From positions 1-64,000 of the forward strand of contig CAJIYR010000010.1 of NCBI GenBank assembly GCA_905181735.1: a stretch of 64,000 bases of DNA, read 5' to 3'. The notes under the pieces were generated by a model, which worked only from the letters and a program-made list of their open reading frames with translations, was not told where the DNA came from and made no database searches. Position numbers and translations under genes: made by a program. Positions 1-64,000 of this stretch are shown piece after piece. The stretch is from an uncultured Hyphomicrobiales bacterium (GTDB lineage: Bacteria > Pseudomonadota > Alphaproteobacteria > Rhizobiales > TMED25). The stretch's first letter is position 1. Every line of letters starts with the position of its first letter.

Positions 1-592
1 ATCTAATAAAGAGAAATTAAGAGAAAACTACACGACTCCTAAACCCGCTTCTATAACAAAAGTATTAAAGTCATTGGATCATCATTGTAAAAGTTTTATT
101 GCAAAATCTCCTTTTTTAATTCTTGGCACTGTTGGCGATGTATCACCAAGGGGTGATTATCCAGGATTTGTTGGTATATTAGATAATAAAACTATTCTTA
201 TACCTGACCGATCAGGAAACAATCGATTAGATTCGTTCACAAATATTATTTCAAACCCTACTGTAGCAATTATTTTTCTTATTCCAGGTATTAACGAGAC
301 ATTGCGTATTCGTGGCAAGGGTGAAATAACAGTTGATCAAGTCCTTTTAGAGCCATATTCATTAAACGGCAAAATACCAAGCGCTGGATTAATTATTCAT
401 ATTAACGAAACTTACCTTCACTGCGGAAAAGCTATTATTCGTTCAAAATTATGGGATACACCAGTGACCGACGATAATTTTTCGACAAGAGATATGTTTG
501 CCGATCATACAGGTAGGGATAGAAAAAAATTTAAAGACTACTATGAAGATTCTATGAGAAAGACTGTTATAGAAGAAGGTAGAGATAAGTAG
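1..592 (+). CDS. PPOX-class (pyridoxamine 5'-phosphate oxidase-like) flavoprotein, 5' end cut off by window
   Basis: The frame is open from the left edge, so the N-terminus lies outside the window; an internal TTG at 74 is not needed as a start because codons upstream of it also look like the family (LRENY, then a lysine- and proline-containing linker). The visible part carries SPFLILGT, SPRGDYPGFV, LIPDRSGNNRLDS and LRIRGKGE, which are typical of the MSMEG_1061-type split-barrel FMN-binding family, together with a late FLHCGKA-like segment (here YLHCGKAIIRSKLW). Family members bind FMN or F420, and their substrates are mostly unknown. The gene ends directly against the next ATG (stop 590-592, start 593), so the two are almost certainly co-translated. 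Specific substrate cannot be inferred. Confidence 0.85.
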   Translation, partial: SNKEKLRENYTTPKPASITKVLKSLDHHCKSFIAKSPFLILGTVGDVSPRGDYPGFVGILDNKTILIPDRSGNNRLDSFTNIISNPTVAIIFLIPGINETLRIRGKGEITVDQVLLEPYSLNGKIPSAGLIIHINETYLHCGKAIIRSKLWDTPVTDDNFSTRDMFADHTGRDRKKFKDYYEDSMRKTVIEEGRDK

Positions 593-1225
593 ATGCTTGA
601 AGTAAACCATATCCCTGATAATGGTAGTTCAATGCTTGCTGTCTTTTGTGATTTAACTATTGAAGATCAAAAGGATTTCTTGCCATGGCTAGAAGAAGAT
701 ATGTTTCCCGCAAGACTTAATATTGGATTTAAAAGTTGTGCGAGTTATAGTTTGATAGAAGGAAATGGCTCTGATTTTGTTACATTATACGAAGTTCAAA
801 GTCTTGGTGATTTATATGATTCCCCATACCAAAATCTTCGCAATAACAGAACAAAAAGAGATGCAGATTATCATAAAAAATTTCAAAATCCAATGAGATA
901 TTCTCTGGCGTGGGTAGGTCCAGAAGTTTCAAAAAAAAAGATTGGGTTTGGGCCGTTTATTCATATAGAAAGATTTGATGTAACAGATAATTTGGTTGAA
1001 GAATATAATTCTTGGTTTGTTACCACATATCTACCTAGCTTACTTAAATCTTCTAATACAATTTCTCTTCGCCGTTATATTGCAGTTGAAGGTGTGCATA
1101 GGTATTTCGTTATCAGAGAGTTTTTAGAACATAATGCAATTGTTGATAACACTGTATTAATTGAATACGCTGGATACAAAAGCTATATATCAGGCGTATA
1201 CCAGAGACTTATTCGAAGTCCATAA
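593..1225 (+). CDS. Unrecognised protein with two ferredoxin-like (dimeric alpha/beta-barrel-type) halves
   Basis: Protein of 210 residues; I do not recognise a named family with confidence. It reads as two similar halves. Residues about 15-85 contain FCDLTIEDQKDFLPWLEEDM and a later FVTLYEVQSLGDLYDS. Residues about 120-205 contain IERFDVTDNLVEEYNSWF and RYFVIREF. Each looks like the strand-helix-strand-strand-helix pattern of stress-responsive or EthD-like dimeric alpha/beta-barrel proteins, where two copies make a pseudo-dimer. No signal peptide or membrane segment is visible. The start ATG abuts the stop of the PPOX-type flavoprotein, so the two probably work together, perhaps on one small organic substrate. 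That functional link is inference from position only. Confidence 0.7.
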   Translation: MLEVNHIPDNGSSMLAVFCDLTIEDQKDFLPWLEEDMFPARLNIGFKSCASYSLIEGNGSDFVTLYEVQSLGDLYDSPYQNLRNNRTKRDADYHKKFQNPMRYSLAWVGPEVSKKKIGFGPFIHIERFDVTDNLVEEYNSWFVTTYLPSLLKSSNTISLRRYIAVEGVHRYFVIREFLEHNAIVDNTVLIEYAGYKSYISGVYQRLIRSP

Positions 1226-1521
1226 GCTCTAACATCTATTTGCATAAGATATTGTATTTTTGTCGAACGCAAATATACAAATTAAATTATTCTTATTGAG
1301 ATAATTTCTTTATTTTAGTTTTAATTACAGATTCCTAGTTTGAAATATCTCAACATAACTTAATTAAAATATGTCACCTAAATTGAGATTACTGGTTTAA
1401 AGTTAAAATTAGTTTTTTTATCAAAAGACAAATAAAACTTAGTAATTAAATTTTATATTTATTTTTAATTTTTTAATGCCTAAAATATTTAAGTTATTAA
1501 CTAACTGAAGGGTAGAGGTTT
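1226..1521. other. AT-rich intergenic stretch without a recognisable gene
   Basis: These 296 bases between the two-repeat protein and the TauE-like permease are very AT-rich and stop-dense in all frames. I see no tRNA, strong hairpin or conserved riboswitch. The Shine-Dalgarno sequence of the next gene (AGAGG at about 1514-1518) lies at its right end. A promoter for the permease is probably within it, but I cannot place one convincingly. Confidence 0.5.
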
Positions 1522-2289
1522 ATGCAATTTACATTGTCAGGATTTATAATTGGTATGTTAGTCGGCCTTACGGGTGTTGGTGGGGGGTCTTTGATGACAC
1601 CGCTCTTAGTAATTATATTTAAAATTAATCCTGCAATTGCAGTAGGAACTGATCTACTCTATGCGTCCATAACTAAATCTGCAGGAATATTATCCCATGG
1701 TTCAATGGGTCATATTAATTGGAAAATTGTTAAAACATTAATGGTTGGAAGCATTCCATCTTCTTTAGTATGTACATATTTTCTTGAAAAAATTGATCTA
1801 AATTCTCCCATAACGCTCTATTGGATTGAAATTATTCTTGGAACAACACTATTTTTAACATCTTTGGCTGTTTTCTTTCAGCCTTGGATTATTAAAAAAA
1901 CAAGAGAACGTGATACCAATGAAAATAATAATATAATATTTCTGACGATAGCTTTGGGTTTTCTCTTAGGAGGATTGGTTACTATAACTTCAGTAGGTGC
2001 TGGTGCAATGGGTGTAACGGCACTGATCTTTTTATACCCAAGAATTAAAATTAGTCGTATTATTGGAACAGACATAGCACATGCGGTTCCATTGACAATG
2101 TTAGCGGGAATTGGGCATTACAATCTTGGCAACGTTGATATTAGACTATTAGGAGCTTTACTGATTGGATCTCTTCCAGGTGTGTTAATCGGTAGTTACT
2201 TAAGTGATAAATTTAACGAAAAAACACTTCGTTATATTTTGGCCATAATTTTAATGGTTGTTAGTTTTGAGTTAATATTCAATACATAG
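1522..2289 (+). CDS. TSUP / TauE-SafE family membrane permease
   Basis: Protein of 255 residues with about seven to eight hydrophobic helices and the internal duplication typical of the sulfite-exporter TauE/SafE family. The first repeat opens with GLTGVGGGSLMTPLL (residues about 15-29), and the second with a glycine-rich segment around residues 150-165 (VTITSVGAGAMGV). Family members move small anions or organosulfur compounds such as sulfite, sulfoacetate or thiosulfate across the inner membrane. AGAGG sits seven bases before the ATG, a good ribosome binding site. The gene stands alone with AT-rich spacers on both sides. No sulfur-metabolism gene is adjacent, so the substrate is open. Confidence 0.88.
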   Translation: MQFTLSGFIIGMLVGLTGVGGGSLMTPLLVIIFKINPAIAVGTDLLYASITKSAGILSHGSMGHINWKIVKTLMVGSIPSSLVCTYFLEKIDLNSPITLYWIEIILGTTLFLTSLAVFFQPWIIKKTRERDTNENNNIIFLTIALGFLLGGLVTITSVGAGAMGVTALIFLYPRIKISRIIGTDIAHAVPLTMLAGIGHYNLGNVDIRLLGALLIGSLPGVLIGSYLSDKFNEKTLRYILAIILMVVSFELIFNT

Positions 2290-2394
2290 AATATCGAACT
2301 GATGAACAATAAAGTAAATTATATTGATGTAACCTAGCAATACAGATTTGTTAATTGTCACTTACTCTAACCAATTAAGCTAAACGAAATATCG

Positions 2395-2422
2395 TTGATG
2401 ATTGTAGAAATATTGCTATTAT
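2395..2422 (+). promoter_or_regulatory. Predicted sigma-70-like promoter for the small membrane protein
   Basis: TTGATG (2395-2400), a 16-base spacer and TATTAT (2417-2422) resemble the -35 and -10 boxes of a housekeeping promoter. Transcription would start near 2429, fewer than ten bases before the ATG at 2438, so the mRNA could be almost leaderless. This fits the lack of a clear Shine-Dalgarno sequence there. It is a pattern match in AT-rich DNA and could be chance. Confidence 0.35.
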
Positions 2423-2437
2423 GTTAAGTCTTCTTTT

Positions 2438-2866
2438 ATGATAACTAATATAATTAATGCACTAGAAAAAAGAATTGGCTTCTCTGGAGTTGTGGGTTGG
2501 GGGTTATCAATATGGTTCTGGACATCTAACCCTGAACTATGGTCAGATAACTTACATACCTTCGCATTTAAGTATATAATATTTGTTATTTTGATAGGGT
2601 ATTTATTTGCATATGTATTAAGAAAGATTTTCCCGGATACATATAAAAAAAAGGATACCGGAAAATGGAAGTTATTCACTTTAGTTCAATCAAACGAAGA
2701 ACCACCTGCTGGAATGTCTCTTGTTTATGACAGGTACTATCTCATAGTTTCTACTTTTGGCGGTCTTGGTTTATATATTATTTTTTGTATATTTGCTGTA
2801 TTCTTTCCTGAATCCTTCTTATCGTTAATAGATAATTCTTGGTTTTTTGTAAATATATTGCAATAA
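2438..2866 (+). CDS. Unrecognised small membrane protein
   Basis: Protein of 142 residues that I do not recognise. Hydrophobic segments lie at about residues 15-30 (weak, tryptophan-rich: WGLSIWFW), 45-65 (KYIIFVILIGYLFAYVL) and 102-125 (LIVSTFGGLGLYIIFCIFAV). Between the last two is a polar loop of about 35 residues rich in lysine, containing KWKLF and NEEPPAGM. That suggests two or three membrane spans. It lies between the TauE-like permease and the Liv operon on the same strand, but with spacers of about 140 bases on each side, so it is probably its own unit. ATG at 2438 is the first good start. Function unknown. Confidence 0.6.
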   Translation: MITNIINALEKRIGFSGVVGWGLSIWFWTSNPELWSDNLHTFAFKYIIFVILIGYLFAYVLRKIFPDTYKKKDTGKWKLFTLVQSNEEPPAGMSLVYDRYYLIVSTFGGLGLYIIFCIFAVFFPESFLSLIDNSWFFVNILQ

Positions 2867-2949
2867 TATTTAAAATAATTTTTTTATATCTAATGTCTGT
2901 CTATATCCTTTTTAAAGTATAGCTTTAAAAAATCTGTAATATTTTAAAA

Positions 2950-2977
2950 TTGACAATTAAATATATAGCGGTAGGCT
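2950..2977 (+). promoter_or_regulatory. Predicted promoter of the Liv-type ABC importer operon
   Basis: A perfect TTGACA (2950-2955), a 16-base spacer and TAGGCT (2972-2977) lie 31 to 58 bases upstream of the binding-protein start at 3008. The -35 box is strong and the -10 box weak, as is common for regulated promoters. The spacer from 2867 to this point contains nothing else I can identify. Confidence 0.4.
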
Positions 2978-3007
2978 TATACCTATATAAATATGGGGAG
3001 ATATAAA

Positions 3008-4303
3008 ATGACTAGAAAATCTATATACTATAGATTACTAACATCAACTATTTTTGTCTTTATAATTTCATTTGGTGTTAATAATCAAGCAAATGCCGAT
3101 ACAATTAAAGTCGGTGTATCTATGCCTTTAACGGGTAATTTTGCCGTACCTGGAACTAAACATCTTGAAGGATACAAAACGTGTGTCGATGTTATTAATA
3201 GATCTGGAGGGTGGCTTGATAGGGAGGTAGAATTAGTTGTCAATGACAATCGGTCTGACACTGAAACTGCTATATCACAATACGAAAGATTTATTAATGT
3301 CGATAAAGTTGATTTAACATTTGGAACATTTTCAAGTAAATTAACATTTCCAATTTCACCAATTTTAGCCAAATACAACTCTATACATCCAATACCTTCG
3401 GGTGGTGCTTTGAGAATTTTCTCACAAGGTCATAAGAATTTATTTTATTTCCAAGCTAGTGCTGCAGAATATGTTGGTTCGAATATGGTAGGATTGTTAA
3501 ATGAATTAGTTGCATCCGAAGATAAGCCAACAAGAGCTGCATTAGTTCATGCCGATGACTTTTTTGCAAATTCTATAGCAACTGGACTTCTTGGGAATGA
3601 AGTTAGGATGCCGGGTAGCGGTGATCTAGTTGAAGATATGGCGCCGGGATATATTGCAAGTGCAGGAATGGAAGTTGTTTATCACGAGCAATGGCCAGAA
3701 GAAGGATTTTCTGATTGGTTAGTATTAGCTAATTCAATTAAGAGATCTAAAGCTGATCTTGTTATTGCTTTAATGGCTTCTCCTGAAGAGGCATCACAAT
3801 TTGCAAGAGCATTAAAAATAGTCAAACATAATCCAAAGCATTTGATACTTTCACAAGGAACTCAAGCTGAGTTCCTTGAAGCACTTGGTGATTCTGCAGA
3901 AGGAATTATTATTATGTCTGCCTATCACGCTGATGCACCTTACAAAGGTTTATTGGGTGGTAATCAGATGAATAATAGTGATTTTGTAGCAGAATATCAT
4001 ATTAATAATGGTAAATTACCTGACGAAGATGTAGCTATAACTTATGCACTTTGTCAAGGTATTGATCAAGCTGTTAGAGCAACAGGATCCCTTGATAACC
4101 AGAAACTTATGGATTGGCTTCATGCAAGAACACCCGAAGATCCAGTACAGACAGTATTAGGTAACTTTTCATGGGACGAGAGAGGCTTGCCTCTAGATAA
4201 ATCATTCCTTATGGTTCAATGGCAGAATGATAGACTTGAATTTGTTTATCCTACCAATGAATTTCAGGCTCAAGATATTATAAGTCCTAAGCCAGAATGG
4301 TAA
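3008..4303 (+). CDS. Branched-chain amino acid-type ABC transporter, periplasmic substrate-binding protein
   Basis: Periplasmic binding protein of the Leu/Ile/Val (HAAT, type I) family, first gene of a five-gene importer operon. I chose the ATG at 3008 rather than one at 2993, because GGGGAG (2995-3000) is a good Shine-Dalgarno seven bases before 3008 and the upstream ATG overlaps it. The product is 431 residues. Residues 1-30 form a signal peptide (basic start, hydrophobic core, cleavage after NQANA). The mature protein opens with DTIKVGVSMPLTGNFA, the classic family start, and continues with GTFSSKLTFPISPI and a mid-domain VHADDFFANS. The family takes amino acids, urea, short amides or aromatic acids. 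The ligand cannot be read from sequence. Confidence 0.93.
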   Translation: MTRKSIYYRLLTSTIFVFIISFGVNNQANADTIKVGVSMPLTGNFAVPGTKHLEGYKTCVDVINRSGGWLDREVELVVNDNRSDTETAISQYERFINVDKVDLTFGTFSSKLTFPISPILAKYNSIHPIPSGGALRIFSQGHKNLFYFQASAAEYVGSNMVGLLNELVASEDKPTRAALVHADDFFANSIATGLLGNEVRMPGSGDLVEDMAPGYIASAGMEVVYHEQWPEEGFSDWLVLANSIKRSKADLVIALMASPEEASQFARALKIVKHNPKHLILSQGTQAEFLEALGDSAEGIIIMSAYHADAPYKGLLGGNQMNNSDFVAEYHINNGKLPDEDVAITYALCQGIDQAVRATGSLDNQKLMDWLHARTPEDPVQTVLGNFSWDERGLPLDKSFLMVQWQNDRLEFVYPTNEFQAQDIISPKPEW

Positions 4304-4318
4304 TAGTCTAATTTAATT

Positions 4319-4349
4319 ATAGTGGTTGTTATTTATTAGCAGCCACTAT
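4319..4349 (+). terminator. Hairpin between binding protein and ATPase genes
   Basis: Inverted repeat 4319-4328 / 4340-4349 (core AGTGGTTG against CAGCCACT, one G-U pair) with an 11-base loop, followed by CTTTATATT. It lies in the 89-base gap between the binding-protein gene and livG. Such a hairpin usually stabilises the abundant binding-protein message or partly terminates, giving more binding protein than transporter. Confidence 0.5.
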
Positions 4350-4392
4350 CTTTATATTACAATTAATAATTATATCTATTTGAATTAATATT

Positions 4393-5118
4393 ATGCTTTC
4401 AATTAAAAATGTAACAAAAAGATTTTCAGGTATCGTTGCTGTTAATGACTGTTCTTTCGATGTAGAAGAAGGGACAATATGTTCCTTAATCGGGCCTAAT
4501 GGCGCAGGTAAAAGTACATTATTTAATTGTGTTTCACGAGTATATTCAATTGATAGTGGAAATATCTTTCTAAATAACAAAAGAATAGATAATTTAGCTA
4601 CTCACAAAATAGCTAATTTAGGCGTTGGTAGGTCTTTTCAATTAACGCGAGTATTAGACGAACTCTCTGTAACAGAAAATTTAGTTCTACACACAGCTTC
4701 AGGATTTAATTTTCATCTATTGAAACGTGCGGTAACAAAAGATGATGAAGTAAAAGCAGAGCAGGTTATGGAGTTTTTAGGAATTTCTCATCTTAGACAC
4801 TCATCAATGAAAGAGTTATCTTATGGTCAAAAAAAATTACTAGACCTTGGCTCTGTGCTTATGGCTGATCCATCCTTTATATTACTAGATGAACCAGCAG
4901 CTGGTGTTAATCCAAGATTATTAGAAACTATTTTAGACAGAATATCACTTTTAAAAGATCAAGGTAAAACAATCTTATTGGTTGAACATAATATGGAAAT
5001 GGTAATGGGAATTAGTGATAAGGTTATCGTAATGGCTGCGGGCTCTATTATAGCAGAAGGTAAACCGTCTGAAATTCAATCAAACAAAGAAGTACTAGAA
5101 GTATATTTAACGGGTTAA
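4393..5118 (+). CDS. livG: Branched-chain amino acid-type ABC transporter ATP-binding protein LivG
   Basis: Cytoplasmic ATPase of 241 residues. Walker A is GPNGAGKST (about residues 34-42). The signature is degenerate, LSYGQKKLLDLG, as usual in LivG proteins, and is followed by Walker B FILLDEPAAG and a switch histidine in LVEHNMEMV. The ATTR-type C-terminal end (about residues 215-241) fits the family. It starts 89 bases after the binding protein and is followed two bases later by livF, so it belongs to the same operon. It should pair with LivF to energise the LivH/LivM pore. Confidence 0.93.
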   Translation: MLSIKNVTKRFSGIVAVNDCSFDVEEGTICSLIGPNGAGKSTLFNCVSRVYSIDSGNIFLNNKRIDNLATHKIANLGVGRSFQLTRVLDELSVTENLVLHTASGFNFHLLKRAVTKDDEVKAEQVMEFLGISHLRHSSMKELSYGQKKLLDLGSVLMADPSFILLDEPAAGVNPRLLETILDRISLLKDQGKTILLVEHNMEMVMGISDKVIVMAAGSIIAEGKPSEIQSNKEVLEVYLTG

Positions 5119-5120
5119 TT

Positions 5121-5852
5121 ATGAATGACGTGATCTTAAAACTTAACAATGTTACTGCCGGTTATCAGAATGGACCTGATATCCTTAAATCGGTTGATTT
5201 AACATTAAAAAAAGGTGAGATTAAATGTATTATTGGACCAAATGGTGCTGGTAAATCAACTATTTTAAAAGCTATCGCAGGTATCTTGAGGCCACGTAAT
5301 GGTAATGTTCTTTTTAATGATAGAGATTTAGTTGGTCTAGAGGCATATGAAATCATGCGACAGGGTATATGCTTTCTGCCTCAAGATAGAGCACTATTCG
5401 ACACGTTAAATGTAAGTGAAAACCTATGGATGGCAGGTTATACATTGCATGATAAAAAAGAACTTAAACTTAGAATTGAAGAAGTCTTAACAGTTTTTCC
5501 AATATTAAAGAAACGACTATCACAATATGCTGGCACTATGTCAGGTGGCGAACAACAACAATTAATATTTGCCAGAGCTATAATTTTAAAACCGCAGATA
5601 ATGCTTATTGACGAACCTTCATTAGGTTTAGCTCCTTCAATAGTAGAACAAGCTTTTAAACATATTGAAGAAATAGCTTTAACAGGTGTGTCTATTTTAC
5701 TTGTAGAACAAAATGCAAGAAGAGGACTTTCATCATCACATACCGGGGTTGTCATGGATTTAGGGCAGGTCGTTTTTGAAAAAGATGCCAAAGAAGTTCT
5801 TAATGATGAAAGAATTCAGGAACTCTACCTAGGTAAAAGGAAATCAAAATGA
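5121..5852 (+). CDS. livF: Branched-chain amino acid-type ABC transporter ATP-binding protein LivF
   Basis: Second ATPase of the importer, 243 residues. Walker A GPNGAGKSTILKAIAG is at about residues 39-54, the signature is MSGGEQQQLIFARAI, and Walker B is IMLIDEPSLGLAP. The switch-histidine position is replaced by glutamine (LLVEQNARRGL), which is normal for LivF. It starts two bases after livG stops and its last four bases overlap the livH start (ATGA), which shows tight translational coupling. Confidence 0.93.
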   Translation: MNDVILKLNNVTAGYQNGPDILKSVDLTLKKGEIKCIIGPNGAGKSTILKAIAGILRPRNGNVLFNDRDLVGLEAYEIMRQGICFLPQDRALFDTLNVSENLWMAGYTLHDKKELKLRIEEVLTVFPILKKRLSQYAGTMSGGEQQQLIFARAIILKPQIMLIDEPSLGLAPSIVEQAFKHIEEIALTGVSILLVEQNARRGLSSSHTGVVMDLGQVVFEKDAKEVLNDERIQELYLGKRKSK

Positions 5853-6721
5853 TATATATATTACAAGTCATTATCTTAGGGTTATGTTTAGGGCTTGTTT
5901 ACGCGTTGATGGCTACTGGTCTAACATTGATATTTGGTGTTATGAGGATTGTTAACCTAGCGCACCCAATATTTATTTTATGCGGTGCATATGTGGCCTA
6001 TTGGTTATTTGTTCTTTATGGACTGGATCCTATTCTTGCTATTCCAATAGCTGCTATTGTATGTGGTGTGTTGGGAGCTATTGTTTACAAGTTAGTTTTT
6101 GAAAAAGACGCAGGATCACAAAAATATTCAGAAATGACAGTGCTTTTAACTTTTGGTACAGCTATGATCTTAGACGGAACTCTTTCTTTCTTTTTTAAGA
6201 ACACACAGAGAGTTACATCACCATCATATGCAACGGATGCATTTTTTATCGGAGATATATTCCTTCCGACCGCACAATTATATTCAGGATTAGTGAGCCT
6301 TTCTCTTATAGTAGCATTAGCATTATTCTTAAAATTTAGTACATTAGGTGTAGCGATTCGAGCCACTTCATTGAGCAGAGTTAACGCAGAACTTGTTGGT
6401 ATTAACGTTAAATTTGTATGCTTATTCTCTTTTATACTAGGTTGCGCATTAGCCGGTTGCGCAGGTTCATTGGTAAGTTTTGTTTTTTCATTCTTCCCAG
6501 CAAAGCATTTCGAATGGATAGCAGTATTGATGTCCTTAGTTGTTCTAGGTGGAATGGGTAGTATACTTGGAGCAGTTACAGCTGCAATTGTGTTATCGGT
6601 ATTAGCGTCCTTAGTTGGCGCATTTCTTGCTCCTTCATGGTCAACAATGGTATTCTTCTTGGCTTTATTCGTAATATTATTAATCAGACCACAAGGTATG
6701 TTTGGTAAGTATTTATCATAG
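5849..6721 (+). CDS. livH: Branched-chain amino acid-type ABC transporter permease LivH
   Basis: Inner-membrane permease of 290 residues with about eight hydrophobic helices. It opens with the family hallmark GLVYALMATGLTLIFGVMRIVNLAHP (residues about 14-39) and contains the EAA-like coupling segment TLGVAIRATSLSRVNAELVGIN at about residues 166-187, followed by a glycine-rich LGGMGSILGA near residue 230. The start ATG overlaps the livF stop by four bases. With LivM it should form the translocation pore for the ligand delivered by the upstream binding protein. Confidence 0.93.
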   Translation: MIYILQVIILGLCLGLVYALMATGLTLIFGVMRIVNLAHPIFILCGAYVAYWLFVLYGLDPILAIPIAAIVCGVLGAIVYKLVFEKDAGSQKYSEMTVLLTFGTAMILDGTLSFFFKNTQRVTSPSYATDAFFIGDIFLPTAQLYSGLVSLSLIVALALFLKFSTLGVAIRATSLSRVNAELVGINVKFVCLFSFILGCALAGCAGSLVSFVFSFFPAKHFEWIAVLMSLVVLGGMGSILGAVTAAIVLSVLASLVGAFLAPSWSTMVFFLALFVILLIRPQGMFGKYLS

Positions 6722-6732
6722 GATTTTTAAAT

Positions 6733-7692
6733 ATGACCAATTCTAAATATTTAGTTCCATTATTAGCTCTACTAATGTTAACGATGTTTCCGTTGGTACA
6801 ATTTTTTTCAAATCAAAATTATATAATTCATCTATTATTATATGCTTTCTTCTACATAATCATGACAAGTAGTTGGAATATTATTGGCGGTTACGGTGGA
6901 TTTATTTCAATTGGTCATAATGCTTTTTTATGTGTTGGTGCATATGTTGCGGGTTATGCTGCGGTTAGATATGGAATATCGCCTTTCTATCTAATTGGTT
7001 TATCGGGTTTGGTTGCAGGTATTTTTGGTTTCATTGTTGGCCTTATAACTTTAAGAGTTAAAGGTCCTTCTTTTATTATATCTTCAATTGCTTTGATTAT
7101 GATTATGCGTATTGTATTTGATCATTGGGACCTAGTTGGTGGTGCTAGTGGAATAACGTTACCATTTAATTCGCTGCCCGTTCAGTGGTCTAAGTTACCT
7201 CATTATTATTCATTCTTGTTTCTTGCTCTTGCTGCAATTTATTTAAATTGGTATGTAAGGCATTCTAAGTTTGGATTAGCATTAAGAGCAGTTTCACATG
7301 ATGAAACACGTAGCGCTGTTGCTGGTATTAATGTAAAAATGATTAAAGTTACCGCTTTTGCTCTTTCGGCATTCTTAATTGGTTCAGCTGGTGCTGTTTG
7401 GGCTGATTACCTAACATACATAAGACCCAACATGTTTCTTGTCATATTAATTGCAGCAAATATCGTTCTTATGGTTATCTTAGGTGGTAAAGGTACGGTA
7501 ACAGGTCCAATAGTTGGTACGGTGATTTTTATTCTATTTAATGAAATAATTTTAACTTTTTTTGGTGCAACAGAATTGAACATATTACTAACAGGACTAC
7601 TACTTGTAATAACACTTCTTTATTTCCCGGATGGCATCGTTGGTTCTCTAAAAAATAAAAATATACTTCCTAAGTTTTTAGATTGGGGTTGA
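6733..7692 (+). CDS. livM: Branched-chain amino acid-type ABC transporter permease LivM
   Basis: Second inner-membrane permease of the importer, 319 residues and about eight to nine helices. Recognisable features are SWNIIGGYGGFISIGHNAFLCVGAY at residues about 49-73, the coupling segment KFGLALRAVSHDETRSAVAGIN near residues 177-198, and VILGGKGTVTGPIVGT near 249-264. It begins 11 bases after livH and closes the importer set. No LivM-ATPase fusion is present; both ATPases are separate upstream genes. Confidence 0.93.
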   Translation: MTNSKYLVPLLALLMLTMFPLVQFFSNQNYIIHLLLYAFFYIIMTSSWNIIGGYGGFISIGHNAFLCVGAYVAGYAAVRYGISPFYLIGLSGLVAGIFGFIVGLITLRVKGPSFIISSIALIMIMRIVFDHWDLVGGASGITLPFNSLPVQWSKLPHYYSFLFLALAAIYLNWYVRHSKFGLALRAVSHDETRSAVAGINVKMIKVTAFALSAFLIGSAGAVWADYLTYIRPNMFLVILIAANIVLMVILGGKGTVTGPIVGTVIFILFNEIILTFFGATELNILLTGLLLVITLLYFPDGIVGSLKNKNILPKFLDWG

Positions 7693-7746
7693 GTTAATCT
7701 TGAAATTGACTTACCAATATATCTTCAGTTTATAACAGAAGTAATA

Positions 7747-9516
7747 ATGATGTTGTTTGATAAAAATGAAAAGATATATTTAAACGATTCTACCAAGACA
7801 CTAGTAAACAGACTTTGGATTGAATGGGTAAAAGTTCATCTAAAGTTAATTATTGCTGCAACTATTTTGATGGTTATTGTAGCTATAACTACAAGTCTTT
7901 ATCCGCTATTAATAAACTGGACTTACAACTTATTTGAAGAAAAGAATGATAATCTTCTTTATTTAATCCCTATATCGATATTATTTGTATCTGGTTTAAA
8001 AGGCTTTTCATACTATGGTCAAACTATATTAGTTAATTCTATCGCTTTAAAAATAACAGCTAGTCTTCAGAAAGCAATGTTTTCTAAATTATTAAATTCA
8101 GAAATAAATAATCTAGAAAAACAAGGATCTGGTTCTTTGATATCTAGATTTACCAATGATACAACCTTGATACATGATGCTTTAAATAGATTATTTAATA
8201 ATTTAATCAGAGATTCGCTAACTATAATAGCACTAGTAGCTGTAATGTTCTATTTAGACTGGGTTTTATCAATAATTACAATACTTATATACCCAATTGC
8301 CTCAATACCAATTGTTAAAATTGGTAATAAAGTTAGAGGTTTATCTTACATTGCTCAGAAACAAATTGGTTATCTTACTTCGTCTTTAAATCAAAGTTTT
8401 TCAAACTCAAGGACAATAAAATCTTTCCAACTAGAAGAAGTAGAAATTTTAAAAACAAATAATGAAATAGATCAACGAGTAAAAAATTTAATGTCTATCA
8501 TTAAGACTAGACAATGGCTTGAACCTATTATTGAAATCCTTGGCGGTTTATCGGTAGGTATTGTTCTAACTTTTGTTGGCTACAGAATGTTAAATGGTTA
8601 TGGTAGTATAGGAGAATTTACCGGTTTCATTACAGCATTAATAATGGCAGCACAGCCTGTAAGAGCAATAGGAACACTCAATGCAGTTTTACAAGAAGGT
8701 CTCTCAGCTGTTAAAAGAATATTTGATATTTTAGATGCTAAAGATAATATTGTAGATTCTAATAACCCTGAATCAGTTAACTTCAATGATTCTGATATAG
8801 CTTTTAATAATGTTTCCTTCTCATATGAAGGCGGTGTAGAGGCGTTAAACAATATTTCCTTTAAAGTTCCTAGTAGATCGACTATTGCAGTTGTAGGGGA
8901 CAGTGGTGCGGGTAAATCAACTATATTTAATCTAATGCTAAGACTGTATGATATAGATACAGGCAAGATTACAATTGGTAAATCAAGTATTTCAAATATA
9001 AAGATTTCTAATCTTCGAAATGCGATATCGCTCGTAAGCCAAGATACCACTATATTTAATGATACTATTCTTAATAATATTAAGTTAGGTAAATTGAATG
9101 CAACGCATAGTGAGGTAGTTGAGGTTTCAAAAAAAGTCAACGTTGATTCATTTGTAACCAATCTAGAACTCGGATACGATACTGTACTTGGAGAGAATGG
9201 GATAGCTCTATCAGGAGGGCAATCTCAGAGGATTTCAATTGCGAGGGCACTGTTAAAGGATTCACCCATCCTGTTGTTAGATGAAGCAACTAGTGCGTTA
9301 GATACGATAAACGAAACTGAGATCCAAAAAAGTTTTCAGGAATTTTTTGAACTAAAAACTGTTATTGTTATTGCGCACAGGCTTTCTACAGTATTATATT
9401 CAGATAATATACTTGTTATGAAAGACGGACAATTAATAGATCAAGGTTGTCACGATGATCTTATAAAAAGAAACGCCTATTACAAGAAATTAACAAAAAT
9501 GCATCTTAAGGATTAA
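7747..9516 (+). CDS. ABCB/MsbA-like ABC exporter half-transporter
   Basis: Fused membrane and ATPase protein of 589 residues, the size of a homodimeric type IV exporter. Residues about 1-320 hold six membrane helices. The nucleotide-binding domain follows with Walker A GDSGAGKST (about residue 385), signature LSGGQSQRISIARAL, Walker B ILLLDEATSALD and switch-histidine IVIAHRLSTVL. Two adjacent ATGs (7747, 7750) are possible starts. The gene lies 54 bases after livM on the same strand, so it may be read from the Liv promoter, but its cargo need not be related. In Gram-negatives such proteins export lipids, drugs or peptides. It ends 13 bases before the convergent phosphatase gene. Confidence 0.88.
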   Translation: MMLFDKNEKIYLNDSTKTLVNRLWIEWVKVHLKLIIAATILMVIVAITTSLYPLLINWTYNLFEEKNDNLLYLIPISILFVSGLKGFSYYGQTILVNSIALKITASLQKAMFSKLLNSEINNLEKQGSGSLISRFTNDTTLIHDALNRLFNNLIRDSLTIIALVAVMFYLDWVLSIITILIYPIASIPIVKIGNKVRGLSYIAQKQIGYLTSSLNQSFSNSRTIKSFQLEEVEILKTNNEIDQRVKNLMSIIKTRQWLEPIIEILGGLSVGIVLTFVGYRMLNGYGSIGEFTGFITALIMAAQPVRAIGTLNAVLQEGLSAVKRIFDILDAKDNIVDSNNPESVNFNDSDIAFNNVSFSYEGGVEALNNISFKVPSRSTIAVVGDSGAGKSTIFNLMLRLYDIDTGKITIGKSSISNIKISNLRNAISLVSQDTTIFNDTILNNIKLGKLNATHSEVVEVSKKVNVDSFVTNLELGYDTVLGENGIALSGGQSQRISIARALLKDSPILLLDEATSALDTINETEIQKSFQEFFELKTVIVIAHRLSTVLYSDNILVMKDGQLIDQGCHDDLIKRNAYYKKLTKMHLKD

Positions 9517-9529
9517 ATTAATATTTTAA

Positions 9530-10306
9530 TTACTCTCTGCGCATAATAAAATCTAAAATTATATTTAACGTATTAGAATATTTATGTTTCTGCTGAATTG
9601 TTTCCTTGTCATAGTGATTTGTCACCCAATAGATAAATTCTGATGGATTAGTCCTACCAAGCGTTCTCTCTTCATAATTTGAGTTCATTCTACGTATCTT
9701 TAACATAACACTCCTAGCTCTATGGTAGGCATCCTTGGAAGTCATTGGTTCTTGTGAGCTTTCGGGTTCATCGACTTCTATACGGTTTTCTACAAAATTC
9801 TTATATTCGGAAAAAAATAAATCTAATACACCAGTTTTTGATTTCTTTATATGACCATACTTAAAATCTAGTTGTTCCATCGCTTTTTGTAAATTATTTT
9901 TTGTGTACATAAAGTACAATGCACTCATGAAACCGGCTCTGTCTGCACCTGATTTGCAATGAAAGAGACAAGGATAATCCAAGTTTTTAATAATTTCATT
10001 TGCCTCTAATAACTCATCCCTACTAGGCAATTCTCTCGACCTTAGAGGGTAATTAATGATATTTATATTGTGTTTTTTACAGGCATCTTTTTCCAATAAA
10101 TAATAACCGGCTCCTGTAACAAATCTTAAATTAACAATCGTTTTTATACCAATTTTTTTTAATTTTCTAATATCAATGGGAGAAGGTTGGCTCGATCTAT
10201 AAACACTTTTATCGATTTCATGAAAATTTTTATAAAAAAAACGTATAAAGCCATGATCATTCCAATATAAAGTGAGGTAATGTTTGATATAATCAACTTT
10301 ATTCAT
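9530..10306 (-). CDS. Tyrosine / dual-specificity phosphatase-like protein with C-terminal extension
   Basis: Protein of 258 residues with the CX5R phosphatase signature HCKSGADRAG, giving a nucleophilic Cys117 and phosphate-binding Arg123. The upstream part YRSSQPSPIDIRKLKKIGIKTIVNLR (about residues 36-61) is typical of the bacterial dual-specificity and DUF442-like phosphatase fold. Past residue about 170 there is an extra region of some 85 residues (RARSVMLKIRRMN, then NPSEFIYWVTNHY) that I do not recognise as a domain. Cytoplasmic, no signal peptide. It is transcribed divergently from rlpA across an 86-base AT-rich gap. Substrate (protein, lipid or inositol phosphate) is unknown. Confidence 0.8.
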   Translation of the reverse strand: MNKVDYIKHYLTLYWNDHGFIRFFYKNFHEIDKSVYRSSQPSPIDIRKLKKIGIKTIVNLRFVTGAGYYLLEKDACKKHNINIINYPLRSRELPSRDELLEANEIIKNLDYPCLFHCKSGADRAGFMSALYFMYTKNNLQKAMEQLDFKYGHIKKSKTGVLDLFFSEYKNFVENRIEVDEPESSQEPMTSKDAYHRARSVMLKIRRMNSNYEERTLGRTNPSEFIYWVTNHYDKETIQQKHKYSNTLNIILDFIMRRE

Positions 10307-10392
10307 GATAATTTACCGTGGCGCTTTATTTACAACTAATTTATTTGTATATTATATAAGATTCTAATTATACATATTGAATATACCTGATT

Positions 10393-10998
10393 ATGAAATT
10401 ATTAAAAATAAAAAACATTGTTGTTATTTTTATATTTATCTTTCCTTTATTATCATTAATTTCATGTAGCTCATGGTTAGAAACCGAAACAAATCCGAAG
10501 AAATATAGCAATTTCGATCATATTCCTCAAGGAGGGGGTCACTATAAACTTGGAAAACCTTATCAAATTAACGATGTTTGGTATTACCCTAAAGAAGATA
10601 GTAATTATAATAAAGTTGGTGTAGCGTCTTGGTATGGAGATTACTTTCATGGACGGTTAACCGCTAATGGTGAATACTTTGATATGAACACTATGTCAGC
10701 TGCACACCCCACCTTACCTTTGCCATCTTATGTAAGAGTCATAAACTTGGAGAATAATAAACAGATTGTGGTTAGGGTTAATGACAGAGGGCCTTTTAAA
10801 AATAATAGAATTATAGATTTATCTAAAAAAGCAGCAGAATCTCTTGGTATGGTTAATAAAGGTACTGCAAAAGTTCGAGTTCAATACATACGAAAAGCTC
10901 CTCTCGAAGGTAACAATTCTGATTATTTTAAAAATAGTAAACCAGGTTTTCTTAGGAAAGTGTGGAGAATTACGTCATCATCATTGTCAAATTTATAG
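10393..10998 (+). CDS. rlpA: RlpA-family septal-ring lytic transglycosylase lipoprotein
   Basis: Predicted outer-membrane lipoprotein of 201 residues. A hydrophobic leader ends in the lipobox LISC with Cys25 as lipidation site. The double-psi beta-barrel domain follows at about residues 75-180 with VGVASWYGDYFHGRLTANGE, NTMSAAHPTLPLPSYVRVIN and VRVNDRGPF. In proteins of this family studied in Pseudomonas, the barrel cleaves denuded peptidoglycan strands at the septum. No C-terminal SPOR domain is present; a separate SPOR protein is encoded at 42779-44044. In many alphaproteobacteria a D,D-carboxypeptidase gene sits between rlpA and tmk; here only 59 bases separate them. Confidence 0.9.
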   Translation: MKLLKIKNIVVIFIFIFPLLSLISCSSWLETETNPKKYSNFDHIPQGGGHYKLGKPYQINDVWYYPKEDSNYNKVGVASWYGDYFHGRLTANGEYFDMNTMSAAHPTLPLPSYVRVINLENNKQIVVRVNDRGPFKNNRIIDLSKKAAESLGMVNKGTAKVRVQYIRKAPLEGNNSDYFKNSKPGFLRKVWRITSSSLSNL

Positions 10999-11057
10999 CT
11001 AATTTTATTTATTTATGATTATAATTATTTTTCAATTATAAAAAACATTAGGTCGAT

Positions 11058-11687
11058 ATGAATAACGGTTTTTTTATAACTTTTGAAGGTGGCGAAGGAA
11101 GCGGCAAATCTACACAATCAAATCTACTGTACGAATACCTCTTAGACGCGGGTCATCAGGTCATAATAACTAGAGAACCAGGTGGTTCTGAAGGTGCCGA
11201 GATAATCAGAGAGCTATTAGTTCATGGTGAATCTGATAGATGGAAACCTCTGTCTGAACTTTTTCTTTTTTCTGCAGCTAGAGTTGATCATATTGCAAGA
11301 ACAATTAATCCAGCTTTGAATGAAGGAAAAATAGTTATATGCGATAGATACATCGATTCAACAACAGCTTATCAAGGCATAGCTGGAAATATAGATAAAG
11401 ACATAGTTAGTTTAATTCAAGATCTCACTGTTAAAACGTTAATTCCTGATCTTACATATATTTGTGATTTAGATCCTGTAGTTGGTTTAGAGCGTGCTTT
11501 AAATAGAAATATAAAAGAAAATAGATACGAGCTAAAAGGAATAGAATTTCATCAAAGAATTAGGAGTGCGTTTATTGATATTGCAAAAACCAATAAAAAT
11601 AGGTGTATTATAGTAGATGCTAACAGAGATCTTAAGGAAATATCAAAAAGTATATCTAATCAGTTTGAAACAACTTATAAAAAATAA
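11058..11687 (+). CDS. tmk: Thymidylate kinase
   Basis: Phosphorylates dTMP to dTDP in the cytoplasm, an essential step of DNA precursor supply. The protein has 209 residues, normal for the family. The P-loop is EGGEGSGKST (residues 10-19), the dTMP-binding segment is REPGGSEGAE, and the DRY-type segment CDRYIDSTTAYQG lies at about residues 95-107. It is the first gene of a plus-strand operon tmk-holB-metG-tatD-MBL, a standard alphaproteobacterial set. Spacing to holB is eight bases. Confidence 0.96.
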   Translation: MNNGFFITFEGGEGSGKSTQSNLLYEYLLDAGHQVIITREPGGSEGAEIIRELLVHGESDRWKPLSELFLFSAARVDHIARTINPALNEGKIVICDRYIDSTTAYQGIAGNIDKDIVSLIQDLTVKTLIPDLTYICDLDPVVGLERALNRNIKENRYELKGIEFHQRIRSAFIDIAKTNKNRCIIVDANRDLKEISKSISNQFETTYKK

Positions 11688-11695
11688 TAAAAAAG

Positions 11696-12730
11696 ATGAC
11701 AAATAAATATCCCTTAAAAAAACCATATGAAACCAATGAGTTAGTTGGCCACTTAGAGGTCCAACAACAACTGTATAGATTATATAAATCAGGTCTAACA
11801 AGAAATTCCATTATATTGCGTGGTTTAAAAGGTATTGGAAAAGCAACTCTAGCGTTCAAATTTGCTTTTTATCTTCAGCAAAATTCCGTTGAAAATAAAA
11901 ATAATGTTAACTTTGAACCTTTTAATAACATGGATTTCAGTCGTGATATTGATTTGTTATTGTCAGGTAGCCATCCAAATGTTATGCATGTTCATCCTTA
12001 TATGTTTGAGGAAGATAATTTGCGTGGTGATATTAAAGTTGATCACATAAGATGGTTAAAAAGTAAGATAACTGGTACTATTTCCAATAAATACATGAGA
12101 GTTTGTGTGATTGATAGCATTTGCAATGCAAATACATCAGCCTGTAATGCTTTGTTAAAGATGATAGAAGAGCCGCCAATTAATACTATGTTTATTTTAA
12201 TTAACCATAGCGGTGATGCTGTAATTCAAACAATCAAATCGAGATGTATGGTTATAAATGTTGATAATTTAGATATTGATGATATTGAAAAAATAACAAA
12301 AAAGACCATAGAAGATTTTGATATTAATAAATTTATAAACCTAATAAAATATAAAATCAGTCCTGGAATTATCATAAATTTATTAGAAAATAATGTTTTT
12401 GAAATACGCGATGAATTAAATGATATTTTAAACAATATGCCCTACAATAATATCAATAATATAATTAATATTTCTAATAATTTATCTAAAAAAATAAATG
12501 AAGATAGATTTTTTATTTCAATAGAATTATTATTTTTATGGGTTAATAAGAAGGTTCATAGTTTGATTGATTTAGATGTTAATAGATTGATTGTATATAA
12601 ATGGACAGATTGTTGGAGTGAAAATTCGATTAAATATAAGGCACTACAGGATCTTAATTTAAACAAAGAGCATTTTATTCTAAACTTGCTACAAGATGTT
12701 AACGAACTTATGCAAATAAACTTAAAATAG
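11696..12730 (+). CDS. holB: DNA polymerase III clamp-loader subunit delta'
   Basis: Clamp-loader subunit needed to load the beta sliding clamp at the replication fork. It has 344 residues. The AAA+ core starts with a P-loop-like GLKGIGKA (43-50) and includes [26 protein letters not shown] (about 142-167), which matches the delta'/tau pattern around sensor 1, and a later KSRCMVIN. The zinc-binding cysteines of tau-type subunits are not evident. The C-terminal third is very rich in Asn and Ile and only weakly conserved, as usual for delta'. Its place between tmk and metG supports the call. Confidence 0.9.
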
Positions 12731-12741
12731 GTAGAATTTTA

Positions 12742-14286
12742 ATGAATAAATTTTATATTACAACCGCCATATCATATCCAAATGGCAAGCCACATATAGG
12801 GCATGCCTACGAAGCCTTGGCTACGGATACTATAGCTCGATTTAAGAGTATGGATGGTTTCGATGTAATGTTTTTAACTGGTACTGACGAACATGGAATA
12901 AAAATGTTACAAACAGCAAAAAAATTAGACATGTCGGCAAAAGATCTTGCAGATACAAACACACCAGAATTCATCACAATGTTAGAAGCTATTAATTCTT
13001 CTCATAATGATTTTGTGAGAACAACAGAGAAAAGACACCACGAAGCCTGTATTAACATTTGGAATAAAATGTTTGATAATGGAGATATATACATAGATAA
13101 ATACTCAGGGTGGTATTCAATTCGTGATGAGGCTTATTATGAAGAAAATGAAACTGTATTAAATAAAAATAAAGAAAGAATCTCTCCGCAAGGTACCGTT
13201 GTCACTTGGGTTGAAGAAGAAACATATTTTTTTAAACTATCTAAATATCAGGATAAATTAATACATTATTACGAAAATAATATTGATTTTATACAACCAG
13301 AAACAAGAAGAAATGAAGTTCTCAGTTTTGTTAAAAGAGGATTAAAAGATCTCTCTATATCAAGAACTACATTTGATTGGGGAATAAAGGTTCCAAATGA
13401 TCCTGACCATGTAATGTATGTTTGGGTTGATGCATTAACTAATTATTTAACTGGGATTGGCTATCCATCAAATTCTGAAGAATTTAATAAATATTGGCCT
13501 GCAGATATACATATCATAGGTAAAGATATATTACGGTTTCATGCGGTATTTTGGCCTGCTTTCTTAATGTCTGCTAAATTAGATCTACCTGAAAAAGTTT
13601 TTGCCCATGGTTTCTTATTTAATCGCGGTGAAAAGATGTCTAAGTCTTCTGGTAATGTTATCAGCCCAATTGATCTGATTGAGAAATTTGGCACAGATCA
13701 AATTAGGTATTTTTTTATGCGTGAAGTTCCGTTCGGAAGTGACGGCAATTACAGTGACGATACGATTATTAAACGTATTAATGCTGATTTAGCTAACGAT
13801 CTTGGCAACCTTGTTCAAAGGTCTTTATCGATGATTAGCAAGAATAACGATAATTTAATACCTGAAACATCCTCCTATTCAGATGAAGATAAATCATTAA
13901 ATATTTCAATTGATGAGCTTTACGCTGAGATTAAAGAAGAATTTAATCGTCTAGCATTACATAAAATACTCTCATTGATATGGGTAAGGATATCGGATTT
14001 AAATAAATATTTTGCATCCCAAAAACCATGGGAGCTAAAAACTACAGATAAAATAAGAATGAACACTGTTTTATATATAACAGCAGAAAATATTAGAAAA
14101 ATTACTTTGCTGATAAAACCATTTATGCCTGATTCAAGTGATTTAATCTTGAATCAGCTAGGTGTACCCGAAGAGAACAGAGAATTTGTACATTTAAACG
14201 ATAAATATAAATTAAATCCTGGTGATAGAATAGGGGAGTTAAAGCCAGTATTCCCAAAATATATAAGCGAAAAATTGGATGGGTAA
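12742..14286 (+). CDS. metG: Methionyl-tRNA synthetase
   Basis: Class I synthetase charging tRNA-Met in the cytoplasm. The protein has 514 residues, the short form without a C-terminal tRNA-binding EMAP-like domain. The HIGH motif appears as [13 protein letters not shown] near residue 14-26, the KMSKS loop as [10 protein letters not shown] near residue 296. In the connective region the sequence [15 protein letters not shown] lacks the zinc-knuckle cysteines, as in many alphaproteobacterial enzymes. The last eight bases overlap tatD, indicating coupled translation. Confidence 0.96.
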
Positions 14287-15058
14287 AGATTTTTTAATAG
14301 ACACACATTGTCATCTAGACTTCGATATCTTTGAAGAGGATTTTGATAGCATTATAAAAAGAGCAACGGACCGTGATATTATAAAATTAATAACGATCTC
14401 CACACAAATATCAAAATTTAAAAAAATACAAAATATCATAGAAAAGTATGATCATATTTATGGAACCATTGGAACCCATCCAATGAATGCACATATTGAA
14501 ACAGAGTATACAGAAAACGATTTAATGCAATTAGCTAAACATAAAAAAATTGTAGCTATAGGTGAGTGTGGGTTAGATTACTACAGGGACGAAGACACAA
14601 AGGAAATTCAAAAGAAGGTCTTCAGAACGCATCTAGATGCTTCAAGTTCAACTAAATTGCCAGTTATTATACATAATCGTAGTTCTGACCTTGATATGGA
14701 GAAAATTCTTGTAGATCAAATGAAGAAAAAATCATTTAATGGTGTTTTGCATTGCTTTAGTTCTAGTAAAAGGTTAGCTGAGGTTGGCTTAGAACTTGGA
14801 CTATATTTATCGTTTTCCGGAATTATAACATTTAAAAATGCAAATGATATTAGAGATATTGTGAAGATAGTACCAAATAATCGTATTCTTGTAGAAACTG
14901 ATTCTCCTTACTTATCTCCAGTACCTAATAGAGGCAAAAGAAACGAACCCAGAAATGTATGGTACACTGCAAATGAATTAGCTAATATAAGAAATATAGA
15001 TTTTAAAGAAGTCAGTAAAATAACAACAGAAAATGCATTGAGATTATTTAATATATAG
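14279..15058 (+). CDS. tatD: TatD-family metal-dependent deoxyribonuclease
   Basis: Cytoplasmic TIM-barrel hydrolase of 259 residues. Metal ligands are visible in the N-terminal IDTHCHLDF, in [10 protein letters not shown] (about residues 96-105), in a central HNR and HCF pair (residues about 131 and 156), and in the late ETDSPYLSP (about residue 206). The family removes damaged 3' DNA ends and has 3'-5' exonuclease activity. It overlaps metG by eight bases, in the operon order metG-tatD-MBL found throughout alphaproteobacteria. Confidence 0.94.
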
Positions 15059-15069
15059 TATTAATAAAT

Positions 15070-15900
15070 ATGGATAAGACCTTGAATTTAAATAATAAAA
15101 CATTAGTTAAAATTCTTGGATGCGGCTCTTCTACTGGCGTCCCTAGAATAGGAAATGACTGGGGAGATTGTGATTCTAAAAATAAAAAAAATAATAGAAA
15201 TAGATGCTCTTTATTAATAGAGAGATATTCAGAAGATCAGGTTACAAGAGTTGTTATAGACACAGGACCTGATTTAAGAATTCAATTAAACAGTGTTAAC
15301 GCAATGATGATTGATGCCGTATTTTACACACACGAACATGCTGACCATACTCACGGTATAGATGATTTAAGGGTTTTTTCTATTAGAAAGAGAGAAAAAA
15401 TAAATATATTTGCATCAAAATCTACATCGCATTATTTGGAGAAGAAATTTGGTTATTGTTTTAAAACTCCAAAAGAAAGCAGTTATCCAGCAATACTATC
15501 CATGAATATCATCGAAAAAGGTCTAAAGTACATAGTTTCAGGTAAAGGTGGAGATATAATTATAGAACCCTTTGAATTGGTGCATGGTGACATAAAGTCG
15601 TTTGGTTTTAAAATAAATGATTTTGCATATTCGCCAGATGTAAGTTTTATTCCTCTTGAGTCCCACAAATATGTACAGGGACTAGAATACTGGGTTATTG
15701 ATGCATTGAGATGGGACAAACATCCAACACACTTTAGTGTAGACGAAGCCTTGGAGTTAATTGCAAAATTTAATGTAAAGAATGGCATATTAACGAATAT
15801 GCATATAGATTTGGACTACAATGTCTTGATAGACTACTTACCAAAGAATGTTGAGCCAGGTTATGATGGGTTGTGTCTTGATATTACAAAAAATATCTAA
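15070..15900 (+). CDS. PhnP-like MBL-fold metal-dependent hydrolase
   Basis: Metallo-beta-lactamase-fold protein of 276 residues. It starts with LGCGSSTGVPRIGNDWG and carries the metal-binding motif YTHEHADHTHGIDDLR near residue 90, with further ligands in DTGPDLR and near HPTHFSVDEAL. The pattern matches the PhnP / cyclic-phosphate phosphodiesterase group. In alphaproteobacteria this gene routinely follows tatD, with no phosphonate genes nearby, so a housekeeping nucleic-acid or cyclic phosphate role is more likely than phosphonate use. It ends the plus-strand operon, facing hflX. Confidence 0.87.
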   Translation: MDKTLNLNNKTLVKILGCGSSTGVPRIGNDWGDCDSKNKKNNRNRCSLLIERYSEDQVTRVVIDTGPDLRIQLNSVNAMMIDAVFYTHEHADHTHGIDDLRVFSIRKREKINIFASKSTSHYLEKKFGYCFKTPKESSYPAILSMNIIEKGLKYIVSGKGGDIIIEPFELVHGDIKSFGFKINDFAYSPDVSFIPLESHKYVQGLEYWVIDALRWDKHPTHFSVDEALELIAKFNVKNGILTNMHIDLDYNVLIDYLPKNVEPGYDGLCLDITKNI

Positions 15901-15916
15901 TACATTGTAATAATTG

Positions 15917-15946
15917 AATATATATAAACTTTCCATAATATATATT
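15917..15946. terminator. AT-only inverted repeat between convergent genes
   Basis: Nine-base arms (15917-15925 and 15938-15946, made only of A and T) around a 12-base loop sit in the 63-base gap between the convergent MBL and hflX genes. It could act as a weak bidirectional terminator. With no G-C pairs it may also be chance in AT-rich DNA. Confidence 0.3.
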
Positions 15947-15963
15947 ATGCGAATAGAACTATA

Positions 15964-17256
15964 TTATATTTTGCTTAATAACTTGTTACGGTTAGTTTTA
16001 GTTATTTGCATCTTTACCTCTACCGTTGATCTGCTATACCTTTTTGTAATAACAACGCTATTTTGGTAAATCCAACTTATTAAATCTAGACGTGATGATG
16101 GTATTTTTATGATAAAATGATCTTTACTACTATTTATCATTGTGTTTATAAGAATCTTTAACTCTTCAAGTCCCTCACCCGTTTTTGCCGACATTAACAT
16201 CTTGCTATCTTCTGACTCTCTGTATGTCTCAATTAGCTCTTTTGGCACTAGATCTATTTTATTATGAACCTCTATATAATTTGACTTTGTTAATTCTTTA
16301 CCTAGGGACTTCATAATGTTTATAACATCGTTCTTTTGATCTTCTGTATCTTCAACAGAAATATCTCTTACATGTATAATAAGATCGGCGTCCATAATTT
16401 CTTCTAAAGTTGATTTAAATGCTTGTATTAGTTCTGTTGGCAAATTTGAAATAAAGCCAACAGTATCAGATAAAATAATTGTCTGATTGTTAGAGGTTCT
16501 TATCTTCCTCATTGTTGTATCTAGTGTAGCAAATAACATATTTTTTGCCAACATATCTGATCTAGTTATTTGATTAAATAGAGTTGATTTACCTGAATTT
16601 GTGTATCCTATTAGCGATACAATTGGATGTGGTGTTTTCTTTCTTTCTTGTCTATGTAAGTTTCTTGTTTTTACAACTTGATTCAATCTTTTTTTAATTT
16701 TAACGATTTCATCGTCAATTAGCCTTCTATCCAACTCTAACTGAGACTCGCCTGGCCCACCTATAAAACTTGTTGCACCTCTTTGCCTCTCTAAATGCGT
16801 CCATGATCTAACTAACCTTGTCCTTTGGTAATTCAATTGAGCTAACTCAACCTGCAGAACACCCTCTTTTGTTACAGCACGCTCTCCAAATATTTCTAAT
16901 ATTAATGCAGTTCTATCTAAAACTTTAACTTGCCATTCTCTTTCAAGATTACGTTGCTGTATCGGGGATACATTTCCATCTAATATTACTATATAAATAT
17001 CGAGGTCATGAATTTTTTCCTTTATATCATCAATTTTACCTCTTCCGATCAGTGTACCTGGCTTAGGTGCATTAACTGTAATAATCTCGGAATATAATAC
17101 TTTCAAAGTGATAGCTTTTGTAAGTGATATTGCCTCTTCCAAGCATTGGTGAGGATCTCTATTATCAACAGATTTGAGTACTTTTATATCTGGGTGAATA
17201 ACGATTGTATTTAAATTTTTATTTTCTGTAATTATATTTTTTTTACTTTTTGAAAT
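15964..17256 (-). CDS. hflX: Ribosome-associated GTPase HflX, proposed ATT start
   Basis: HflX binds the 50S subunit and splits stalled ribosomes using GTP. G motifs are clear: GYTNSGKSTLFN (G1), DTVGFISNLP (G3) and HNKIDLVP (G4). The N-terminal domain shows the family GTLIGRGKIDDI and the glycine loop GGPGESQLELDRR. The first ATG/GTG/TTG codon in frame, a TTG at 17142, would delete a conserved first strand: upstream codons read TIVIHPDIKVLKS, then LEEAISL, as in homologues. The frame is open back to a TAA at 17277-17275 with no usual start. ATT at 17256 lies 9 bases after GGG within AAAGGGTTAGG and would give 430 residues, the usual length. Usual neighbours hfq and mazG are missing. Confidence 0.85.
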   Translation of the reverse strand: MSKSKKNIITENKNLNTIVIHPDIKVLKSVDNRDPHQCLEEAISLTKAITLKVLYSEIITVNAPKPGTLIGRGKIDDIKEKIHDLDIYIVILDGNVSPIQQRNLEREWQVKVLDRTALILEIFGERAVTKEGVLQVELAQLNYQRTRLVRSWTHLERQRGATSFIGGPGESQLELDRRLIDDEIVKIKKRLNQVVKTRNLHRQERKKTPHPIVSLIGYTNSGKSTLFNQITRSDMLAKNMLFATLDTTMRKIRTSNNQTIILSDTVGFISNLPTELIQAFKSTLEEIMDADLIIHVRDISVEDTEDQKNDVINIMKSLGKELTKSNYIEVHNKIDLVPKELIETYRESEDSKMLMSAKTGEGLEELKILINTMINSSKDHFIIKIPSSRLDLISWIYQNSVVITKRYSRSTVEVKMQITKTNRNKLLSKI

Positions 17257-17260
17257 TTTA

Positions 17261-17271
17261 CCTAACCCTTT
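17261..17271 (-). promoter_or_regulatory. Putative ribosome binding site deciding the hflX ATT start
   Basis: On the minus strand the sequence reads AAAGGGTTAGG, giving two purine-rich anti-Shine-Dalgarno matches 4 to 9 bases before the ATT at 17256. It overlaps the stop codon of the upstream kinase gene (17272-17270), so hflX may be translated by coupling to that gene. No comparable sequence precedes the TTG at 17142. Confidence 0.45.
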
Positions 17272-18076
17272 AATTTATATTATTAGTATAAGTATAATTG
17301 TAATTGTTATCTCTAGTTAACAATATATCAACTTCATTTGGCAAATTATTCCACATGCCATGCGTCCAACTTTCGTAATATGAACAGAAATTAATAATGT
17401 CAAAATAAGACTTAAATAATCTCCTACCTGTTCGCTTAAAATTATCGTTTTCTTGATTCCATCTAGATTTTATAACAGATTCAAAGTTATTAGGTTTTAT
17501 CATAATTAGCTTATCATAATAAGCCCATAGTTTAAGATAGTTTTTACAGCTTTCAATAGTCCATTTTTTCCATATAGATTTGCTATCTTTAAAACGTTCA
17601 AGATTATTTGCATAGTCCAATTCTATAAAACTTGACCTTGCACCTAAACACCAACCCTCAAATATGATAACATCAGGTTTATCCTTATAGGATATCCATT
17701 CATTTTTATCTAATATGTCGTCATCAGATTTTGAAAAAATAGGTAGGAACATTTCTGTGTAACTAGATGGCTTGGATAACATGCTTAAAGTTTCATCTAA
17801 TAGATCAATATTATGAGTACCAGGAACCCCTCGAGTTAAGCATAGCGGGTGGATATCATTAGATAGCTTTATTCTTTGTAACTTGGATAAATAAAAATCA
17901 TCAATACAAAGTATAAGGCAATTAATTCCCTTAGCTGAAATTGCGGTTTTTAAACTATTTGATAATGTTGTTTTTCCGGCTCCTGGTGATCCAGTTATAC
18001 CCACAATATATGGCTTAACAGATGACTTAAGATCAATCTGCTTTAAACAATCAAAAACTACTTGTTCCATTACCAT
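17270..18076 (-). CDS. D-glycerate 3-kinase-like P-loop kinase (GLYK/YGR205W family)
   Basis: Cytoplasmic kinase of 268 residues. Walker A is GITGSPGAGKTT (about residues 26-37), followed by LCIDDFYLSK, TRGVPGTHNIDL and VIIFEGWCLGARS. The GTH and FEGWC motifs, with a late SRWNQEN segment, mark the glycerate kinase / yeast Tda10-like branch of the uridine-kinase superfamily. Members make 3-phosphoglycerate or have unknown small-molecule substrates. AGAGG six bases before the ATG at 18076 supports the start. It occupies the place between trk and hflX where alphaproteobacteria usually keep hfq. Its frame ends next to the proposed hflX start. Substrate is not proven. Confidence 0.8.
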   Translation of the reverse strand: MVMEQVVFDCLKQIDLKSSVKPYIVGITGSPGAGKTTLSNSLKTAISAKGINCLILCIDDFYLSKLQRIKLSNDIHPLCLTRGVPGTHNIDLLDETLSMLSKPSSYTEMFLPIFSKSDDDILDKNEWISYKDKPDVIIFEGWCLGARSSFIELDYANNLERFKDSKSIWKKWTIESCKNYLKLWAYYDKLIMIKPNNFESVIKSRWNQENDNFKRTGRRLFKSYFDIINFCSYYESWTHGMWNNLPNEVDILLTRDNNYNYTYTNNIN

Positions 18077-18117
18077 ATAAAGCCTCTCTAAGTATACGTT
18101 AGTATATTTAGTAACAT

Positions 18118-19509
18118 TTATTTTTTAACAATTGCCATTAAGCACCCGATAAGTGCTAAAATTTCCAATCTACCAAGAATCATTGAAAAGGATAGAAAAA
18201 TTTTATATCTATCATCTATTTGAGATAATAGATTAGTATCTAGGTTGTTTAGTATAATATTTCCAGAATTTGTTATAGTAGCTGCTGCAAGCATAAATGA
18301 TTGTTCAAATGATATATCATTTATTGATATTATTAACGTTATAATAGAAAAAGATATTATATAAATAAAAAAATAAGCCCAATACAAGCTTGCGATTTTA
18401 CTATCCCTTTCAACAGCTTCTCCGTATACTAAATTTGGTCTAATTAATAGATTTAATTCACGAAAACTTAACTTAATCATTTCCATTAATCTATCTATCT
18501 TGATGCCACCTGAAGTAGATCCATAAAAACCACCAATCAAAACAAGTGTTAACATAACAATTATTGGGATGCTATTGCTGTTAATATTTTTAACATCATA
18601 ACCAGTTGTAGTAATAAGTGAGATATAGGAAAATGCATTTTTAATAATTTTATCAGTTAGCGAAATGTACTGTTGATTGTCAAAATAATTAATTATTATA
18701 AATAATGCATACATAAATAAGGCGTACTTATGTGTAACTATACAGATGCAATTAGATAACCTAAGTTCCCTTGTATAATATAAATTTATCATTCCAACTA
18801 TCATAAACACAGATAATGCTAATAACACCATATTATCAATTATTAGGATATTGTGACCTATAAATCCACCGGTTGATATTGATGATAATGCAAGAATAAT
18901 TGATTCGAATGAACTTAATCCTAAGGTTAATAAAGTAATAAAACACACTAAAGTAAGCGAGGCGTATAAATAGATAACACGCCTAATAATATGAAGTAAT
19001 TTTATGTTTTTAATATCAGCTATACGTCTATAGGTCGTATTAATAACGCTAGCTTCTTGATAAAAATTAATTACAGATACAGCAAATAATATTGTTATAA
19101 AACCACCATACCACTGCAAGATTGAATACCAGAGAATAAGGCTTATTGGCATATTCTTGTTGTCTATAAATGCACTATATCCAGTTGTTGTTAACATTGA
19201 GACGGCTTCAAAATATGAGCTGATCATACTAATGTCTAATAACATATAAATTGGTATCATTAGCACTAAAGGCATAAAAAACCATATTACGACAATTGAT
19301 ATTAAATTGTTTGATGGTGAAAGTTTAACTTTGCTATCTTTAAATGATAGTATTAAGCCAATAGATAAGCTTAACATTATGATACCAGTTACAATAAAAA
19401 TTGAAGAATGGGTATTCATATCATAGTAGCGGGATAGCAGATAATTTAAAAAAGATAAGAGACCAGCAAATCCAGTAAAATAAGAGAATGTTATTAATAT
19501 TATAGGCAT
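18118..19509 (-). CDS. trkH: Trk/Ktr potassium transporter, membrane subunit TrkH
   Basis: Integral membrane potassium channel-like subunit of 463 residues with about ten hydrophobic helices. The four P-loop filter repeats are visible as TTTGYSAF (about residue 109), SISTGGFIG (about 211), TTTGYDV (about 297) and ATITNSGNI (about 414). It starts two bases after trkA ends, so the two are one unit, with TrkA as the cytoplasmic nucleotide-binding gate. The operon continues from ntrX-trkA, which ties potassium uptake to the NtrYX cluster by position. Confidence 0.93.
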   Translation of the reverse strand: MPIILITFSYFTGFAGLLSFLNYLLSRYYDMNTHSSIFIVTGIIMLSLSIGLILSFKDSKVKLSPSNNLISIVVIWFFMPLVLMIPIYMLLDISMISSYFEAVSMLTTTGYSAFIDNKNMPISLILWYSILQWYGGFITILFAVSVINFYQEASVINTTYRRIADIKNIKLLHIIRRVIYLYASLTLVCFITLLTLGLSSFESIILALSSISTGGFIGHNILIIDNMVLLALSVFMIVGMINLYYTRELRLSNCICIVTHKYALFMYALFIIINYFDNQQYISLTDKIIKNAFSYISLITTTGYDVKNINSNSIPIIVMLTLVLIGGFYGSTSGGIKIDRLMEMIKLSFRELNLLIRPNLVYGEAVERDSKIASLYWAYFFIYIISFSIITLIISINDISFEQSFMLAAATITNSGNIILNNLDTNLLSQIDDRYKIFLSFSMILGRLEILALIGCLMAIVKK

Positions 19510-19511
19510 AT

Positions 19512-20888
19512 TTAGAAGTATTCTAAACTAACTCGAAAAAGCTGTTCAACTTCGTGAATAACATCACTTAAGCAAAATATAACAACTCTATCATGCAATT
19601 CAATTTTAGTACTGCCATTTGGTTTTATTACGATACCACCTCTTAATATAGCACCGATTCTAACATTATTTGGTAACTCTGAATCCTTAATAAATTTTCC
19701 TAATAAAGGTGATGTTTCCAGAACTTCGGCTTCTATAATTTCCGCATCACCACCACATAAAGAATGAGCATCCCTTATTCTACCTTTTCTTAAATATCTT
19801 AAGATACTGGATATTGTAGTTTCGCGTGGGTTAATAAACTTATCTATTTCTAATTTACTCTGCAAATTTATATAATTTTTATCTATAAGTAAACTTAGCG
19901 TTTGTTTGCTACCAAGTTCTTTAGCCATAACAGATGAGAGTAAGTTAATATTCTCTTCGTTTGTTAGAGCTATGAATGTGTCAGCGTTATCAACACCTGC
20001 TTCAATCATGATATTTCTATCCAACACATCTCCGTTAATCACCAATGTACTAGTCAATTCTTTGGCAGCCTTTTCTGCTCTATCTTTGTTTGACTCTATT
20101 AATTTTATATTTATATTTTTATTATTTAATTCTAAATTTTTTGCTACATATTTGCCTATATTACCAGCCCCTGCGATAACTAAATTAATTCCAGACAGTT
20201 CAGTGTGACCCAATAGAGCTAAAGTCCTTTCTACATGTGCCGTTTCACATGTTAAATAAATTTGATCTCCATAACTCATCTGCTCATCTTTGTGAGGTAC
20301 AATTATTTTATTATTTCTATGTATCGCTACTACAACTGCATTTAAATTTGGGAATAAGGTAGATAACTGAGATAATGGTGTATCAACAACAGGACAATCA
20401 TTATTAAGAATAACACCAATAAAGGAAATTAATTTTTCTCCAAATTGAATAATTTCAAACGCACCTGGTAGCATTAAATTTCTTAATATTGATTCACCTA
20501 TTTCAATTTCTGGTGATATTATCACATCAATTGGAATATTATCAGTTGAAAATATTTCACTATACTCCGCCTGGAGATAATTTGATGATCTTATTCTAGC
20601 TATTTTTGTTGGTATATTAAATAAAGTATGTGCAACTTGACATATAATCATATTAACCTCATCAGCCTGTGTAACAGCTAGGATAATATCCGCTTCAGAA
20701 GCACCTCCTTGCATTAATACATCAGGAAAAGATCCACTTCCAACGATACCTCGGACATCCAAATTATTACTAATATTTGCTATTAAATCACTTGAGCTAT
20801 CAATTACTGTCACGTCATGTTTTTGAGCTGACAACCTTTCAGCTATACCAAAACCAACTTGCCCTGCCCCACAAATAATTACTTTCAT
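19512..20888 (-). CDS. trkA: Trk potassium uptake regulatory NAD-binding subunit TrkA
   Basis: Peripheral subunit of 458 residues controlling TrkH. It has two RCK_N Rossmann domains, seen as VIICGAGQVGFGIAERL at the N-terminus and VIAGAGNIGKYVAKNL near residue 235, each followed by a TrkA_C-type region. This double architecture is standard for proteobacterial TrkA. It lies 65 bases downstream of ntrX, a placement widely conserved in alphaproteobacteria. Confidence 0.95.
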   Translation of the reverse strand: MKVIICGAGQVGFGIAERLSAQKHDVTVIDSSSDLIANISNNLDVRGIVGSGSFPDVLMQGGASEADIILAVTQADEVNMIICQVAHTLFNIPTKIARIRSSNYLQAEYSEIFSTDNIPIDVIISPEIEIGESILRNLMLPGAFEIIQFGEKLISFIGVILNNDCPVVDTPLSQLSTLFPNLNAVVVAIHRNNKIIVPHKDEQMSYGDQIYLTCETAHVERTLALLGHTELSGINLVIAGAGNIGKYVAKNLELNNKNINIKLIESNKDRAEKAAKELTSTLVINGDVLDRNIMIEAGVDNADTFIALTNEENINLLSSVMAKELGSKQTLSLLIDKNYINLQSKLEIDKFINPRETTISSILRYLRKGRIRDAHSLCGGDAEIIEAEVLETSPLLGKFIKDSELPNNVRIGAILRGGIVIKPNGSTKIELHDRVVIFCLSDVIHEVEQLFRVSLEYF

Positions 20889-20953
20889 TTAAATTCCAAT
20901 TTATGATTATAAAATGTTAATGTTATACAACATTTATAGGTTTATTGCCTTAA

Positions 20954-22336
20954 TTAATTTTTCCTATCATAAGCAGAGATACCTAAATATTTAAGCTTTC
21001 TATGCAAAGCAGATCTTTCCATTTGTATAAACTCTGCTGTTTTTGAGATGTTCCCATTAAATCTCGCTAATTGTGAAATTAAATAATCCCTTTCAAATAA
21101 TTCTCGCGCATCCTTCATATTTAATGAGATTAAAATATCACCTCTATTATTAAGATTAGATGGCAAATTCATTTTCAATTCACTTGGTATCATGTCAACA
21201 TCAATATCCTTATCGCCATTTTCATTAGAAATTATAATTAATCTCTCTATATTGTTTCTTAGTTCTCTAACATTACCTGGCCAACTATAAGATTGCAAAA
21301 TTGCTATAGCATCGGATGAAATTTTTTTATTGGCCGAAGATCTTTCAGAGTATATTTGATTTACGAAATAATCAGCCAGTACAGCAATATCATCTCTCCT
21401 ATCAGCTAAACTTGGTATATGAATTTTAGAAATCGCTATTCTATCGTACAAACCATTGAGAAAAAAACCTAAACCTACACAAGAAGGGAGGTCTTTGTTT
21501 GTTGAACAAATAATACGAACATTAAAATCTTGTTCAATATCTCCACCTACCCTTAAATATTTATTATTATTGATAACTTTTAGTAATTTTTTTTGTGCGT
21601 CTAATGATAAATCTGAAATATTAGAAATATACAGAGTCCCACCGCTACATTCTTCTAAAGCGCCTATTTTGATGCTATTATCATCAACCATTTCTTGTCC
21701 ATACAAGATTTTATCAATATCATTTATTTCTATATTTGAACAATTAACTATTTGAAAATGAGATTCAGATCTCATTGAATTGGAGTGTATCATACTTGCA
21801 GCGAGTTCTTTTCCAGTACCCGTAGCACCAGTAATTAATATACGTGAATCTGATTTAGAAAATTTATCGATACTTAATCTGATGTTATGGACAGCATTAG
21901 AGATGCCTATAAATTCATTCGGCTGAATATATTGACTCTTTAATTGGGTTAGTTCTTTTTTTAGAGAAAAAGCTTCTAATGCCCTTTGCACGGTAAGAAA
22001 GAGTTTTTCTGTTTTAAAAGGTTTTTCAATATAATCATAAGCCCCCTTTTTAATTGCACTAACTGCTATATTAATATTACCATGTCCTGATATTATTATA
22101 ACAGGTATATCAGAGCTATAATTAATAATTTTATCTAATACCTGTATGCCATCTAATTTACTCCCTTCTAACCAAATATCTAAAATAACAAGCTTTGGTA
22201 TACGTGTCATGATAGAATTCATTGCATCATCACTATTATTTACATATCTTGTAGCATAGCCTTCGTCACCCAATACACCTGATATTAATTTACAAATATC
22301 AACTTCGTCATCAATAATTAGTATATCTGAGATCAT
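20954..22336 (-). CDS. ntrX: NtrX-type response regulator with degenerate AAA+ domain
   Basis: Response regulator of 460 residues paired with NtrY. Receiver domain residues 1-120 keep the acidic pair and the phospho-acceptor Asp53 (ILDIW) with Lys105. The AAA+ domain keeps Walker A (GATGTGKE, 170-177). It lacks a GAFTGA loop for sigma-54 contact, which is common for alphaproteobacterial NtrX, and it also has Ser238-Asn239 where the Walker B Asp-Glu should be (GTLYISNI) and Leu293 in place of the first arginine of the FREDLYYR motif. The C-terminal Fis-type helix-turn-helix (NISKTAEFIQMERSALHRKL) is intact. It is therefore probably a DNA-binding regulator without ATPase activity. It overlaps ntrY by four bases. 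Confidence 0.93.
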   Translation of the reverse strand: MISDILIIDDEVDICKLISGVLGDEGYATRYVNNSDDAMNSIMTRIPKLVILDIWLEGSKLDGIQVLDKIINYSSDIPVIIISGHGNINIAVSAIKKGAYDYIEKPFKTEKLFLTVQRALEAFSLKKELTQLKSQYIQPNEFIGISNAVHNIRLSIDKFSKSDSRILITGATGTGKELAASMIHSNSMRSESHFQIVNCSNIEINDIDKILYGQEMVDDNSIKIGALEECSGGTLYISNISDLSLDAQKKLLKVINNNKYLRVGGDIEQDFNVRIICSTNKDLPSCVGLGFFLNGLYDRIAISKIHIPSLADRRDDIAVLADYFVNQIYSERSSANKKISSDAIAILQSYSWPGNVRELRNNIERLIIISNENGDKDIDVDMIPSELKMNLPSNLNNRGDILISLNMKDARELFERDYLISQLARFNGNISKTAEFIQMERSALHRKLKYLGISAYDRKN

Positions 22337-24555
22337 ATTGTCTCCATCGTACTTTTATTTAAAGATAATTTTTTTGATATAGTAATCACTGCTTTAGTAC
22401 CCAATATATTATTTTCTTCATCTTTTATATTAGCTAATAGCAGCTTACCATTATGATCGTCGATAATCTTTTTAACAACAGCAAGGCCAAGGCCTGTCCC
22501 TTTTGATCTTGTTGTGTAGTAAGGTTCTGTAAGTTTGTTAATATCATCTGTATCTAAGCCACAACCATTGTCAATAATAGTAATAACTATCGAATTATTT
22601 TCATTTTTTGTCTCGATTTTAATAACACCAATATCTTGGTTTTTATATTTTGTAATTATTGCTTCTGTAGAATTTTTAATTAAATTTATTATAACCTGAC
22701 TTATTAGACGACGATCAAAATTTAAATACAGCTCTTCATTTGGTACATTGAATATAAATTCTATATTTTGATTTGATATTTTATGCATGACAATAGCTTG
22801 TTTAACAACATCATAAATATCATTACTCTCTATATGAGTAGATGGCATTTTAGCAAACGAAGAAAACTCATCGACCATATTTCCAATGTCATTAACTTGC
22901 CTGATAATTGTTCCTATACATTCTTCGAATATTTCCATATCAGTGGTAATTAACGGTGTATATTTTCTCTGTAACCGTTCAGCTGAAAGTAAAATAGGTG
23001 TTAGTGGATTTTTGATTTCATGCGCTATTCTTCTAGCTACATCAGCCCAAACTGATGTTCTCTGTGCTTCAACAAGGTCAGTTACATCATCGAAAGTTAT
23101 TACAATAGAGCTATTTAATGCGTCTTTCTCTTCTTTTGTAGTTTTAACATGAAGATTTCTTTCAAATCCATTCTTCTTAATCTTAACATATTGATCACTA
23201 TTATTATCACTATCCTTAAATGCGGTAATAAGAAAATTTGAGAATTCTGGACTCGCGTCGATAAGATTTTTACCTATCAATTCTGATAAATTCATTTGCA
23301 AAAAATCACATGCAAAAGTATTTGCAATTTGTACATTTCCTTTGGTATCAACACCTATTATTCCAGATGTAACACTAGATAAAACGGCTTCTATAAACAT
23401 TCGTCTTTCATCAATTACGCTACTATTTAATATAATTTTTTCTCTTTGATCTTTTAATTCACCAATCATAGAATTGAAAGTAAAAACCAAATCGGATATA
23501 TCATCATTTCTATCTTTATAATTTATTATTGTATCAAAATTACCTTCAGAGGCCCCTTTAGCAGCTCCTATAAGTAGTAAAATTGGACTTGCAAGTCGAT
23601 TGGCGAAAAATATACTAAACCAAATAACAACACTTAAAAAAACCAATGCTAAACCTATATATTGAAGAGCGAAGGTATACTGAACATCTGAACGCCTCCT
23701 CTTTAAGCTGTCATAGTCTTCTTTGCTTGAATTCAAAGCTTCAAGATGATTTATCACAAGTGGATCAACTGCCCTATAAACAAGTAGATAAGAATCAACA
23801 AAGTCTGGCAATAAAATTAAACCACTAACCATATTATAATCATTGGGACTTAAAATAACAATATTACCTTGATTTGCAGAATCGAAGGAAATATCTGATG
23901 GAATTGTATAGCCAATTTCATAAGATGGTGTATTTGTTCTAATTAGCACCCTACCTTGACTATCTATAATATAAGCACCTGATAGCTCCCTTAACTTTGC
24001 CTGTCTAATAAAATATTTACCAAAACTATCAATATCATTAATGAAATATGAATAAGATCTATTTAAATCAAACTGCATTGCGCCTATTTCAGAACGTATG
24101 TTATTACTATGCTCATTTAGGTAACTTTGAGCTACGATATTAGAATTGTTTAGAATTGCTAGTGTCTTTTCAGAAAACCATGAATCTAATCCTCTATCTA
24201 ATGTGATTGTTGCCAATACAGAAACAACAATGGCTGGAATTGCTGCAATAATTCCAAATAAACCGATTAATTTTAATTGAAGATTAGAACCAGCAACTTT
24301 TTTTTTAGCGTTTATTATGATCTTAGTAAACTTCACTATAATTAATGAAAAGATAGTTAAAACAAATAAAATATTAGCAATTAATAAAAGTATAATAATA
24401 TTATTTGTCGGAATAATTGATGATTGTCCTGTTAATATATACCATGTCGAAAAACTAAGCAGTGTAGCAACGGCAATGATAAAAAATCCAAACAAAAGAT
24501 CTGAATTTAAATATTTCTTTGTAATGTGGTAATATTTTATAGACCTTGATACCAT
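22333..24555 (-). CDS. ntrY: NtrY-type membrane sensor histidine kinase
   Basis: Inner-membrane sensor kinase of 740 residues. The N-terminal 310 residues hold several hydrophobic helices and an extracytoplasmic region of about 150 residues; a HAMP-like segment (LASPILLLIGAAKGASEGNF), a PAS domain (about 385-490), the H-box [20 protein letters not shown] and an ATPase domain with NIGNMVDEF-type and GTGLGLAVVKKI motifs follow. NtrYX pairs respond to nitrogen and, in several alphaproteobacteria, redox or envelope state. It overlaps ntrX by four bases and lies 70 bases downstream of ntrC. Confidence 0.94.
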   Translation of the reverse strand: MVSRSIKYYHITKKYLNSDLLFGFFIIAVATLLSFSTWYILTGQSSIIPTNNIIILLLIANILFVLTIFSLIIVKFTKIIINAKKKVAGSNLQLKLIGLFGIIAAIPAIVVSVLATITLDRGLDSWFSEKTLAILNNSNIVAQSYLNEHSNNIRSEIGAMQFDLNRSYSYFINDIDSFGKYFIRQAKLRELSGAYIIDSQGRVLIRTNTPSYEIGYTIPSDISFDSANQGNIVILSPNDYNMVSGLILLPDFVDSYLLVYRAVDPLVINHLEALNSSKEDYDSLKRRRSDVQYTFALQYIGLALVFLSVVIWFSIFFANRLASPILLLIGAAKGASEGNFDTIINYKDRNDDISDLVFTFNSMIGELKDQREKIILNSSVIDERRMFIEAVLSSVTSGIIGVDTKGNVQIANTFACDFLQMNLSELIGKNLIDASPEFSNFLITAFKDSDNNSDQYVKIKKNGFERNLHVKTTKEEKDALNSSIVITFDDVTDLVEAQRTSVWADVARRIAHEIKNPLTPILLSAERLQRKYTPLITTDMEIFEECIGTIIRQVNDIGNMVDEFSSFAKMPSTHIESNDIYDVVKQAIVMHKISNQNIEFIFNVPNEELYLNFDRRLISQVIINLIKNSTEAIITKYKNQDIGVIKIETKNENNSIVITIIDNGCGLDTDDINKLTEPYYTTRSKGTGLGLAVVKKIIDDHNGKLLLANIKDEENNILGTKAVITISKKLSLNKSTMETI

Positions 24556-24625
24556 AACATTTATGCCAAGTTATTGTTGATAGATATTATTTTATTGCTA
24601 AAATATGGAAAAATATATTAAAAAA

Positions 24626-26065
24626 TTAATTATTAGAATTTTTATATATAGAAATAGCTAAATCACTCATTTTTTTTCTTAATGTATTTCTATTCAATCC
24701 AAGTAATTTTGATGCTTTTATTTGATTACCATTCGTTAACTGAAGCGTATATATTATTAATGGTTTTTCGAATAATTGCAGTATCTCGTTGTAAAAACCA
24801 TTGGGTAATTGGGAAACTTGATCAACACTATAACTAGTAAGAAATTTTTCTATAGATTCATTAATTGAAATATCTTTATTGCCAGTGATATCTGTATCAA
24901 TTTTCATTTTTTTTAATTCTGTATTTATAATATCAAGAGTTATTTTATCGTTAGAATATAATGCCATTATTCTTTTAATTAAATTCTCAAGCTCTCGGAC
25001 ATTACCTGGCCAATCGTACTCATTTAATCTTATAAGTGCATTTTCATCTATATCCATTTGACTTGTGCCTTCAGAAAAATCTTTCTGTAAAAAATATTCT
25101 ACTAGTAATGGTATATCGTCTTTTCTTTCTCTAAGTGATGGGATGTTTATAGGCACAACATTTAACCGATAATATAAATCTTCTCTAAATAATCCCTGTT
25201 GTATTTGTTGCGACAACAATCTATGTGTGGCGGCAATTATTCTAACGTTAATTTTTATTGGTTTTGTGGCGCCAATTGGAATAATTTCGCCTTGTTGCAA
25301 TACCCTAAGCAATCTAGTTTGCGCTTCTAATGGCATATCACCGATTTCATCAAGAAATAAAGTACCGTTATGTGCCAATTCGAATTTACCTATACTTTTA
25401 TTGATGGCACCAGTAAAAGAACCTTTTTCGTGGCCAAATAATTCAGATTCAATTAGGTCTTTTGGAATAGCGGCCATATTTATAGCAATAAAATTACCAT
25501 TTTTTCTTTTTCCAAAGTCATGCAAGGCTTTAGCAATTAATTCTTTTCCAGTTCCTGATTCACCAGTAATCATAACACTTAAATCAGTTTGTGTTAACTT
25601 AGCCATTACTCTGTATATTTCTTGCATTGCATTAGATCTTCCAATTAATGGAATAACATCTTGCTCTACATTTGTTTTGATTTTGTTTTTCTTTGATATT
25701 TTTTCAATCATTGCCCTATCAATAATATTTAAAAGTTCTTTCAAATCAAAAGGCTTTGGTAGATATTCAAATGCTCCTTTTTCTGTAGCCGTTATTGCTG
25801 TCATTAAAGTATTTTTTGCACTCATAACAATTATAGGAATATTGGGTTTTAATTTTTTAATCTTAGGTATTAAATTAAAAGCATTTTCATCAGGCATAAC
25901 AACATCCGTTACAATTACATCAACTCTATCCTTGCTTGCATATTCCCATAAACTAGCAGCATTATTTGCCAGTTTAACGATATAGCCAGCTCTAACTAAC
26001 GCATGATTTACTACAGTTCTAATAGCTGCATCATCATCAGCCACCAATATCGTTCCTTTTGTCAC
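24626..26065 (-). CDS. ntrC: Nitrogen regulation response regulator NtrC
   Basis: Sigma-54-dependent activator of 479 residues. The receiver domain has Asp54 (VTDVVMPDE). The AAA+ domain is complete: GESGTGKE Walker A (168-175), sigma-54 loop as GSFTGA (215-220), Walker [13 protein letters not shown] with Asp239-Glu240, and [11 protein letters not shown] arginine fingers. The C-terminal Fis-type helix-turn-helix includes [19 protein letters not shown]. It should activate nitrogen-assimilation promoters with RpoN when phosphorylated by NtrB, with which it overlaps by four bases. It is a useful intact comparison for the degenerate NtrX next door. Confidence 0.95.
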
Positions 26066-27177
26066 ATTAAGTCTCCTGTTTTATTTGAATATATGGGTAA
26101 TAATATAGTAACTTTTGTGCCAAACGTTGATGAATCAAATTCAATAACACCGTCATGATCTTGTATAATTTTCATTGCTATAGCTAAACCAAGACCAGAG
26201 CCATTATTTTTATCGCTAATAAAAGGTTCGTAGAAATTTTCTATTATAAATTCTGGTATACCAGGTCCATTATCCTCAATGCTGACAGACAGTGAGATAT
26301 TAACTTTTTCATTGCTAGATGGTAGAGCTATACGCAAACCAGACATAAATGAAGTTCTTATAATAATTTCTCCAGATATACTTTTCTTTGTAATTGCTTC
26401 TGTACTATTTTTAATAAGATTTAAAAAAACCTGTATTAATTGATCTTTATTTACTTCAATATCAGGTAACGAAGGATCGAATATTTCAATAAATTTTATA
26501 TTCTTTGAAAAACCATTTTCTGCAATTCTTCTAACTCTATTCAGTATGGAATGTATGTTAATAATTTCTTTTACAAGAGCTCTTTCATTTGTAAATACTT
26601 CCATACTATCAACTAATTTTGTAATTCTATCTGTTTCATCGCATATTAATTCTGTTAATAAAAAGTCATCTTTGCTACAATTTTCTCCTAATAACTGCGC
26701 AGCACCTCTGATTCCAGACAGAGGGTTTTTGATTTCATGCGCTAACATTGAAGATAAGCCTACAATAGATTTAGTGGATCCCATTTTAAGATATTGCTTG
26801 TTGAATTTAACAGCTATATCTCTCTCGATAAGCAATATAGTTAAATACGGTTCTTTATTATCAGTATAAGTAATTTGTATATCTAGTGTTTTAAAGTTTT
26901 TATTATTTATTGTGTTTAATTGTACTGAGTATTCATTAATTGATATTTTTTTTTCTTTAACTTGATTTACAAGATTTATAAGAGGATTAGAAAATGGCAA
27001 AAACTTATCAAGTTTATTTTTTTCTAGAATTACACTGCTAATACCAAAAAACTCTTCTGCTGCACTATTGCTCATGACAATATTATTTTCATTATCAATG
27101 AATAACAAAGGGTGATTTATTGAACGTAACATTAAATCAATAGTTATCGATTCCCTTAGTTTATTTTTAACTTTCAT
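26062..27177 (-). CDS. ntrB: Nitrogen regulation sensor kinase/phosphatase NtrB
   Basis: Cytoplasmic histidine kinase of 371 residues. An N-terminal PAS domain (about 15-125) precedes the H-box [20 protein letters not shown] (about 150-169) and an ATPase domain with [13 protein letters not shown] and a GTKVTILLP end. No membrane helix is present, as expected for NtrB, which senses nitrogen state through PII protein; no glnB is in this window. It overlaps dusB by 11 bases and ntrC by four, the conserved dusB-ntrB-ntrC order. Confidence 0.95.
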
Positions 27178-28180
27178 TTAAGGCAATTCTTTTATTATAC
27201 GTTAGATAGGATTTAATCATTGACCTAACCTTAACTGGATTCGTTTGTTTAAAGAGTTCTGATATAAATTCTTTAGGGTCATGAATTGTGTTTAATTTAG
27301 ACATATACCAAGATATATGTTTACGAGATATTTTGTTACCACGTTCATTTCCGTAATAAGAAAGTAACATTTCATAGTGATCAATTATAACCTTGTAGAT
27401 ACTATTTAATGAAAGATAACTTGCCTCTATATTTGTATCAAAGTATGACTGCACCTGACCCGGTAGCCAAGGAAGTCCCAGAGCAGCCCTACCGATCATT
27501 ATTCCATCAGCTTTGGTTATAGATAAACATTCGATTGCTTTATCTATAGATGTTATGTCTCCATTGGCAATTAAAGGTACATTAAGTGAATCTTTTATCT
27601 TTGCTATATAATTCCAATCAGCGTTTCCGTTATAAAATTGATCTCTTGTTCTGCCGTGAACTGTTAGCATAGATATTCCTGATGATTCTAACTCCTTTGC
27701 TAATTGAATAACATTAATATTATTTTTATCCCAACCAAGTCGCATTTTTACAGTTATTGGAACATTTATTTTTTTAACCAATAACTCTATAATCTCAACA
27801 GCTAAACCAGGCTCTCTCATTAAAGATGCACCGGCAGCACCACTGGTTACTTTTTTTGCTGGGCAACCCATATTAATATCAATAATATCTGCTCCATTAT
27901 CTACAGATATTTTTGCAGCTTCTAGTATTTCATTGGGGTCTCGTCCAAGTAATTGTATTATAAATGGAATATCTTTGTTATTGGTATGTTTTTTAGCTCT
28001 TAATATTGTTGATTTATCCTGTTTAATTAACTCTTTCGAAGCGATCATTTCACATATTAGATTTGGGTTTCCAAACTTTGACGCAATAACTCTAAACGGA
28101 TAATCAGTTACACCTGACATCGGAGCTAAAAATACATTTGATATATTCTTTGAACTTCCTAATTTAATACTTGTCTTCAC
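27167..28180 (-). CDS. dusB: tRNA-dihydrouridine synthase
   Basis: FMN-dependent reductase of 337 residues that makes dihydrouridine in tRNA D-loops. The N-terminal VFLAPMSGVTDYPFR, the active-site segment INMGCPAKKVTSGAAGASLMR (catalytic Cys near residue 107) and LTVHGRTRDQFYNG with IANGDI are all family landmarks. The FMN-binding segment GIMIGRAALGLPW lies near residue 231. In many bacteria dusB heads a regulatory operon; here it heads dusB-ntrB-ntrC, overlapping ntrB by 11 bases, and diverges from ispDF across 110 bases that should contain both promoters. Confidence 0.95.
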   Translation of the reverse strand: MKTSIKLGSSKNISNVFLAPMSGVTDYPFRVIASKFGNPNLICEMIASKELIKQDKSTILRAKKHTNNKDIPFIIQLLGRDPNEILEAAKISVDNGADIIDINMGCPAKKVTSGAAGASLMREPGLAVEIIELLVKKINVPITVKMRLGWDKNNINVIQLAKELESSGISMLTVHGRTRDQFYNGNADWNYIAKIKDSLNVPLIANGDITSIDKAIECLSITKADGIMIGRAALGLPWLPGQVQSYFDTNIEASYLSLNSIYKVIIDHYEMLLSYYGNERGNKISRKHISWYMSKLNTIHDPKEFISELFKQTNPVKVRSMIKSYLTYNKRIALNES

Positions 28181-28290
28181 ATTAACTGCCTATTATTTAA
28201 ACACATCTATTTATTGCCCTATTTTAATGCATTTGTAAATATATATTCAATGGTTTAATATAAATAAAATATTTAATTACGGAAAAAAAT

Positions 28291-29493
28291 GTGACAATAC
28301 ATAAAAAAAAATTAGTTGACGTTGTAATAACTGCTGCAGGTAATAGCACAAGATTGCAAAATAAACTTCATATACCAAAACAATATAGAAAAGTGAATGA
28401 TAAGTATCTGCTGTCTTATTCAATTGAAAAATTCTCTTCAAATGAAAACATTAACAAAATTTGGTTATGCATAAAACCAGAACATTCTATACATTACAAT
28501 GACTTAATATATAATTTAGAAGAATCTATAAAAAGAAAAGTAAATCTAGTTACAGGGTCCACAACGAGACAAAAAAGTGTTTATAATTGCTTGTTAACAA
28601 TTAATAATAATAAAAGTAAACCAGACCTCATATTTGTACACGATGCTTCTAGGCCAAATTTTAAAGAAAATATTTTAGATAAATTACTATTAAATATAGA
28701 AAACAACGATGGTGTTATCCCTATTATTCCAATATACGATACAGTAAAAAGATTATCTAAGAAAAAAATAGTATTGACTGAAAATAGAGAGGAGTTATTT
28801 TTATCACAAACACCCCAACTTTTCTACTTTCAGAAACTATTACAAGCTCATAACACAGTGATAAAAAGTAAAATATATACAGATGATGCCCAAGTATGTG
28901 AAGACAGTAATTTGAAAATATATACAATAGAAGGTGATCTTGATAATGTCAAAATTACAACAATTGAAGATATAAATGAATATAACTCCTTATTTAAAGA
29001 AAAATTAAAAATAATGACTAGAGTTGGTATGGGTTTTGATGTGCATAAATTTAAAGAAGGTAATTCTATTAGAATATGCGGAATTGATATACCCTTTCAT
29101 AAAGCTTTAATGGGTCATTCTGATGCAGATGTTGTTCTTCATGCTCTAACAGATGCAATCTATGGATCTATAGGTGATAGTGACATAGGCGAACACTTCC
29201 CACCATCAGATATAAGATGGGCCAACGCAAATTCAGAAATATTTCTAAAACATTCAATGAGCAGATTATTAGAAAGAAATGGTTCTATATCAAATATTGA
29301 TATAACAATTATTTGCGAAGAACCCAAGATGAGTAAATACAAGCCTATAATGGTAGATCGATTATCTGAATTAGTTGACATAGAAACTGATAAAATTTCT
29401 ATAAAGGCTACTACTACTGAAAATCTTGGCTTTACGGGAAGAAGAGAAGGTATCGCAGCTCAGTGCATTATAACAATTACAATGCAAATATAA
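28291..29493 (+). CDS. ispDF: Bifunctional IspD/IspF enzyme of the MEP isoprenoid pathway
   Basis: Fusion protein of 400 residues. Residues about 1-235 are 2-C-methyl-D-erythritol 4-phosphate cytidylyltransferase (VVITAAGNSTRLQNK, FVHDASRP, SQTPQLF and TDDAQVCE). Residues about 243-400 are 2-C-methyl-D-erythritol 2,4-cyclodiphosphate synthase, with VGMGFDVHKF, MGHSDADVVLHALTDAI and KATTTENLGFTGRREG. The fusion is typical of alphaproteobacteria. It starts at GTG (28291), six to ten bases after GGAAA. It is divergent from dusB and 10 bases upstream of pncC. Confidence 0.95.
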   Translation: MTIHKKKLVDVVITAAGNSTRLQNKLHIPKQYRKVNDKYLLSYSIEKFSSNENINKIWLCIKPEHSIHYNDLIYNLEESIKRKVNLVTGSTTRQKSVYNCLLTINNNKSKPDLIFVHDASRPNFKENILDKLLLNIENNDGVIPIIPIYDTVKRLSKKKIVLTENREELFLSQTPQLFYFQKLLQAHNTVIKSKIYTDDAQVCEDSNLKIYTIEGDLDNVKITTIEDINEYNSLFKEKLKIMTRVGMGFDVHKFKEGNSIRICGIDIPFHKALMGHSDADVVLHALTDAIYGSIGDSDIGEHFPPSDIRWANANSEIFLKHSMSRLLERNGSISNIDITIICEEPKMSKYKPIMVDRLSELVDIETDKISIKATTTENLGFTGRREGIAAQCIITITMQI

Positions 29494-29503
29494 GGAATAA
29501 CTC

Positions 29504-30001
29504 ATGATCAATAAAACGATGGTATGTAAGGTTATAGATTTTATGGAACTTTGTGTAGAAAAGGAAATAGTAATTTCTACAGCTGAATCATGTACTGGAG
29601 GCCTTTTATCAGCATATATAACATCTTTACCTGGATCATCTGCAATCTTTGACAGAGGATTTGTAACATATTCAAATAATGCAAAAAATCAAATACTTGA
29701 TATTTCAATGGAACTTATAAATAAATATGGCGCTGTCTCAAGTGAAATTTGTATTGAAATGGTTAAACGTGCACTTCAGAATGAAGCAAACTTATCAATA
29801 TCAATTACTGGTATTGCCGGTCCCACTAGTGATGATACTGTAAAAAAAATTGGCTTAGTTTATATTGCAACAAATTACAAGGGACATATAATTTGTAAAG
29901 AATTTAATTTCGGTAATATTGGCAGGGAAAATGTTAGAAATAGATCTGTTCTAGAAGCAATTAAATTGGCTCAAGAAAATATTCTAAGGTTAACAGTATA
30001 A
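29504..30001 (+). CDS. pncC: CinA C-terminal-domain nicotinamide-nucleotide amidase
   Basis: Stand-alone CinA C-terminal domain, 165 residues, which deamidates NMN in pyridine-nucleotide salvage. The active-site region STAESCTGGLLSAYITSLPG (about residues 24-43) contains the catalytic serine, and GFVTYSNNAK and ITGIAGPT follow. It starts 10 bases after ispDF stops, with AAGGA as ribosome binding site, and is co-transcribed with it. Its last 12 bases overlap the 3' end of the convergent RatA-like gene. Confidence 0.92.
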   Translation: MINKTMVCKVIDFMELCVEKEIVISTAESCTGGLLSAYITSLPGSSAIFDRGFVTYSNNAKNQILDISMELINKYGAVSSEICIEMVKRALQNEANLSISITGIAGPTSDDTVKKIGLVYIATNYKGHIICKEFNFGNIGRENVRNRSVLEAIKLAQENILRLTV

Positions 30002-30433
30002 TTCATTTGCTCTTTGTTCAAATGCATTAATGTATTTATTAAAAACCTTACTAAACATAAGTGCTATCAACGGTGAAATTGGTGTTTGTATTAATTCAAA
30101 ATCAATAGTGAAATGGACCATGCAACCATTTTTATCTTTCTCAAATATCCATACATTATTTAATTTTTTAAACAATCCTTCATAGTTATTTACTACAATT
30201 GTACAATTATCACTGTCGAGGGTTATCTTCGATGTAAAATTCTCCAATATCAAACCTACACCAACAGTCATTTTTGCGATAATAACATTGCTATCATTCT
30301 CATAAGCTGATTCAGAAATTATAATTTTTTTACAACCCGGTACAAATTTTGGATATTCTTTTATATCAGATACAAGATCAAACATAAGTTTTGGGCTATG
30401 CTGAACAATTTTTTTTACTGATTGGATTGGCAT
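29990..30433 (-). CDS. RatA/COQ10-like START-domain protein
   Basis: Small protein of 147 residues with the polyketide-cyclase/START-like fold. It opens with IVQHSPKLMFDLVSDIKEYPKFVPGCKK, and ends with SPLIALMFSKVFNKYINAFEQRA. Homologues are annotated either as RatA (ribosome association toxin) or as Coq10-like ubiquinone-binding proteins. No RatB partner is present here. It starts one base downstream of the lipA stop codon, and the lipA-ratA order is common in alphaproteobacteria, so a quinone or respiratory role is at least as likely as a toxin role. It ends inside the convergent pncC by 12 bases. Confidence 0.87.
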   Translation of the reverse strand: MPIQSVKKIVQHSPKLMFDLVSDIKEYPKFVPGCKKIIISESAYENDSNVIIAKMTVGVGLILENFTSKITLDSDNCTIVVNNYEGLFKKLNNVWIFEKDKNGCMVHFTIDFELIQTPISPLIALMFSKVFNKYINAFEQRANELYC

Positions 30434-30434
30434 A

Positions 30435-31394
30435 TTAACTTACACTTAAATTGCGTGACTTTTGCAGTAACTTAAAATGTTCATCCGCATGATATGAAGA
30501 GCGTGTAAAGGGACTAGAAGAAACTAATAAAAATCCTTTAGACTTTGCAACAGTTTCATAATTTCTAAATTCATCTGGATGTATGTAATCCATAACGGGT
30601 GTATGTTTTTTTGTCGGTTGAAGATATTGACCTATAGTTAGAAAATCAACTCCAGCAGATCTTAAATCGTCCATAACTTGAAGAACTTCATTTCTTTTTT
30701 CTCCTAATCCAAGCATTAATCCTGATTTTGTAAATATTTTAGGATTAATTAATTTAACATTATGCAGAAGATTCAATGAATGATAATAACGTGCACCTGG
30801 TCTAATTGTTAAATAATTAGATGGGACAGTTTCTAGATTATGGTTAAAAACATCAGGCGAGGCCTCAACTACTAATTCATAAGATTTATCTTTTCTAAGA
30901 AAATCTGGTGTCAAAACTTCTATGGTTGTTTTAGGCGATAGTAATTTAATCTTATTAATAACTTCAGCAAAATGCATGGCGCCACCATCTGGCAAATCAT
31001 CTCTATCCACGGATGTTATTACAACATGTTTTAATTGAAGTTCTTTTACTGCTATTGCTATATTATCAGGTTCCGTTTTATTTAAACTCGCAGGTATACC
31101 AGTCTTTACGTTGCAAAATGAGCAAGCTCTAGTACAAGTGTCTCCCATTATCATCATAGTTGCATGTTTCTTTTCCCAGCATTCACTAATATTTGGGCAT
31201 GCAGCCTCTTCACAAACAGTAACTAATTTTAGCCTGTCAAGGGTATCTTTTGTAAAATTATAACCTTCAGATAACCGAGATCTAACCTTTATCCAGTCAG
31301 GTCTTTTTAGTTGCTCTAAATCTGGTTTTCCAACATGTTGCGGTTGTCTTAAAGTTTTATCTTTTGAAGATATATTGTTTATAATATTGACCAT
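30435..31394 (-). CDS. lipA: Lipoyl synthase
   Basis: Radical SAM enzyme of 319 residues inserting two sulfur atoms into octanoyl groups on E2 subunits and GcvH. The auxiliary-cluster cysteines are in [12 protein letters not shown] (about residues 61-72), and the SAM-cluster cysteines in CTRACSFC (about 87-94). The late [13 protein letters not shown] holds the conserved serine ligand. It lies 21 bases downstream of lpd and so directly in the pyruvate dehydrogenase operon whose E1-beta and E2 lipoyl domains it must modify. No lipB is in this window. Confidence 0.96.
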
Positions 31395-31415
31395 TTATTA
31401 TACCGCATTAGTTAC

Positions 31416-32807
31416 TTAGAAATGAATTGATATTCCGTATGCATTTAAAACAGCTTCGTGCAGTGATTCGGAAAGAGTTGGATGAGGAAAAACAGTTGTT
31501 TTGATATCTTCTTCAGTTCCTTCCATATTTTTAGCTATAGTGTAACCATGTATAAGCTCTGTTACACCATCTCCTATCATATGAGCACCAAGTAATTCTC
31601 CAGTATTTTCTTCGTAAATAACTTTAATAAATCCACTTGTTGACCCAATAGCTTGTGCTTTACCATTGGCCATCAATGGAAATTTTCCTACTTTAATTTT
31701 ATATTTTTCTAGCGCTACTTTTTCACTAAGACCAACTGAGGCAATCTGGGGACTAGAATAAACACAACCTGGAATATTGTTTTTATTCAGAGGATGTAGG
31801 TTAGGTAGTCCAGCGATATTTTCAACGCATATTACCGCTTCATGTGAAGCTTTATGGGCTAGCCATGGGGCTCCAGCAACGTCTCCTATAGCGTATATAT
31901 TTTTGATATTTGTTTTTGACCATTCATCTGTAACTATATGCCCTTTATCCGTCTTAATGTCGATTTCTTCTAAACCTAAATTATCAATATTACCTGTTAT
32001 GCCAATAGCAACTATAACTTTATCAACTTCAATATTGTGAATTTTGGTATCTTTGCCTTTAAGTTTTAATATTTCTTTTTTATTTTTACTAACAATTTCT
32101 TGTACAATAGTTTCTGTATAAAATTTTATACCTAAGTCAGTAAATTCTTTTTTGGCATGTTCAGATATTTCTGAATCTTCATTTGGAAGTATTGTGTTTG
32201 CAATCTCAATAACACTAACATTCGATCCAAGGGCATTGTAAAAGCTTGCAAACTCCATACCAATTGCACCAGAACCAATAATAGCAATCTTATTAGGAAG
32301 TTCCTCTGGAACCATTGCTTCCCTATAAGTCCAGATATTTTTACCTACATTAATATTTGGCAAACTTCTTGCACGCGCTCCAGTTGCAATTATAATATTA
32401 TCTGACGTAATATCTTGAATATCACCGTTATTGTTAACTTTGATATTATTTTTAGTTTCAAATATTGCTGTTCCAATTAATAGATCTATTTTATTTTTTT
32501 TTAACAAAAAACTTATTCCATCTGAAAGTGTCTTTGCAACACTCCTTGATCTTTTGATAATTTTTTTAAAATCAATATCAACATTGTCTGCTTTTATACC
32601 ATAAGAATCTGCATGCTTTATCATCTGATAAACTTCAGCAGATTTTAAAAGTGACTTAGTAGGAATACAACCCCAGTTTAGACAAACCCCACCAAGGCTC
32701 TCTTTTTCAATTATTGCAGTCTTAAGACCTAATTGCGCAGATCTAATTGCAGCAACATATCCGCCAGGCCCAGAACCGATTATAATGATATCGTAATTAT
32801 TCTTCAT
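31416..32807 (-). CDS. lpdA: Dihydrolipoyl dehydrogenase (E3)
   Basis: FAD flavoprotein of 463 residues reoxidising dihydrolipoamide. The FAD-binding IIIGSGPGGYVAAIRSAQ is at the N-terminus; the redox disulfide pair lies in GGVCLNWGCIPTK; an NAD-binding IIGSGAIGMEFASF and a dimer-interface histidine near HPTLSESLHEA follow. I chose the ATG at 32807; an in-frame TTG 12 bases earlier is really part of the Shine-Dalgarno (TTGGAG, seven bases before the ATG). It is 24 bases downstream of pdhC, part of the pdh operon. Confidence 0.95.
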   Translation of the reverse strand: MKNNYDIIIIGSGPGGYVAAIRSAQLGLKTAIIEKESLGGVCLNWGCIPTKSLLKSAEVYQMIKHADSYGIKADNVDIDFKKIIKRSRSVAKTLSDGISFLLKKNKIDLLIGTAIFETKNNIKVNNNGDIQDITSDNIIIATGARARSLPNINVGKNIWTYREAMVPEELPNKIAIIGSGAIGMEFASFYNALGSNVSVIEIANTILPNEDSEISEHAKKEFTDLGIKFYTETIVQEIVSKNKKEILKLKGKDTKIHNIEVDKVIVAIGITGNIDNLGLEEIDIKTDKGHIVTDEWSKTNIKNIYAIGDVAGAPWLAHKASHEAVICVENIAGLPNLHPLNKNNIPGCVYSSPQIASVGLSEKVALEKYKIKVGKFPLMANGKAQAIGSTSGFIKVIYEENTGELLGAHMIGDGVTELIHGYTIAKNMEGTEEDIKTTVFPHPTLSESLHEAVLNAYGISIHF

Positions 32808-32831
32808 AAAAAACTCCAAAATTTAAAAAAT

Positions 32832-34166
32832 TTATAATAGCAATAGTGATGGATCTTCAATTAATTTTTTAAAGTAACTAATAAATTTAGCTGCAACAGC
32901 TCCATCAATAACCCTGTGATCTGAAGTCATTGTAACGGTCATAATCATATCAATCGCAAGTGCACCGTCTATAACAACTGGTCTATCTTCAGCTATACCT
33001 ATAGATAATATTGAACTTTGCGGTTGATTGATAATTGAGTTAAAAGACTTAATTCCATACGACCCCAAATTTGAAATAGAAAAATTTCCACCCTCATATT
33101 CCGTTGGAGATAACTTTCTTTCTTTAGCTTTTATTATCAACTCTTTCGATTCTAGTGAAATTTCTTTTAATCCTTTTATATTAACATTTCTGATGATAGG
33201 AGTTATCAAGCCACCTTCTACAGCTACTGCAAAACCAATGTCACTGCTATGATGTTTTAATATACAATCACCAGCCCAAGAAGAATTTACTTCAGGAACC
33301 TCTAACAAACATTTTGATGAAGCTTTTATAATAAAGTCGTTAATAGAGAGCTTAACTCCATCTTGGATTTTTTCTCTATTGATACGTTTTCTAGTTTCAT
33401 TTAAGTTACTTACACTACAATCAATATTTAAACTATATTGCGGTATTTCAGATATTGTTTTTGTAAGTCTATTAGAAATAATTTCTCTCATTTTTGTTAA
33501 TTGCACAACATCATATTTACCTGTAATATAATAATCTTTTGTATTATTTGGAATAAATTCATTAGATTTAGTTCTGTCGATGTGATTGTTCAATACAATA
33601 CTTGAGCTCTCAATATCTCTTTTAACAATTCTACCATTTGGACCTGAACCAATTATATTTGAATAATCAATATTTCCCTCGGCAGCTAGGCGTTTTGCCA
33701 AAGGGCTAATTATTACTTTTCCTTGATGAGTTTTCTTAATATTAGCAGTTTCTATTTGAAGGTTTTTGCTCTCCTTAACATCCGTTAAATTAGAAGCCTT
33801 ATTTTCTTCATCAAAATCAATTGGAGAAATAGAATCATTTATAATATCTTCATCAACAGATTTGGTTTCCAGGGTATCTTTATCTAAATCATTGTTGTGA
33901 TCAATAAGATCTTCTTCTGTTTCGCCATCAATCAATACAATTGCTATAACTGTATTTACACGGACATTTTCAGTTCCGGATGGAATTAATATTTTTCCTA
34001 ATACACCGTCATCTATGGATTCAAATTCCATAGTAGCTTTATCTGTTTCAATCTCAGCAATAACATCACCAGATTTTATGACATCACCTTCCTTTATCAA
34101 CCATTTAGTTAAATTACCCTCTTCCATTGTGGGCGATAGAGCTGGCATAAATAATTTTAATGGCAT
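32832..34166 (-). CDS. pdhC: Pyruvate dehydrogenase E2, dihydrolipoyl acetyltransferase
   Basis: E2 core of 444 residues. One lipoyl domain (about 1-80) has the lipoylated lysine in [14 protein letters not shown] flexible acidic linker of about 60 residues follows. The subunit-binding domain reads [19 protein letters not shown] and [12 protein letters not shown] (about 152-187). The catalytic domain ends with [14 protein letters not shown], containing the catalytic histidine. A single lipoyl domain, with a second one carried on E1-beta, is the alphaproteobacterial form. Its gene lies 32 bases after pdhB. Confidence 0.95.
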
Positions 34167-34198
34167 TTTAAACCTTCGTTTGTTAAATATATAATATA

Positions 34199-35545
34199 TT
34201 AAATAATTTTTTTTACAGCGTTAAGAATATCTTCAACTGTTGGCAATGCAAGTTTTTCTAGATTTTCAGCATATGGCATTGGTACATCTTTACCTGAAAC
34301 ACGACATACAGGCCCATCTAAATAATCAAATGCCTCTTCCATTAAAATAGCAGATATCTCTGAAGCGACACCAGATTGAGACCAACCCTGTTCAACTACA
34401 ATGCATTTATTTGTTTTCTTAACTGAGTTTATAATTGTATCTTTATCTAGTGGTTTGAGTGTACGTAAATCAATTATTTCAACATCAATACCTTCATTTG
34501 ATAAAATCTCTGAAGCTTCAATTGCTAATTTCATACAAATGCTAAAAGAAATAATTGTAATATCATCTCCAGTTTTAACGATATTAGCTTTTCCAATTTC
34601 AATGATGTCTTGGTCTGTTATATCAACCACACCTTTATCGTTATATAAAATTTCATTTTCTAGAAAAATTACAGGGTTAGGATTCCGTATGGCAGCTTTT
34701 AACAAACCCTTTGAATCATTTGCCGTATAAGGGGCTATAACTATTAGTCCAGGGATATGTGAGAACCAAGCTGAAAAGTCTTGACTATGTTGTGCACCTA
34801 CCCTTGCCGCAGCACCATTCGGTCCCCTGAAGACTATCTGACTATTAATTTGTCCACCTCCCATGTATAGCGTTTTAGCAGCTGAATTAATAATATGATC
34901 CATAGCTTGAAGAGCAAAATTGAACGTCATAAACTCTACTATAGGTTTTAGTCCAGCAAAAGAAGCACCTATGCTTATACCAGCAAAACCATTTTCAGTT
35001 ATTGGTGTGTCAATAACTCTGTCTTTACCAAATTCATCTAACAGACCTTGTGTAACCTTGTATGCACCTTGATATTCAGCAACCTCTTCTCCAATTACAA
35101 AAACATCTTTATCGAGTCGCATTTCTTCTGCCATCGCATCCCTGAGAGCTTCTCTTACACTAAACTGGTTATCATCAGGGAGTGATTTTTTTATTACTTT
35201 TTTGTTAGCTGCAACTTTTTTAACCGGTTTAACTTTATTGGTAAAAAGCTTACCTTTAAGTTCCTCTGTATCTAATACAGCGATTGGCTCAGAAACTGTT
35301 TCAGAATCTAATTCTATAATTGCTATTGGTGTCTTTATTTCTACGTCTTCTGTGCCTTCAGATACTAAAATTTGAGATAGAACGCCATCGTACATAGACT
35401 CAACCTCCATACCAGCTTTATCGGTCTCTATTTCAGCTATAATATCACCAGAATTTACAGTATCACCAACTTTCACTAACCATTTTGTTAGAGACCCTGT
35501 TTTCATACTTGGCGACATTGCGGGCATTAATATTTTTGTAGACAC
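34199..35545 (-). CDS. pdhB: Pyruvate dehydrogenase E1 beta subunit with N-terminal lipoyl domain
   Basis: Protein of 448 residues. Residues 1-80 form a lipoyl domain ([13 protein letters not shown]). A Lys-rich linker (about 100-125) leads to the E1-beta transketolase domain, with [34 protein letters not shown] and a glycine/alanine-rich PYTANDSKG region. The fused lipoyl domain is a hallmark of alphaproteobacterial complexes and explains why pdhC carries only one. It lies 17 bases after pdhA and 32 before pdhC in a five-gene unit with lpd and lipA. Confidence 0.95.
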
Positions 35546-35562
35546 TTATTTATATCCTAACT

Positions 35563-36567
35563 TTATTTAACATAAACATCATTCCATAATTCAACTTCTT
35601 CTGGAAGTGGGCTATTTTCAGCAAAAACCGCTGCATCTAATATTTGTTTTTTTATAACACTATCAATATCTTTTAACGCTACCTCAGATAAAATCTTCTT
35701 TTTAAGAATTCTGTTTTTTACACTTTCTATTGGATCAGAATGATCTCTAACTTCATTGACCTCATCTCTAGTTCTATACTGTGCTGGATCTGACATTGAA
35801 TGCCCCCTATACCTATAAGTTAGCATTTCTAGAATATAGGGACCACCACCGTTTCTTGTTCTATCTACTATTCTCTTTCCAGCTTCAACAACTGCACTAA
35901 TATCCATTCCATCAACTTGTTCACCTTCAATTCCAAAGCTGATTCCCCTTTGTGATAAATCAGATTGCGCTGACGATCTCTGAATACTAGTCCCCATAGC
36001 ATATCTATTATTTTCAATAATATATATGCAAGGGAGATTCCATAATTTAGCCATATTAAAGCTTTCGTAAACCTGACCTTGATTTGCAGCACCATCTCCA
36101 AAATACGTGAGAGCTACTCGATCGTTTTTTCTGTATTTATTAGCAAAAGCTAAGCCGGTACCCAATGGAACTGAAGCACCAACAATACCGTGCCCTCCAT
36201 AAAAATTCATTTCTTTTGAAAACATATGCATAGATCCACCCTTACCTTTGGAATATCCATCGCTTTTTCCAAAAAGCTCGGCCATTACACCCTTTGGATC
36301 CATACCGCATGCAATCATATGACCATGATCTCTATATGTTGTAATAAGTTGATCGCCTTTTTCTATAGACATTTGCAAACCAACTACAACCGCCTCTTGA
36401 CCAATATACAAATGACAAAATCCACCAATTTTTCCCATTCCATAGAGTTGTCCGGCTTTTTCTTCAAAACGCCTAATCTTTAACATCTCTGTATATGCAG
36501 AAACCTCATCAGAGTTCGTTAGATGTATTTTATTTATCTTTTTTGATTTTTTTTTACTATTTAACAT
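35563..36567 (-). CDS. pdhA: Pyruvate dehydrogenase E1 alpha subunit
   Basis: Thiamine-diphosphate enzyme subunit of 334 residues decarboxylating pyruvate. The cofactor motif begins at GDGAANQGQVYESFNMAKLW and continues to the NNRYAMGTS segment (about residues 157-187). The phosphorylation-loop-like region RYRGHSMSDPAQYR (about 253-266) and GGKGGSMHMF-like segment (here GKGGSMHMF) are as expected. It heads the pdhA-pdhB-pdhC-lpd-lipA unit. The 108-base AT-rich gap to the FtsB-like gene should hold the promoter, though I cannot place it. Confidence 0.96.
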   Translation of the reverse strand: MLNSKKKSKKINKIHLTNSDEVSAYTEMLKIRRFEEKAGQLYGMGKIGGFCHLYIGQEAVVVGLQMSIEKGDQLITTYRDHGHMIACGMDPKGVMAELFGKSDGYSKGKGGSMHMFSKEMNFYGGHGIVGASVPLGTGLAFANKYRKNDRVALTYFGDGAANQGQVYESFNMAKLWNLPCIYIIENNRYAMGTSIQRSSAQSDLSQRGISFGIEGEQVDGMDISAVVEAGKRIVDRTRNGGGPYILEMLTYRYRGHSMSDPAQYRTRDEVNEVRDHSDPIESVKNRILKKKILSEVALKDIDSVIKKQILDAAVFAENSPLPEEVELWNDVYVK

Positions 36568-36675
36568 ATTTCACTTTTATATTATTTAACAAATGTATAT
36601 ATACCAGATATAATTCTTATTTAATAAATAAAAACAGAATGATCGTTCTAAAATACATAGATATAAACAATATTT

Positions 36676-36990
36676 TCAATTTTTATGAATAACAATTTCA
36701 TCTGGATGCGCATAATAGAGTATTTTTTTTGCTTGTTCTTCCAACATATCCGAATCAATTGGATCAAGTAGCCTTATATGTTGTCTTAATTTATTTTTTT
36801 CTTGCTCGAGATCATGCAAAACATCTAGTAATTCAGACATTTGTGAGTGTAATTTAGTATTCTTTGCATAACCCCTGTCACTAACATAACTGTGGTAGAA
36901 GATATATATAAAGAAAATTATAACCCCTGTTGGCAAAAGAGATAATATTAGATATTTTTTAAAATTAACGTAGAACATAGTTTTATACAT
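36676..36990 (-). CDS. FtsB/DivIC-like septum formation initiator
   Basis: Small bitopic division protein of 104 residues from the ATG at 36990. A longer frame reaching 37080 would run into enolase, so I shortened it; ATG at 36978 is also possible. A membrane helix spans about residues 12-32, followed by SDRGYAK and a coiled coil (about 45-75; LLDVLHDLEQEKNKLRQHI), then LDPIDSDMLEEQAKKILYYAHPDE, the typical alphaproteobacterial end. In FtsB-type proteins the coiled coil pairs with FtsL and FtsQ. It lies between eno and pdhA, the conserved alphaproteobacterial location. Confidence 0.87.
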   Translation of the reverse strand: MYKTMFYVNFKKYLILSLLPTGVIIFFIYIFYHSYVSDRGYAKNTKLHSQMSELLDVLHDLEQEKNKLRQHIRLLDPIDSDMLEEQAKKILYYAHPDEIVIHKN

Positions 36991-37015
36991 TAAAGTTAAA
37001 ATAATTAAAAAATTA

Positions 37016-38296
37016 TTAAATAAATTCCTTAAACACATCAATTCCAGGAAATTTTGCAGAATCTCCAAGTTCTTCTTCAATTCTCAAGAGTTGGTTATAT
37101 TTAGCTGTCCGATCAGATCTCGACAACGATCCTGTCTTAATTTGACCGCAATTAGTAGCTACAGCAATATCAGCAATTGTTGTATCTTCTGTTTCTCCAG
37201 AACGATGAGATAATATACAATTATAGCCTTCTTTGTGAGCTAAACTTATAGTTTCTAATGTTTCTGTTAGTGTACCAATTTGATTAACTTTAATAAGTAT
37301 GGAATTTGCAATTTTTCTCTCAATACCTCTCTTAAGCCTTTCTTTATTTGTAACAAAAAGATCATCTCCAACGAGTTGACATTTGGATCCAATCTCTGAA
37401 GTTAAACTTTTCCAACCTTCCCAATCATCTTCGTCCATTCCGTCTTCAATAGATATAATTGGGTACTTAGCTATTAAATCATTGTAAAAAGAAACCATCT
37501 CAGAAGAAGAGTAAGGTTTGTTATCATTGTTTAGGTTGTATGATTTGTCTTTATAAAATTCACTTGATGCAGCGTCTATTGCCAACATAACATCTTTTCC
37601 TGGCTGATAACCAGCAGCAGATATAGAAATCATGATAATATCTAATACTTCTTCAGTTGTTTGAATATCAGGTGCAAAACCACCTTCGTCTCCAACAGAT
37701 GTATTATAGTTAGATTTTTTTAAATTATCTTTTAAAACTTTAAAAATTTCAGCACCAATTCTCAAGCTTTCTCGGAAAGATGATACGTTGAATGGTATTA
37801 TCATAAACTCTTGTATGTTTATCGGGTTATCTGCATGTGCTCCACCATTTAAAATATTCATCATAGGAACTGGCATTATTGATTCTGAGGAAGTTGATAA
37901 ATATTTATACAAAGGTATTTTATTGGCAGCAGCTGCTGACTTTGCAATAGCAAGAGAAACACCAAGTATGGCATTTGCACCTAACTTGCTTTTATTTTTT
38001 GTTCCATCTAATTCTATTAAAATCTTATCTACATTACTTTGATCAGTAGAATCCTTTCCAATAATAGATTTTTTGATAACTGAATTAACAGATTGAACGG
38101 CATTTTGAACACCCATACCTTTATATCTTTTGCCTCCGTCCCTTAGTTCAACAGCTTCGTGAACACCAGTTGAAGCACCAGATGGAACTGAAGCTCTACC
38201 TATCGAGCCGTCTTCTAAAGTAACATCAACTTCAACAGTTGGGTTTCCCCTGCTATCAAGTATCTCTCTACCCTTAACATCAATGATTTTAAACAT
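37016..38296 (-). CDS. eno: Enolase
   Basis: Glycolytic enzyme of 426 residues converting 2-phosphoglycerate to phosphoenolpyruvate; in many proteobacteria it also joins the RNA degradosome. Landmarks are [16 protein letters not shown] (N-terminus), [29 protein letters not shown], the magnesium-binding [12 protein letters not shown] and VGDDLFVTN, and [20 protein letters not shown] near residue 362. It is 25 bases upstream of the FtsB-like gene and 34 bases downstream of kdsA. Confidence 0.97.
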
Positions 38297-38330
38297 TAAA
38301 TACCTCTTTATTTGTTTCTATAAGAATATA

Positions 38331-39161
38331 TTATTTTTTTGCGAGACTATCGAACATTTTTAACTTTTCAAGAAAATTAGGCATGTCAGTTAAATCAACC
38401 ATATTATCTCCATCTGATATAGCCTTTTTAGGGTTATCATGCGTTTCAATAAATATTGATGAAATTCCAATTGAAACTGCAGCAATTGAGAGTGTTTCGA
38501 TAAAGTCTTTTTCCCCAGTACTTTTTTGACCAGATCCTCCGGGAAGTTGTATCGAATGGGTTGCATCGAAGACAACAGGAATATCATAATCTTTCATAAT
38601 TTTTAGAGATCTGTAATCAACAATAAGATTATTGTAACCGAACATTGTCCCTCTTTCGGTTAGTAAAATATTTTTATTGCCACTAAATGTAACTTTTTCA
38701 ATAACATTTCTTATATCAAAAGCTGACATAAATTGCGCTTTTTTTAAATTAACAATTAAGCCAGTATTTGCCGCTGCAATTAGCAAATCAGTTTGTCGTA
38801 ATAAAAATGCAGGGATCTGTACTATATCAACGACATCAGTAATCAGATTGCATTGCTCCGGTAAGTGCACATCTGTAAGAATTGGAATATTATGGATATT
38901 TTTAATTTCGTCAAAAACACATAGCGCTCTATCGAGGCCGATACCTCTTTTACTATGTATACTTGTTCTATTAGCTTTATCAAAAGATGTTTTGAAAATA
39001 AAATTCAAATCAAGATTCCTACATATCTCATCTAATTTACAAGCCATATCAATTGCATGTTGTTTGCTTTCCAAAGCACATGGGCCAGCAATTAGTGTCA
39101 GAGGATCTTTATTAGAAATATTGTAATTATTTAAATTAATAGTATTATTTGAAATGGCCAT
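38331..39161 (-). CDS. kdsA: 3-deoxy-8-phosphooctulonate (Kdo-8-P) synthase
   Basis: Condenses arabinose-5-phosphate with phosphoenolpyruvate to make the Kdo precursor of lipopolysaccharide. It has 276 residues. LIAGPCALESK (about 23-33), FKTSFDKANRTSIHSKRG (about 56-73), LTDVHLPEQC and LLTERGTMFGYNNL match the family, with FDATHSIQLPGG near residue 195. Its presence implies a Kdo-containing outer membrane. Enolase, 34 bases downstream, supplies its substrate phosphoenolpyruvate. Confidence 0.96.
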   Translation of the reverse strand: MAISNNTINLNNYNISNKDPLTLIAGPCALESKQHAIDMACKLDEICRNLDLNFIFKTSFDKANRTSIHSKRGIGLDRALCVFDEIKNIHNIPILTDVHLPEQCNLITDVVDIVQIPAFLLRQTDLLIAAANTGLIVNLKKAQFMSAFDIRNVIEKVTFSGNKNILLTERGTMFGYNNLIVDYRSLKIMKDYDIPVVFDATHSIQLPGGSGQKSTGEKDFIETLSIAAVSIGISSIFIETHDNPKKAISDGDNMVDLTDMPNFLEKLKMFDSLAKK

Positions 39162-39207
39162 TTTATCAATCGCTTAATAGGTTAAAGTATCTGTATATAA
39201 TAGATAA

Positions 39208-40263
39208 CTAGAATAAGTAAACAAATCTTTCATCGACTTCCAATCCAACAATATCATTAATTTTATTTGTTACAATACCAGGAACTGTCATTCGTACCAT
39301 TGACTCATCAATTACATTTATTAACGTAAGTCTAGTTGTTTGACCCATAAAATTAACATATTTAATTTTAAACATATTATTAGTTTTTGGTTTTGATATT
39401 TTGAATGCATGGTCTCTGATCAAGATATCGACTTTATCTCCATCTATAAGTTTTGAATCTTTAAAACTTCCAATATTACTTTTAGCATAACCATCGGCAG
39501 CAATTCCTGTAAATTCATTAACTCCAGAAAATAATTTAACAGTATTTTTATCTATTGGATCCAAAAAGAGCTCTTCACTTGTTCCAACTTGAATCACTTC
39601 CCCTTCTCTCATTAACACAATCCTATCACCCATTAACATTGCCTCTTCGGGATCATGTGTAACTAAAATTATTGAGACATCGCTTTTTTTTAGAATAGAA
39701 ATAGTTTCTTCCCTAAGAGATTCTCTAAGAGATCTATCAAGACCTGAAAACGGTTCGTCCATTAACAATATCATCGGCTCAGGTGCAATTGCTCTAGCTA
39801 ATGCAACCCTCTGCTGCTCTCCTCCAGATAACATGTGTGGATAAGAGTTACGGTATTTATCTAATCCAACATTTTTAATAGTTTTGTTTATTTTATTGAT
39901 ACGATCATTTGGTTTAAGGTTATCAAGCCCATAAGCAATGTTCTCTTCAACAGTTAAATGTGGGAATAAAGCGTATTCTTGAAACATTAACCCAATTGAT
40001 CGTGAATTTGCTGGAATATTAACATTTTCACCAGATATTTCTTCTTCGTTAATAAATATAGTTCCAAATGACTGGTCTTCTAGCCCAGCTACTACCCTCA
40101 AAAGAGTAGTCTTTCCACAACCTGAATTACCCAATAAACATAAAACTTCTCCAGGATATACGCTTATATTTATGTTTGTTAAAATATGTTTATCTTCTTT
40201 TTTTTTACACAATGAATCTATTCGAAGTCTTGGTATGCAGAGATAATTTGTTATTTTTTCCAT
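39208..40263 (-). CDS. FbpC/CysA-like ABC transporter ATP-binding protein without adjacent partners
   Basis: ATPase of 351 residues. Walker A is GNSGCGKTTLLRV, the signature is MLSGGEQQRVALARAI, Walker B is MILLMDEPFSGLD, and the switch histidine is in ILVTHDPEEAM. The last 110 residues look like a TOBE-type regulatory domain (DPIDKNTVKLFSGVNEFTG onward). The arrangement is that of ferric-iron or other inorganic-ion importers. No permease or binding-protein gene is next to it: kdsA and scpB flank it on the same strand. Partners must be elsewhere, or it serves more than one system. Confidence 0.87.
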   Translation of the reverse strand: MEKITNYLCIPRLRIDSLCKKKEDKHILTNINISVYPGEVLCLLGNSGCGKTTLLRVVAGLEDQSFGTIFINEEEISGENVNIPANSRSIGLMFQEYALFPHLTVEENIAYGLDNLKPNDRINKINKTIKNVGLDKYRNSYPHMLSGGEQQRVALARAIAPEPMILLMDEPFSGLDRSLRESLREETISILKKSDVSIILVTHDPEEAMLMGDRIVLMREGEVIQVGTSEELFLDPIDKNTVKLFSGVNEFTGIAADGYAKSNIGSFKDSKLIDGDKVDILIRDHAFKISKPKTNNMFKIKYVNFMGQTTRLTLINVIDESMVRMTVPGIVTNKINDIVGLEVDERFVYLF

Positions 40264-40285
40264 AAGCCTTTTTCTATACAGTTAT

Positions 40286-40960
40286 TTACAAATTATTGAT
40301 AATATTCACGGTTTCATTGCCATCAAAATCCTTGTCTAAGGTATCTAGCAGACCGTCTCGTTTTAGATCATCTAGATTTGGCAGATGTTTAATTTCATCT
40401 AAACCAAAATCAATTAAAAACTTATCCGTAGTTTTATATAAGATCGGTCTTCCTGGACTTTGTTTCTTTCCAGCAATTTTAATCCAATTTAATTCTAAAA
40501 GTGCATCTAGCGATCCCTTGCTAATACTAACACCTCTAATCTCTTCAATTTCAGCTCTTGTAGAAGGTTGGTGATAAGCAATAATCGCCAATGTTTCTTT
40601 TGCTGCGTTAGATAATTCTTTGCTTTCGTTAATTTTAAATTCCATTAAATAACTTAGATCACTTGCGGTAACAAATAAGCAATAATTATTATTATATATA
40701 AAATTAATACCTTTATTATTATAATCTAATTTTATTTTTTCAAAGACTTTAAAGAGATAATCATAATCATTACCAGATATCATTGACAACAAATATTCAT
40801 GACTTAATGGTTCGTTGCAGGAAAAAACAAGGGCTTCTATGATACGAATATCATTATCAATTTGATCATAATTTTTATTTTTATTTAAATTATCATTAAA
40901 ATCATGTTTATTGATTTTATTAAATTTAACCTTAGATAGTAATTTTTTTTTCAACATCAT
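40286..40960 (-). CDS. scpB: Chromosome segregation/condensation protein ScpB
   Basis: Kleisin-associated condensin subunit of 224 residues with tandem winged helices. IRIIEALVFSCNEPLSHEYL (about 38-57) opens the first, and KETLAIIAYHQPSTRAEIEEIRG with a KSPGRPILYKTT-like segment (here KQSPGRPILYKTT) marks the second. The first 35 residues are lysine- and asparagine-rich and probably disordered; a start at a later codon is possible but not needed. It works with ScpA and SMC to compact the chromosome. scpA is 19 bases upstream. Confidence 0.93.
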   Translation of the reverse strand: MMLKKKLLSKVKFNKINKHDFNDNLNKNKNYDQIDNDIRIIEALVFSCNEPLSHEYLLSMISGNDYDYLFKVFEKIKLDYNNKGINFIYNNNYCLFVTASDLSYLMEFKINESKELSNAAKETLAIIAYHQPSTRAEIEEIRGVSISKGSLDALLELNWIKIAGKKQSPGRPILYKTTDKFLIDFGLDEIKHLPNLDDLKRDGLLDTLDKDFDGNETVNIINNL

Positions 40961-40979
40961 TTTATTGTTTTTATTCCAA

Positions 40980-41744
40980 TTAATCAGATTTTATAAATAT
41001 ATCATCAAAATTTTTATTTTGCCTTAAATTTATCTTGCCTTCTTTAGCTAGCTGAAGCAATGCAATAAATGAACTGGCTTTTTTACTAATATTGTTAACA
41101 CTATTAGTATTCGAATGTTGCAAAATATTATCAAAAGTTATCCATTTACTTAGCAACGAAAATAATGAAATTATATTTTTTCTAGCTGCATCAATTGAAA
41201 TTATATTTAATTTTATAAAAGATAACTGCTTTGGTTTATCTATTTTATTTATAGAAATATACGTTTTAATTAGATTAAAAAGAGAATTTTGATAAACGGT
41301 ATCAGTAATTTCATTGGCATATTCAGGCATTCCCCTTAAGAAAATATCCCTGCCTATTATCTTTTTTTGAAAGAGTATTTTTGAAGAATTTCTCATTGCA
41401 TCTAATCTCTTCAATCTATGAGATAATAATTCTCCTAAAAAATCTGCATCGACTTCCTCTTCATTATCATTTGGTATTAATAATTTACTTTTAAGAAAGG
41501 CAAGCCAGGTTGCCATCACAAGATAGTCAGCAGCAATTTCAATTTCTAAATTTACCATATTAGATATATAATCTATGTATTGCTGGGATAATTCTGAGAT
41601 TGAAATTTGAGTTAAGTCAACCTTTTGAGATCGAGCTAACATCAAAAGTAAATCAATCGGTCCTTCAAATCCATTTATATCTATTGTGAAATTCTTGTTA
41701 TCATTACTAGATACTAATGTATTATTTTTATTTAATTTATTCAT
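40980..41744 (-). CDS. scpA: Segregation and condensation protein ScpA
   Basis: Kleisin subunit of the SMC-ScpAB condensin, 254 residues from the ATG at 41744 (a TTG at 41762 is also in frame but less likely). The family opening FEGPIDLLLMLARSQKVDLTQISI (about 27-50) is clear, followed by DYLVMATWLAFLKSKLLIP and a C-terminal winged helix with SKKASSFIALLQLAKEGKINLRQN. It precedes scpB and follows nagZ by 36 bases, the standard alphaproteobacterial order. Confidence 0.94.
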   Translation of the reverse strand: MNKLNKNNTLVSSNDNKNFTIDINGFEGPIDLLLMLARSQKVDLTQISISELSQQYIDYISNMVNLEIEIAADYLVMATWLAFLKSKLLIPNDNEEEVDADFLGELLSHRLKRLDAMRNSSKILFQKKIIGRDIFLRGMPEYANEITDTVYQNSLFNLIKTYISINKIDKPKQLSFIKLNIISIDAARKNIISLFSLLSKWITFDNILQHSNTNSVNNISKKASSFIALLQLAKEGKINLRQNKNFDDIFIKSD

Positions 41745-41780
41745 TTTTATAAATTGAACCAATAAATGATATATTAAAAT

Positions 41781-42776
41781 TTATTTCGTTAAAATGTTTA
41801 ACTCTTTTTGATACGAAATACGATCGACCTTATTATCTTTTTTCTGACATAAATTCATATAATACTCTAGCTTATTAGTATTTAGTTTTGGTATTAGATC
41901 TAAATTTTCATATACCTCTTCATTTCTTGCACCACAATGCAATAAGATATCACAACCAGCTGCAAATGCTTTAGAGATCTTGCTTCTCATATTGCCACCT
42001 AAAGCACCCATTGTAATGTCATCAGTAATTATTATCCCACAAAAATTTATTGATTCGCGAATTAGTTTAATAATAGCGCTTGAAAAGGTTGCTGGATTTA
42101 CTGGGTCTATATCCTCGTAGAGTACGTGAGCTGTCATGCATAATGGAAAATTATTCAACCGTACAAATGGCATAAAGTCAGTTTTACTCAGAATCTCTAA
42201 TGAATCTTTTACGATTGGGAGATCAATATGACTATCTTTATTTGCTCGACCGTGACCTGGAATATGTTTTATTAACGGTATGCATCCACCGTTAATAATG
42301 CCATTTGCCATTTCTATTCCAAGTTGAGATACTTTCTCAAAAGATTCTCCAAATGACCTGTTACCTATTACCTTGTGTGTTTCTGGTTGCGTTATATCTA
42401 ACACTGGAGAACAGTTAATGTTAATACCAACTTCGTTAAGTTCATCTGAGATTAAACTTCCAGTCAAAAAAGAAACCCTTTTGCCAGCACTCGGAGAATA
42501 ATCATAAATAGACCCAATATCTTGAAAACTAAGATATTGTTTCCAAATTGGACCCTTAAGTCTCTGAATTCTCCCTCCTTCTTGATCTATTAAAAAAGAT
42601 ACATTTCTATTTAGAAGTACTCTAATACTATTTATAAGACAAGTTAGTTGATATTTGTCTTCTATATTTCTATTAAAAAGTATTATCCCAAATGGATTAA
42701 TTTTTTTTAAATAGATTTCATCTTTTAGAGTGAGGAATAAACCAGGTATACCAACAACTGAACAGGATACATTCAT
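41781..42776 (-). CDS. nagZ: Beta-N-acetylhexosaminidase NagZ
   Basis: Cytoplasmic family GH3 glycosidase of 331 residues removing N-acetylglucosamine from anhydromuropeptides in peptidoglycan recycling. The active-site loop KHIPGHGRANKDSHIDLP (about 166-183) contains the conserved His and Asp pair. FLIDQEGGRIQRLKGP and the nucleophile segment GIIITDDITMGAL (about 245-257) are also clear. It begins two bases after the SPOR gene ends, so the two cell-wall genes are coupled. Confidence 0.95.
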   Translation of the reverse strand: MNVSCSVVGIPGLFLTLKDEIYLKKINPFGIILFNRNIEDKYQLTCLINSIRVLLNRNVSFLIDQEGGRIQRLKGPIWKQYLSFQDIGSIYDYSPSAGKRVSFLTGSLISDELNEVGININCSPVLDITQPETHKVIGNRSFGESFEKVSQLGIEMANGIINGGCIPLIKHIPGHGRANKDSHIDLPIVKDSLEILSKTDFMPFVRLNNFPLCMTAHVLYEDIDPVNPATFSSAIIKLIRESINFCGIIITDDITMGALGGNMRSKISKAFAAGCDILLHCGARNEEVYENLDLIPKLNTNKLEYYMNLCQKKDNKVDRISYQKELNILTK

Positions 42777-42778
42777 AT

Positions 42779-44044
42779 CTATTCTAATTCATTTACTATG
42801 CATCCAGCTAGACCTGAATCACGTAAAGATGAGCATAATTTTACAGCTTTAGATCTATCTAGAAATGGCCCAAGCCGAACTTTATACCAAGTACCTAAAT
42901 TACCTAAATTATCGACTTTAACTAAGTTAATATGTTCAGGATTATTTGCATTTAATAGTGTTGGGTATCTAAGTAATAAATTCTTATAATAATTGTCAGC
43001 TTCAAGCAAAGATTTTAATGAGGCAACCTGAACGCCGTAAAAATCCTTTTTGAATTCAAATATCTCATTATTAGCAGTATTCGTAGCAAGGGTTTCAAAT
43101 AAATTATTATTTAACATCCTACCTTTTATATCCAAGGGCTTTAACGTAGGTAATTTTTCTGGCCGATTTTCAATGTTGAATTCAGTATTGGTATCAAATT
43201 CAGCAACCGAAGATATAACGTCGTCATTTTTATTAATTATATCTTCTTCATTGATATCTATGAACGTTTCGGTTAACTTTATTGAAGTTTCAGTGTTGTT
43301 TGTTAAAATTGTTGCCCCCATGTTTAAATCAAATTCAGATTGAATCAAATTATTTTTATCTAATATTAATTCTTCTTTTTGATTAACCAAAACATTAAAA
43401 TCTCTATTTTCTAAGGATTTGTTTTGATCGGCATTTAACATCTTGTTATCCATACTGAAAGTTTCTAAATTTACAGTCATTTGGTCTAGTATATTTAAAT
43501 CCTTATCTACATCAACGGTAGAAACAAGTGTTGGAGTTTTTATAAACACACCAGAATTATTATTACTCGGCTCAATTGGTTCCGGTAGATCAATTTCTTT
43601 AAATTTAATGTCCTTTTCGCTTACTCTATCTAAATTATTATTAACCTCAAAGCCATCGATTGCTAAAATAGATTTTTCAGCCTCATCTAGAAGAGATCCG
43701 TCTGTATAAGAGGTGTTTATAATATTTTCGCCTACTAATTCTATATAATCGGGATCTACGATCGCATTATAAACTTTCGTAGTTTGAAATAATGCATCAT
43801 TATCATTATTAGCATTACTTGTAGGAATTGTTTTGAACGGATACATTGAATCTCTACTTACAATATCTACGTCATCAGACCTAGCATTATAATAAATGTA
43901 GATCAAAACTAAAGATATAAGCATAACAAGAACACCAAAAAGTAAAATAATATTCAATCTACTGAAAATAAAGCTATCTTCTTTTGCAAATATATTAATT
44001 TCTTTATTCTGGTTTAATGTGTTTTTATCCAATATAGACCTCAA
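42779..44044 (-). CDS. SPOR-domain membrane protein with long disordered linker
   Basis: Protein of 421 residues. One membrane helix lies at about residues 31-52; the short N-terminus is cytoplasmic. Residues about 55-335 are a long, acidic, Asn/Asp/Thr-rich stretch with little predicted structure. The last 80 residues form a SPOR domain (FYGVQVASLKSLLEADNYY, then GTWYKVRLGPFLDRSKAVKLC), which binds glycan strands stripped of stem peptides at division sites. It takes the FtsN-like position between argS and nagZ normal in alphaproteobacteria. Whether it is functionally FtsN is inference. Confidence 0.87.
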   Translation of the reverse strand: MRSILDKNTLNQNKEINIFAKEDSFIFSRLNIILLFGVLVMLISLVLIYIYYNARSDDVDIVSRDSMYPFKTIPTSNANNDNDALFQTTKVYNAIVDPDYIELVGENIINTSYTDGSLLDEAEKSILAIDGFEVNNNLDRVSEKDIKFKEIDLPEPIEPSNNNSGVFIKTPTLVSTVDVDKDLNILDQMTVNLETFSMDNKMLNADQNKSLENRDFNVLVNQKEELILDKNNLIQSEFDLNMGATILTNNTETSIKLTETFIDINEEDIINKNDDVISSVAEFDTNTEFNIENRPEKLPTLKPLDIKGRMLNNNLFETLATNTANNEIFEFKKDFYGVQVASLKSLLEADNYYKNLLLRYPTLLNANNPEHINLVKVDNLGNLGTWYKVRLGPFLDRSKAVKLCSSLRDSGLAGCIVNELE

Positions 44045-44056
44045 TATTTGACTAAT

Positions 44057-45820
44057 TTAGTTCATTTCTTTTGGAGCGTTGACACCAATTATATCTAAAC
44101 CTGATTTCAAGACATTACTTATTGCAAATAAAAGTGAGAGTCTTGATTTTGTTAAATCTTTATTACCAGAAATAATAAATCTTAAATTTTCATTATCATT
44201 ACCTTTGTTCCACAGGGAATGAAACTCCGAAGATAATTCATATAGATAATAGGCAATTCTATGTGGTTCATAAGTCTGCAATGTCAATTTTAAAATTTTT
44301 GGAAAATAGGATAATTTCTTTATTAATTTAATTTCTTGAATATCGTTTAATAAAGTATAATTTGAATTTTTTAAATCTTCATAATTAAACTTTATATTAA
44401 GATTAAATTCTTCTAATTTTCTCGATACAGAAAAAATCCTAGCGTATGCATATTGCACATAAAAAACTGGATTATCTCGTGATTTCTCTGTAACTTTTGA
44501 AAAATCAAAATCTAGTGGCGCGTCATTCTTTCTAAATAACATCATAAATCTAAGTGCATCACAACCAACCTCATCAACAACTTCGTTAATTGTAATAAAT
44601 TTATTTGCTCTTTTAGACATTGTAACAGGTTTACCATCTCTAAAAAGTTTAACTAGTTGACAGAGAACGATAGTTAAGTCCGCTTTCCCGTCAGTTATTG
44701 CATGTAACGATCCTTTTACTCTCTTCAGGTAACCCGCGTGATCAGCGCCCCAAATATTAACCATTTTTGAAAAACCACGATTATACTTATTGAAGTGATA
44801 AGCTATATCACTAGCAAAGTATGTATGAGAACCATCATTTTTTGTAACGGGTCTATCAACATCATCTCCATAATTCATTGATTTGAATAACTCTTGTTCG
44901 CGTTCATCGTATTCAACGTCGATAATCTTTTTAGGTTTTGGCAAGACGCCATAGTAGAGTAAATCTTTACTTCTAAGGGTATCTAAACAATCGACTAATT
45001 CGTTATTCTTAATTAACGACATTTCAGAAAAAAATACATCATGTTCAATGTTAATTTTTTTAAGATCTTCTTTTATAATCTTAAGAATAAAGTCAATAGT
45101 GCAATCTCTTAATATGCTTGAGTATTCAATCTGGTTCATATCAAGTAAAGCTGTACCATATTGATTGTAAATATATTCAGTCACAGGTTGCAGATATTCA
45201 CCTTTATATTCAATGTCAGCATCATTTGAATTTTCAACTGTACCGCTAAGTAATTTATATCGATGTAATACAGATTTTATTAATTCATTTATTTGACCGC
45301 CAGCATCATTAACATAATATTCCTTCGAGACATTGAAACCCATTTTATTGCAAAGGTTTGCAATTGTATCTCCAATTACAGCGCCCCTGCAATGACCTAT
45401 GTGAAGAGGACCGGTTGGATTTGCAGATACATATTCAACATTGATATTTTGATTATTACCCACATTTTCAAAACCAAATGTTTTTCCCTCATTGTTAATG
45501 TTTTCAATGCAGGAATACCAAATTGTATTTTTTAAATACAAATTTATAAAACCAGGACCGGCTAACTCAACACTATCAACCTCTTCAATTGTATTAAGTT
45601 CATTTATTAAATATTCAGAGAATTCCTTAAAAGATAAACTAGAAACATTTGACAAAACTAACAAGGCATTCGTAGAAAGATCTCCATTATTTTCATCTTT
45701 TGGTATTTCAAACTTTATATTTTGAAGTTTAATATCATTTTTAATGATTTTGTTATTAATTAACTTCTTACATAAATCATGCAAGAAGTTATCAAATTTA
45801 TTAAATATATCAGTGCTCAT
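44057..45820 (-). CDS. argS: Arginyl-tRNA synthetase
   Basis: Class I synthetase of 587 residues. HIGH motif: SANPTGPLHIGHCRGAVIGD near residue 131-150. The KMSK-type loop appears as PVTMSKRANKFITI (about 396-409), the relaxed form usual in this enzyme. The C-terminal anticodon-binding DALR domain ends the protein (EPHRIAYYLYELSSEFHSLWN). It lies 12 bases upstream of the SPOR gene and 56 bases downstream of dgt on the same strand. Confidence 0.96.
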   Translation of the reverse strand: MSTDIFNKFDNFLHDLCKKLINNKIIKNDIKLQNIKFEIPKDENNGDLSTNALLVLSNVSSLSFKEFSEYLINELNTIEEVDSVELAGPGFINLYLKNTIWYSCIENINNEGKTFGFENVGNNQNINVEYVSANPTGPLHIGHCRGAVIGDTIANLCNKMGFNVSKEYYVNDAGGQINELIKSVLHRYKLLSGTVENSNDADIEYKGEYLQPVTEYIYNQYGTALLDMNQIEYSSILRDCTIDFILKIIKEDLKKINIEHDVFFSEMSLIKNNELVDCLDTLRSKDLLYYGVLPKPKKIIDVEYDEREQELFKSMNYGDDVDRPVTKNDGSHTYFASDIAYHFNKYNRGFSKMVNIWGADHAGYLKRVKGSLHAITDGKADLTIVLCQLVKLFRDGKPVTMSKRANKFITINEVVDEVGCDALRFMMLFRKNDAPLDFDFSKVTEKSRDNPVFYVQYAYARIFSVSRKLEEFNLNIKFNYEDLKNSNYTLLNDIQEIKLIKKLSYFPKILKLTLQTYEPHRIAYYLYELSSEFHSLWNKGNDNENLRFIISGNKDLTKSRLSLLFAISNVLKSGLDIIGVNAPKEMN

Positions 45821-45876
45821 ATTCTATAATTATCATATATTAATTAAATAAATGTTTAATTTATAAATAGCAGATT

Positions 45877-47019
45877 TTATAAATTATTAAATTGTTTAAT
45901 TGCAAAACTATCACTCATACATGCAATAAAATCACAGATTAATCTATTGTTTGATTTATTGTTAACACCATAACTATTAAACCAATTATCTGGTAGAAAA
46001 TTTGGATTTTTAGAATAAAATTCAAACAATCTTTCTAGGGCTATTTTACCATATTCTGAATTATCTAGAACGTTTTTATTTTTATACATGTTTTTATATA
46101 AAAAATTTTTTATTTTTATAATTTCTACATTTAGTTTTTCTGAAAAATTAACAATTGTATCTTTGGACCGTCCGATGTCTGTGTATTTCGTGATATTAGA
46201 TTTTTCTATCCTTCGAGCAGACTCGTCAACAACATCGTGGATTAAATGATTAATCAAGCTTCTGATCATTTCGTATACTTTTATATTATTATCCATGGTA
46301 CCAAACTTTATGGTATTTTTATCTAGTATTTGATTAATAATAGAAATATCTTTTAAATCATTTATTGTAAAAAAACCTGCTCTTATACCATCATCTAAAT
46401 CATGACAATTATATGCAATATCATCAGATATTGATGCTATTTGCGCCTCAAGAGAAGGCTGAGAAGTCAGATCAAGTTTTTCTTCTTCGTTTAATCTTGA
46501 GTAAAATAATTTGCTTTTAATTACCTCGATATCAATTGGCCCATTATGCTTCAATACTCCTTCTAATGTATCTGTTGTGAGGTTAAGACCGTTAAAATTA
46601 GCGTATCTTTTTTCAATTTTAGTAATAATTCTATATGTTTGTATATTATGGTCAAAACCCTGGTCATCAGACATTATATTATCTAAAACATCCTCTCCAG
46701 CATGGCCAAATGGAGGGTGACCTAGGTCATGTGATAAGGAAATTGCTTCAGTTAGAGGTTCGTTTCCTCCAATAAATAAATTAAGAGATCTGGCTATTTG
46801 TGATACTTCAAGGGTATGTGTGAGTCTATTGCGATAATGATCGCCTTTATCAGATGTAAAAACTTGCGTCTTATTTGCTAATCTTCTAAATGCAACGGAA
46901 TGCATAATTCTATCCCTATCCCTATGATAGTCAGATCTATGTAAAAGAGGATCCTCTTTATAAAGTCGCCTAATAGCTTGATGGGGAATATCATTATTAA
47001 TTTTATTGTATACATTCAT
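45877..47019 (-). CDS. dgt: dGTP triphosphohydrolase-like HD-domain protein
   Basis: HD-superfamily enzyme hydrolysing deoxynucleoside triphosphates, 380 residues from the ATG at 47019 (MNVYNKIN); an in-frame ATG six codons earlier is possible. The metal-binding residues appear in RLTHTLEVSQIARSL and LSHDLGHPPFGHAGED (about 96-111), with HSVAFRRLANKTQVF before them and SISDDIAYNCHDLDDGI later. Diverges from erpA across a gap of 85 bases. The dgt-erpA-xthA neighbourhood is standard in alphaproteobacteria. Confidence 0.93.
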   Translation of the reverse strand: MNVYNKINNDIPHQAIRRLYKEDPLLHRSDYHRDRDRIMHSVAFRRLANKTQVFTSDKGDHYRNRLTHTLEVSQIARSLNLFIGGNEPLTEAISLSHDLGHPPFGHAGEDVLDNIMSDDQGFDHNIQTYRIITKIEKRYANFNGLNLTTDTLEGVLKHNGPIDIEVIKSKLFYSRLNEEEKLDLTSQPSLEAQIASISDDIAYNCHDLDDGIRAGFFTINDLKDISIINQILDKNTIKFGTMDNNIKVYEMIRSLINHLIHDVVDESARRIEKSNITKYTDIGRSKDTIVNFSEKLNVEIIKIKNFLYKNMYKNKNVLDNSEYGKIALERLFEFYSKNPNFLPDNWFNSYGVNNKSNNRLICDFIACMSDSFAIKQFNNL

Positions 47020-47090
47020 ATATGTTATTATAATCAAAATTATAGTTAAAGGTATATATTAGATATAATTATTTAAGATATACGACTTAT

Positions 47091-47096
47091 AGGAGA
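47091..47096 (+). promoter_or_regulatory. Shine-Dalgarno sequence deciding the erpA ATT start
   Basis: AGGAGA at 47091-47096 is a strong anti-Shine-Dalgarno match eight bases before ATT at 47105. The only other purine-rich candidate for the TTG at 47162 is absent. A TATAAT sequence at 47064-47069 could be the -10 box of the erpA promoter, but its -35 region is poor. Confidence 0.6.
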
Positions 47097-47104
47097 ATTA
47101 TACA

Positions 47105-47437
47105 ATTACTGTTAATCCAATAAAAATATCAGATAATGCAGCAAATAAAATTTGTGAATTATTGAAAGAAGAAAATATTGATAGTTATTTCAGGATCTCT
47201 GTAACAGGCGGTGGCTGTTCTGGTTTTCAATATGAGTTTTCTACAGATCATCAAGTTACAAATAATGATGAAATATATGAGCATAACGAAGCTAGAATAC
47301 TAATAGATAAGATTTCTATTAAATTTTTACTTGGTTCAGTAATTGATTATAAGGAAGATTTAATCGAATCATCATTTAAAATAAACAACCCAAACGCAGC
47401 ATCTTCGTGTGGTTGTGGAACAAGTTTTTCAATTTAG
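47105..47437 (+). CDS. erpA: Iron-sulfur cluster insertion protein ErpA, proposed ATT start
   Basis: A-type Fe-S carrier delivering clusters to apoproteins such as LipA and Complex I subunits. The three ligand cysteines are present: one in GGGCSGFQYEF (Cys38) and the last two in SSCGCG (Cys102, Cys104). From a TTG at 47162 the protein would lack the conserved first strand and helix. The frame is open upstream to a TAG at 47090-47092 and reads TVNPIKISDNAANKICELL, which matches A-type carriers, but it has no ATG, GTG or TTG. ATT at 47105 with AGGAGA eight bases before it gives 110 residues, the usual size. Stop is directly followed by xthA. Confidence 0.9.
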   Translation: MTVNPIKISDNAANKICELLKEENIDSYFRISVTGGGCSGFQYEFSTDHQVTNNDEIYEHNEARILIDKISIKFLLGSVIDYKEDLIESSFKINNPNAASSCGCGTSFSI

Positions 47438-48229
47438 ATGGAATTTACACTAACAACTTGGAATGTAAATGGAATAAGAGCAAGAATAGAGAATGTTACT
47501 GAATGGCTAAATATTAACAATCCAGATATTCTCTGCCTTCAGGAAATAAAATGTCTTGAAGAAGATTTTCCAAAAGAAATATTTACTTCAAAAGGTTATA
47601 ATGTTTATTTAGTAGGACAAAAATCTTTTAACGGTGTTGCTATAATTTCAAAATTTTCGTCAATTGAAACCAAAAAAAATATAATTTGCGTCTCTAATGA
47701 TATGCAATCAAGATCGATCGAATGTACTTTTGAAATTAACTCATTCAAGTTTATAGTGTGTTGTATCTATTTGCCAAATGGAAATCCTATCGATACAGAT
47801 AAATTTACCTATAAAATTGAGTGGATGGATAACTTAAAAAATTATATTAAAAAAGAATTAACAAAAGAAATTCCTTACGTTGTACTAGGAGATTTTAATG
47901 TCATACCAACAAGAAATGATGTCAAAAATTATGAAGAGTGGATTGATGATGCGCTCTTCAACAAACTTAGTATAAAAAAATACAGAGAATTAGTTAACAT
48001 AGGACTATACGATTGTCATAGACTTAAACAAATCCCATTTAAGCAATACACACAATGGGATTACCAAAGAGGTGCTTGGCAAAATAATAATGGGGTTAGA
48101 ATAGACCATATACTCTTATCTTCATATGCAACAAGATATCTAACTGGCTATAAGATAGATAGAAACGAAAGATCTAAAAATAAGCCCTCAGATCATGTCC
48201 CTGTAACTGCAATGCTAAATATTGCTTAA
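47438..48229 (+). CDS. xthA: Exodeoxyribonuclease III / AP endonuclease
   Basis: Base-excision repair nuclease of 263 residues. Family motifs: LTTWNVNGIRAR (N-terminus), DILCLQEIKCLEEDFP with the metal-binding glutamate, FNGVAIISK, YVVLGDFNVIP (about 147-157) and the C-terminal KPSDHVPVTA with the catalytic Asp-His. The ATG follows the erpA stop immediately, so the two genes are translated together. It ends back to back with valS: their stop codons are adjacent. Confidence 0.95.
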   Translation: MEFTLTTWNVNGIRARIENVTEWLNINNPDILCLQEIKCLEEDFPKEIFTSKGYNVYLVGQKSFNGVAIISKFSSIETKKNIICVSNDMQSRSIECTFEINSFKFIVCCIYLPNGNPIDTDKFTYKIEWMDNLKNYIKKELTKEIPYVVLGDFNVIPTRNDVKNYEEWIDDALFNKLSIKKYRELVNIGLYDCHRLKQIPFKQYTQWDYQRGAWQNNNGVRIDHILLSSYATRYLTGYKIDRNERSKNKPSDHVPVTAMLNIA

Positions 48230-50899
48230 TCACACATTCATTAACGTGAATTTTTTTAGCGATACCTCAGTCTTTGATAGCAAATCTATCAATTCTGAAT
48301 GCTTAATTTTTTGTTTTGCAATGATATCTTCAGGTGCATTTTCAGTAAATTTTTTGTTTAAAAGTTTACCTTCAATGAATAATATATCTTTTTTTATTAT
48401 ATTTATTTCTTTATTTAATCTAGAAATTTCATCAGGTATATTAATGGTATCATTAATATGAAATGCAAAAATTGCTTCATTATAATTTAGCTCAATTGTT
48501 CCATCTGGAGTATCTTCTACTCTAATAATCTCAGATATTCTAGCAATTTTTTTTATTATTATTGAATTAGCCTTAATATAACTATCTGATAAAGCTGACA
48601 ATCCCTTAACAGACATCTTAATTTGTAAAGAAGGTGAAATATTTAATTCAGACCTCAAAGATCTTATTTCGGTAATAAGATTCACAATCCAATTCATTTC
48701 AAAGATACTACCTTCATCTTTAATTTCAGTAAGTTTTGGCCAAGAATTTGCAATTAACATTTTTTTAGCAGTTTCATTGTTTGCAAATTGCCATAATTCC
48801 TCTGTAACAAATGGAATAAAAGGATGAAGCACCTTTAATAATTCAGAAAACAACCATATTATAGTGTTTGAGGTTTCTTGATACTTAGTGTTATCTTTAT
48901 CTGATAACGTTATTTTTATAATTTCTACATACCAATCACAAAATAAATGCCAGGTAAATCTGTAGCAATCATTTGCTCCTTCATTAAACTTATAATTTTC
49001 AATATTATAAGATACACTTTTTACTAATTTATCAAATTCCTGAACAATCCATTTATTTTCAACATATTTGATATCATTAATATTAAAATTTTTTGTTTTT
49101 TCTATATTATTGAAATCTATAAATCTTGCTAAATTCCATAATTTTGTAATAAAGTTTCTATAACCCTCAACTCTAGAAGTAGATAGCTTCACATCTCTAC
49201 CTTGAGCAGCCATCGATGCTAGAGTAAATCTCAATGAATCAGCACCGTATTCTCCTATTAAATTTAATGGGTCAATAACGTTACCTTTAGATTTTGACAT
49301 TTTTTGCCCTTTTTCATCACGAACAAGAGCATGTATATAAACTGTTTTAAAAGGCACCTCTTTAGTAAAATAAAGACCCATCATCATCATTCTGGCAACC
49401 CAGAAGAATATTATATCAAAAGCAGTTACTAAAACATCAGTATTATAATATTTTTTAAATTCAATAGTTTTCTCAGGCCATCCTAAGGTGCTAAATGGCC
49501 ATAAACCCGATGAAAACCATGTATCCAATACATCACTGTCTCTAGTTAATTCAACCGAATTACCATAATGATTCAATGCCATTTTCTTTGCATTGATTTC
49601 ATCTAAAGCAACAAATACTTTATTATCAGGACCATACCAAACAGGAATCTGGTGTCCCCACCAAAGTTGCCTGGAAATACACCATGGTTGAATATTATTC
49701 ATCCATTCAAAATAAGTTTTTTCCCATTGTTTTGGTACAAATTTTGTTTCACCTTTTTTTACAGCATCTACAGCCTTTGCAGATAATTCCTTAGCGTTAA
49801 CATACCACTGGTCAGTTAAAAATGGCTCTATCACGGTACCAGACCTGTCACCATATGGTAGTGTATGAGAATGTTTTTCTATTTTATTTAAAAATTTTTC
49901 AGTTTCGAGTTGTTGAACGATCAATACTCTTGCTTTGAATCTATCAAGCGAACGATATTTTTCAGGTACCCATGCATCAGATACAATATTACCTTTTTTA
50001 TCAAATATATTAATTACATCTAAATTATTTCTTTTACCGACTTCAAAGTCATTAAAATCATGAGCGGGGGTTATTTTAACGGCGCCAGTGCCCTCACCAA
50101 GCTTAGCGTAGTTATCTGATATAATTTTAATTTCTCTCTTTATTATCGGAACAATTAACGTTTTTCCAATTAGATCTGAATATCTCTCATCCTCAGGATT
50201 AACTGCCACAGCTACATCCCCAAGTAAGGTTTCAGGACGTGTTGTTGCAACTGTTATATACTTATCTGGGAAATCCTTGAGATAATAATCAATATACCAA
50301 AGATTGCCTTCTGTTTCTACTTGCTGAACCTCTAAATCAGATATTGCAGTTTGAAATTTTGTATCCCAATTAACTAATCTTTTATCTTTATAAATCAAAC
50401 CAGCATTATACAGATCATTAAAAACTTTAATAACAGCTTTGTTTAGTCCACCGTCCATGGTGAATCTTTCTCTTTTCCAATCGCAAGATGCACCTAGTCT
50501 CTTTAATTGGTTAGTTATGGTGCTACCAGAATCTTCTTTCCAGTCCCAAATTTTTTTAATAAATGCATCCCTACCAATATCGTCTTTAGTTAACCCCTCT
50601 TCTGTCATAAGTTTTCTTTCAACGACCATTTGGGTTGCAATACCAGCATGGTCTGTGCCAGGTTGCCACAGAACATCCTTTCCAAGCATACGTTGATAGC
50701 GAACAATGATATCTTGCAATGTATTGTTTAAAGCGTGACCCATATGAAGACTGCCAGTAACATTAGGAGGGGGAATCATAATTGAAAAAGATTCAGTTTC
50801 ACCACCTTCCTTTAATGGGCAGGAAAAATAGTCACCATCTTCCCAAAGATCATAAATTTTTTTTTCTATATTTTGATGAATATATTTCTTTTCTAACAT
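48230..50899 (-). CDS. valS: Valyl-tRNA synthetase
   Basis: Class I synthetase of 889 residues with editing domain. The HIGH motif is PPPNVTGSLHMGHALNNT (about 43-60), the editing domain starts near ATTRPETLLGDVAVAVNP (about 217), and the KMSKS loop is GQKMSKSKGNVIDP (about 528-541). A C-terminal coiled-coil arm (about 825-885) contacts tRNA-Val. In many alphaproteobacteria a popZ (DUF2497) gene lies between valS and tolC; here 65 bases separate them and contain no gene. Confidence 0.96.
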   Translation of the reverse strand: MLEKKYIHQNIEKKIYDLWEDGDYFSCPLKEGGETESFSIMIPPPNVTGSLHMGHALNNTLQDIIVRYQRMLGKDVLWQPGTDHAGIATQMVVERKLMTEEGLTKDDIGRDAFIKKIWDWKEDSGSTITNQLKRLGASCDWKRERFTMDGGLNKAVIKVFNDLYNAGLIYKDKRLVNWDTKFQTAISDLEVQQVETEGNLWYIDYYLKDFPDKYITVATTRPETLLGDVAVAVNPEDERYSDLIGKTLIVPIIKREIKIISDNYAKLGEGTGAVKITPAHDFNDFEVGKRNNLDVINIFDKKGNIVSDAWVPEKYRSLDRFKARVLIVQQLETEKFLNKIEKHSHTLPYGDRSGTVIEPFLTDQWYVNAKELSAKAVDAVKKGETKFVPKQWEKTYFEWMNNIQPWCISRQLWWGHQIPVWYGPDNKVFVALDEINAKKMALNHYGNSVELTRDSDVLDTWFSSGLWPFSTLGWPEKTIEFKKYYNTDVLVTAFDIIFFWVARMMMMGLYFTKEVPFKTVYIHALVRDEKGQKMSKSKGNVIDPLNLIGEYGADSLRFTLASMAAQGRDVKLSTSRVEGYRNFITKLWNLARFIDFNNIEKTKNFNINDIKYVENKWIVQEFDKLVKSVSYNIENYKFNEGANDCYRFTWHLFCDWYVEIIKITLSDKDNTKYQETSNTIIWLFSELLKVLHPFIPFVTEELWQFANNETAKKMLIANSWPKLTEIKDEGSIFEMNWIVNLITEIRSLRSELNISPSLQIKMSVKGLSALSDSYIKANSIIIKKIARISEIIRVEDTPDGTIELNYNEAIFAFHINDTINIPDEISRLNKEINIIKKDILFIEGKLLNKKFTENAPEDIIAKQKIKHSELIDLLSKTEVSLKKFTLMNV

Positions 50900-50964
50900 G
50901 TAATAAACCTGATTTTAATATCAAATAATAATTAGTCTATATGCCAATAAATTGAAAGAGAAAG

Positions 50965-52230
50965 TTAGTTCAACAAAAAGTTCAAATTTAATCGTCCAAT
51001 AGAACTTAAAAGCTTATAACTGTAATATAACTTGTCAAATTGATGTTTGCTTAATCTTATTTTTGTGTCAATAACCGAACTTTGAGCGTTCAAAAAATCT
51101 AAATTACTACTTATTCCATTATTACGCTCTTCCTTAACAGCTTCTAATATATCCATATTAACTAATAGAAAGTTATTCTCAGATAGTATTGCATCGTTAA
51201 GGGATTTAATTGAATTCCAGTTAATTGTAACATCTTCAATAACTTTATTCTTTACTTGTATTGCATCGTAATTATACTTATTTTCTAGAAATGATGACTT
51301 TCTTATTTTTGAATCAATTAAACCAGAATCATACAATGGAATGGTAACGGTTCCAGCAACAGATAGCGTGTCACTTTGTTTAACATTTGACAAAGGATTC
51401 CAGCTCTTTGAATAATTTGCATTTAAATTTACCTGAGGATACTTTTCTGATTCTATTATCTTTGTGTTTAAATTACCTGAATTTATTATATGTTGATTCA
51501 ATAATATCCTTGGGTGCTCCAACTTTGCTATCAAGATAGCTTCATCAATTGAGTTAGGTATGTAGTTGAAATTGATAATTGGTACAGATAAATCAACAGC
51601 TTCCATTTGAATTTCATTTTTAAACGTGGTCTTTAAATTAATTATATTTTTATTTATATCAGAGATATCAATTATAGCTTTTTTATATATTGCTTCTGCC
51701 AATAGAAGATCTGATTTTTTAATATCACCCAATTGAAATTGAATCCTAGCAGACTTTAATTCTTCTTCTATTATGTTCTCATTTTTAGTTTTTAACTCTA
51801 ATAGATCAATATTATAAAGAAGATCAATGTAAACTTTTATTGCGTCTAAGAATATCAATTGCTCAAGTGATATTTGTTCAAATTCAGCCTTGTAAAAATC
51901 TTCTTTCGACTTTTGTATTTCGTATTTACCTTTGTAACCATCGAATATTGTCTGATTTAAATTAATTCCAATGCTGCTAGGTGAGTATTTAGAGTAAACG
52001 GTAGTTCTAGACTGATTATGCCCAACACTACCGACTAAGGACATACGTGGCCTGTAAACAACACCAGATAAATTAGAATCTTCAAATATGGATTGAGTAT
52101 ACTTTTGGCCAGATAATATTTTAGGATTAGTTTCTAAAACGTTAATTAAAGCTTTATCTAATGTATCTGCTTGAACTTTAATATTTATTATTAATAAAGC
52201 CAAAAGTGAGTAAATAAAAATTTTATTCAA
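50965..52230 (-). CDS. tolC: TolC-family outer-membrane efflux/secretion channel
   Basis: Outer-membrane channel of 421 residues. Residues 1-21 form a signal peptide with cleavage after VQA. Two OEP repeats of long helices and short strands follow: LDKALINVLETNPKILSGQK begins the first, and IDEAILIAKLEHPRILLNQ the second. It serves as the exit duct for type I secretion and RND or ABC efflux pumps; the exporter at 7747-9516 is not of the type that needs it by default. It lies between valS and the PIMT-like gene, as in other alphaproteobacteria. Confidence 0.9.
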   Translation of the reverse strand: MNKIFIYSLLALLIINIKVQADTLDKALINVLETNPKILSGQKYTQSIFEDSNLSGVVYRPRMSLVGSVGHNQSRTTVYSKYSPSSIGINLNQTIFDGYKGKYEIQKSKEDFYKAEFEQISLEQLIFLDAIKVYIDLLYNIDLLELKTKNENIIEEELKSARIQFQLGDIKKSDLLLAEAIYKKAIIDISDINKNIINLKTTFKNEIQMEAVDLSVPIINFNYIPNSIDEAILIAKLEHPRILLNQHIINSGNLNTKIIESEKYPQVNLNANYSKSWNPLSNVKQSDTLSVAGTVTIPLYDSGLIDSKIRKSSFLENKYNYDAIQVKNKVIEDVTINWNSIKSLNDAILSENNFLLVNMDILEAVKEERNNGISSNLDFLNAQSSVIDTKIRLSKHQFDKLYYSYKLLSSIGRLNLNFLLN

Positions 52231-52306
52231 AAGATATTCCTATATTTAATATAAATATAACTAATTCACATATAATAATTTGTAGCAAAATAACAAGTTT
52301 ATCGTT

Positions 52307-52978
52307 TTAAAATAAAAATTCATTTTCTTTTTTAAATGCAGTCAAATATGGGACCGTAGCTTCTAAAAAAAACTTAGAAGAAAATATTTCGTTATCTTTT
52401 ATATATAAAGTTACTTTTCCTATTGTATCATCTGCATTGATTGCGATTATTCTACCATTTGTATTTAGTTGCAAGTATATATCATTGGGTATGCTATCAA
52501 CTGAACCTTCTATAACAATAACGTCGTACGGAGCCTCTTTGGCGTAACCAGTTTTAATATCTGTATTAACTACAACAACATTATTGATTCCTGCTTTATA
52601 AAGATTTTCTTCAGCTAAATTAGTTAAATTTTCACCCTGATCAATAGCAACGACCGTATCAGCTAAATGAGAAATAATTGCACTTGAATATCCATTTGCA
52701 CAACCAATATCCAGCACAACTTCATTTTTCTGTATATCAACGATTTCAATCATTTTAGAGAAAATAACAGGTGAAATTACAAACCTATCTTCGCTTCCTT
52801 CATCAAGTGACTTTAGAATAATATGTTGATCAGAATATGATCTATCCACATCAGAGTTTTCAAAAAATAATTCCCTTGGAATTGATTCAAGCGCCCTTAG
52901 TAACTCTAAATTTTTTATGCCGTACGGTTTAATCTGGTTTTCAACCATGTTGATTCGAGATAAATTCCAATCATTCAT
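52307..52978 (-). CDS. Protein-L-isoaspartate O-methyltransferase-family protein
   Basis: SAM-dependent methyltransferase of 223 residues from the ATG at 52978, which has GAGGAG seven bases before it; an in-frame start 36 bases earlier would include that Shine-Dalgarno. SAM-binding motif VVLDIGCANGYSSAIISHLAD (about 85-105) and AIDQG follow. The N-terminal part (MVENQIKPYGIKNLELLRALESIPRELF) fits the family. The active-site GQTISQP loop of true repair enzymes is replaced by EDRFVISPVIF, as in other tolC-linked alphaproteobacterial members, so isoaspartyl repair is not assured. Confidence 0.85.
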   Translation of the reverse strand: MNDWNLSRINMVENQIKPYGIKNLELLRALESIPRELFFENSDVDRSYSDQHIILKSLDEGSEDRFVISPVIFSKMIEIVDIQKNEVVLDIGCANGYSSAIISHLADTVVAIDQGENLTNLAEENLYKAGINNVVVVNTDIKTGYAKEAPYDVIVIEGSVDSIPNDIYLQLNTNGRIIAINADDTIGKVTLYIKDNEIFSSKFFLEATVPYLTAFKKENEFLF

Positions 52979-53177
52979 AAGACGCTCCTCATTTATAACT
53001 TGCATAATAGGCAATTAAATTGATAAAAGAACTAACAATCTAATAATTTATAATATTTATACAAATATATTATTTATTTATAGTTATAATTGTATTATTT
53101 ATCTTATAAAACACTATTATAAATTTTTATTTTGTTTTATTAAGTTGTAATTTATATATGTAATATTAAGAATTTAA

Positions 53178-53251
53178 GGCCACGTGGCGGAGTGGTTACG
53201 CATGGCTCTGCAAAAGCCCTTATTCCGGTTCGATTCCGGACGTGGCCTCCA
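53178..53251 (+). tRNA. tRNA-Cys (GCA)
   Basis: A 74-base cloverleaf. Acceptor GGCCACG (53178-53184) pairs with CGTGGCC (53241-53247), discriminator T and encoded CCA (53249-53251). The anticodon loop CTGCAAA gives anticodon GCA (53210-53212). The T arm is TCCGGTTCGATTCCGGA. It is followed 53 bases later by tRNA-Asn, probably in one transcript. Confidence 0.95.
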
Positions 53252-53304
53252 TTTTTATTATTGCTTTTTGTTAAATAAAAACATATATATTAAATTATTA
53301 TTTT

Positions 53305-53380
53305 TCCCCGGTAGCTCAGTTGGTAGAGCAATTGACTGTTAATCAATTTGTCGGCGGTTCGAGCCCGTCCCGGGGAGCCA
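53305..53380 (+). tRNA. tRNA-Asn (GTT)
   Basis: A 76-base cloverleaf. Acceptor TCCCCGG (53305-53311) pairs with CCGGGGA (53370-53376), discriminator G and encoded CCA (53378-53380). The D arm is GCTCAGTTGGTAGAGC, the anticodon stem-loop is TTGACTGTTAATCAA with anticodon GTT, and the T loop is GGTTCGAGCC. Confidence 0.96.
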
Positions 53381-53428
53381 CTTTATTGAATTTAGAAAAT
53401 CATAAATTAGAATATATTCTATAAAAAT

Positions 53429-53884
53429 CTAGGTTTTTAAATTTGGAAAGACCTCGTACTCTTCATTATTGATTTGCTCAGTTGAAAAACCATCCGTTAC
53501 TTTTTCTAAGGCATTTATTTCTATAACATTGCGGTCAGGATCATGAAAATAGAATTGCTTTCCATGGAATATACCTTCGTACCTATGTTCTTCATGGATA
53601 ATTTTCATACCAAGATCTATGATAAACTGCTTTGCCTCATCATATTTATCAACCTCTATCTTAAACGCGTGATGGATAAGGAAGTCATCGTTATTGTTTG
53701 GATTGATAGGCGTCTTGCTCTTAGTTAAGTTCACAAAATCTTCGCCACAACGCATAAAAACCATATTTATCTGCGGAACATATTGTATTGTCGTAAAGCC
53801 AAGAACTTCTTGGTAAAATTTCTCACTAACAAGAGGATCGCTAACGGGTATGGTAAAGTGAAGTACACCTATTGTTTTGATCAT
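53429..53884 (-). CDS. VOC-family (glyoxalase/dioxygenase-like) protein
   Basis: Protein of 151 residues with paired beta-alpha-beta-beta-beta modules. The first starts with GVLHFTIPVSDPLVSEKFYQ and holds a metal-ligand candidate His9; the second has HHAFKIEVDKYDEAKQF with His near 71-72 and ends with FYFHDPDRNVIEINALE, where the glutamate near residue 124 would complete a metal site. The family includes glyoxalases, dioxygenases and antibiotic-binding proteins. It faces the tRNA genes and lies 45 bases downstream of the peroxiredoxin-like gene on the same strand. Specific reaction unknown. Confidence 0.85.
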   Translation of the reverse strand: MIKTIGVLHFTIPVSDPLVSEKFYQEVLGFTTIQYVPQINMVFMRCGEDFVNLTKSKTPINPNNNDDFLIHHAFKIEVDKYDEAKQFIIDLGMKIIHEEHRYEGIFHGKQFYFHDPDRNVIEINALEKVTDGFSTEQINNEEYEVFPNLKT

Positions 53885-53929
53885 TTTTCTACTCCTCTGT
53901 TTTCATTTATTTAACAAATAAAATACATT

Positions 53930-54454
53930 TTAATAAATAATAATGCCACGAGATGGATAATTATTTTCAATAGCAAATTTTGCCTTTGGCATTAATAATT
54001 CTAAATCAGGACGAGACCAAGGCATGTTGCTAATATCAATTAAATAAAGCTTACCGTCTGGTCGTATCCATATTAATCCAGGTTCACAAAAAATCGGATA
54101 TTCAGCTTCTTTAATAGAACTTGAAATATAGAGGCCCCATTGCTTTGCAGTATCGAGATCAAGGCCATAAGCAACGTCGACTTTATCGAGACACCATTCT
54201 GATTTAGATTGCTGAGCCCTATTAAGTGAATCCATTGATACCGCTACTACTTTAAATCCAAGTTTAGTAATTTCATCCATCATAGAATTTAATTTTTTAA
54301 GGTACATTTTACAAATGGGGCAATGCAATCCACGATAAAATATAACCATGGTAAAACTTTTTGGTGATATTTCTGATAATTTCCATGTGTCACCGTTAAC
54401 TAAAGAGACATCAAGATTGGGAGCCTGCATGTTAGGTACAAGTGCATGTGTCAT
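53930..54454 (-). CDS. AhpC/TSA-family peroxiredoxin-like protein
   Basis: Thioredoxin-fold protein of 174 residues. The site FYRGLHCPICKMYLKKL places Cys45 and Cys48 as a CPIC pair, unusual compared with the peroxiredoxin TxxC centre and common in a less studied AhpC/TSA branch. VVAVSMDSLNRAQQSKSEW follows the usual strand-helix order. No signal peptide. It is on the same strand as the VOC gene, and divergent from cysteine synthase across 122 bases; the group may serve oxidative or thiol stress. Reduction partner is unknown. Confidence 0.85.
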   Translation of the reverse strand: MTHALVPNMQAPNLDVSLVNGDTWKLSEISPKSFTMVIFYRGLHCPICKMYLKKLNSMMDEITKLGFKVVAVSMDSLNRAQQSKSEWCLDKVDVAYGLDLDTAKQWGLYISSSIKEAEYPIFCEPGLIWIRPDGKLYLIDISNMPWSRPDLELLMPKAKFAIENNYPSRGIIIY

Positions 54455-54576
54455 TTAAAATTCCTTAAAATGATTCGTGTTATTTATTCTATATCAATTA
54501 ATTATTTACTGCCAAATATTAGTTACTAATATAACTTTTCCTTGATGCTTTTGTTTGAGAGATATATGGTATACCA

Positions 54577-55590
54577 ATGGTTAAACACAGAACAATTATA
54601 TCAGAAATCGGTAATACTCCGCTTATGAAGCTTAAAAAAATATCTGAATTAACAGGTTGTAATATTTATGGTAAAGCAGAATTTTTAAATCCCGGCCAAT
54701 CAATAAAAGATCGAACCGCGTTAAAAATTATTGAAGAAGCTGAAGCTAGGAAGTCTATATCAAAAGGAGGCCTTATTGTCGAAGGTACCGCTGGTAATAC
54801 GGGAATTGGATTATCGATAGTCGCAAATGCAAAGGGGTATAAAACAAAAATTATTATCCCTAATACACAAAGTGAAGAAAAAAAGAGTACATTAAGATCC
54901 TATGGAGCGGAACTAATCGAAGTTCCAGCTGTTCCTTATAGTGATGAAAAAAATTACCAGCATATCGCACGGAAAATTGCGGAAGAAGAAACAATCAAAT
55001 CACCTAACGGAGTTTTATTCGCTGATCAGTGGAATAATTTAGATAATATCAAAGCCCATTATGAAGGAACCGGTCCTGAAATATGGAACGACACAGATGG
55101 TAAGATCGATGGTTTTGTTTGCTCTATTGGTACAGGAGGAACGATTACAGGTATTTCAAATTACCTAAAAGAAAAAAATAAAAATATTAAAATAGCTGTT
55201 GCAGATCCTCATGGCGCTGCTATGTATAGCTATTTTAAAAGTAATGAAGTTATTGCAAGTCAGGGAAATTCAATTTCTGAAGGAATTGGACTTGGCAGAA
55301 TAACTCCAATTATAAAAGAGGCAAAAAATATAGATTTTTCATACCTCATTGATGATCATACTGCCCTTCCCTATATATATGACTTGGTAATAAATGAGGG
55401 TATAATGTTAGGCGGATCAAGTGCAATCAATATAGCTGGTGCAGTAGAACTAGCAAAAGAACTTGGCCCTGGAAGCACTATAGTTACCATATTATGTGAC
55501 AATGGCAACAGGTACCAAAGCAAGCTCTTTAATCCCAGTTATTTGATTGAAAAAGGTATTGCAGTTCCAGAATGGCTTTCAGTGTATTGA
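54577..55590 (+). CDS. Cysteine synthase A-family PLP enzyme
   Basis: Protein of 337 residues forming cysteine from O-acetylserine and sulfide. IGNTPLMKLKKI opens the protein; the PLP lysine is Lys44 in NPGQSIKDRTA; the phosphate and substrate loops are EGTAGNTGIGLS and GTGGTITGISNYL; and GGSSAINIAGA lies near the end. It has about 20 to 30 residues more than E. coli CysK, as in many alphaproteobacterial CysK versions. It stands alone on the plus strand and ends three bases from the convergent lolD. A cystathionine beta-synthase-type activity cannot be excluded. Confidence 0.9.
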   Translation: MVKHRTIISEIGNTPLMKLKKISELTGCNIYGKAEFLNPGQSIKDRTALKIIEEAEARKSISKGGLIVEGTAGNTGIGLSIVANAKGYKTKIIIPNTQSEEKKSTLRSYGAELIEVPAVPYSDEKNYQHIARKIAEEETIKSPNGVLFADQWNNLDNIKAHYEGTGPEIWNDTDGKIDGFVCSIGTGGTITGISNYLKEKNKNIKIAVADPHGAAMYSYFKSNEVIASQGNSISEGIGLGRITPIIKEAKNIDFSYLIDDHTALPYIYDLVINEGIMLGGSSAINIAGAVELAKELGPGSTIVTILCDNGNRYQSKLFNPSYLIEKGIAVPEWLSVY

Positions 55591-55593
55591 ATT

Positions 55594-56286
55594 TCAATAT
55601 ATAGAACCGTTATCCAAAATTATTTTACGATCCAAGCTATCTGCTAACGCCATGTTGTGTGTTGCAATTATTGCCGATAGACCTTCTTCTTTAGCTAATT
55701 TTATAAATTCATTAAACACTATCGCTGCTGTAGATGGGTCTAAGTTTCCTGTTGGTTCATCTGCAATTAAAATACTTGGATTATTTGCTAAAGCTCTTGC
55801 AATAGAAACCCTTTGTTGCTCTCCTCCGGACATTTCGCCAGGAAGATGGTTTTTTCTATCGATAATGTTAAGTTTAACAAGAAGCTCTTCGGATCTAATG
55901 TTTGCTTCTTCTTTTGTGCTGCCGTTAAGTAATTGTGGAATTGTTATATTTTCTAAAGCCGTAAAATCTTGCAATAAATAATGAAATTGATATATAAAGC
56001 CAATGCTTTGTCTTCTGATTAAAGTTCTTTCACTATCGGACATGTTGCTACTTTTATTACCACTCACCAAAACATCTCCATTGTCAGGCAACTCTAACAA
56101 TCCAGCAATATGTAATAATGATGACTTTCCGGCACCAGAAGGACCAACCAATGAAGCAAGTTCACCGCTAGCTATGTTTAGGTTTATATTTTTAAACACT
56201 ATAAGCTCTTTCCCCCCTTGTTTATAAATTCTTGATATATTATTCAAGGAAAGCGTTGTGGAGGTTGAATTAGAGAGATCATTCAT
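55594..56286 (-). CDS. lolD: Lipoprotein-releasing system ATP-binding protein LolD
   Basis: ATPase of 230 residues driving release of outer-membrane lipoproteins from the inner membrane. Walker A is GPSGAGKSSLLHIAG, the signature is MSGGEQQRVSIARALANNP, Walker B is ILIADEPTGNLDP, and a switch histidine follows in IIATHNMALA. It overlaps the stop of lolC by one base, which shows coupled translation. The RlpA lipoprotein at 10393-10998 is one likely client of the Lol route. Confidence 0.95.
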   Translation of the reverse strand: MNDLSNSTSTTLSLNNISRIYKQGGKELIVFKNINLNIASGELASLVGPSGAGKSSLLHIAGLLELPDNGDVLVSGNKSSNMSDSERTLIRRQSIGFIYQFHYLLQDFTALENITIPQLLNGSTKEEANIRSEELLVKLNIIDRKNHLPGEMSGGEQQRVSIARALANNPSILIADEPTGNLDPSTAAIVFNEFIKLAKEEGLSAIIATHNMALADSLDRKIILDNGSIY

Positions 56287-57554
56287 TATTCGTACCTCAA
56301 TGCCACAACAGGATCTACCTTAGAAGCCCTGTAAGATGGGTATAAAGTTGCTATAACAGAAAAACTTAAAGACATTATTATAACAGAAATTAGTTCTGAA
56401 ATATTTATTTCAGCCGGCAGTTTTGTTAGATAATACATTTCAGGAGAAAATAAGTCTGTGCCGGTTATACTTGAAATTAGTAACCTTATAAAGTCTATAT
56501 TATTACAAAATAATATCCCCACAACTACACCGATAAACGTTCCAGTAATACCAATAAATGCACCTGTTATGAAAAAAATTCTCATAATTGACTTTCTAGA
56601 AGCCCCCATTGTTCTTAATATAGCAATGTCACTTGTCTTGTCTTTAACCAGCATAATTAAACCTGAAATAATGTTTAAACCTGCAACAAGAACAATTAGA
56701 CTTACAATAATGAACATAAGGTCTCTTTCAACCTCAAGTGCAGTAAAAAAAGCACTATTCTTTTGCTTCCATGAACTAACATAATAGTTATTATTGGTAA
56801 TATTTTCTATTGTTTGTTGATAATTTTCGGCTTCGTCAGGATTGTCTAAAAATATTTCAATTCCACTAACTGCATCTTTTTTATTAAAATATCTTTGGGC
56901 TTCAAACATAGGCATATAAATAATATTTCCGTCATATTCAGACATACCTATTTCAAATAAAGCAATTATTTCATAAGACTTTACCCTTGGCGTAGTTCCA
57001 AACGGTGTTTGAGCTCCCTTTGGCGATATTAGCGTTAATAAATCACCGACATTAACACCCATATTAATGGCCATTCTTGTGCCGATTATAATAACTTCAT
57101 TATTATTAAAATTATCAAGAGAACCAAGTTTGATATTTTGCGAAATCTTTTTAATACTAAGTATGCCTTCTCTAGTAACACCTTTAATTAATGCCCCGTT
57201 AGTAATGTCACCAGAAGATATCATAACTTGAGAATCTATTATGGGGATAGAATTACTTATACCAGGTAAGGATGCAATTGAATTTGAATAATCATGATAA
57301 TCGTAGAGCTTTCCATTATAAGCTTGGACGGTAATATGACCATTGATACCAAGTATCTTATCTAATAATTCGGATCTAAAGCCATTCATGACTGCCAGCA
57401 CGATTATCAAAGTTGCAACACCTAAAATAATGCCAATAAGTGAAAAAATAGCAATTATAGATATAACTCCATCTTTTTTCTTTGACTTCAAATATCTACC
57501 AGCAATTTTCCATTCAAAATAAGAGAAAGGCATTGGATTTTGATTTTTTCTCAT
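56286..57554 (-). CDS. lolC: Lipoprotein-releasing system permease, LolC/LolE family
   Basis: Membrane protein of 422 residues with the MacB/FtsX layout: one helix near the N-terminus (about 28-52; IISIIAIFSLIGIILGVATLIIVL), a periplasmic domain of about 220 residues, and three helices near the C-terminus. KKDGVISIIA and a late YPSYRASKVDPVVALRYE end are family landmarks. Only one such permease is seen, the usual alphaproteobacterial case where one protein serves as both LolC and LolE. It lies seven bases after proS. Confidence 0.94.
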   Translation of the reverse strand: MRKNQNPMPFSYFEWKIAGRYLKSKKKDGVISIIAIFSLIGIILGVATLIIVLAVMNGFRSELLDKILGINGHITVQAYNGKLYDYHDYSNSIASLPGISNSIPIIDSQVMISSGDITNGALIKGVTREGILSIKKISQNIKLGSLDNFNNNEVIIIGTRMAINMGVNVGDLLTLISPKGAQTPFGTTPRVKSYEIIALFEIGMSEYDGNIIYMPMFEAQRYFNKKDAVSGIEIFLDNPDEAENYQQTIENITNNNYYVSSWKQKNSAFFTALEVERDLMFIIVSLIVLVAGLNIISGLIMLVKDKTSDIAILRTMGASRKSIMRIFFITGAFIGITGTFIGVVVGILFCNNIDFIRLLISSITGTDLFSPEMYYLTKLPAEINISELISVIIMSLSFSVIATLYPSYRASKVDPVVALRYE

Positions 57555-57561
57555 ACTAATA

Positions 57562-58887
57562 TTAGTCTTTTAATTGAAATTCATTTAAAATTTCTGACAG
57601 ATTTACTAATTTTCGTGCATCTGTTTTTCGGTCTTTTATTTCTACTTTACCCTCTTTAATTGAATTAGGGCCTACTATAATTTGTATAGGAATCCCAATT
57701 AAATCCATTCTTGAAAACTTCTCTCCTATAGAAGAATCTGTATCATCGTAGATAATTTGATATCTTTTTTTCTCTAAGCTTTCGTATATTTCATCGCAAA
57801 TTTTATTAACATCTTCATTAGAAGGCTTTAAATTTATAAGGCTAATGTCAAAAGGAGATACGCTTTTTGGCCATACAATACCTTTATCATCATGATGCGC
57901 CTCAATAATAGCAGCTACTAGTCGTGAAACACCGATACCATAAGAGCCAGATTGAAGAGGTATAACTTTACCATCCTTATTTTGAATAGATGCGCCCATA
58001 GGCTTGTTATACTTATCTCCAAAGAAGAAGACATGGCCAACCTCTATACCTTTTTCTTCAATACGGTCTTCTAATAAAACGTTATTATAAAATTTATCTT
58101 TATTATACATGTCCTCAGTAACAGCAAAAGGAGTAGTCCAAGTTTTCACTATTTCAGTTAAGTCATCATTATAGTTGATATCATCATCAGGTGCCTCTAA
58201 TTCTAAAAGTTTTTTGTCAATAAAAACTTTACTTTCTCCTGTTTCGGCTAATATAATAAATTCATGGCTCATATTTCCACCAATAGGGCCGGATTCTGCT
58301 TTCATTGGTATTGCATTTAATTCCATTTTTTTGAAGATTCGCAGATACGAAACGAACATTTTATTATAAGAATGCTTTCCTGAGTCTTCTGATAAATCGA
58401 AGGAGTAAGCATCTTTCATTAGAAATTCTCTGCATCTCATAACACCAAAACGCGGTCTAATTTCATCTCTAAACTTCCACTGTATATGAAAAAATATTTT
58501 TGGAATGTTTTTGTATGACTTTATAAAAGTACTAACCAGATCTGTTATATGCTCTTCGTTAGTAGGTCCGTACAACATTTCACGATCATGGCGATCTACT
58601 ATTCTTAACATTTCTTTACCATAATCTTCATATCTACCGCTTTTTTTCCAAATATCTGCAGTTTGTATGGTAGGCATTAACATTTCTAATGCGCCCGCCT
58701 TAGTTTGCTCATCTCTAATTATTTTTTCAATTTTTTTTAAAACAGCTAATCCCATTGGAAGCCAAGTATATATACCACTGCTTGATTGCTTTATCATGCC
58801 AGCTCTTAACATTAATTGATGAGAAATTATGTCAGCATCTTTTGGTGCTTCTTTTAATAATGGTAAAAAATAATTTGTTAGACGCAT
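57562..58887 (-). CDS. proS: Prolyl-tRNA synthetase, short alphaproteobacterial form
   Basis: Class II synthetase of 441 residues, without the roughly 180-residue INS editing insertion present in E. coli ProS. Motif 2 appears near FFHIQWKFRDEIRPRFGVMRCREFLMKDAYSF (about 136-167) and motif 3 as SYGIGVSRLVAAIIE (about 324-338). The C-terminal anticodon-binding domain spans about 350-441. It precedes lolC by seven bases; the proS-lolC-lolD order is standard in the class. Mischarged alanine would need a separate trans-editing factor, not seen here. Confidence 0.95.
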   Translation of the reverse strand: MRLTNYFLPLLKEAPKDADIISHQLMLRAGMIKQSSSGIYTWLPMGLAVLKKIEKIIRDEQTKAGALEMLMPTIQTADIWKKSGRYEDYGKEMLRIVDRHDREMLYGPTNEEHITDLVSTFIKSYKNIPKIFFHIQWKFRDEIRPRFGVMRCREFLMKDAYSFDLSEDSGKHSYNKMFVSYLRIFKKMELNAIPMKAESGPIGGNMSHEFIILAETGESKVFIDKKLLELEAPDDDINYNDDLTEIVKTWTTPFAVTEDMYNKDKFYNNVLLEDRIEEKGIEVGHVFFFGDKYNKPMGASIQNKDGKVIPLQSGSYGIGVSRLVAAIIEAHHDDKGIVWPKSVSPFDISLINLKPSNEDVNKICDEIYESLEKKRYQIIYDDTDSSIGEKFSRMDLIGIPIQIIVGPNSIKEGKVEIKDRKTDARKLVNLSEILNEFQLKD

Positions 58888-58988
58888 ATATGTGACCTTA
58901 GATTAGATAATTGATCTTTTAATAATTATTTTATCAGATATCAAAAATACTATAAATAAAATTAAAAAAAATATAAAATACTTTAATA

Positions 58989-59249
58989 TCAGTCGGCAAT
59001 AAATAATATATCGTAAATATTTAAATCAAATAATCTTATAAAAAAATTAACTAAAAAAACAATAATAAAAGAAACAATAGATGTAATAATTATTTTTGTT
59101 AGAAGTCTAGGTTTTACTGGAGCACTAGGCGACTGACCAGCCAAGTTAACACCCTCTTCTTGAATAGTTGATATCTTAAAAGGTAGAGTTAAATAAAAAA
59201 CAATCCACCAAACCAGAAAATAAATACCAAAATATGTTACCAAACTCAT
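58989..59249 (-). CDS. DUF1467-family small membrane protein
   Basis: Protein of 86 residues with two hydrophobic helices (about 3-24 and 49-72). Between them the polar loop EGVNLAGQSPSAPVKPRLLTK, with its Gly-Ser-Pro-Ala-Pro-Lys-Pro run, is typical of DUF1467 proteins found between rnj and proS across alphaproteobacteria. Function is unknown. It starts four bases after rnj ends, so it is co-translated with RNase J. Confidence 0.87.
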   Translation of the reverse strand: MSLVTYFGIYFLVWWIVFYLTLPFKISTIQEEGVNLAGQSPSAPVKPRLLTKIIITSIVSFIIVFLVNFFIRLFDLNIYDILFIAD

Positions 59250-59253
59250 ACCA

Positions 59254-60942
59254 TTATACCATTGTGGATGCTACTTTACACTCAGGTTTCTTACCCCATA
59301 TTGTGTAAATTTTATTTCTAATACTTTTTCTAACATATTCATTTAAATTATTTAAATCCAATTTTCTTGCTTTTGGAAGACCATCAATACAGTCATCAAT
59401 CAAATCTTCAATTGTGTTATAAATACTCACACCATCCGATCCATATTCTGGAATACCAATGATTTCGATAACAGGATCACTATATAGTACACCATTTTTA
59501 TCAATAACTAGAGCTGCTATAATCACTCCATTTTCTGCAAGTCTTCTTCTTTCTTTGATAGATACATCGTCCTTATTAAGCTGAATGTTTCCATCTCTTA
59601 AAATGAAGTTATTTTTTATTTTTTCAATTACCTTACCTGAATTAGGCGTTAATTCGACTAAATTACCGTTTGTAACCAATAATGGATTTGGAATACCGTA
59701 TTCTTTTGCAAAATTAAGATGTTCTTTTAAATGCCTTAATTCACCATGCATAGGAATGACAATATTTGGTTTAAGAGCATCATAAAATAATTTGACCTCA
59801 TTTCTTCGAGGGTGACCACTCGTATGTATCGGTTGGCTATCGTCGTCAATAACATTAATATTCTGTTCTAATAAATTATTCTTTATATAAGAAACCGACT
59901 TATCGTTACCCGGTATAGTCTTGGATGAGAATAGCACTACATCATTTGCAGCTAACTTTAGGTGTGGATGAGTTTTATTTGCAACCCTTGTAAGGGCTGC
60001 TCGTGATTCACCTTGGCTACCGGTTAATATTATCAATGCTTTATTTGCCTTAATCTTTTTAAAATCAATATGATCATAAAAATGTTCTGTAGAATCAATG
60101 TAACCCGTCTTCTTTGCGACCTTAATAAATCTATGTATCGCTCTTCCTGATAAAATTATCTCTCTATTTGAGCTTCTTGCCGCAGCAATAATGGACTTTA
60201 TTCTAGCAATGTTAGAAGAGAATGTAGTTACAACGACTCTGCTTTTAATTTTTTTAATTATTTTAGTTAAATTAGAACCAACCTCTCTTTCAGAAATAGA
60301 AATGCCATCTCTAAATATATTAGTTGAATCGCAAACCAATACATCGCATCCTTCTTTTGAAATTTTTTTTAATTTATCTAAATCAGTTTTTTTGCCTAAA
60401 ATTGGATCGTCATCAATTTTCCAGTCACCTGAATGAAGAATATTAAATCCATTAATTGTTATCAATAGTGCGTTGGGTTCAGGTATAGAATGCGTAACAT
60501 TTATTAATTCAATTGAAAATTCATCAAGGCTAAATTTAGAGTTTTGTTTTATTGTGTTAATAGGAATCTTTTGTTCTTCACCAAATTCATTTAACTTTTC
60601 TTTTAATAATTCAGATGTAAAAGCCGTCGCATATATAGGGACATCTAACTCCTTCCAAAGACTCGCAACTGCACCAAAGTGATCTTCATGAGCATGTGTT
60701 AATATAAGTCCTAATAAGTTTTCTTTTCTTTTCTTTATAAAACTTATGTCTGGAAGAATAATATCAACACCAGGGTAATGATCATCAGCGAATCCGATTC
60801 CGCAATCTATCATTATCCATTTTGTATCAGGAGCTTTTCCGTATCCGTAGAGATACATATTCATACCAATTTCACCCGCACCACCCAGTGGAAGATAATA
60901 GATTGGTTTTGAACTTTTCTTCTTTTTTATATCATTTTTCAT
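59254..60942 (-). CDS. rnj: Ribonuclease J
   Basis: MBL-fold nuclease with 5'-3' exonuclease and endonuclease activities in RNA turnover, 562 residues. N-terminal PLGGAGEIGMNMYLYG leads to the zinc motif LTHAHEDHFGAVA (about 80-92). The beta-CASP domain follows with VVTTFSSNIARIKSII and LTGSQGESRAALTR, and IPMHGELRHLKEH (about 399-411) with HTSGHPRRNEV marks the return to the MBL core. Its first 11 bases overlap the end of birA. In alphaproteobacteria it works beside RNase E in 5'-end processing. Confidence 0.95.
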   Translation of the reverse strand: MKNDIKKKKSSKPIYYLPLGGAGEIGMNMYLYGYGKAPDTKWIMIDCGIGFADDHYPGVDIILPDISFIKKRKENLLGLILTHAHEDHFGAVASLWKELDVPIYATAFTSELLKEKLNEFGEEQKIPINTIKQNSKFSLDEFSIELINVTHSIPEPNALLITINGFNILHSGDWKIDDDPILGKKTDLDKLKKISKEGCDVLVCDSTNIFRDGISISEREVGSNLTKIIKKIKSRVVVTTFSSNIARIKSIIAAARSSNREIILSGRAIHRFIKVAKKTGYIDSTEHFYDHIDFKKIKANKALIILTGSQGESRAALTRVANKTHPHLKLAANDVVLFSSKTIPGNDKSVSYIKNNLLEQNINVIDDDSQPIHTSGHPRRNEVKLFYDALKPNIVIPMHGELRHLKEHLNFAKEYGIPNPLLVTNGNLVELTPNSGKVIEKIKNNFILRDGNIQLNKDDVSIKERRRLAENGVIIAALVIDKNGVLYSDPVIEIIGIPEYGSDGVSIYNTIEDLIDDCIDGLPKARKLDLNNLNEYVRKSIRNKIYTIWGKKPECKVASTMV

Positions 60943-61678
60943 TGTTTAAAATTATCTCTCCAGAATTTATGATTCTCTTAATATTATTTTGTTTAATTAT
61001 AAGCGATCCATCATCATTTAGCCCTATAAAATTACCAAATATAGTCTCATTAGATGTTTTTACCTGTATAGCTTCTCCTATAGAATAGGATTTAGATAGC
61101 CATGATTCTAGTATATAACTAAAGTTAGTACCATAATCCCATTTACAAAACCAATTATTAAAAGAATTTATAAGACAAATGTATAAATCTGAAAGATCTA
61201 ATAACTTAGAGTAGCTGTCTAAATATGCTTTCTTAATATCTGAATCTAACGTGTTTTCATTAAAGACATTCAATCCAAATCCTATAACAATAATTTTTTT
61301 AGATTTTATAATCTGACTTTCTATTAATATACCAGCTAACTTAATCTGATCTACCAATAAATCATTAGGCCATTTTAACTTAAATTTACCATTTAAGGAA
61401 AAAGATTTAGCTGTGTCATATAATGACAAAGAAGCCACAAATCCAAGATTTGATGTCGCTTTATAATCTATTTCTTCATGGATTATTCTTGTCATATATA
61501 GTCCACCATTAGGAGATTCCCAAAACCTTCCATGGCGTCCTCTGCCTTGAGTCTGTTCGCATGCAATAATCCACTCTGTGTCAAGATTGGTTTTTTCAAT
61601 AAGATCGAAAGCAACCTTATTGGTTGAATCTACAGTATGATATTTTTTAATATTACTATTATTAATATCTGTAATCAT
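60932..61678 (-). CDS. birA: Biotin--[acetyl-CoA-carboxylase] ligase
   Basis: Transfers biotin to the carrier protein of acetyl-CoA carboxylase. I use the ATG at 61678 (248 residues); an in-frame start at 61714 would overlap nuoN by 32 bases. There is no N-terminal helix-turn-helix, so this is a ligase without repressor function. The ligase core shows CEQTQGRGRHGRFWESPNGG (about 41-60), KWPNDLLVDQIKLAGILIES (about 99-118) and GFGLNVF, ending in a small C-terminal SH3-like domain. It sits between nuoN (4 bases) and rnj (11-base overlap) as in other alphaproteobacteria. Confidence 0.94.
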   Translation of the reverse strand: MITDINNSNIKKYHTVDSTNKVAFDLIEKTNLDTEWIIACEQTQGRGRHGRFWESPNGGLYMTRIIHEEIDYKATSNLGFVASLSLYDTAKSFSLNGKFKLKWPNDLLVDQIKLAGILIESQIIKSKKIIVIGFGLNVFNENTLDSDIKKAYLDSYSKLLDLSDLYICLINSFNNWFCKWDYGTNFSYILESWLSKSYSIGEAIQVKTSNETIFGNFIGLNDDGSLIIKQNNIKRIINSGEIILNNEK

Positions 61679-61682
61679 AAGA

Positions 61683-63113
61683 CTAAAACAATGAAAGTGC
61701 TGCTTTTTCGGCAATATCTGTTATTAAAGAAGGTCTAATAAAAAATAAAATAACCGGTATGGCAGTAATGTAAATTATTAATTTCATTCTTTTAGTAATA
61801 GGTTCAAATACATTGATATTTTCATCAAAATATATTATTTTTATAATTCTTAAATAATAAAAAGCACCAATTACACTAGCTAAAACACCAATTATCGCAA
61901 GAGCATAAAGACCAGATTCTATTGCAGATAAAAATATATAAAATTTAGCAAAGAAGCCAGCTAGTGGCGGTATACCTGCAAGAGAAAATAAAAACATACT
62001 CAGAACAAATGCAATCATAGGGTTTACCTTCGAAAGACCCGACAGATCTGAAATGCTTTCAATATTAGTACCATTAACCTTAAGAGACAATATGCATGCA
62101 AAGGTACCAATAACCATGAATACATAAATCGTAAGATAAATAAGCAAACCGGTAACACCTGAAATAGTACCTGTAGCAAGTCCAATAAGAACAAAACCCA
62201 TGTGCCCAATTGATGAATAGGCAAGTAGTCTTTTAACATTATTTTGCCCAATAGCTGCAAATGATCCCAATAACATTGAAGCTATTGAAATAAATATTAT
62301 CATTAATTGCCATTGGTCTATTAAAGAAGGAAAGCAATTAACCATAATTTTTGTAAACAACGCAACTGCAGCTACTTTTGGAGCGCTAGCAAGAAATGCA
62401 GTAATTGTTGTTGGAGAACCTTCATAGACATCGGGAGCCCACATATGAAACGGTACAACAGATATTTTAAACGCTAAACCTGCAGTTAAAAAAGCTAACC
62501 CAAATAAGATACCTTGATTAGAATTGTTTTCTGATAAAAAACTAGCGATATCAGAATATAGAATAGAACCAGAAAAACCATATATTAGTGATAGCCCATA
62601 CAGAAGCATGCAAGAAGATAAAGCGCCAAGTACAAAATATTTTAAACCAGCTTCGGTTGATTTTTTTGATTCTCTTCTCATTGATGCTAATACGTAGAGT
62701 GGAAGACTTTGTAGCTCAAGACCAAGGTATAGCGATATTATATCATTAGAAGAAACCATAACCATCATTCCAATAACTGATAGCAGTATTAGAACAGGGT
62801 ATTCAAACTTCATAATTCCAATAGTTTTCAAATAACCGCTTGATATAATTATAATTCCTATTGATGAAAGAAGAATGAGTGATTTTGTATAATTAGAAAA
62901 ATCATCAGACAGAAACGAAGAATTAAAAGCATAACCGAGAGGTATATATTCCAAATTAATAATAACTAGAACACTGGTTAATAACAAGACTGAAAGAAAA
63001 GACACTGTCTCATAAGATTTTTCTTTTTTAAAAACTCCAACCATTAGAAGAACCATTGCACCTAATGCTATAAATAGTTCAGGTAATGCAGGTAAATAAA
63101 ATAATCCGGTCAC
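61683..63113 (-). CDS. nuoN: NADH-quinone oxidoreductase subunit N
   Basis: Proton-pumping antiporter-like membrane subunit of Complex I, 476 residues with about 14 helices. The conserved transmembrane region includes YLGLELQSLPLYVLASMRR (glutamate of the TM5 type, about residue 133), FKISVVPFHMWAPDVYEGSPT (about 216-236; lysine and histidine of the proton path) and RLLAYSSIGHMGFVLIG. It lies 41 bases downstream of nuoM and four bases upstream of birA, at the tail of what should be a complete nuo operon outside the window. Confidence 0.95.
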   Translation of the reverse strand: MTGLFYLPALPELFIALGAMVLLMVGVFKKEKSYETVSFLSVLLLTSVLVIINLEYIPLGYAFNSSFLSDDFSNYTKSLILLSSIGIIIISSGYLKTIGIMKFEYPVLILLSVIGMMVMVSSNDIISLYLGLELQSLPLYVLASMRRESKKSTEAGLKYFVLGALSSCMLLYGLSLIYGFSGSILYSDIASFLSENNSNQGILFGLAFLTAGLAFKISVVPFHMWAPDVYEGSPTTITAFLASAPKVAAVALFTKIMVNCFPSLIDQWQLMIIFISIASMLLGSFAAIGQNNVKRLLAYSSIGHMGFVLIGLATGTISGVTGLLIYLTIYVFMVIGTFACILSLKVNGTNIESISDLSGLSKVNPMIAFVLSMFLFSLAGIPPLAGFFAKFYIFLSAIESGLYALAIIGVLASVIGAFYYLRIIKIIYFDENINVFEPITKRMKLIIYITAIPVILFFIRPSLITDIAEKAALSLF

Positions 63114-63154
63114 GTTAAATTCCTAACTTATTAAATTGCAATAACATAATATTT

Positions 63155-64000
63155 TTAACCTTTAATCAAAAGCGCGTTATTATAATTATTTATTAAATTT
63201 TCTACTGATACCGCAGACACGTCAATTAAAACTGCCGGGTAGATACCAAAAAATATAATCAAGATTACTAACGGTAATAGTAAGTAAAATTCTCTATAAC
63301 TAAGGTCATTCATAGTTTTCGTTTCAGCGCCTTGAAGCGTACCAAAGAATACTCTTTTGTATAAAAATAAAGCATATACAGCAGATAGTACAACGCCTGT
63401 TGTTGCAAAGAATGCTATGTAAGTATTAACTTTAAACACACCTAGTAATGTTAAAAACTCTCCTACAAAACCACTTGTACCTGGTAATCCTATATTTGCC
63501 ATTGTAAGAATTAGGAAAAAAACTGCATATTTAGGCATGTTTTTTACTATACCTCCATATGCATTAATGGATCTTGTATGCATTCTATCATAAACAACAC
63601 CTACACATAGAAATAAGGCAGCAGATATCAAGCCATGACTAAGCATTTGAAATATACCACCCTGAATACCTTGTTGTGTAAATGTAAAGATACCCATAGT
63701 TACAAATCCCATATGAGCAATAGAAGAATATGCTATTAATTTTTTCATATCCTCTTGAGCAAGAGCAATGAGTGAAGTATAAATAATTGCGATAACAGAT
63801 AATATTAAGACAAAGTCGCTAAACATATCCGAAGCTATTGGAAAAATTGGGATTGAAAATCTTAACAAACCATAACCACCCATTTTAAGAAGAACGCCAG
63901 CAAGAATTACTGAACCAGCAGTGGGTGCTTCAACATGTGCATCAGGTAGCCACGTATGAACTGGAAACATTGGAATCTTGACAGCAAACGATGCAAAAAA
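63155..64000 (-). CDS. nuoM: NADH-quinone oxidoreductase subunit M, N-terminal part outside the window
   Basis: The right-hand window edge cuts this gene; the frame is open to 64000 and the codons before the first internal ATG read [10 protein letters not shown], continuing the conserved helix into [20 protein letters not shown]. The visible 282 residues are the C-terminal half of the antiporter-like proton pump, with [29 protein letters not shown] and [14 protein letters not shown] full NuoM has about 500 residues. nuoN follows 41 bases downstream. Confidence 0.95.

Follow-up and report, generated by a model that had tools for sequence, protein, structure and literature searches.

The hflX gene in the window (the whole 64,000-nucleotide stretch of DNA that was analysed) probably starts at an AUU codon, at position 17256. 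At least three genes beside hflX seem to use an AUU start in the same genus, and a weak hflX start is widespread, but not universal, in Proteobacteria. More interesting than hflX by itself are the occurrence of several ATT genes in one genus and the frequent weakness of the hflX start.

The hflX reading frame and its candidate start codon

The hflX frame lies on the minus strand. It opens with ATT 17274, directly after a TAA at 17277-17275, and is closed by a stop codon at 15966-15964 (frame 15964-17274). ATG, GTG and TTG are absent from this frame upstream of TTG 17142, including the stretch before the conserved first strand, TIVIHP. A sequence-only reading of this DNA had described hflX as a gene without a normal start, the frame of which is open from 17274 to TTG 17142, and the minus-strand frame confirms this description; the length of 430 residues that it gave for a start at ATT 17256 also agrees with our count of the in-frame codons (Table 1). 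The product is a standard member of the HflX GTPase family. In a profile search, it matched TIGR03156 with 421.1 bits (cut-off 216.75), and the N-terminal (PF13167), middle (PF16360), GTPase (PF01926) and C-terminal (PF19275) domains were all above their cut-offs. The best-matching solved chains for the protein were HflX. The gene upstream encodes a P-loop kinase, which in the window sits between trkH and hflX; at the neighbouring-genus loci, the end of trkA apparently lies directly 5′ of hflX.

Table 1 Features of hflX, its surroundings and the other genes with a proposed ATT start. Positions are those of the window unless a locus (L) is given.
Feature	Position	Strand	Remarks
hflX CDS from the proposed ATT 17256 to the TAA stop	15964..17256	-	430 residues; codons 15967-17256
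Proposed hflX start codon, ATT	17254..17256	-	in frame; ATT aligned in the sister; Shine-Dalgarno energy -4.5 (window) and -5.1 kcal/mol (sister)
hflX Shine-Dalgarno, AAAGGG	17266..17271	-	ends 9 nt before ATT 17256; identical in the sister, spacer differs (TTAGGTAAA vs ATTAATAAG)
ATT 17274, aligned to the sister's ATG	17272..17274	-	overlaps the kinase stop; neither species has a Shine-Dalgarno here (duplex energy 0)
TTG, an internal codon for the leucine of LEEA	17140..17142	-	TTA in the sister; downstream of TIVIHP
Upstream P-loop kinase gene, family uncertain	17270..18076	-	stop TAA 17272-17270; sub-threshold family matches only
erpA Shine-Dalgarno, AGGAG	47091..47095	+	9 nt before ATT 47105; identical in the sister
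erpA CDS from the proposed ATT 47105	47105..47437	+	NF010147 (ErpA) 124.7 bits vs cut-off 117
rodZ-like gene	L344 14061-14957	-	PF13413, PF13464; AAGG, 9 nt, ATT, shared with the sister
FemAB-like gene	L333 11174-12361	+	PF04339 469.7 bits; AAGGA, 8 nt (sister 7 nt), ATT

We compared the window with the genome of a sister species (G001), which was the sole same-genus genome compared. The two HflX proteins are about 85-86% identical (86% across the 430 codons from ATT 17256). The differences between the genes are distributed 51/29/187 over the three codon positions, that is, they fall mainly on third positions. From ATT 17256 on, dN is 0.084 and dS is 1.79 (dN/dS ~0.05). Therefore, HflX is under selection.

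The AAGGG motif, the 9-nt spacing and the ATT of hflX are common to the window and the sister. In addition, TTAGG (17265-17261) ends 4 nt before ATT 17256. The earlier choice of ATT 17256 as the candidate start is supported by a Shine-Dalgarno and ATT shared with the sister and by the energies in Table 1. How much weight a single such pair can carry was judged from codons inside genes. ATT makes up 4.9% of in-gene codons, and four near-cognate codons are present in the hflX stretch ahead of the conserved strand. A listed Shine-Dalgarno motif lies 5-11 nt upstream of 238 of 2757 in-gene ATT codons (8.6%) vs 53 of 160 ATG starts, and the spacing of 9 recurs at 9 of these 53 motif-bearing ATG starts of the window genome. 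The pair at hflX is therefore weak evidence when taken alone. A duplex energy equal to or better than that of ATT 17256 was obtained for 14% of 1152 sampled in-gene near-cognate codons and for 31% of the 160 ATG starts; this rank favours ATT 17256 without proving it. Thus, the case for AUU starts is made by the conservation of this layout and its reappearance in other genes rather than by one Shine-Dalgarno-ATT pair.

With a start at AUU 17256, the predicted N-terminus of HflX is fMet-SKSKKNIITENK. The AAGGG motif at the end of the kinase gene would position the 30S subunit for hflX, and the ordinary initiator tRNA (anticodon CAU) would read AUU as a near-cognate codon with reduced efficiency. 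Near-cognate reading of AUU by initiator tRNA is established for infC. Initiation at the hflX AUU would be expected to give a low yield and to depend on IF3. Because the kinase stop codon lies at the hflX Shine-Dalgarno, 13 nt upstream of ATT 17256, initiation may be aided by translational coupling to the kinase. The proposed start site had previously been said to overlap the kinase stop. This is correct for ATT 17274 and for the beginning of the Shine-Dalgarno, both of which the TAA overlaps; in contrast, ATT 17256 itself begins 13 nt later.

The alignment of the two species (window ATT-AAA-GGG-TTA-GGT-AAA-ATT-TCA vs sister ATG-AAA-GGG-ATT-AAT-AAG-ATT-TCT) shows an in-frame ATG six codons upstream of the shared ATT in the sister hflX (L003). 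On prior odds, this ATG, though without a Shine-Dalgarno, could be the start of the sister gene. Thus, hflX has no canonical in-frame start before the conserved sequence in the window and has one in the sister; erpA and the rodZ-like and FemAB-like genes described below have none in the sister either.

The true hflX start might then be AUU 17274, a decayed ancestral AUG that is still ATG in the sister. A G-to-T change would have created both this AUU and a new stop codon for the kinase, and ribosomes terminating on the kinase would re-initiate there. The exact alignment to the sister's ATG and the overlap with the kinase stop speak for this explanation. However, it is ATT 17256, not ATT 17274, that has a Shine-Dalgarno in the two species, and the five codons between the two ATTs, in which two amino acids differ, are less conserved than those past ATT 17256 (small numbers). 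We consider a start at 17274 unlikely. About as improbable is a base error or strain variant, in which 17272 is really G, hflX has the ATG of the sister and nothing about the gene is unusual. One base (17272) distinguishes the arrangement in the window from that in the sister, and the window comes from a draft assembly in 13 contigs. However, a single error cannot explain the same ATT layout in erpA and the rodZ-like and FemAB-like genes in two separate assemblies, and the Shine-Dalgarno would point at ATT 17256 even if an ATG were present at 17274.

Early decay of a dispensable gene, with the start lost and hflX poorly expressed or not expressed, is very improbable: passages of PMC9067457 describe HflX as dispensable in E. 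coli under normal growth, but the full-length frame, the low dN/dS and the Shine-Dalgarno-ATT pair common to both species argue against decay, the dN/dS argument only weakening it because a very recent loss would leave this ratio unchanged. A truncated HflX that starts at TTG 17142, the first canonical codon of the frame, was rejected as hardly credible even though its 392-residue product still matches TIGR03156 (416.7 bits), since this codon encodes the leucine of the conserved LEEA motif, is TTA in the sister and, as argued previously, would as a start remove the strand TIVIHP, for which the aligned relatives have a counterpart.

Other genes without a canonical start in the genus

Recurrence was examined by pairing the open reading frames of the window genome with those of the sister. 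The screen covered 821 kb of the 1.39 Mb window genome and about half of the sister, and a pair was flagged when there was no canonical start for at least 12 matched codons in either genome. In a first screen (431 kb, 212 pairs), hflX was the sole clear case. The erpA gene, the sister contig of which was absent from this first sample, was then found by listing window frames with late canonical starts. In the final set of 448 pairs, 44 were flagged, and all 44 were inspected codon by codon by eye, not blind. Four genes were taken as real and apparently start-less: hflX, erpA, a rodZ-like gene and a FemAB-like gene. This count includes a hand-added sister stretch that holds erpA; the screen alone gives three cases (hflX, rodZ-like and FemAB-like) in 444 pairs. 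Four is a lower bound, with about 570 kb of the genome outside the screen. Six flagged frames, each 74-100% opposite another open frame, were classed as antisense, and the remaining pairs were read as a shared leader ahead of an aligned or nearby canonical start. Two flagged frames were assigned to none of the classes gene, antisense and leader (G000 C2 52711-53079, plus strand, 122 codons; C7 24392-25627, plus strand, 411 codons). A start-codon change across many genes was considered and rejected, because only these four cases and infC were found in the screen.

In both species, a listed Shine-Dalgarno motif precedes the ATT of all four genes by 7-9 nt (Table 1). The erpA gene has no canonical start ahead of the conserved N-terminus in either species, and AGGAG, 9 nt and ATT are common to both. 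Its open frame, from 47093, has its first canonical start at index 23 in the window and none before index 78 in the sister. The predicted N-terminus of ErpA from ATT 47105 is fMet-TVNPIKISDNAANK. The sequence-only reading had implied a further start-less gene beside hflX, and erpA, in the same window, fits this. The Shine-Dalgarno of the rodZ-like gene is short (AAGG; -3.0 in the window genome and -4.0 in the sister), and in the sister an in-frame TAA precedes the ATT, with two codons between them.

In the neighbouring genus, the loci that were read have ATG for erpA (2/2, a count that leaves out 10 further loci with 33-39% identity), the rodZ-like gene (9/9) and the FemAB-like gene (10/10). 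Therefore, within the sampled family, the ATG-less forms of these three genes are confined to this genus. With the same layout in all three and AUA in infC, the genus would tolerate AUU starts in several genes.

The hflX start codon across Proteobacteria

The AUU of hflX is conserved in the sister. At 10 neighbouring-genus loci, hflX was read as starting with TTG (6) or ATG (3) or as having no canonical start (1), and the candidate starts at the 12 loci of the family were read as TTG (6), ATG (4) and none (2, the window and L004). One of the TTG readings (L008) was made by homology, with in-frame ATGs lying further upstream. Among order-level and related loci, 16 of 21 have no ATG before the conserved strand; when the family is included, this is 23/33. 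In E. coli K-12, hflX (L117 3673) is annotated with a TTG start, with AGAGGG 8 nt upstream.

We extended the comparison to a phylum sample. We read 110 loci from 118 matching genomes; five were omitted, and the window and two other loci are counted elsewhere. Of 109 scorable loci, 51 lack an ATG in the region from the frame opening (or 80 codons) to the conserved strand, the short locus L218 (155 bases) having been dropped as not scorable (hence 51/109 rather than 52/110). In this count, L146 is scored as without a canonical start though a GTG lies just inside the anchor, the frames of L164-L166 were not closed within the 360 nt examined, and anchors are approximate where the profile match starts late. 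At the 30 top-scoring proteobacterial hflX loci, ATG is absent from 20, as compared with 2/30 for engA, 3/27 for lepA (3 of 30 loci were unreadable) and 2/30 for era (together 7/87). Fisher's test of hflX against lepA and era only (5/57) gave p 3e-8; the hflX loci are not independent, and the top-30 controls come partly from other genomes than the top-30 hflX loci. The weak start is not universal, because one large family (f61) mostly has ATG: ATG is absent from only 2 of its 27 hflX loci, as compared with 49 of 82 in the rest of the sample.

Another proteobacterium (L156, G137) has no canonical start for hflX, and AAGGAG precedes an in-frame CTG (-8.0 kcal/mol). In contrast, two other hflX loci without canonical starts (L004 of G004 and L192 of G071) showed no plausibly placed near-cognate start behind a strong Shine-Dalgarno. 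AUU or CUG may represent an extreme of the weak hflX start.

In the open-access literature searched, we found nothing on the start codon of hflX. An upstream-ORF motif before hflX in Bacillales is described in PMC8632094, the hflX passages of which do not mention the start codon; thus, control of hflX through translation of a leader has already been proposed elsewhere, by another route. According to PMC5622118, AUG-to-UUG switches are selected against and are compensated by stronger Shine-Dalgarno motifs. Therefore, a persistently weak hflX start is worth explaining. A start other than AUG, in Proteobacteria mostly UUG, would hold HflX, a GTPase that splits 70S ribosomes, at a low level, and control of HflX by initiation fidelity, as the sequence-only reading had proposed, would fit the wide distribution of such starts.

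Initiation machinery and known non-AUG starts

The infC gene served as a positive control: in the window genome, it has AGGAGG, 6 nt and ATA. In 23 of 30 infC loci, including 14 of the 14 in this family, no canonical codon precedes index 23 of the open frame. The initiator tRNA gene (L045 695-771, minus strand) encodes the anticodon stem TCAGG/CCTGA, in which pair 29:41 is A-U instead of G-C. Such A-U stems have been linked to rhizobia or mycoplasmas, a link for which we found no support in the open-access literature searched. At the positions that correspond to R112, R116 and R147 of the E. coli protein (E. coli numbering), IF3 of the window genome carries lysine. Lysine 116 is present at 12/12 and lysine 112 at 10/12 neighbouring-genus loci. 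Lysine 147 distinguishes the genus from these 12 loci, all of which have arginine, but is also found at 3 of 28 other loci. We therefore rejected IF3 as a clear cause of the AUU starts. The A-U pair of the initiator tRNA and the IF3 lysines might permit AUU starts in the genus.

Three reports bear on IF3: it modulates the use of non-canonical starts (PMC13009471), its excess lowers re-initiation (PMC2268962), and it keeps ribosomal subunits apart, HflX being a ribosome splitter (PMC9067457). The level of HflX may plausibly be linked to IF3. We tentatively put forward a two-part interpretation, which as a whole we consider possible rather than probable. In the first part, start selection would be relaxed in this genus, with AUU for AUG in several genes including the core ErpA and RodZ-like genes, perhaps through the A-U pair 29:41, which replaces the first of the three stem G-C pairs of the initiator tRNA, together with lysines 112, 116 and 147 of IF3. 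In the second, independent part, the widespread non-AUG start of hflX would tie HflX to initiation fidelity as that of infC ties IF3.

AUU at places where relatives have AUG, in several genes, provides a natural setting in which to test what determines initiation fidelity. The hflX survey raises the question of whether HflX production in E. coli K-12 is limited by IF3 and coupled to it. Moreover, common gene finders accept only ATG, GTG and TTG. They would truncate or misplace genes of this kind, and counts of AUU starts in small AT-rich genomes may therefore be too low.

Conserved non-canonical starts with a strong Shine-Dalgarno and reduced yield have been described, in passages of PMC13009471, for S. 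aureus cvfC1 (AUU) and ccpN (AUA), on the basis of ribosome profiling and reporters. As far as these passages go, the S. aureus genes differ from those described here in their extended Shine-Dalgarno, in phylum and in gene identity, and the evidence for the present genes is sequence layout. The infC gene, with AUU or AUA, likewise has a near-cognate AUH start behind a Shine-Dalgarno and is also present in this genome. However, its non-canonical start is common among the 30 infC loci, whereas ATT in erpA and the rodZ-like and FemAB-like genes was seen only in this genus; and infC is known for autoregulation by IF3, whereas the AUU genes here are known from sequence. For E. coli pcnB, Binns and Masters reportedly described in 2002 a second chromosomal AUU start, which limits expression. 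That case concerns one gene, whereas at least four candidates are present here in one small genome. E. coli hflX is the same gene with the same layout of motif, spacing and weak start, but in place of AUU it has UUG, which is among the starts accepted by gene finders, whereas AUU usually is not.

Follow-up and report, generated by a model that had tools for sequence, protein, structure and literature searches.

We analyzed the erpA locus in a stretch of 64,000 nucleotides (the window) taken from a genome (G000) of 1.39 Mb. The features of the locus are listed in Table 1. The erpA frame is open from 47093 until the TAG at 47435-47437, and the only ATG, GTG or TTG in it is the TTG at 47162. An earlier sequence-only reading had reported that no ATG, GTG or TTG lies between the in-frame stop at 47090-47092 and this TTG, and its coordinates were exact. 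It had also placed AGGAGA eight bases ahead of an ATT at 47105; this spacing was confirmed (spacer 47097-47104), and the ATT is the first near-cognate codon at a usable distance from AGGAGA. As that reading had said, the window also encodes LipA (30438-31394) and complex I (NuoN, 61686-63122). At the downstream end, the erpA stop and the xthA start abut at 47435-47440 (TTTAGATGG), and xthA lacks a strong Shine-Dalgarno sequence (SD) of its own, so translational coupling of the two genes is possible.

Table 1. Features of the erpA locus in the window (G001 is the congener used for comparison)
Feature	Coordinates	Strand	Basis
dgt (dGTP triphosphohydrolase), divergent gene that delimits the erpA leader region	45877..47019	-	
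In-frame stop TAG, closes the frame upstream, overlaps the SD	47090..47092	+	sequence; kept in G001
SD, AGGAGA	47091..47096	+	identical in G001; last G of AGGAG 9 nt before ATT
Candidate start codon ATT (AUU)	47105..47107	+	sequence and G001 comparison
erpA CDS, 110 aa plus stop, A-type Fe-S carrier	47105..47437	+	NF010147, PF01521, 2apn, dN/dS
TTG, sole ordinary start codon of the erpA frame; rejected as start	47162..47164	+	TTA in G001; no SD before it
xthA (exodeoxyribonuclease III)	47438..48229	+	TIGR00195; ATG directly abuts the erpA stop

The erpA product scored 124.3 bits against the NCBIfam model NF010147 (cut-off 117), whereas its scores with the SufA and IscA equivalog models were under their cut-offs. 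It also matches Pfam PF01521, and its best solved relative is PDB 2apn (E 9e-31). In an alignment of six relatives, the cluster cysteines Cys38, Cys102 and Cys104 (C-x(n)-C-x-C) were invariant. The match to NF010147 begins at residue 4. Translation from TTG 47162 would yield a protein of 91 aa and, as the sole in-frame ordinary start, this codon is the expected choice of a gene caller. However, starting there would remove the conserved first strand and helix covered by both the ErpA model and 2apn, and the TTG has no SD before it.

The leader was compared with that of G001, the single congener compared, which comes from a separate assembly and whose ErpA protein is 86% identical; a scan of genome contigs returned no genus member. 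The G001 leader TATAGGAGAATTACACAATTACTGTTAAA has the stop, SD, spacer and ATT all as in the window, with one change in the spacer and no ordinary start, and the leader common to both congeners reads TAGGAGAATTAyACAATTACTGTTAA. The block ATAGGAGAATTAtACAATTACTGTTAAt matches G001 at 26 of its 28 positions, compared with 22 of 60 in an ungapped comparison of the preceding 60 bases; a gapped alignment of these bases is better than 22/60 and still clearly less conserved than the block. The sequence-only reading had proposed aligning erpA upstream regions from relatives, and in the one congener both the non-canonical ATT and AGGAGA are conserved, with no ATG there. G001 carries TTA where the window has TTG 47162, and in its erpA frame the sole ordinary start codon is codon 79 of 114 (codon index 78). 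TTG 47162 therefore cannot be a start common to both species, and its use in the window is extremely improbable. A start further upstream, reading through the TAG, was also considered and rejected; the upstream sequence offers no start in this frame, and G001 keeps the stop.

The G001 comparison also bears on whether an ATG is missing through a sequencing or assembly error or through gene decay. In either species taken alone, an ATG could be masked by a single-base event. However, the same sequence occurs in a different species whose assembly is independent. The reading frame is also intact, and comparison of erpA with its G001 counterpart shows strong purifying selection (dN 0.074, dS 0.97, dN/dS about 0.08). 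Error or decay is thus as improbable as the TTG start. Since the independent G001 keeps the SD and ATT and lacks the TTG, assembly error, decay and a TTG start are excluded as explanations common to the two species.

To place the erpA spacing in context, we used 21 genes whose strong SD keeps the same spacing in the two species. Counted from the last G of AGGAG, the start lies 5-8 nt away in 18 of the 21, 9 nt away in one, and 1 or 14 nt away in the other two. The gene erpA has a near-cognate codon behind an SD, and its corresponding distance of 9 nt is usable; it lies at the long end of the genus range, which counts against the ATT. A strong SD (AGGAG, GGAGG or AAGGAG, ending 5-9 nt before the site) precedes 0.26% of the ATT, ATA and ATC sites in the window, and the combination of SD and ATT exceeds chance. 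Initiation at another non-standard codon of the block was also weighed. ACA 47102 lies 6 nt from the SD, which is the modal spacing here, and ATA 47120 is near-cognate and conserved; in contrast, ACA has two mismatches to AUG, ATA is 24 nt from the SD, and ATT is the only near-cognate codon at a usable distance. Such a start is unlikely, with only a slight chance of being the one used. The reading of ATT 47105 as the erpA start codon is thus strongly supported by the sequence comparisons, and erpA very probably initiates at AUU in the cell.

Other searches gave negative results. A search for the 16S gene, which would carry the anti-SD, found no match in the G000 genome. Rfam gave no match for a structured leader or riboswitch at erpA, and a promoter scan showed nothing above chance. 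A structured erpA leader was rejected as a candidate, as the predicted folds were weak and differed between the species (-4.3 vs -5.7 kcal/mol).

The sister genus provides a further comparison. Two of its genomes, G002 and G003, have a clear erpA, whereas the other family genomes had no match, or one that was weaker and more distant. G002 and G003 both read GGAGTTTATACAATTATGAAC, in which an ATG comes immediately after the same TATACAATT. Their erpA genes (L004 and L005, ...TATACAATTATGAAC) have adjacent candidates, the ATT 8 nt and the ATG 11 nt from GGAG. Among 116 ErpA-family matches, some of them distant paralogs, G000 and G001 alone have no ATG, GTG or TTG at, before or one codon after the match start. 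Because the sister genus has an ATG just after the same ATT, the AUU-only state is specific to the genus. We infer that the ATG was lost in this genus or gained in the sister genus, and that the ATT already behind the SD would serve as the start. The putative AUU-only initiation is carried by only two species and need not be ancestral to the family.

A rival account is that the AUU is a weak start that remained once a neighbouring ATG had been lost; erpA would then be expressed constantly at a low level, with no physiological role for IF3-linked regulation. At the corresponding place the sister genus reads ATTATG. If the congeners' ancestor underwent a small indel, the ATG would be deleted and the ATT behind the SD would be left as the default; the restriction of the AUU-only state to one genus fits as well. 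However, the ATT, SD and spacer are nearly invariant while the flank has diverged, although one substitution would give an ATG. The retention of the ATT by two species suggests that it is at least not harmful. We consider this account a serious one, with a chance a little short of even.

We surveyed start codons by comparing 697 kb of G000 (about half the genome) with 919 kb of G001. An earlier, unfiltered survey had flagged many frames, in which conserved leaders and shadow frames mimicked lost starts; removal of shadow frames left 431 ortholog frames. No shared ordinary start was found in three of the 431 (erpA with ATT, infC with ATA, and an NDUFA9-type gene), besides the frameshifted prfB, a count that depends on reading by eye because the filtered list was judged that way. 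The prfB gene (RF2; G000:C5:80874-81917 and about 70 bases before it) is divided in two by an in-frame stop, as is usual for its programmed frameshift, and its short first frame begins at ATG.

In infC (G000:C6:122351-122902, L033), the ATA lies behind AGGAGG, and an ATA behind an SD-like sequence was present in all 14 family genomes compared (L033 together with L032, L034, L035 and L258-L267). The IF3 of G000 is conventional and can be aligned over its length to bacterial IF3 of solved structure. A conventional IF3 and an infC that begins at ATA suggest that IF3 discrimination probably operates in this bacterium. The NDUFA9-type (complex I 39 kDa-like) gene lies at G000:C6 116530-117501 (L198), and its product matches complex I structures in the PDB (NDUFA9 chains, E 1e-44; 9g83_P, E 8e-63). 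No usable ATG, GTG or TTG was found for this gene in any of the 12 family genomes whose sequence extends to the N-terminus (L198-L202, L204 and L206-L211); its candidate starts are ATA, ATT or ATC, some of them behind GGAG (G004, G010), and the AUH start is conserved as a class across two genera. Other families mostly carry an ATG or GTG close to the N-terminus. For deliberate use of such starts, the NDUFA9-type gene with its family-wide AUH start may be a stronger case than erpA.

Starts of this kind are known from other bacteria. According to the summary in PMC5472188, E. coli infC starts at ATT and is autoregulated by IF3; like erpA, it has a near-cognate AUH start behind an SD and is IF3-discriminated. 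Unlike erpA, it encodes IF3 and forms a feedback loop, which is not expected for erpA since erpA does not encode IF3, and the erpA start is a prediction from sequence. The E. coli pcnB gene has an AUU start and is translationally limited (Binns and Masters 2002, cited in PMC13009471). Like erpA, it is a chromosomal gene other than infC with an AUU start that would limit expression, whereas its function is unrelated and erpA is AUU-only in one genus among the genomes compared. In S. aureus, cvfC1 (AUU), ccpN (AUA) and infC (AUA) show the pattern of an SD and a weak start, and reporters with the non-canonical starts tested there reached about 10% of the AUG level in RPMI medium (PMC13009471). 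cvfC1 and ccpN resemble erpA in having a conserved AUU or AUA start and a strong SD outside infC; in contrast, their starts have been experimentally mapped, and an extended SD with longer spacing is a feature of S. aureus. Streptomyces sigR starts at GTC, is repressed by IF3 and shows the same pattern of SD and weak start (PMC5472188). As is proposed for erpA, a non-canonical start puts a gene other than infC under IF3; however, the codon differs and the regulation of sigR has been demonstrated. That erpA joins the known class of bacterial genes starting at AUU, AUA or AUC (infC, pcnB, cvfC1) is strongly supported by the sequence evidence. No earlier report of an AUU start on erpA was found in the literature searched.

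The model that we propose is as follows. The 30S subunit would be placed on the erpA mRNA by AGGAGA, and the initiator tRNA would pair with AUU at two of the three bases. As AUU is an IF3-discriminated codon, erpA would be made at a reduced level, which would drop as IF3 activity rises, as in E. coli infC; xthA, through its abutting start, would perhaps be under the same limit. Given the established mechanism of IF3, erpA output is likely to be sensitive to IF3 dose, and we hold with good confidence that an AUU-started, SD-placed and IF3-discriminated erpA is the best overall explanation. The sequence-only reading had suggested "IF3-dependent translational control" of erpA, which is plausible, and a start that is merely weak is equally compatible. 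Use of the IF3 sensitivity as physiological regulation is doubtful. A still broader idea, that a small AUH-start regulon in this family ties respiratory complex I to IF3, is improbable; IF3 (AUA), the NDUFA9-type protein (AUA/AUU/AUC) and, at the genus level, ErpA (AUU) would rise together at low IF3 activity, so that initiation fidelity would set complex I assembly.

Few AUU-start genes are known outside infC, and they are beyond the reach of gene callers. Here an Fe-S carrier gene has a conserved AUU start and a complex I accessory gene a family-wide AUH start. Taken together, the two suggest that this genome-reduced lineage uses IF3-discriminated starts on respiratory genes.
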